IMG/VR virus record: IMGVR_UViG_3300042485_000296
Location: 1-20,532 of that record
Length of the DNA: 20,532 bases
Origin: a virus
Strand: one strand, 5' to 3'
A program made the translations under genes and the position numbers. The notes under the pieces are model-generated. The model was given only the letters and a program-made list of their open reading frames with translations, searched no databases and had not been told where the DNA came from. Positions 1 to 20,532 of this stretch are shown in pieces; positions within the stretch are counted from its first letter, which is position 1; each line of letters begins with the position of its first letter.

Positions 1-114
1 ACTGGCGTAACAATCGTAGGACTTGCAACAACTGCTGCGACTGCTGGACTAGCATCTCGTTGGGAAGTAGTTGTAACTGCTCCAACAACAGTATCTGTAT
101 ACCGCATCGCCTAA
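1..114 (+). CDS. C-terminal end of an unidentified phage structural protein (partial)
   Basis: Frame 1 is open from the first base to a TAA at 112-114 and encodes the last 37 residues of a gene that begins before the window. The fragment is rich in Val, Thr and Ala (it ends TVSVYRIA), which fits a beta-structured virion protein. Because the gene is followed by a terminator-like hairpin and by a run of virion genes, a capsid or decoration protein is plausible. The fragment is too short to assign to a family, so the product is left open. Confidence 0.6.
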   Translation, partial: TGVTIVGLATTAATAGLASRWEVVVTAPTTVSVYRIA

Positions 115-134
115 AGATTCACGCAATTATTTAG

Positions 135-170
135 AAAGGGTGGCGCTTCAGTAATGGAGTGCCACTCTTT
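135..170 (+). terminator. Terminator-like hairpin
   Basis: AAAGGGTGGC (135-144) can pair with GCCACTCTTT (161-170) as a 10-base-pair stem with one G-T wobble and a 16-base loop. A short T run closes the 3' arm. It lies 21 bases after the stop at 114 and just before the AAAGGAG ribosome site of the next gene. It could be a partial terminator or attenuator that lowers expression of the genes behind it, or a transcript-stabilising hairpin. The T run is short, so full termination is uncertain. Confidence 0.55.
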
Positions 171-185
171 TCCAAAGGAGTTCAA

Positions 186-464
186 ATGGCAATAAACCAC
201 GCAATAGTTAGCGTTGGCGCTACCGCAACACTTCTAACTGTCGCTGCCTCTGGTGGAGGCAAAGATGGTTCAACAATTTTGATTCAAAATCCAACAGGTG
301 GTCAGGCTGTCTTTTTAGGCGGCGCAGGAGTTACTTCTTCTTCCTATGGGTACAGACTTGCTAGCGGTTCTGATATGTCTATGGAACTCAACCAAGATGA
401 ACAAGTTTATGGCGTAGTCGCCTCATCAACACAGTCAGTAGCAGTTCTCCGACAAGGCGTTTAG
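186..464 (+). CDS. Small beta-rich virion-associated protein
   Basis: This encodes 92 residues starting MAINHAIVSVG. The ATG at 186 is preferred over an in-frame GTG at 159 because AAGGAG at 175-180 sits five bases before it, and the GTG start lies within the hairpin arm. The protein is a run of short beta segments with Gly turns (VFLGGAGVTSSSYGYRLASG, then YGVVASSTQSVAVLRQG). It resembles small proteins of about 90 residues that often sit beside capsid genes in actinobacterial and aquatic phages. A role as head decoration or knob is inferred from position and fold character. No catalytic motif, signal peptide or membrane segment is visible. Confidence 0.7.
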   Translation: MAINHAIVSVGATATLLTVAASGGGKDGSTILIQNPTGGQAVFLGGAGVTSSSYGYRLASGSDMSMELNQDEQVYGVVASSTQSVAVLRQGV

Positions 465-479
465 TTAGGGGCTTAGATA

Positions 480-1019
480 ATGGCTCTTACAGTTGATTTA
501 GAAACAGTTACCCTTACAGGAACTTATGTAGACATTATCGGTAATGCCGTGGCTGGGTCTGTTACATTTAAGCCGCAAACAATTATCAAAGACACAGACC
601 AAAATCAGATTATTGTAAACAATACAATCACAGAAGTTTTAGATAGCAACGGCTCATTTAGCGTTGTCCTTCCAGTTACAGATGATTCAGATGTAGTTCC
701 GCAACCTTTTGCGTATCTTGTAGAAGAAGTATTTTCAGGCGGTAGGTCTTTTGTAATCACACTTCCTGGAGGTGGTGCGGCAGTTGATATTGCTGACCTA
801 TCTCCTGCTGTAAGTGCTGCTGTTGCCGCAGGGTATGTGACAACTTCACAATACAATGTTATTAACGCTCGTTTAACAACAGCAAATACCGCTTACACGC
901 AAGTAACTGCTATTCAAGACAATATCGATGCGGCTGCGACTTCCGCTGCTTCCGCTGCTGCTGCTGCCTCTGGCGCCCTGCGAAGCGGAATAAGTCAATT
1001 ACTTTTAATGGGGGTGTAA
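480..1019 (+). CDS. Fibre-type protein with immunoglobulin/transthyretin-like N-terminal domain
   Basis: The product has 179 residues. Residues 5-105 form a beta domain with the pattern VTLTGTYVDIIGNAVAGSVTF, then LDSNGSFSVVLPVTDDSD and YLVEEVFSGGRSFVITLP. This is typical of the Ig-like or transthyretin-like modules of actinophage minor tail and fibre proteins. A linker and an Ala-rich helix (about 145-170) follow, and the chain ends ISQLLLMGV. The N-terminal domain is clearly paralogous to that of the gene at 1218. The ribosome site is AGGGG at 467-471. The 3' end runs straight into the next gene (GTG two bases after the stop). A surface fibre or attachment role is inferred; no enzymatic residues are seen. 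Confidence 0.75.
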   Translation: MALTVDLETVTLTGTYVDIIGNAVAGSVTFKPQTIIKDTDQNQIIVNNTITEVLDSNGSFSVVLPVTDDSDVVPQPFAYLVEEVFSGGRSFVITLPGGGAAVDIADLSPAVSAAVAAGYVTTSQYNVINARLTTANTAYTQVTAIQDNIDAAATSAASAAAAASGALRSGISQLLLMGV

Positions 1020-1020
1020 T

Positions 1021-1218
1021 GTGGCTGAACCCTATGTACCTATCGCTCGCTACACTACTGCTAATACCCTTCTTACTGCCCTAGAGTCAGCACTAGCAAC
1101 AGTTGATGATGATAGCGATTTAATCTTGGCAGACGCTACGGCTGCTGCTGCTTCGGCTGCGACTGCTGTTGCTAGTGAAAAGCAATTTAGCCTTAGTTTG
1201 ATGCTAGGCGGTGCGTAA
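1021..1218 (+). CDS. Small Ala-rich fibre module with hydrophobic-GG C-terminus
   Basis: This is a 65-residue protein with a GTG start (MAEPYVPIARYTTANTLLTALESAL...). The G-rich 3' end of the preceding gene (GGGGGTG) serves as its ribosome site. It corresponds to the C-terminal half of the preceding protein: a short helical stretch around YTTANTLLTAL, an Ala-rich helix (about residues 37-53), then FSLSLMLGGA. It lacks the Ig-like domain. Its stop overlaps the next start as TAATG, which suggests translational coupling. It could be a separate small subunit or a broken remnant of a longer fibre gene. The conserved ending and tight spacing favour a maintained gene. Confidence 0.65.
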   Translation: MAEPYVPIARYTTANTLLTALESALATVDDDSDLILADATAAAASAATAVASEKQFSLSLMLGGA

Positions 1219-1895
1219 TGGCTATTGCCGCAACTGTTACCACTGTTTCCCTTGAGGGTACTTTCAAGAATTACTTGGGAGACGCCATAGCAGGACAAGT
1301 CCAGTTCACTCTTTCAGATATGTTGCGCAACTCCATATCTGACCAAATGGTTGTACCTTCAACAGTAGCGGTTACTTTAGACGCTAACGGAGCATTTACA
1401 ACCACTCTACCCTCAACAAATGACCCAGACATTATTCCTGAGTTCGAATACACAGTAGAAGAAGCCTTCCCTGACGGCAGAACTTATACAATCACCCTTC
1501 CCGCTGCGACTGTCGGAACTCTGAACCTCGCAGATATATCTCCAGTTCCAACATTGGACACAAGTTATGTCGGGTTAGTTACTGAAGTTCCTTTTGCTAC
1601 CTTCGAAACAGCCCTTGCTTTGCTTGATACAAAAATAACACAGGCTACAAATGAAGTTCCTCTTTCTGGCGAGTATTGGTACATCCCTGCTGCTTATGCC
1701 ACCTACACTGAGGTCAATGCCGCGTTTGCGACATACACATTATTGAACGCTGGTACTTACCCAGTATCGGGTTCAGATTTAACAGATGAGGTAGCCACGG
1801 CAGATGCTTCACGCGTTGCCGCAGCCTCATCTGCCAGTTCAGTTGCTACAATAGCGACTGGGCGTTTACACCCGCTTTTGTTAATAGGAGGATAA
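1218..1895 (+). CDS. Fibre-type protein, paralogue of the 480-1019 product
   Basis: This encodes 225 residues. Residues 5-110 repeat the Ig/transthyretin-like domain of the 480-1019 product: VSLEGTFKNYLGDAIAGQVQF, LDANGAFTTTLPSTNDPD and YTVEEAFPDGRTYTITLP align directly, and both continue into a (D/A)IADLSP / LADISP element. A longer central section follows (EYWYIPAAYATYTEVNAAFATYTLL), then an Ala/Ser-rich helix and the ending LHPLLLIGG. The last two Gly codons (GGA GGA) also form the ribosome site of the next gene. Two such paralogues this close suggest tandem duplication with divergence. The likely role is a virion surface fibre or adaptor. Confidence 0.75.
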   Translation: MAIAATVTTVSLEGTFKNYLGDAIAGQVQFTLSDMLRNSISDQMVVPSTVAVTLDANGAFTTTLPSTNDPDIIPEFEYTVEEAFPDGRTYTITLPAATVGTLNLADISPVPTLDTSYVGLVTEVPFATFETALALLDTKITQATNEVPLSGEYWYIPAAYATYTEVNAAFATYTLLNAGTYPVSGSDLTDEVATADASRVAAASSASSVATIATGRLHPLLLIGG

Positions 1896-1896
1896 A

Positions 1897-2223
1897 ATGC
1901 CAACAGCATATAAGGTGCTTGCGCAGCAAGCGACAACCACATCTCTTGCGAGTATGTATACAGTTCCAGCGGCAACCGAAACCATTATTTCAAGCATTGT
2001 GGTAGCCAATACAAGTGCCAGCGATAGAACCTACCGAATTACTATTCAACCTAATAACGCGACCTTAGCGCAAAAGCACTATATTGCTTATGATGTAACT
2101 AGCAAGGCAAATTCCACTACTGCTTATACTTTAGGAATCACGCTTGACGCTACCGACCAAGTTTATATTTTAGGCTCAACAACTGATCTTTCCATTTCTC
2201 TATTTGGAAGCGAGATTTCATAA
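1897..2223 (+). CDS. Conserved small phage structural protein
   Basis: The product has 108 residues. The ribosome site GGAGGA lies just before the ATG, inside the end of the previous gene. Motifs such as YTVPAATETIISSIVVANTS, DRTYRITIQPN and KHYIAYDVTSKAN are characteristic of a small beta-sandwich protein that recurs in fibre clusters of aquatic phages. In that family the pattern 'LYTVPA...ISTIVVCN...YRI..P.G..L..KHYI.YD' is typical. The function is not established; a virion decoration or fibre-associated role is inferred from the neighbours. No signal peptide or membrane segment is seen. Confidence 0.7.
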   Translation: MPTAYKVLAQQATTTSLASMYTVPAATETIISSIVVANTSASDRTYRITIQPNNATLAQKHYIAYDVTSKANSTTAYTLGITLDATDQVYILGSTTDLSISLFGSEIS

Positions 2224-2224
2224 T

Positions 2225-2917
2225 ATGGCAATTACAACCAATGGCGCACAAGGAACTGTCCTTGCTGTATCTAATGACTTAGCACTAGCAATCTCTGACG
2301 AGTCGGGAACAGGCGTAGTTGTATTTAATTCAAGCCCAACTCTTGTTACTCCTACCCTTGGAACGGCAAGCGCAACAGCCATCGAGTTAGGTCACGCAAC
2401 TGATACCACTCTTGCTCGTGCCTCTGCTGGTGTCGTATCTATTGAAGGCGTTAATGTTGTTACAACCTCATCAACTGACACGCTGACCAACAAGACTCTG
2501 ACAAGCCCTGTTCTAAGTACCGCAATTCTTAGTTCCCCTGAAGAAAGATTGACTGTATCTGCTACTGCGGCAACTGGAACAGTAAACTTCAATGTTCTTA
2601 CGCAGGGTGTTTTGTATTACACCACTAATGCTTCAGGTAACTGGACTTTGAATGTTCGTGGAGATGGCTCAAATACTCTTAACTCAGTATTGACAACAAA
2701 TGATTCAATCACCGTTGTTTTCTTAGCGACTCAAGGAACTACTGCTTACTACTCAAATGCGTTTACTATTGACGGCACATCAGTAACCCCTAAGTACATT
2801 ACAGGCACAGCGTTCACTGCTGGAAATGCTTCTTCAATTGATTCTTATGTTTACACTATTATCAAGACAGGAAGCGCGACCTTCACGGTTCTAGCCTCTC
2901 AAACAAAGTTCGCGTAA
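2225..2917 (+). CDS. Tail-fibre-like repeat protein
   Basis: This encodes 230 residues from the ATG at 2225. A longer reading from a TTG at 2204 would overlap the previous gene and adds only seven unconvincing residues. A weak ribosome site (GGAAGCGAG) ends about 10 bases before. Residues 55-95 carry the phage fibre repeat of the type ELGHATDTTLARASAGVVSI then TTSSTDTLTNKTLTSP, which is widespread in marine and freshwater phage fibres and usually forms a trimeric shaft. The C-terminal half (about 105-230) is a separate beta domain rich in Thr, Asn and aromatic residues (GNWTLNVRGDGSNTLNS). A structural fibre is likely; which virion part it belongs to is not shown. Confidence 0.75.
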   Translation: MAITTNGAQGTVLAVSNDLALAISDESGTGVVVFNSSPTLVTPTLGTASATAIELGHATDTTLARASAGVVSIEGVNVVTTSSTDTLTNKTLTSPVLSTAILSSPEERLTVSATAATGTVNFNVLTQGVLYYTTNASGNWTLNVRGDGSNTLNSVLTTNDSITVVFLATQGTTAYYSNAFTIDGTSVTPKYITGTAFTAGNASSIDSYVYTIIKTGSATFTVLASQTKFA

Positions 2918-2929
2918 AGGAGACGGCGT

Positions 2930-3517
2930 ATGCCAATTATTGCTACCCGCGCTTCTGCGGCTTATGGTGCTGGTTTTGCTGCTATCACCACACCTCCATT
3001 TCTTGGTCCATTCGGTGCGTATGAACCTATTGCTGTGACAACTGTTCCTAGCGGTGGTGTAGCCTCAGTAAGTTTTGGTTCAATTCCACAGACTTATACG
3101 CATTTACAGGTTCGTTGGTTTGCTAGAGGTTCATCTTTGACTGGGGTGGTTTGGAAATTTAACAATGACAGCGCTGCGAACTATGCTCGACATAGATTAA
3201 CCGCCGATGGTGCGACTGATGCTGCGAGTGAAATAACATCTGCGAGCAACATTTACGCAGTTGCTTCATGGGGCATTCCAAACGGGGCTAGCAAATTTGG
3301 TAGCGGTGTTTATGACATTCTTGATTACAGTAATACAAATAAATATAAAACTTTGCGCGGTTTAGCAGGTCAAGATTCAGATGGTTCAGGTGGTGTAGAA
3401 TTTCTTTCAGGATTATGGATGAATGCTGCCGCAATCACTTCAATTTTTATCGAGCCTAATACTGGAACAATCGCAGAATATAGCAGTTTTGCTCTTTACG
3501 GCATTAAGGGGAATTAA
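2930..3517 (+). CDS. Jelly-roll-like fibre/adhesin domain protein
   Basis: The product has 195 residues, with AAAGGAG seven bases before the ATG. The body (about 30-195) is a single beta-sandwich domain marked by VSFGSIPQTYTHLQVRWFAR, FNNDSAANYARHRL, DILDYSNTNKYKTLRG and a closing FALYGIKGN. The same signature (SIPxTYTxL, FNxDxxxNY, DxxxYSNxxxxKT, hxxYGI) occurs at the N-terminus of the next two genes, so the three form a paralogous set. Here the domain stands alone without a glycine-rich extension. Such domains are common in phage receptor-binding or surface proteins and may bind carbohydrate, but no binding residues can be assigned from sequence alone. Confidence 0.75.
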   Translation: MPIIATRASAAYGAGFAAITTPPFLGPFGAYEPIAVTTVPSGGVASVSFGSIPQTYTHLQVRWFARGSSLTGVVWKFNNDSAANYARHRLTADGATDAASEITSASNIYAVASWGIPNGASKFGSGVYDILDYSNTNKYKTLRGLAGQDSDGSGGVEFLSGLWMNAAAITSIFIEPNTGTIAEYSSFALYGIKGN

Positions 3518-3518
3518 A

Positions 3519-4865
3519 ATGGCTACTACTTATGTTCCTATCGCAACACAGGACTTGAATGGTTTATCAGAAATTACTTTCTCCTCCATTCCTGCGACTT
3601 ATACCGATTTGAGAGTCGTAACATCAGGCGCAGTCGCAACAGGTTTGTCCAACTGGTCACTTCAATTTAATGGCGATACATCAACAAATTACAGCACTTC
3701 ATTTACTGCTACAACTGGTGGCTCTGGAAGGTCAACAGGTCAGACATATCTCACTCTTGACAGATACGGCTACTTTTCAACCAGTCAAACTAACATCTTG
3801 TTTGATGTAATGAATTACTCTAACGCAACAACATTTAAGACTGTGTTGAGCAGGTCAAATAACGCAGCCGAAGGCGTGGGACTTTTGACGGGTTTATGGA
3901 AAGCAACACCAGCAGCAATCAATTCTATTCGTTTATTTTTATCTGGAAGCACCTTCGCCGCAGGTTCGCGCGTAACCATTTATGGAATTGGTTCTGTTGT
4001 AGCCGCTAGTGCTGCTAAAGCAACAGGTGGCGATACGATCGCAACAGATGGAACTTATTGGTATCACGCATTTAGAGCGTCAGGTACTTTCACTCCAAGC
4101 GTTGCTTTGACTTGTGATTATTTAGTAATAGCAGGTGGCGGTGCTGGTGGAAATGGTAAGTCTGGTGGTGGTGGTGCTGGAGGTTTGCGTTCGACTGTCG
4201 GCGCAACTGGCGGTGGAGGTTCATTAGAGTCACCCCTATCATTGACCGCTCAGGCTTACACAGTAACTATTGGTGCTGGTGGTGCTGGTTCAACTAATCA
4301 AACTTCAGGTCTTGCTACAACACGCAACGGCAATAATTCCGTATTCGCAACAATAACTGCTACTGCTGGTGGTGGTGGCGGTCAAGACGCAGACAACGCT
4401 GGACAGGCTGGTGGTAATGGTGGTTCAGGAGGCGGTGCGGCTCGTAACGCCACAGTTGGTACTGGAACAGCAAATCAAGGTTTCAATGGTGGAACTGGAT
4501 TTACTGGTGGTGGCGCGTATGGTGGCGGCGGCGGTGGCGGTGCTGGCGCAGTTGGTGCTAATGGTGGAGTAACTATTGGTGGTAACGGTGGTGCTGGTGT
4601 AGCAATTTCAGCATTTGCGACTCCGACTGGAACTGGTGTTTCAAATTATTACGCGGGCGGTGGTGGCGCTTGCGCTTATTTACCAGCATCAGGCGTTCCT
4701 GGAACAGGCGGTGCTGGTGGCGGTGGAAATGGTGCTAGCACAACCACTTCTGTCGGCGTTGCTGGAACTGCTAACACAGGTAGTGGCGGTGGCGGTAATG
4801 ATGGAAATGGTTATACAAGTGGCGCGGGTGGTAGCGGTTTAGTGATAGTGAGGTACGCGGTCTAA
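3519..4865 (+). CDS. Glycine-rich adhesin with jelly-roll-like N-terminal domain
   Basis: This encodes 448 residues from ATG 3519, chosen because AAGGGG at 3506-3511 lies seven bases before it; a longer frame back to 3423 overlaps the previous gene. Residues 1-160 are the domain shared with the preceding protein (ITFSSIPATYTDLRVV, FNGDTSTNYS, DVMNYSNATTFKT, VTIYGIG). Then GGDTIATDGTYWYHAFRASG begins a long Gly-rich region (about 200-445) of GGG, GAGG and GGNGG repeats ending GSGLVIVRYAV. This architecture matches phage glycine-rich adhesins. The closest described structural precedent is the polyglycine-II sandwich of the S16 gp38 adhesin. The likely role is host-surface binding. The stop overlaps the next start (TAATG). 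Confidence 0.8.
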   Translation: MATTYVPIATQDLNGLSEITFSSIPATYTDLRVVTSGAVATGLSNWSLQFNGDTSTNYSTSFTATTGGSGRSTGQTYLTLDRYGYFSTSQTNILFDVMNYSNATTFKTVLSRSNNAAEGVGLLTGLWKATPAAINSIRLFLSGSTFAAGSRVTIYGIGSVVAASAAKATGGDTIATDGTYWYHAFRASGTFTPSVALTCDYLVIAGGGAGGNGKSGGGGAGGLRSTVGATGGGGSLESPLSLTAQAYTVTIGAGGAGSTNQTSGLATTRNGNNSVFATITATAGGGGGQDADNAGQAGGNGGSGGGAARNATVGTGTANQGFNGGTGFTGGGAYGGGGGGGAGAVGANGGVTIGGNGGAGVAISAFATPTGTGVSNYYAGGGGACAYLPASGVPGTGGAGGGGNGASTTTSVGVAGTANTGSGGGGNDGNGYTSGAGGSGLVIVRYAV

Positions 4866-6199
4866 TGCCAGCAAATCATGTTTTATTAGAAAAGGTAGTT
4901 GTAGGGGCGGCGGGTGCTAACTCTGTAACTTTTAACTCAATCCCTCAAACTGGTTATACCGATTTGAAAATTGTTATGTCGGCAAGAGGTACAGGAAATG
5001 CCAGCGCTCGAATTAACTTGAAGATAAGTTTTAATGGAAGCACTACTACCTTTTCGAGTAAATTAAAATACGCTGAATCAAATGCTGTTGGTTCACAAAC
5101 AGGAACAGATAACATTGTTGGAGTTTTTTCTGGCGGAGGTGCTACAGCCAGTTCTTTTGGTTCGGCAGAAATATACATTCCAAACTACACTTCAAGCGCT
5201 TACAAATCATTTAGTGTTGATTCAGTATCAGAAATCAATACATTAGTAAATGGAATGTGGCTTCTTGCTGGATTGTGGAGTACGGGAACAGCAATATCTA
5301 GTGTTAGTCTAATAGCAAACTCAGGAGACTTTGCCCAACACTCAACCTTCTCACTTTATGGCATAGCCACTTACGCGGTAACTCCAGTTATTGCGCCTTT
5401 CGCAACTGGCGGAGATGTTATTCAAAGCGACGGTACTTATTGGTATCATGCTTTCTTGGCTTCAGGAACATTTACTCCACTAAAGGCTTTAAGTTGTGAT
5501 GTTCTAGTAGTCGCAGGTGGTGGCTCAGGTGGCGGCTCTAACAATGGCGGCGGTGGTGGAGCGGGTGGGTATGTTTATTCAACTTCACAATCAGTTGCGA
5601 TTTCTGCTCAAACTGTAACAGTTGGTGCTGGTGGCTCTGCGGCAACTCAACTAGCGCAAGGAAATAGCGGTTCTAACTCACAGTTTGCTTCATTAACCGC
5701 AGCAGTAGGTGGCGGTGGTGGTGGTTCTCAATCAGGCGGTAATGCTAGAAATGGCGGCTCAGGTGGCGGTGCTGGTAATACAACAACCGCAGGAACAGCA
5801 ACCGCAGGTCAAGGTTTTGCTGGCGGTAGTAGCGGTAATAGCGGTGGCGGTGGCGCGGGTGCTATTGGTGGTAATGGTTCAGGAACAACTACTGGCGGAA
5901 CTGGCGGTGTTGGGTTAAACACTTGGTCAACTTGGTTATCACCTACTGGTCTCGGTGTAAGCGGGTATGTTGCTGGAGGCGGCGGCGCTGGTGCTAGTAC
6001 GACAGCAGGTGTTGGTGGTACTGGAGGCGGTGGCACAGGTTCGCTAGGAAACAGCAATACAGGCGGAACTGCTGGAACAATGAATACTGGTGGCGGCGGC
6101 GGTGGCGGTTATTTAGCAACTGTTAGCGGTGGTTCAGGAACTACTGGTGGGCTTGCTGGTGGTTCAGGACTTGTTATTATTAGATACCCAATGGTGTAA
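4865..6199 (+). CDS. Second glycine-rich adhesin, paralogue of the preceding gene
   Basis: The product has 444 residues and is translationally coupled through TAATG. It has the same layout as its neighbour: an N-terminal jelly-roll-like domain (VTFNSIPQTGYTDLKIVM, ISFNGSTTTFSS, YTSSAYKSFSVDSVSE, FSLYGIA). The linker motif GGDVIQSDGTYWYHAFLASG and a Gly-rich region (about 215-435) follow, ending GSGLVIIRYPMV. The pair is diverged in both codons and residues, so the duplication is not recent. The conserved core 'DGTYWYHAF.ASGTFTP' and the closing 'GSGLVI.RY' suggest two related receptor-binding specificities carried side by side. Binding targets cannot be read from sequence. Confidence 0.8.
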   Translation: MPANHVLLEKVVVGAAGANSVTFNSIPQTGYTDLKIVMSARGTGNASARINLKISFNGSTTTFSSKLKYAESNAVGSQTGTDNIVGVFSGGGATASSFGSAEIYIPNYTSSAYKSFSVDSVSEINTLVNGMWLLAGLWSTGTAISSVSLIANSGDFAQHSTFSLYGIATYAVTPVIAPFATGGDVIQSDGTYWYHAFLASGTFTPLKALSCDVLVVAGGGSGGGSNNGGGGGAGGYVYSTSQSVAISAQTVTVGAGGSAATQLAQGNSGSNSQFASLTAAVGGGGGGSQSGGNARNGGSGGGAGNTTTAGTATAGQGFAGGSSGNSGGGGAGAIGGNGSGTTTGGTGGVGLNTWSTWLSPTGLGVSGYVAGGGGAGASTTAGVGGTGGGGTGSLGNSNTGGTAGTMNTGGGGGGGYLATVSGGSGTTGGLAGGSGLVIIRYPMV

Positions 6200-6211
6200 G
6201 GAGAAAAATAG

Positions 6212-6553
6212 ATGGCACATTTCGCAGAAGTAGCAGATGGAATCGTAGTTCAGGTATTAGTTGTACCTGACACACAAGAACATCGCGGTCAAGAGTTTCT
6301 TGCCGACGATCTAGGTCTTGGTGGTACTTGGGTACAGACTTCATACAATGCTCGTATTAGAAAGAACTATGCTGGAATTGGTATGTCTTATGACGCAGAG
6401 CGTGATGCTTTTATTTCACCACAACCTTTTGCCTCATGGATTCTTGATGAGGAAACTTGCCGTTGGGAATCGCCAGTTCCATACCCAACAGACGGTTTAA
6501 TGTATGAATGGGACGAAACTATTACAGATTGGAAGGCTATCGTAAATGACTGA
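6212..6553 (+). CDS. Conserved aquatic-phage protein (MAHFAEV...FRKNYAG type)
   Basis: This encodes 113 residues with a clear AAGGAG site eight bases before the ATG. The sequence MAHFAEVADGIVVQVLVV, then GTWVQTSYNARIRKNYAGIGMSYD, DAFISPQPFASWILDEETCRWESPVPYP and LMYEWDE matches a family very common in cyanophage and other aquatic phage genomes, usually near fibre genes. Its function is not known to me. The many Trp/Tyr residues and the hairpin-like repeats suggest a compact beta protein, perhaps a fibre-associated or chaperone-like factor. The gene overlaps its neighbour by eight bases, and the two proteins are probably made together. Confidence 0.75.
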   Translation: MAHFAEVADGIVVQVLVVPDTQEHRGQEFLADDLGLGGTWVQTSYNARIRKNYAGIGMSYDAERDAFISPQPFASWILDEETCRWESPVPYPTDGLMYEWDETITDWKAIVND

Positions 6554-6782
6554 TACACCTAAGAAACTTGTTGTTGATGTATCCACTGGGGTATCTCAAT
6601 ACATTGATTTGACAGTTGCCGAGATTGCTCAACGCGATCAGGACGCAGCAGCGGCGGCAGAAGCCCAAGCAGAACGCGAAGTAGCAGAAGCGGCTAAAGC
6701 GGCTCTCAAGGAATCAGCAAAGGCTAAACTTGTTGCTGGAGAACCTTTAACAGCAGAAGAAGCAGCAGTTCTAGTAATCTAG
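6546..6782 (+). CDS. Small helical Ala/Glu-rich protein
   Basis: The product has 78 residues. GGAAGG at 6531-6536 lies nine bases before the ATG, which overlaps the end of the preceding gene. After a short N-terminal beta-like stretch (KKLVVDVSTGVSQYIDLT), residues 22-75 are predicted as one long charged helix rich in Ala, Glu and Lys (AEIAQRDQDAAAAAEAQAER...), probably a coiled coil. It ends LTAEEAAVLVI. Similar short coiled-coil proteins often accompany the MAHFAEV-type gene in aquatic phages. No enzymatic function can be assigned; an oligomerising structural or assembly role is an inference. Confidence 0.65.
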   Translation: MTDTPKKLVVDVSTGVSQYIDLTVAEIAQRDQDAAAAAEAQAEREVAEAAKAALKESAKAKLVAGEPLTAEEAAVLVI

Positions 6783-6805
6783 TTAGTTAGTGATAGGAGT
6801 AAGTC

Positions 6806-7189
6806 ATGGCAGGTACAACAACTAAGGGGTTTAGATACCCAACGGCTTCTGATGCGCCCGCAATTCATACTGCCTTTCTCAATCTAGCAACAGATATCGA
6901 CACCTTCTTTGACACGCCACAAGTCACTACAAGCGTAATCTTTGAAGGCTCGACAGCAGATGCTTTCGAAACCACGCTTACAGTAATTGACCCAACGGCA
7001 GATAGAACTATTACTTTGCCAAATGTGACTGGCACAGTTGTAACAACAGGCGATACCGCAACAGTTTCAGCAGCGATGTTGGTTGATACTTACCAGACAA
7101 CAGCCCTTGCCGCGACTGCTGCTACGACAGCAGATACAAATGCGCAGAACTTCGCAAGAGTTACAGGATTTATGCTTGGTGGTATGTAA
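6806..7189 (+). CDS. Fibre-type protein with FEGSTADAFETTLTV repeat and GG C-terminus
   Basis: This encodes 127 residues, with AGGAG six bases before the ATG. The N-terminus GFRYPTASDAPAIHTAFLNLATDID and the motif VIFEGSTADAFETTLTVID, followed by TADRTITLPNVTGTVV, are typical of phage tail-fibre shafts in marine and freshwater phages. The C-terminus has an Ala/Thr-rich helix and the ending RVTGFMLGGM, like three fibre genes at the start of the window. The stop overlaps the ATG of the head-tail adaptor (TAATG). A short fibre or decoration protein is likely. Coupling to neck genes is one reason to ask whether it sits on the head. Confidence 0.7.
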   Translation: MAGTTTKGFRYPTASDAPAIHTAFLNLATDIDTFFDTPQVTTSVIFEGSTADAFETTLTVIDPTADRTITLPNVTGTVVTTGDTATVSAAMLVDTYQTTALAATAATTADTNAQNFARVTGFMLGGM

Positions 7190-7599
7190 TGGCATTTACC
7201 TATGTTGACCCGTCATCAGGAGATAGAGACAAGGTTCGGTTTCTAATTCAAGATACCGACTCAACTGACGCCCACTTACAAGACGCTGAAATCACTTATC
7301 TCATAACCACTTGGGGTAATGTCTATGACGCTGCTATTGCCGCTGCTGAAATCATTTCAGGGCAGTACGCTCATAAAACAAACTACTCTCGCAGTATCGG
7401 CGACCTTTCTATATCAGAGTCTTACGCAACTTCAGCGGCAGAGTTTCGTGCTCTAGCGGATAGAATTAGAGAACAAAAGAATAGACTTTATCCGCCTAGC
7501 CCAAAGATTAACGCTTCTTCAATAATCAGCACAGCAGAGCGAACACAGACTGTGTTTAATACCGACTTCCGAACAGGACTTCACGACTACACAGTATAA
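7189..7599 (+). CDS. Head-tail adaptor (connector) protein
   Basis: The product has 136 residues. The opening YVDPSSGDRDKVRFLIQDTDSTDAHLQDAEITYLI is the hallmark of the phage head-tail adaptor family (gp6/gp15-like), which forms the ring under the portal. The rest is mainly helical (AAIAAAEIISGQYAHKTNYS, then FRALADRIREQKNRLYP), as expected. It is the first of four consecutive neck genes in canonical order: adaptor, stopper, neck/gp10-like, terminator. This order supports the assignment more strongly than any one motif. Confidence 0.82.
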   Translation: MAFTYVDPSSGDRDKVRFLIQDTDSTDAHLQDAEITYLITTWGNVYDAAIAAAEIISGQYAHKTNYSRSIGDLSISESYATSAAEFRALADRIREQKNRLYPPSPKINASSIISTAERTQTVFNTDFRTGLHDYTV

Positions 7600-7611
7600 A
7601 CTGGGGGGATT

Positions 7612-7974
7612 ATGCCTTACATTTCAGGACAACCCAACCATTGGTTAGATGACATGACCGATACTGTTGTTGTGTATAAAAAAGGAAGTCTGAACAACTA
7701 TGGCTCTCGTTCTATATCAGCAACTCCCGCGTCCTTCTCTTGCCGCATCATGGCTGAGGTAAAAAACTCTCGAGATGACCAAGGCAACGAAATCGTTGAA
7801 GGTGGTACTTTATACATACTTTCAGACGCGGATGTTGAAGTCGGAGATAGATTAGACCTTCCCGGAAATAACGCAGACCCAAGAATAATTGCTGTAGACA
7901 AGGTCAGTTACAGTGCTAATGGAACAGCAACAGTCCATCACACAAAGGTAAGGTTTGGGTCTCTCGGTGGGTAA
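7612..7974 (+). CDS. Head-tail stopper (head completion) protein
   Basis: This encodes 120 residues, with GGGGGGA before the ATG at 7612. It has a mostly beta fold (DTVVVYKKGSLNNYGSRS, SFSCRIMAEVKNS, GGTLYILSDADVEVGDRLDL, ADPRIIAVDKVSYSAN), consistent with the small beta-barrel stopper/head closure proteins that seal the portal. Assignment leans on position between the adaptor and the gp10-like gene as well as on length. The 3' end overlaps the next gene by 8 or 20 bases, depending on its start. Confidence 0.72.
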   Translation: MPYISGQPNHWLDDMTDTVVVYKKGSLNNYGSRSISATPASFSCRIMAEVKNSRDDQGNEIVEGGTLYILSDADVEVGDRLDLPGNNADPRIIAVDKVSYSANGTATVHHTKVRFGSLGG

Positions 7975-8356
7975 ATTTGAAGCGTCATTAAATCGAAAAG
8001 AAATTAACCGACTGTTAAGCGTTGGTGGTCCAAAAGTAATAATGACCGCTGGGCAAGTGTTATACAAAGAAGGCGCAACAATATTTGAACAAAGCCAAGA
8101 TGAAGTGCCAGTGGATAAAAACCCACTTAGGACTTCAGGTCAATTAGGGTTTCCTCGCCTTGAAGGACAGACTGTTGTTGTGGAAATTTCCTATGGTGGC
8201 GCAGCAGTAGATTACGCGATGGCAGTTCACGAAGATTTAGAAGCGCGACACAGAGATGGCAAAAAGGCAAAGTACCTAGAAGACCCCGCTAGAAGGGGCA
8301 TAGTGGGCATGGACGAGCGTATACTGGCAAAGATAAGAAAGGCTATGGGTATCTAA
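7955..8356 (+). CDS. HK97 gp10-like neck/tail completion protein
   Basis: The product has 133 residues if it starts at TTG 7955, which has AAAGG six bases upstream; GTG 7967 is an alternative with a longer spacing. The N-terminal half is helical (KFEASLNRKEINRLLSVG, then AGQVLYKEGATIFEQSQDEVP). TSGQLGFPRLEGQTVVVEISYG and YAMAVHEDLEARHRDGKKAKYLEDPARRG follow. The last motif corresponds to the 'Y(A)xxVHE...KYLE.P' region of HK97 gp10-like proteins, which bridge head and tail. It overlaps the stopper gene, and its stop is immediately followed by the next ATG. Confidence 0.75.
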   Translation: MGLSVGKFEASLNRKEINRLLSVGGPKVIMTAGQVLYKEGATIFEQSQDEVPVDKNPLRTSGQLGFPRLEGQTVVVEISYGGAAVDYAMAVHEDLEARHRDGKKAKYLEDPARRGIVGMDERILAKIRKAMGI

Positions 8357-8761
8357 ATGGCGAGTGTTCTAGAGGCTGTGGGCGAGTATATTGACTCCAA
8401 CAGAGGCGACCTTACAATCGGAACTAATCTATTTTTATCTAAAATGCCAGACACGCCTGATGTATGTGTGTGTATTTATGAAACTCAGGGCAGTGCCCCT
8501 GTGATGACTTTTGGTTCAACCGCAATTCAGGTGGATAGACCCAATGTTCAGATATCTGTAAGAGCAGCAAGAGATGATTATGCGACAGCAAGAGATTTGG
8601 CTCAGGCTCTCCGTACCCTAGTTTCGGGAATGGTTAATGTCACGGCATCAAGTGTCCTAATTATGAGGGCAGAACCAACGGGAAGTTTCTATCCCCTTGG
8701 CGTGGACCAACTTGAAAGACCACGCGTTGTGTTTAACATGGATTGTCATGTTGGGGTGTAG
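8357..8761 (+). CDS. Tail terminator / phage minor capsid-type protein
   Basis: This encodes 134 residues starting with the ATG directly after the previous stop. Features are an N-terminal helix (VLEAVGEYIDSNR), strands around DVCVCIYETQGSAPVMTFG and RPNVQISVRAARDDY, a helix (ARDLAQALRTLVSG) and a closing RPRVVFNMDCHVGV strand. This helix-strand order fits tail terminator proteins that cap the tail tube and join it to the neck. Its place as the fourth neck gene supports this. G-rich sequence in its final codons (GGGGTG) acts as ribosome site for the zinc-ribbon gene. Confidence 0.72.
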   Translation: MASVLEAVGEYIDSNRGDLTIGTNLFLSKMPDTPDVCVCIYETQGSAPVMTFGSTAIQVDRPNVQISVRAARDDYATARDLAQALRTLVSGMVNVTASSVLIMRAEPTGSFYPLGVDQLERPRVVFNMDCHVGV

Positions 8762-8763
8762 TC

Positions 8764-8925
8764 TTGGACACGCAAGAACCTAAACGAGACATATACGGGA
8801 AGGGAACAAGTCGTGACGAAGTTCCAAGATGCTGGAGATGTAACAGAATCCTTGCGGAATATCTTACCCGCCCATGGAAACTCAACTGCGGAAGATGTAA
8901 AGCCACCAATCAACAAACCGCTTAA
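8764..8925 (+). CDS. Com-like zinc-ribbon protein
   Basis: This 53-residue protein starts from TTG 8764, which has GGGGTG five bases before it. A TTG at 8743 would give 60 residues but has no ribosome site. Four cysteines form C23-x2-C26 and C42-x2-C45, flanked by RCWRCNRILAEY and LNCGRCKATNQ. This is the pattern of the Mu Com zinc-ribbon family, small proteins that bind RNA; Mu Com activates translation of the overlapping mom gene. Here too the ORF is overlapped by a downstream ORF in the +1 frame (from 8813). Whether it acts on that neighbour is inference. No Mom-like modification gene is seen in the window. Confidence 0.7.
   Translation: MDTQEPKRDIYGKGTSRDEVPRCWRCNRILAEYLTRPWKLNCGRCKATNQQTA
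8803..8825 (+). promoter_or_regulatory. Hairpin enclosing the GTG start of the gene at 8813
   Basis: GGAAC (8803-8807) pairs with GTTCC (8821-8825). Inside the loop, TCG (8811-8813) can pair with CGA (8817-8819), putting the GTG start codon (8813-8815) at the tip. The ribosome site AAGGGA (8800-8805) runs into the 5' arm. A structure like this could hide the start until opened by a protein such as the Com-like product. The stem is short (5+3 pairs), so stability is modest. Confidence 0.4.
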
Positions 8926-9172
8926 TTTTGAAGAAGCGTTAGATAATTTTGTGCCACAGAAGAAATCCAATGGGATGACTTGCTCTGTAAAGAAAGTACT
9001 TGACCAACTGGGCGAGTCAGCAAAAGAAAAATTACTCAGGTTAATGGATAACCCAGAAGCCCTGTCTTTAGATATTACCTTGCTTTTGAAAAACCACGGC
9101 TATCAAATAAGTGCTGAGGTAATGCGCAGACATAGGCGGCGAGCGAACGGCGGGGGCTGTTCTTGTCCATAA
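8813..9172 (+). CDS. Small basic protein with RHRRR...GCSCP tail, function unknown
   Basis: From GTG 8813 (AAGGGA seven bases upstream) this encodes 119 residues; in-frame GTG 8951 and ATG 8975 are alternatives giving 73 or 65 residues. The part from 8975 (MTCSVKKVLDQL, ALSLDITLLLKNHGYQISAEVMRRHRRR, GGGCSCP) resembles small helix-turn-helix-like proteins of actinophages in which a helical domain ends in an 'IS...RRHRR' helix and a Cys pair. DNA binding is therefore plausible. The upstream start would overlap the zinc-ribbon ORF by 113 bases in another frame. No catalytic residues are seen. Its neighbours (Com-like protein and a metallophosphoesterase) form a small non-structural island. Confidence 0.6.
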   Translation: MTKFQDAGDVTESLRNILPAHGNSTAEDVKPPINKPLNFEEALDNFVPQKKSNGMTCSVKKVLDQLGESAKEKLLRLMDNPEALSLDITLLLKNHGYQISAEVMRRHRRRANGGGCSCP

Positions 9173-9186
9173 ACTTTGAGGATGAC

Positions 9187-10374
9187 ATGGAGAAACTTCT
9201 CCAAACCTCAAACAATCCCGCAGCCGAGCCCAAGTTAAAAAAAATCGGTGCGGAGTGGCAAGCAGGTGTTGTCTGGAATGGTGATGAAGGAACCATTACA
9301 ACCACGGCACTTCCATTGGAAGAAGCACCTAACTGGGATTCCATTTTACGCCTATGGGGTCTCGACCCAACTCAATTTCGTGTTGTCGAACCAGTTCTGT
9401 TTAATGTTTGGGGCAACCCAGATGCGACCCTCAATCGTCAATGGAAGGGTAAAGTCGTTCAAATCGCAGACGACACAAGAAAAGAAGATTTAAGTGAGTT
9501 AGAAAAGGAAATCAAAAAACATAAACCTAAACTTAAAACATCTTTCACGGGGCAGGGCGCGATGATTGTGGTGTTATCTGATTGGCAGATAGGCAAGGCA
9601 GATGGAGATGGGTTAAAGGGAACTATTGAGCGCATACTTAATGGGATAGATAAGGTTGAAGTTCGAATCAAAGAACTTGAGAAATTAAAAAGACCTATAG
9701 GCAAGTTGATGGTTCTTTGGACAGGCGACTCGATTGAAGGGTGCGTTGGTCATTATGCGCAACAAACCTTCTCAGTTGAACTTGATAGACGCGACCAAGT
9801 CAAAGTCGCCCGAAGGTTGCTTCGAGATGCGCTTATGCGCTGGAGTAAGTATTTTACTGAGGTTCAAGTTCTCGCAGTTGGCGGAAATCATGGTGAAAAT
9901 AGAAATGGCGCGGGCAAGTCTTATACCTCATTAAACGATAACGATGATGTTGCGATAGTTGAGCAGGTTGCTGAAATCCTTGAAACCAACCCAGAAGCCT
10001 ATGGACACATTCAGTTTGCGATACCGAAAGATAGATTAAGCATTACAGCAGAAGCCGCTGGTTGGGTTCTAGGTATTACACACGGACACACCGCCCGAAG
10101 GGGTGGAACGGGAACTGAACAAAAACTTCGCAGATGGCTAGAAGGACAGTCACTCGGTCGCAGAAGTGTAGGCGGCGCAGATGTTTTAGTTTCTGGTCAT
10201 TATCACCATTTTCGAGTTGCTGACTGGGGTGGCTGTGTTTGGTTACAAGCACCTGCGATGGATGGCGGAAGCGATTGGTGGCAAGAAATGTCTGGTGAAA
10301 AATCCGAGTCAGGCATTTTGACATTCTGTATGTATCCAGAAATCCGCGTTACCGACATCGCTATCTTAAAGTGA
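9187..10374 (+). CDS. Calcineurin-like metallophosphoesterase
   Basis: This encodes 395 residues from ATG 9187, which has GAGG five bases upstream; TTG 9163 would add eight residues and overlap the previous gene. All expected metal-site motifs are present in order. They are VVLSDWQIG (D132; the usual D-x-H has Gln in place of His), WTGDSIEG (D181), GGNHGEN (N234, H235), THGHT (H299, H301) and SGHYHHF (H338, H340, H341). An N-terminal domain of about 120 residues (GVVWNGDEGTITTTALP, DSILRLWGLDPTQFRVVEP) is typical of the actinophage version. The substrate is unknown: nucleotide, nucleic acid or phosphoprotein are possible. Its presence between neck and tail genes is unusual for an enzyme. It is expressed in line with structural genes. 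Confidence 0.85.
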   Translation: MEKLLQTSNNPAAEPKLKKIGAEWQAGVVWNGDEGTITTTALPLEEAPNWDSILRLWGLDPTQFRVVEPVLFNVWGNPDATLNRQWKGKVVQIADDTRKEDLSELEKEIKKHKPKLKTSFTGQGAMIVVLSDWQIGKADGDGLKGTIERILNGIDKVEVRIKELEKLKRPIGKLMVLWTGDSIEGCVGHYAQQTFSVELDRRDQVKVARRLLRDALMRWSKYFTEVQVLAVGGNHGENRNGAGKSYTSLNDNDDVAIVEQVAEILETNPEAYGHIQFAIPKDRLSITAEAAGWVLGITHGHTARRGGTGTEQKLRRWLEGQSLGRRSVGGADVLVSGHYHHFRVADWGGCVWLQAPAMDGGSDWWQEMSGEKSESGILTFCMYPEIRVTDIAILK

Positions 10375-10402
10375 GTCTTGTAGTGTTATTAGAACGAATC
10401 GT

Positions 10403-10408
10403 GATAAT
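10403..10408 (+). promoter_or_regulatory. Candidate -10 element GATAAT
   Basis: GATAAT differs from TATAAT at one base and lies in the 126-base gap before the tail module. A TTGTAG at 10378-10383 could be a weak -35, with a 19-base spacer. Transcription would start near 10415, which is where the conserved leader motif begins. The -35 is poor, so this is only a candidate. Confidence 0.35.
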
Positions 10409-10414
10409 CTTTAC

Positions 10415-10433
10415 GAACCGAGTCCATAGAGAC
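10415..10433 (+). repeat. Leader motif copy 1 (AACCGAGTCC / AGAGACC)
   Basis: AACCGAGTCCATAGAGACC lies in the non-coding gap 10375-10500, ahead of the gene at 10501. A near-identical copy, one base shorter, is found at 11972-11989, ahead of the tail chaperone gene. Recurrence only in leader-like positions suggests an RNA or DNA regulatory site rather than chance. Confidence 0.55.
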
Positions 10434-10476
10434 CCCACTACATGCTGAGCCCTTTGAGGTCTAAGGTAGTTGGGTC
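10431..10476 (+). promoter_or_regulatory. Leader hairpin upstream of the tail module
   Basis: GACCCCACTAC (10431-10441) pairs with GTAGTTGGGTC (10466-10476), giving 10 of 11 positions paired and a 24-base loop. A competing pairing is AGACC (10429-10433) with GGTCT (10458-10462). The strand lacks a T run after the stem, so it is not a simple terminator. It ends 10 bases before the AAAGGAG site (10487-10493) of the next gene and could control its translation. Confidence 0.45.
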
Positions 10477-10504
10477 GGCGTTGCCCAAAGGAGTAACCTT
10501 ATGA
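10442..10504 (+). CDS. Possible 20-residue leader peptide
   Basis: An ATG at 10442 opens a 20-codon frame (MLSPLRSKVVGSALPKGVTL) whose TGA overlaps the ATG of the gene at 10501 as ATGA. It starts in the loop of the leader hairpin. It has no obvious ribosome site, which weakens the case. Translation could couple to the downstream gene or shift the hairpin. It may well be chance. Confidence 0.2.
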   Translation: MLSPLRSKVVGSALPKGVTL

Positions 10505-10803
10505 CGCAATACAGAGCATTAACTGGTATTGATTACCCGCCTGACAAAAGAGTTGAAGCAGGAGATTTGATTTCCGACCTGCCAGAGAAATCAGCAAAAT
10601 GGTTACTCGACCAAGGACTAATTGAACTCTCTGATGGAAAAGCACCTAAAGCCGAGCCAGTAATTGAACCCGTCATTGAGGTTGAACCAGTTATTGAAGC
10701 AACACCTGAAGTCACTTTTGACGCAGAGGCAACTGACGGCGATAAAGATGGATTTGTTCAAGATGGAACAGAATTTCAACGCCCAGTTGAGGAGACCAAC
10801 TAA
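10501..10803 (+). CDS. Acidic protein with EF-hand-like motif
   Basis: The product has 100 residues, with AAAGGAG seven bases before the ATG. Residues 1-42 form a compact N-terminal domain (YRALTGIDYPPDKRVEAGDLI, then SAKWLLDQGLIEL). An acidic Pro/Val/Glu repeat follows (PVIEPVIEVEPVIEATPEV, about 53-71). Near the C-terminus, D79-x-D81-x-D83-G84-x-V86 then E91 resembles a calcium-binding EF-hand or dockerin loop, with the final Glu one position late. The motif 'DGDxDGFVQDGTEFxRP' is recurrent in actinophage proteins at this genome position. The protein may be a small tail or head accessory component. Its stop overlaps the next start (TAATG). Confidence 0.65.
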   Translation: MTQYRALTGIDYPPDKRVEAGDLISDLPEKSAKWLLDQGLIELSDGKAPKAEPVIEPVIEVEPVIEATPEVTFDAEATDGDKDGFVQDGTEFQRPVEETN

Positions 10804-11531
10804 TGCCTACATTTCGCCATGGTAAAAACACAACAGTCCTAAGCGGTGATTTTGACTTAACGACTTACCTAAACAGCGCAAGTGCTGCTTATGCGGTTGA
10901 AACTCCCGAGACTACAACCTTTGGTTCCTCTGACCGCTCTTATATTGTTGGGCACAACGAAGGTACAATATCATTTGAAGGCTTATTTGACGGAACCACT
11001 GATAGCGCAGACTCAATCTTTTCCGCGGCTCTCGGTAACACAACCGACAGAGTTGTAACAGTATCAAATGACAGCACTGCTATTGGTGCTAGAGCAATTC
11101 TTGCGAGTGCTTCTTCAACCTCTTATGAAATTAGTAGTCCTCTAACTGATGTTGTTTCTGTATCAGCAGAAGCGATAGCAAACGGAGGATTAGATTCGGG
11201 TGTTTGGTTAGTTTGTCAAACTGCCGTATCTGCTACAACCAACACCACAAGTGTTGATAATGCTGCTTCATCTGCTAATGGTGGAGTGGCGCACCTTCAT
11301 GTTACAGCGAATGCCAGAACAGCGACTACTGTAATCGCAGTACAGCACTCATCAGATAACTCAACATGGGCTGATTTGGTTGTATTCGGAACAGTAGCAC
11401 TCAACGGACTGGATTCAGAAAGAACTGAAGTTGCTTCAGGTACGACAGTAAATCGCTATCTAAGAACAAGAACTACAATCGCAACAGGCACAGGCGCTAT
11501 AACCCGTAGCGTCGCGTTTTCAAGGAGATAA
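10803..11531 (+). CDS. Major tail protein paralogue A with C-terminal extension
   Basis: This encodes 242 residues. It opens MPTFRHGKNTTVLSGDFDLT and contains ETTTFGSSDRSYIVGHNEGTISFEGLFDG, matching the next gene. This is the tail-tube core typical of actinophage siphoviruses. From about residue 112 it continues with a separate beta domain (DVVSVSAEAIANGGLDSGVW, NARTATTVIAVQHSSDNSTWADL, NRYLRTRTTIA) of the type found in longer phage tail tube proteins. It could be the main tube subunit carrying an outward Ig-like decoration, with the shorter paralogue capping or mixing in. Which of the two is most abundant cannot be told from sequence. Confidence 0.72.
   Translation: MPTFRHGKNTTVLSGDFDLTTYLNSASAAYAVETPETTTFGSSDRSYIVGHNEGTISFEGLFDGTTDSADSIFSAALGNTTDRVVTVSNDSTAIGARAILASASSTSYEISSPLTDVVSVSAEAIANGGLDSGVWLVCQTAVSATTNTTSVDNAASSANGGVAHLHVTANARTATTVIAVQHSSDNSTWADLVVFGTVALNGLDSERTEVASGTTVNRYLRTRTTIATGTGAITRSVAFSRR
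10920..10939 (+). repeat. 20-base identity shared with 11668-11687
   Basis: TTTGGTTCCTCTGACCGCTC occurs in both major tail protein genes and encodes FGSSDRS. Surrounding codons have diverged (flanking bases differ on both sides). Exact identity over 20 bases suggests a duplicated gene pair, with strong constraint or gene conversion at this spot. Confidence 0.7.
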
Positions 11532-11535
11532 TAAA

Positions 11536-11952
11536 ATGCCAACATTCAGACATGGTAAAGCCGCCTCATTCAAGGTTGATAACAACGCAGGCACACTAAC
11601 CGATATTAGCAATACCCTCAACTCCGTTTCATTCCCACGCGAAGCAGAGACTTTGGAGACAACCTCATTTGGTTCCTCTGACCGCTCATACGTTATCGGA
11701 TTCACAGGGGCAACTATCAGCATTGAAGGTTCATTTGATGCAACAGTAGATACCCACTTGGCTGCTATCGTAGGCAAGACAGATTCAGTATCATTTGAAT
11801 ATGGTCCTGAAGGAACAACTTCTACTTTCACAAAGTACACAGGTGAAGCCTTCTTGACTTCATACGAAACATCAGCAGGAGTAGGCGACATTGTTTCCTA
11901 TTCAGCAGAGTTCCAAGTCACGGGTGCAATTACTCGTGGTGCTTTTGCATAA
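11536..11952 (+). CDS. Major tail protein paralogue B (short tail tube protein)
   Basis: The product has 138 residues and starts MPTFRHGKAASFKVDNNAG. Its core includes LNSVSFPREAETLETTSFGSSDRSYVIGFTGATISIEGSFD and a C-terminal half with GEAFLTSYETSAGVGDIVSYSAEFQVTG. The last portion is the usual strand pattern of tail tube subunits. It shares the start and the FGSSDRSY segment with the gene just upstream and lies only four bases behind it. Length and the position directly before the chaperone pair and tape measure fit the main tail tube protein. Confidence 0.78.
   Translation: MPTFRHGKAASFKVDNNAGTLTDISNTLNSVSFPREAETLETTSFGSSDRSYVIGFTGATISIEGSFDATVDTHLAAIVGKTDSVSFEYGPEGTTSTFTKYTGEAFLTSYETSAGVGDIVSYSAEFQVTGAITRGAFA
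11668..11687 (+). repeat. 20-base identity shared with 10920-10939
   Basis: This is the second copy of TTTGGTTCCTCTGACCGCTC, in the short major tail protein gene at the matching point of the protein alignment. Confidence 0.7.
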
Positions 11953-11971
11953 CAACTAAATAAATCCAAAT

Positions 11972-11989
11972 AACCGAGTCCCAGAGACC
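11972..11989 (+). repeat. Leader motif copy 2 (AACCGAGTCC / AGAGACC)
   Basis: AACCGAGTCCCAGAGACC lies in the 50-base gap before the tail chaperone gene, ending two bases before its AAAGGAG ribosome site (11992-11998). It matches the motif at 10415 except for one missing base and one change. A partial third copy, TCCCTAAGAGACCAAA, occurs just inside the following gene (12006-12021). Confidence 0.55.
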
Positions 11990-12002
11990 AAAAGGAGAAA
12001 TC

Positions 12003-12386
12003 GTGTCCCTAAGAGACCAAATCCTCGCCGCAAATGATATTCCAAGCGAGAAAGTTCCAGTCCCCGAATGGGGTGTAACAGTAGAAGTTCGTGGTATGAC
12101 GGGCGCAGAGCGCACGCGTATTATGGACAAAGCAGTGGACCAACAAGGTGGAATTAACCTCCAGTTTGTTTATCCAGAAATTGTTATTGCTACATCGTTT
12201 GATAATGAAACTGGCGAACAGATTTTCAAGCCTTCTGACCGCGATACTCTCCTTTCCAAATCCGCTGTGGCGTTAGACCGCCTTGCGCAAGTTGGTATGA
12301 GGTTGTCTGGATTTACGCAGGATTCGGCTGATGAGGCGGGAAAAGATTCCTCCGCAACGGCTATCGAAGGTTCGTCTTCGAACTAG
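12003..12386 (+). CDS. Tail assembly chaperone, upstream (gpG-like) product
   Basis: This encodes 127 residues from a GTG start, with AAGGAG about five bases upstream. The N-terminus MSLRDQILAANDIPSEKVPVPEWGVTVEVRGMTGAERTRIM is the signature of actinophage tail assembly chaperones. They bind tape measure and tail tube proteins during assembly. It lies between the major tail and tape measure genes, as expected. A GGGAAAA heptamer at 12338-12344, in the X-XXY-YYZ register, allows a -1 shift into a second frame that continues for 62 residues. Without the shift the protein ends after a Ser-rich tail (DSSATAIEGSSSN). Confidence 0.82.
   Translation: MSLRDQILAANDIPSEKVPVPEWGVTVEVRGMTGAERTRIMDKAVDQQGGINLQFVYPEIVIATSFDNETGEQIFKPSDRDTLLSKSAVALDRLAQVGMRLSGFTQDSADEAGKDSSATAIEGSSSN
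12338..12344 (+). other. Programmed -1 ribosomal frameshift site GGGAAAA
   Basis: The zero frame reads GCG GGA AAA GAT, so the heptamer is G GGA AAA, a canonical slippery sequence and one base from the GGGAAAG used by lambda G/T. After slipping, GGG AAA AGA TTC opens the downstream chaperone frame. Small competing hairpins (CGAAG 12365-12369 with CTTCG 12376-12380; GTTCG 12370-12374 with CGAAC 12379-12383) follow about 20 bases later, farther than a usual stimulator. Confidence 0.85.
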
Positions 12387-12532
12387 CAGAGCGTTTGGGC
12401 AGGACTGTCGCTGAATTACTTTACGGCAGTCCAGCCTTTCGCCCTATCTCTGCTGAAGAACTATCAGAGTGGGAATCGCTCGAGCGGTTGCGGATATGGG
12501 AGCAGGAACAAGAGGCTAGAAGAAGGAAGTAA
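12344..12532 (+). CDS. Tail assembly chaperone, -1 frame extension (gpT-like)
   Basis: This is the -1 frame part of the fusion protein, joined to 12003-12344 to give about 176 residues. It reads RFLRNGYRRFVFELAERLGR, then TVAELLYGSPAFRPISAEELSEW and ESLERLRIWEQEQEARRRK before TAA at 12530. Motifs such as 'FELAERLGRTVAELL' and 'LSEW..L.RL' are standard for the second chaperone ORF in actinophages. There is no independent start with a ribosome site, which supports expression only by frameshift. The fusion is normally a minor product that links tail tube and tape measure. Confidence 0.82.
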   Translation, partial: RFLRNGYRRFVFELAERLGRTVAELLYGSPAFRPISAEELSEWESLERLRIWEQEQEARRRK

Positions 12533-12538
12533 AATTAG

Positions 12539-15500
12539 ATGGCAGTTGTAGATGCGTTGGTTCGCTTAAAAGCGGATACTGCTCAATTCTCAAAGGCTAT
12601 GTCTGATGCTTCAAAGGCTACGGATAAAGTAGGTTTTTCAGCGGATAAAACTGCTTCCCTTCTCAAAGGTAAGTTAAAATTAGGTTTGCTCGGAGCAGCA
12701 ACTGCTGCCGCAGCACTATCAGTAAAACTAGGGCGCGACTCAGTTCAGGCAGCACAAACAGCGGGCGCGGCACAAAATAGACTTCGCAAACTTCTGTTAA
12801 ATACAAATGGTGCGACTGAGGCACAGATACAAACACTTTTTGCGCAGGGCAAGGCACTTGAAGACCTTACTGGTATTTCCAAAGAGAATGTAACAGTTGT
12901 TCAGTCTCAGTTAGCAACCTTCGATTTACATGGCAGCACAATCGGCGCATTAACCCCAGCAATTCTGGATTATGTTGTTGCTGAAAAAGGTGCTACTGCG
13001 GGAGCAGATGAGTTCCGTTCAATGACTAACGGACTTGCTCAGGCATTAAATGGTCAGTTCGGAGCATTAACAAAACAGGGCTTTGTGCTTGATGCTGACA
13101 CAAAGAAAATGATTAAGTCAGGTACGGAAAGCGAACGAGCAGCAGCGATTGTTAAAGTATTAGGAACAACTTATAGAGACTTTGCTGCTACTGCTGGTGG
13201 ACCCGCTGCTATCGCTCAAAGAAAGTTTACGAACTCGATTAATGATACAAAAGAAGCACTTGGTAACGCGCTATTACCGATAATCACGGAAACAACTGGC
13301 GGATTAAGTACGGCTCTATTGCCAGCATTAACAGCATTACAAGAAAAGTTTGCGGATGGAACATCTGTAGCGAACTTTGTTGGTTTTGTAAAAGACTTGG
13401 TAAAGAATCTTTTTGATTTTGCTAAAGCAGTTGTCACGGTATTTGAACCCATATTTACAGGGCTGATAGTTCCTGCCATAAAAATAGCCATAGGCGCAGT
13501 TATCGGGTTCATTAAGATTCTTGGTGCGGTTGGAAGATTTATTCAAAAGAACGCCGCTGTTTTCCAAGTGCTAGTTGGCGCAGTAGTCGCGGTTGCGGCA
13601 GCCATGGCTGCGTACATTATTCAAGTTAAAGTAGTCAACGCAGTTCATAAAGCATTTATATTTATCGCAGGGGCAAAAGGTAAGGCAATAAAAATGCTTA
13701 CCAAAGGCTTCAAGACGCTTAACCTCGTGATGAGACTAAATCCAATTGGTTTAATTATTTCAGCAGCGACCTTGCTTATAGTTGGCTTTGCTTTGTTGTG
13801 GAAAAAATCTGATACTTTCAGAAAGATGATGATTCAAGTTGGCAAGGCTGGCGTTATGGGTATCGGTTACATCATCAAAATTGTAGGGGTTTTGCTTCAA
13901 GGATTGTTTAATGTTGTGACTGGACCTTTACAATTACTTCTCAAAGGACTTGATTTACTTGGGGTAGATGCGGCTGGAGCCGCATTAAAAGGTATCAAAG
14001 GAATGTCCAAAGGTATTGGCAACTTCTTTGATAAGGCTGGCAATCAGGTTCAAGACTATGCTGATAAATTAGATGGCTTAAATAAACAAAAAGTAGCACC
14101 AAAGGTAAAGGGTGCTGCGAAACCAGTTCTGGATTTAGCATCACTTGGAACATCAAATAAACAAAGTGCGGTTGACCTTAAGGCTCAAAAAGCAGCAGAA
14201 AATGCGGCAAAGAAACTCGCAGAAATGAAGCGAACCTTACAGGAAGCAGTCAGTAGTTACAACGATTATCTGAAGTTTGATTTTGCTAATTCATTTAATA
14301 ACGGCGCAGAGGCAGCCCGTGATGCGGTAATAGGCGCACTTGATAAATTAAATGCGGTATTTGAAGCGAAAGGTAAAATGCTGAGTGGTGCTGCCCTCGC
14401 GAGTTTACGAAAAGGTTTTGACAAAATAAACCAAGAAGTCCGAGCCATGATGGAAACATATGCGGACTATGCTAAACAAATAGAAGATATTTCCGCTCAA
14501 TTAAAGGATGCTGAAAACGCACTAGCAGACGCAATTAAAGAACGCTCTGCTGCTATGTCTAAATTTGGTGATTTACTTGCTACGCCTTTTGGACAAGAAA
14601 GCGATATTAGAAAAGCGATGAGTAGCGCGGATGCTACTGTTGAGTCAATTATTGGAATGTATGACCAACTGGTTGATTTAGTCAACCAAAGATTTACAGA
14701 GTTAGCCCCCGGTGCGCGTGATGCGGTTAAGGCTTACTTGTATGCGCAAACAAATGGTTTAATTGACGCGGCTCGTCAAAGAGTTAAAGCAATAAAAGTT
14801 CTTGAAGCAGCACAGGACAGACTCGATGATTTGATTGGCGAACAAAAACAATTTAGCAGCAGCCTCACCAGTTCACTTAAATCTTTTGCTACTGCTATTG
14901 CCGACCTATCTAAAACAGATGCTAAGGCGACATACACTGTTGTTAAGACTGCTACTGGTCTAGTCATATCACAACTAAAGAAATCATCAAGCGGCGTAGA
15001 TACAATTACAGAACAACTCAAGCAACGACTAAAAACCATTTCTGACTTTGCTACTAATGCTAATAAATTGTTAGCGTCAGGATTAAACAGAGAGTATGTT
15101 CGACAATTACTAGAAGCGGGTCCAGAGGCAGCGGGTCAAGCAGTAACCGCACTAGCCACCGCAAACGCAGGGCAGATTGCGGAAATCAATTCGCTGTATA
15201 GTCAAATAGGTACTGTGTCAGACCAGTTTGGCGTAGAGGCTTCAGACAAAATGTTCGCACAAGCCGTAGCAATGACTACTGCTTTCCGTGATGGCGCTGC
15301 GCTAGGTGTTGAACTGATTGACGCAGTTATGACTGACATCGTTTCTAACATAAGCGCAATCATGGGTATTCTTGGAAATACAGGATTAACTAATGCTGAG
15401 GCTTTAATTAACGCCCTTGTAGGAGAGTTTGACCGCCAATCAAAGGAAACTGTTGGACCCGCAACTCAAAAGGTTGTAGATAAAATTAAAGAAACAATAG

Positions 15501-16459
15501 GCGTTCTTTCAGCGGTTGGTACAACTAACGCTCAAGCATTTATCAACGGCTTAATTGGTGCTTTAACTGGTAAAGATAATCTAAACAATGTCAATCTTTC
15601 TGCGACTACTATAAAAACAAACATTGATACTATTATGAAGTTGCTTGCTCCTGAAGCACTTACAAGTGGTCTTGGTTTAATTAACTCACTGGTTACCGCC
15701 TTTGGTGGCGCAAACCTTACGCTTGTAACTACATCCGCAACTACTGTTAAAGACAGCATTACTACCGCTTTGTCCTCGCTTAAAACTCTCGGAACCGACC
15801 TTGCTACCGACCTTGCTCAAGGATTATTTGATAAATTAACGGCAGAAAAGGCTCGTCTAGTTGCTCTTGCTACAAGTATTGCTGCTGCGATTGCTACTGC
15901 GATGAAGGCTGCTGCCGCTGCTATTGATGTTCAAGTTGAAGACCTCGGTGGGGGAGGGGGTGGTGGCGATAGCGGTAATCCTTATCAAAACGCAGACCGC
16001 AACTATGACGAAAAATATGGTACTGGCGGTGCTGGTGCTACTGGTACTGGCGGTGGTGTTACTGGTGCGCCACCAAAAGTTGTCACGCCTACAAAACCTC
16101 CAGTAAAGCCTCCAGTAAAGCCGCCAGTTGTTACAAAACCAAAACAGTATGGCGGTATCTATGCTGATATGTACAAGGCTGGTGTTAATCCAAATCTAAA
16201 AATACCTACTTCGCTTATTCAACCCGTTGCTAGTTCTACGGCGACTGTCAAAATGCCTCCCGTAGTTGTAAAGCCACCCGCTGCTAAGCCAGTTGTTAAA
16301 CCTCTTGGTAATTACGCTATGTCAACTTCAGGCAGTGGAAATCAGGGAGTCAAACCACCTGTAGTGGTAAACATCTCAACAAATAAAGTTGTACCTACTG
16401 TGACCGCGGCAACCATTGCTCAACAACTAGCAAAAGCAACGAATGTTAGGAATCGCTAA
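12539..16459 (+). CDS. Tape measure protein
   Basis: At 1306 residues this is the largest gene, right behind the chaperone pair. The N-terminal part (TAQFSKAMSDASKATDKVG, then a long helical region with GLAQALNGQFGALTKQGF and KFTNSINDTKEALGNALLP) is typical of tape measure proteins. Hydrophobic segments occur at about 294-365, 400-421 and 435-460. Residues 530-1130 are largely helical/coiled coil. The C-terminus has a Gly run near 1137 and Pro-Val-Lys repeats near 1185-1200 (KPPVKPPVKPPVV). Using the usual ~0.15 nm per residue, the tail would be roughly 195 nm. No lytic enzyme domain is evident. The stop overlaps the next start (TAATG). Confidence 0.9.
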   Translation: MAVVDALVRLKADTAQFSKAMSDASKATDKVGFSADKTASLLKGKLKLGLLGAATAAAALSVKLGRDSVQAAQTAGAAQNRLRKLLLNTNGATEAQIQTLFAQGKALEDLTGISKENVTVVQSQLATFDLHGSTIGALTPAILDYVVAEKGATAGADEFRSMTNGLAQALNGQFGALTKQGFVLDADTKKMIKSGTESERAAAIVKVLGTTYRDFAATAGGPAAIAQRKFTNSINDTKEALGNALLPIITETTGGLSTALLPALTALQEKFADGTSVANFVGFVKDLVKNLFDFAKAVVTVFEPIFTGLIVPAIKIAIGAVIGFIKILGAVGRFIQKNAAVFQVLVGAVVAVAAAMAAYIIQVKVVNAVHKAFIFIAGAKGKAIKMLTKGFKTLNLVMRLNPIGLIISAATLLIVGFALLWKKSDTFRKMMIQVGKAGVMGIGYIIKIVGVLLQGLFNVVTGPLQLLLKGLDLLGVDAAGAALKGIKGMSKGIGNFFDKAGNQVQDYADKLDGLNKQKVAPKVKGAAKPVLDLASLGTSNKQSAVDLKAQKAAENAAKKLAEMKRTLQEAVSSYNDYLKFDFANSFNNGAEAARDAVIGALDKLNAVFEAKGKMLSGAALASLRKGFDKINQEVRAMMETYADYAKQIEDISAQLKDAENALADAIKERSAAMSKFGDLLATPFGQESDIRKAMSSADATVESIIGMYDQLVDLVNQRFTELAPGARDAVKAYLYAQTNGLIDAARQRVKAIKVLEAAQDRLDDLIGEQKQFSSSLTSSLKSFATAIADLSKTDAKATYTVVKTATGLVISQLKKSSSGVDTITEQLKQRLKTISDFATNANKLLASGLNREYVRQLLEAGPEAAGQAVTALATANAGQIAEINSLYSQIGTVSDQFGVEASDKMFAQAVAMTTAFRDGAALGVELIDAVMTDIVSNISAIMGILGNTGLTNAEALINALVGEFDRQSKETVGPATQKVVDKIKETIGVLSAVGTTNAQAFINGLIGALTGKDNLNNVNLSATTIKTNIDTIMKLLAPEALTSGLGLINSLVTAFGGANLTLVTTSATTVKDSITTALSSLKTLGTDLATDLAQGLFDKLTAEKARLVALATSIAAAIATAMKAAAAAIDVQVEDLGGGGGGGDSGNPYQNADRNYDEKYGTGGAGATGTGGGVTGAPPKVVTPTKPPVKPPVKPPVVTKPKQYGGIYADMYKAGVNPNLKIPTSLIQPVASSTATVKMPPVVVKPPAAKPVVKPLGNYAMSTSGSGNQGVKPPVVVNISTNKVVPTVTAATIAQQLAKATNVRNR

Positions 16460-17976
16460 TGGCAGTTACAACAGTTCGCCCTAACGCTACTGCCTCTGGT
16501 GCTTCATCATTTACTATTTCTGGCGGTTCTGCTTCGCTTAACGCCGCGACAAGCGACAACAGTGACTCTACTTTCTTTTCCAAATCCACATCTATTGTTG
16601 GTCAAGCCAGCGCATTACTTGATTTTGGAACTACAACTATTACATCATCTCAGCGTGTAAAAAGATGTCGAATCCGCGCTAGAGCAACAACCCCGACTGC
16701 TGATGGTCGCATCAATGTTTATCTTGGAACACGAGCAGATAACCAAAACTATTTTCACTCCGCGCTCGCAATTCGAGGGTTGAACTCAATAACAACATTT
16801 GTTGGGCCATATCAGACCTCAGCACCAAATGGAGAAGACTGGTCACAAACCACGATTAATGGCTTGCGAGCAAAAGTAACAGAATACAACGACACTGGTG
16901 TTCTTGGAAGTATTTATGAATTGTATGTGGACATAGACATTTCAACACAGCCTACTGTAACTGTCTCAGCACCAACTGGAAGTATTACAACCACAACTGC
17001 GCCCGATGTGACTTGGGCTTACGCAGACACAGATAATGAAACACAAGCATTTTACGAACTGAAAATCTTTTCAGCAGCACAATATGGAGCAGGAGGATTT
17101 GATGCGCTTACTTCTACGGCTACTTACGAATCAGGAGAAATTGCGTCGTCAGATAATACGGCAGTGGTTGGTGATTTACTTCTTAGTGGTACTTATCGTG
17201 CTTATGTTCGTGTGGCGAAGTCTGTAAATGGTTCACCTTTTTACTCAGATTTTGCTTTTAGTCAATTCACTATAACTGTCACACCTCCGTCTGTTCCGAC
17301 TTTATCTGCTTCTTGGAATAGTTCACTAGGTAAAGCAACACTCACTGTCACAGGCACATCACCAACTGGGTATGTAAGTCAATACTTTGATGTTCACCGC
17401 TCAGATGATAGTGGAACTATTTATGATGGGGTTCGCTATGGAGAAAACATTACTCCAAACGCAAGCCATGTCGGAACAGCGGTTGATTACGAAGCGCCGC
17501 GCGGGATTGTTGCGTATTACCGCGCTCGCGCAGTCGGAGTAGATAGCAGTTCAAATGAATTTCCATCTGCTTGGTCAACTGTTCAACAGGTTTTGATTAC
17601 AAATGATGAGACATGGTGGTTTAAAGTAATTGACAACCCTTCAATAAACATCGGTGATGTTCGAGTTCTTGCTCAGTTAGACACAAATATTGAAGAACCT
17701 AACACTGTTTTTCGACCACTCGGTTCAACTCGACCTATTGTTGTCGCAGGACCACTTCAAGGTGAAGATGGAATCTATAGTATTAAAACTCTCACCGAAG
17801 CAGAGTATGACGCGTTCTATCCAGTTATGGTTTATCAAGGAACAATCCTTGTTCAAGACCCTGCTGGAAATCAAAAATACATTCGCATTACATCAAGAAC
17901 CTTTGCGGCAGAAAGTAAGCAAGGTGGAGTCATTTATCGTGACATTGACTTGGCATATGTCGAGGTTGATGAATAA
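16459..17976 (+). CDS. Distal tail / minor tail protein with fibronectin III-like domains
   Basis: The product has 505 residues. Residues 1-155 form a beta domain (TSQRVKRCRIRARATTPTAD, INGLRAKVTEYNDTG). Two fibronectin III-like modules follow at about 165-275 (PTVTVSAPTGSITTTTAPDVTW, TYRAYVRVAKSVNGSPFYSD) and 277-375 (PPSVPTLSASWNSSLGKATL, YYRARAVGVDSSSNEF). A C-terminal domain starts at WWFKVIDNPSINIGDVRVL and contains FRPLGSTRPIVVAGP. The last segment is typical of minor tail proteins directly downstream of the tape measure in actinophages. A role in the tail tip is likely. It is coupled to both neighbours by TAATG. Confidence 0.78.
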   Translation: MAVTTVRPNATASGASSFTISGGSASLNAATSDNSDSTFFSKSTSIVGQASALLDFGTTTITSSQRVKRCRIRARATTPTADGRINVYLGTRADNQNYFHSALAIRGLNSITTFVGPYQTSAPNGEDWSQTTINGLRAKVTEYNDTGVLGSIYELYVDIDISTQPTVTVSAPTGSITTTTAPDVTWAYADTDNETQAFYELKIFSAAQYGAGGFDALTSTATYESGEIASSDNTAVVGDLLLSGTYRAYVRVAKSVNGSPFYSDFAFSQFTITVTPPSVPTLSASWNSSLGKATLTVTGTSPTGYVSQYFDVHRSDDSGTIYDGVRYGENITPNASHVGTAVDYEAPRGIVAYYRARAVGVDSSSNEFPSAWSTVQQVLITNDETWWFKVIDNPSINIGDVRVLAQLDTNIEEPNTVFRPLGSTRPIVVAGPLQGEDGIYSIKTLTEAEYDAFYPVMVYQGTILVQDPAGNQKYIRITSRTFAAESKQGGVIYRDIDLAYVEVDE

Positions 17977-19121
17977 TGTATCCATCTAGTGCTGCTTTCA
18001 AGACAGCAGTTCGAACCGACCACATTGTTATTGCTAAAGCAGAGGTTTGGGCAAGCGACCAAAAATTACAAGAGATAAACATTTCGGAAGGGTCGGTCTC
18101 AGTAAACTCAAGTTCGGCGGTTCGAAGAACTTGTGAAGTCAGTCTTGTAACAGGTCGTGAACTTGCGAATCTAGTTCCAGATAATGATTTCGACTTGCTG
18201 ACTCCTTTTGGAAATGAACTGCGCTTATATCGTGGAGTTCAATACGCAGACGGAACAGAAGAATATGTACCGCTAGGGGTTTTTGTTATTACAGAGGTCG
18301 CTATTCAGGATACAAATGAAGGCGTTTCAATTAAACTGGCAGGGGAAGACAGGTCAATCCGTATTTCGCGAGCCAAATGGACTGAGCCTTATCAACTACC
18401 TAATGGAAGTCTTGAAAGTGCTTTAACCGACTTATTAAAAGATAGATACCCAGACGCAGAGTTAGCCTTTCCTACAACAAATGTCAGCGTCAATCAAGTT
18501 GTATTGGGTTCAGAAAACAGTAATGACCCATGGAAAGATGCGGTTGAAATTGCGGAATTGGTTGGCTTCGACCTATTTTTTGACCAAAATGGTGTTGTTC
18601 AAATGAAGCAATTTCCAACCCTTGATGGCTCGGTTGTTGTATCGCTATTTATTGAAGGCAGCGGAACAACAATCACAAGTTTGGATAGAACCATCTCAAC
18701 AAAAGAAACTTTCAATGGAGTCATTTACACTATTGAAGGTTCAGATGTAAGTCTTCCGATTAGAGTAGAAGCGTGGGATGAAGATACATCCAGCCCGACA
18801 TATCGTTTTGGCGTCTTTGGTGAAGTGCCTACATTTGTTGAAACAAATCTATTATCAACAGAGGCAGAAGCACTCAGGGCTGCTTATAGTTTGTTAAATA
18901 TCTATGTAGGTAAGCAGGAACAAATCACCTTCAACTCTTTGGTTGACCCAACTTTAGATGTTCAAGATGTAATTTATGTAAAGTCAGATGGAGCAAAAGT
19001 AGACCGCCTTGTAATTATTGACTCGCTTGACATACCCTTGAATCCGCAAAGTGAAATGTCTGCCAATGCGCGAACAGTCCGAATAGTTGCGTCTGGCGAA
19101 CAAGTTTTGATTGGAGGATAA
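17976..19121 (+). CDS. DUF5047-like tail hub / minor tail protein
   Basis: This encodes 381 residues. The N-terminus FKTAVRTDHIVIAKAEVW, then SEGSVSVNSSSAVRRTCEVSLV, LTPFGNELRLYRGVQYADGTEEYVPLGVFVI and EGVSIKLAGEDRSIRISRAKW, is characteristic of the DUF5047-type actinophage minor tail proteins. These are thought to form the tail hub. The C-terminal part (GFDLFFDQNGVVQMKQFP, SLDRTISTKETFNGVIYTIEG) resembles hub domains of other siphophages. The ending VLIGG places GGAGG as the ribosome site of the next gene. Confidence 0.8.
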   Translation: MYPSSAAFKTAVRTDHIVIAKAEVWASDQKLQEINISEGSVSVNSSSAVRRTCEVSLVTGRELANLVPDNDFDLLTPFGNELRLYRGVQYADGTEEYVPLGVFVITEVAIQDTNEGVSIKLAGEDRSIRISRAKWTEPYQLPNGSLESALTDLLKDRYPDAELAFPTTNVSVNQVVLGSENSNDPWKDAVEIAELVGFDLFFDQNGVVQMKQFPTLDGSVVVSLFIEGSGTTITSLDRTISTKETFNGVIYTIEGSDVSLPIRVEAWDEDTSSPTYRFGVFGEVPTFVETNLLSTEAEALRAAYSLLNIYVGKQEQITFNSLVDPTLDVQDVIYVKSDGAKVDRLVIIDSLDIPLNPQSEMSANARTVRIVASGEQVLIGG

Positions 19122-19123
19122 TT

Positions 19124-19360
19124 ATGGATTTCGCAGATATTGTTAGGTCAATCGCTGACCAAAGTAATCGCATGTCGGTTCATTATGGAAAAGTCACGGC
19201 GAAAACTAACGGCAATACAAGAATTAGTGTTTTAATATCTGGCAGTTCAACCGCTGTTACTGGTGTTCGATACCTACATAGTTATGCGCCTCAAGTGGAT
19301 GATATTGTGGTTTTGTTAGCAAATAAGGGTGACATTATTGCTCTCGGCGACCTCGCTTGA
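19124..19360 (+). CDS. Small OB-fold-like tail tip protein
   Basis: The product has 78 residues, starting two bases after the hub gene with GGAGG just before. The pattern HYGKVTAKTNGNTRISVLISG, GVRYLHSYAPQVDDIVVLLANKGDIIALGDLA is that of an N-terminal OB-fold of the type found in phage spike and hub proteins (gpV/gp45-like), here without a spike domain. It is probably a tail tip component working with the hub. It is the last recognisable tail gene in the window. Confidence 0.65.
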   Translation: MDFADIVRSIADQSNRMSVHYGKVTAKTNGNTRISVLISGSSTAVTGVRYLHSYAPQVDDIVVLLANKGDIIALGDLA

Positions 19361-19385
19361 GTCATTAAATATGTTGCTTTTGAGG

Positions 19386-19391
19386 TAACAT
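19386..19391 (+). promoter_or_regulatory. Candidate -10 element TAACAT for a leaderless transcript
   Basis: TAACAT fits the actinobacterial -10 form TANNNT and ends seven bases before the ATG at 19399, so transcription would begin at about the start codon. The gene has no ribosome site at a useful distance; GAGG at 19382-19385 is 13 bases away. No convincing -35 is seen. Confidence 0.4.
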
Positions 19392-19398
19392 TTAACCC

Positions 19399-19683
19399 AT
19401 GTCGTTACAAGAATATGCCCAGTTAGTCGCAGCCGTATCTGGCGCAATACTTGGGGTTCTAGCCCTTGGAGGAACATTGGTCTATAAACCGATAAGGAAA
19501 AGTCTTGAAGTATTTATTGACGCTCGATTACGCCCAATAGAAGACACGCTGCTGGAACTCAAGCCCAACGGCGGCTCATCAGTAGCAGACCGCATTGTAA
19601 GATTAGAAGAACGGCAGTCAGGCATTGGGCAAAGGCTCGATGATGTTTATGACATAGTCAAAGCGATTGCCACAAAGGAGTAA
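19399..19683 (+). CDS. Membrane-anchored coiled-coil protein, holin-module candidate
   Basis: This encodes 94 residues. One hydrophobic segment lies near the N-terminus (about residues 8-27, LVAAVSGAILGVLALGGTLV). A charged helical region follows, likely a coiled coil (about 33-92, with EDTLLELK, VRLEERQSGIGQRLDDVYDIV). This layout resembles small membrane proteins of the actinophage lysis cassette (DUF2746-like). It sits directly behind the tail tip genes and before a second membrane protein, the usual lysis position. No endolysin is present in the window. A role as holin or holin partner is inferred. Confidence 0.6.
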   Translation: MSLQEYAQLVAAVSGAILGVLALGGTLVYKPIRKSLEVFIDARLRPIEDTLLELKPNGGSSVADRIVRLEERQSGIGQRLDDVYDIVKAIATKE

Positions 19684-19685
19684 GT

Positions 19686-19958
19686 ATGACAATAAATAAG
19701 CAGGTTTTAGAAAGTTATATCCGCCATCTTGCTGGAGCATTATTTTCAGCAGTAGCAACAATCGCAACAATCACTGGAAAGTCGCCTATCGGCTTTGAGT
19801 CCACGGATTGGTTCGCTGTGGCAAACTCACTATGGGTCGCAACACTGCCAGTTCTGTTCCGTTACTTTAACAAGCAAGACCCAGCGTTTGGCAAGGTAGC
19901 AGAAGCCCTTGCTGGCGAGGTTACAAAGACGCTTAAATCTAAGTCCACAAAGAAGTAA
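19686..19958 (+). CDS. Putative holin
   Basis: The product has 90 residues, with AAAGGAG five bases before the ATG; this ribosome site lies in the end of the previous gene. Two hydrophobic stretches are seen at about 13-31 (HLAGALFSAVATIATITG) and 44-61 (FAVANSLWVATLPVLFRYF). A Lys-rich C-terminus follows (LKSKSTKK). Two membrane segments and a basic tail are typical of class II holins. The opening 'Y(I)RHLAGALF' resembles holins of aquatic and actinobacterial phages. It is followed by a strong terminator, so it ends the late operon. Confidence 0.65.
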   Translation: MTINKQVLESYIRHLAGALFSAVATIATITGKSPIGFESTDWFAVANSLWVATLPVLFRYFNKQDPAFGKVAEALAGEVTKTLKSKSTKK

Positions 19959-19969
19959 AACTTTCGAGG

Positions 19970-20000
19970 CTGGGTGGCTATTCACAAGTCACCCAGTTTT
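19970..20000 (+). terminator. Rho-independent terminator
   Basis: CTGGGTG (19970-19976) pairs perfectly with CACCCAG (19990-19996) and is followed by TTTT (19997-20000). One more pair can form after a single mismatch inside. It closes the transcript that carries the tail and holin genes and separates them from the protease gene. Confidence 0.75.
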
Positions 20001-20015
20001 GGACTGGGCATGAAG

Positions 20016-20021
20016 TAACCT
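20016..20021 (+). promoter_or_regulatory. Candidate -10 element TAACCT for a leaderless transcript
   Basis: TAACCT lies between the terminator and the protease gene and ends seven bases before its ATG, the same spacing as at 19386-19391. There is no ribosome site before the ATG. A TTGGAC at 19999-20004 is only 11 bases upstream of it, too close to be a normal -35. Confidence 0.4.
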
Positions 20022-20028
20022 ATGCTCC

Positions 20029-20532
20029 ATGACCACAATCATCGCAGTTCAAGGCAAGAGCAAAGTTGTCTTTGGCGCGGACTCGCAAGTAACTTCTGGT
20101 AATGGTCGAGTTCAAAGACATCGACAGATGGTTAAGATAACCCAGCGAGGTCAATACATAATTGCGGGTTCAGGGGAATGCGCTCCCTGTGATATTGCGC
20201 AACATATTTGGAAACCACCAACACCACAAAAAAATGACTGGGCTGACATCTATCATTTTATGATTGCGAAGGTTGTTCCTTCATTAAAGGTTTGTTTTAA
20301 GGAAGAAGAATATAAGTGGGATAAGGAAGATGGGGAAAGTAAGTTTAATTTTCTTATCGCATTAGGTGGTCAAGTCTTTGAAATAGCAGACGACATGAGC
20401 ATTACTCTTGACGCTACAGGATATTACGGAGTCGGTTCGGGTTCTCCTTACGCAATCGGCGCACTTGAGGCAGGGGCAACAGTTCAACAGGCTCTTGAAA
20501 TCGCAGCAAAAAATGACGCCTATACAAGTGCG
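20029..20532 (+). CDS. Proteasome/HslV-like Ntn-hydrolase protease (partial, 3' end missing)
   Basis: An open frame of 168 codons runs off the window end. It begins MTTIIAVQGKSKVVFGADSQ. After Met removal, Thr2 would be the N-terminal nucleophile, as in proteasome beta subunits and HslV (TTIV...). Asp18 in GADSQVTSGN matches the conserved Asp17. Lys36 in MVKI is the best candidate for Lys33 (two residues farther along), and IAGSGECAPCDI matches the GxxG oxyanion loop region. The length to the window end is close to a full HslV (about 175). No HslU or other ATPase partner is visible. A role in capsid maturation, host protein turnover or late regulation is possible. Assignment to the superfamily is strong; placement within it is not. 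Confidence 0.8.
   Translation, partial: MTTIIAVQGKSKVVFGADSQVTSGNGRVQRHRQMVKITQRGQYIIAGSGECAPCDIAQHIWKPPTPQKNDWADIYHFMIAKVVPSLKVCFKEEEYKWDKEDGESKFNFLIALGGQVFEIADDMSITLDATGYYGVGSGSPYAIGALEAGATVQQALEIAAKNDAYTSA

Follow-up and report, generated by a model that had tools for sequence, protein, structure and literature searches.

The window analysed here, that is, the whole stretch of 20,532 nucleotides of viral DNA, ends in a gene for a proteasome-like Ntn hydrolase. From the conserved residues and the family placement we infer that this gene encodes a catalytically competent N-terminal-threonine hydrolase from the BPH/HslV side of the family. The best explanation of its role, to which about an even chance of being correct is given, is that of an accessory peptidase that stands alone, resembles BPH, probably needs no ATPase and serves host takeover or phage proteostasis. 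This explanation is built on homology, the catalytic triad, the fold, the promoter layout, the absence of a partner encoded by the phage and the presence of a separate head protease.

The open frame occupies the last 504 bases of the window. The contig stops after residue 168 of an expected length of about 185, so the extreme C terminus is absent from the window copy. Complete relatives have 172-229 aa; the closest one, of 185 aa, is encoded by a 52-kb viral contig (L002) and shows 80% identity over the 168 residues. The preliminary description had correctly located a gene at the end of the window, but the gene begins at the ATG at 20029 and not at 20016. This ATG is the sole possible start: an in-frame TGA lies at 20011-20013 and no start codon is found between them. 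The start is therefore unambiguous, and so is the exposure of Thr2 once Met is removed, which means that the N-terminal Thr is kept after mapping of the start. The gene is present in one copy per genome.

Table 1. Coordinates of the proteasome-like gene, its catalytic codons and the features upstream of it in the window.
Feature	Position	Strand	Evidence
Tail module (tape measure, distal tail, tail protein, OB-fold-like), late neighbours	12539..19360	+	Same order in L002-L008
Small membrane protein, possible holin, of the upstream operon	19399..19683	+	phrog_9869, 5.7e-7 (unknown function); weak holin match, 0.029
Small hydrophobic protein, last before the terminator, possible second holin	19686..19958	+	No family match
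17-bp hairpin, probable intrinsic terminator of the tail/holin operon	19963..20003	+	Folding compared with shuffles; relatives
TAACCT, -10-like box (TANNNT), 7 nt before the start codon	20016..20021	+	Position-specific enrichment
Proteasome-like Ntn hydrolase gene, 5' 168 codons	20029..20532	+	Open frame reaching the contig end
Catalytic Thr1 codon (ORF residue 2, exposed on Met removal)	20032..20034	+	Invariant in 130/130 distinct phage homologs
Asp17-equivalent codon (ORF residue 18)	20080..20082	+	Invariant in 130/130 distinct phage homologs
Lys33-equivalent codon (ORF residue 36)	20134..20136	+	Invariant in 130/130 distinct phage homologs

Thr2, Asp18, Lys36 and the GSG at 136-138 (L002 numbering) align with Thr1, Asp17, Lys33 and Ser129 of the proteasome, so that the Thr-Thr N-terminus, the Asp, the candidate Lys and the GSG loop first noticed in this DNA all stand at proteasome positions. 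Besides the invariant triad (Table 1), which is common to E. coli HslV and two BPHs, the glycines of the GSG are also invariant in the 130 distinct phage homologs; Ser129 is Ser in 115 of them and Thr in 14, and Asp166 is Asp in 95. Pairs of close relatives give a dN/dS of ~0.05, and the protein is therefore under strong constraint.

The membership of the proteasome family is established by several searches. The window frame scores 28 bits with the PF00227 profile, above the curated cut-off of 22.4, and is matched over its whole length by PHROG 1040 (3.6e-30), whose name, 'peptidase HslV family', is an annotation only and whose profile also takes in phages of other hosts. An AlphaFold2 model of the monomer, built on the L002 protein (80% identical to that of the window) with 33 relatives in the alignment, reached a pLDDT of 90.3 and a pTM of 0.86 and shows the strands of the Ntn sandwich and helices H1-H4 in order. 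When this model was compared with the PDB, the top match was BPH (Z 18.8, rmsd 2.6, 164 residues), followed by HslV with Z about 18, rows within Z 1 being regarded as tied; 20S beta was also matched. The sequence profile search ranks BPH first as well (1.7e-12). Sandwich, triad and PF00227 score together place the protein in the proteasome-like family.

As to the position within this family, the original label of proteasome/HslV-like holds for the Ntn proteasome family and not for HslV, the nearest solved relative being BPH. The L002 protein scores 25.8 and 25.5 against equivalog cut-offs of 157.75 and 137 (TIGR03692/NF003964), far below what HslV would require. Fold, Thr-Thr start and triad are shared with HslV, whereas the phage family lacks HslU and carries the opposite charge in the pore loop. 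The H2-S7 pore loop is long and, in 127 of 130 phage proteins, acidic; its charge averages -3.6 and its length 14.5 residues, compared with +2 and 7 residues in E. coli HslV and with -5/-6 and 19 residues in the BPHs. BPH (PDB 5ovs, 5ovt, 5ovu) thus resembles the window protein in fold and profile, in Thr1/Asp17/Lys33 and in having a longer acidic pore loop, and no dedicated unfoldase is known for it either; it differs in that identity is about 20-24%, the window family is phage-borne and the pore loop of the latter has 14 residues instead of 19. In the tree the BPHs form a branch of their own apart from the window family, with unsupported deep joins and long branches.

Phage-borne proteasome homologs were described in 2021 by Fuchs, Alva and Lupas, with group I in phages (PMC8665760), so the earlier suspicion that such a family is perhaps not new was right: phage proteasome homologs are already known as a kind (PPH, AAH, CPH). 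These are, like the window protein, compact proteasome-like subunits of tailed phages that keep the triad and for which no AAA+ partner was found, none co-occurring with the phage group I homologs (PMC8665760). PPH as published has about 140 residues and lacks helix H2 (PMC8665760); the window family has about 185 residues and a helix at 74-92 in the model, and since H2 is present it is not PPH. Plasmid proteins from Rhizobium, Streptomyces, Paraburkholderia and Bacillus form, together with XacN1, a clade with 100/100 support apart from the window family; the identity of this clade as AAH is inferred from taxonomy. ORF203 of Xanthomonas phage XacN1 (L094:4001-4591), annotated as hypothetical, falls in it with full support. 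No Actinobacteria-specific phage carrying AAH was found in the 2021 survey (PMC8665760). In addition, a BPH-like gene has been named in one phage paper (PMC8953757), and phage HslV without HslU has been reported (PMC7823757).

Proteasome-family peptidases normally need an ATPase, and the search for one bears directly on how the protein could work. No HslU/ClpX-type AAA_2 domain occurs in 24 phage records and no ClpP in 25, which sustains the first impression of a stand-alone enzyme and discards a phage-encoded partner of the HslU/ClpX type; HslU is likewise missing from two isolate/assembled phage genomes. Another type of ATPase, AAA PF00004, is found in 11 of the 24 records, none of them the nearest kin (G001, G006, G011). 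Because phage HslU/ClpX was not found, any unfoldase partner would come from the host, and the protein could then redirect host ATP-dependent proteolysis during infection as the partner protease of ClpX, ClpC1 or Mpa. The triad kept by all family members is in agreement with such a role; however, it is of low probability, since hexameric HslV-type and heptameric alpha-type docking surfaces are known to differ, HslU is above the cut-off in only 5 of 14 control genomes and the pore loop is long and acidic, as in the ATPase-free BPH. Mpa docking needs an alpha-ring-type surface, which a beta-like ring does not have. The long acidic loop of BPH has been linked by Fuchs et al. to the absence of an unfoldase (PMC5777263; PMC8665760). 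In the phage family, too, an acidic pore loop of 14 residues, together with the lack of a phage HslU/ClpX, suggests that no dedicated AAA+ unfoldase is needed.

The upstream region indicates how the gene may be expressed. The hairpin ahead of it folds far better than shuffled sequences in the window (z -4.6 to -5.2), with only four T on its 3' side, and recurs in every one of the seven window-clade members whose upstream DNA was folded (the window, L002, L003 and L005-L008; z -2.3 to -4.6), in which the sequence has diverged and the pairing is kept. TANNNT lies 6-7 nt ahead of the start codon in eight of eight clade members (these seven and L004). The motif stands at exactly this distance in 27 of the 122 distinct upstream regions compared, whereas shuffling yields 3.9; other spacings are rare, and family members inside operons more often have a Shine-Dalgarno-like stretch instead. 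A generic sigma-70/terminator scan of the window listed neither the box nor the hairpin, which is why the comparison among relatives was needed. The recurrence of this layout makes the own transcription unit, proposed at the outset from a terminator and a -10-like element, well founded for the window clade. Leaderless transcripts with their own -10 box are common in actinobacteria, and the spacing of the box suggests, as far as the DNA can tell, a leaderless message from its own promoter in this clade.

The neighbourhood of the gene was also considered. In the window, L002, L003 and L005-L008 the gene comes after tail and holin-like genes, and the small hydrophobic protein that precedes the terminator is conserved with it in 4 of 66 representatives (10 loci). 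The late-gene neighbourhood of the window would fit the capsid maturation protease initially proposed, or one for tail maturation, and in 10 of the 66 representatives, on podovirus-like contigs, the gene stands directly behind the portal gene; besides, none of G016-G018, the podovirus-like records searched for a head protease, has one of the S78, S78_2 or ClpP type. Nevertheless, a separate XkdF-type (S78_2) head protease is present in nine of nine records of the wider clade of the window, and two complete-looking relatives show the gene order portal, MuF-like protein, XkdF-type protease and major head protein. Moreover, LeeroyJenkins has both a gp16 'protease' and a gp25 'capsid maturation protease', and elsewhere the proteasome-like gene adjoins primase, HDAC, ThyX and tRNA genes. 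Because the separate head protease is present in all nine records, a capsid role is regarded as unlikely in the window clade, and as a general reading capsid or tail maturation is very unlikely; it is possible for the podovirus-like lineage with the gene behind the portal.

Regarding this podovirus-like lineage (L055:6247-9111; L045-L059, L084, L135, L138, L139, L157 and L170), the proteasome-like gene has a fixed place: the portal gene precedes it and a small low-complexity protein comes next, with a protein of about 1850 aa after that in L055 and several others. An HDAC-family protein (PF00850, 9e-58; L022:7018-7956, + strand), which has counterparts in 20 further loci, is encoded immediately ahead of the proteasome-like gene or a short way upstream of it in 8 of 66 representatives. 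No PHROG matches it, and its relatives appear in only eight phage-collection records. A Mom-type DNA-modification protein (PF25680, 2.7e-27; L035:7321-8004, + strand) is also encoded directly upstream. In the window itself, a calcineurin-like phosphoesterase/exonuclease (PHROG 284; 9163-10374) is inserted among the head-tail connector genes, and its relatives directly flank the proteasome-like gene in eight other representatives; two consecutive long Gly-rich (GGGGAGG) tail-fibre-like proteins (4865-6199 and 3423-4865) appear to be related copies.

The neighbours vary over at least eight contexts (tail/holin, HDAC, transglycosylase, portal, primase, exonuclease, metallophosphoesterase and ThyX/tRNA), and there is no constant operon partner, the commonest neighbour adjoining the gene in 10 of 66 representatives (about 15%). 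Since the neighbours change with the lineage, the gene can be regarded as accessory, placed where modules meet. In the nearest relatives it has possible holins on one side and a CHAP endolysin on the other, and lysis neighbours (CHAP, SLT) are seen in contexts A and C. These neighbours favour a specific Ntn amidohydrolase or a transpeptidase/ligase like connectase, acting perhaps on one host or cell-wall-linked peptide, one version of which would have a timing related to lysis. Connectase, a member of the same family, is a monomeric ligase and not a protease (PMC8665760), so the fold can act in this way. We consider this activity unlikely: H1 and H2 are both present in the model and both missing from connectase, lysis neighbours occur in a minority of contexts (CHAP in 3/66, SLT in 2/66), and the protein has no signal peptide ahead of Thr1 and is cytosolic by sequence.

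Returning to the accessory peptidase, its mode of action can be outlined from the conserved residues and the fold. After removal of Met, Thr1 would form the nucleophile with Lys33 and Asp17. As fold and family suggest, the subunits would probably come together on their own as a homo-oligomeric ring like that of BPH, the active sites facing its interior. Needing no AAA+ unfoldase dedicated to it, the peptidase might then cut already-unfolded or specific host or phage polypeptides. Its expression in the window clade would start from the putative leaderless promoter behind the tail-operon terminator, a position that would make its timing separable from that of the structural genes. Purified BPH was inert on standard substrates, yet bound epoxomicin (PMC5777263); for this reason, activity of the phage protein must not be assumed.

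Relatives of the gene were found on at least 550 viral contigs in the larger scan, and 81 were confirmed in another one. Full-length homologs are carried by the isolated actinophages LeeroyJenkins, WaterT and Pumpernickel of Microbacterium and Hum25 of Arthrobacter, labelled 'protease'; with about 29-34% identity, they sit among early/tRNA genes and not behind the tail module. More distant relatives occur in isolated phages of enterobacteria, Vibrio and Xanthomonas and on bacterial plasmids, and no near-identical DNA was found in isolated phages. In two scans of bacterial and archaeal genomes, no relative was confirmed at the level of pattern matching applied, which leaves absence from host chromosomes unproven. 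The host is indicated by the relatives of the window, which include L002 and L008, both sharing its gene order: WhiB, an accepted marker for freshwater actinophages (PMC6802176, PMC10202952), is present in 19 of 25 related records and was not seen in the window, which is a fragment; in the control set only Corynebacterium has it. On this account the window virus and its relatives appear to be phages of freshwater actinobacteria, in line with the actinobacterial phage first assumed.

To our knowledge, the proteasome-like genes of phages have no known function. The present analysis adds that the family, which keeps the triad without exception, is abundant in freshwater actinophages and has an acidic pore loop; for the window clade it adds a putative leaderless promoter and evidence that speaks against a role in the capsid. 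The role is directly testable because relatives exist in culturable Microbacterium and Arthrobacter phages. If the protein assembles and cuts, it would be an ATPase-free proteolytic compartment brought in by the virus. Tentatively, the family may represent a distinct and widespread lineage of ATPase-free, self-compartmentalising viral threonine proteases with which actinophages could remodel the proteome of the infected host or disable it.
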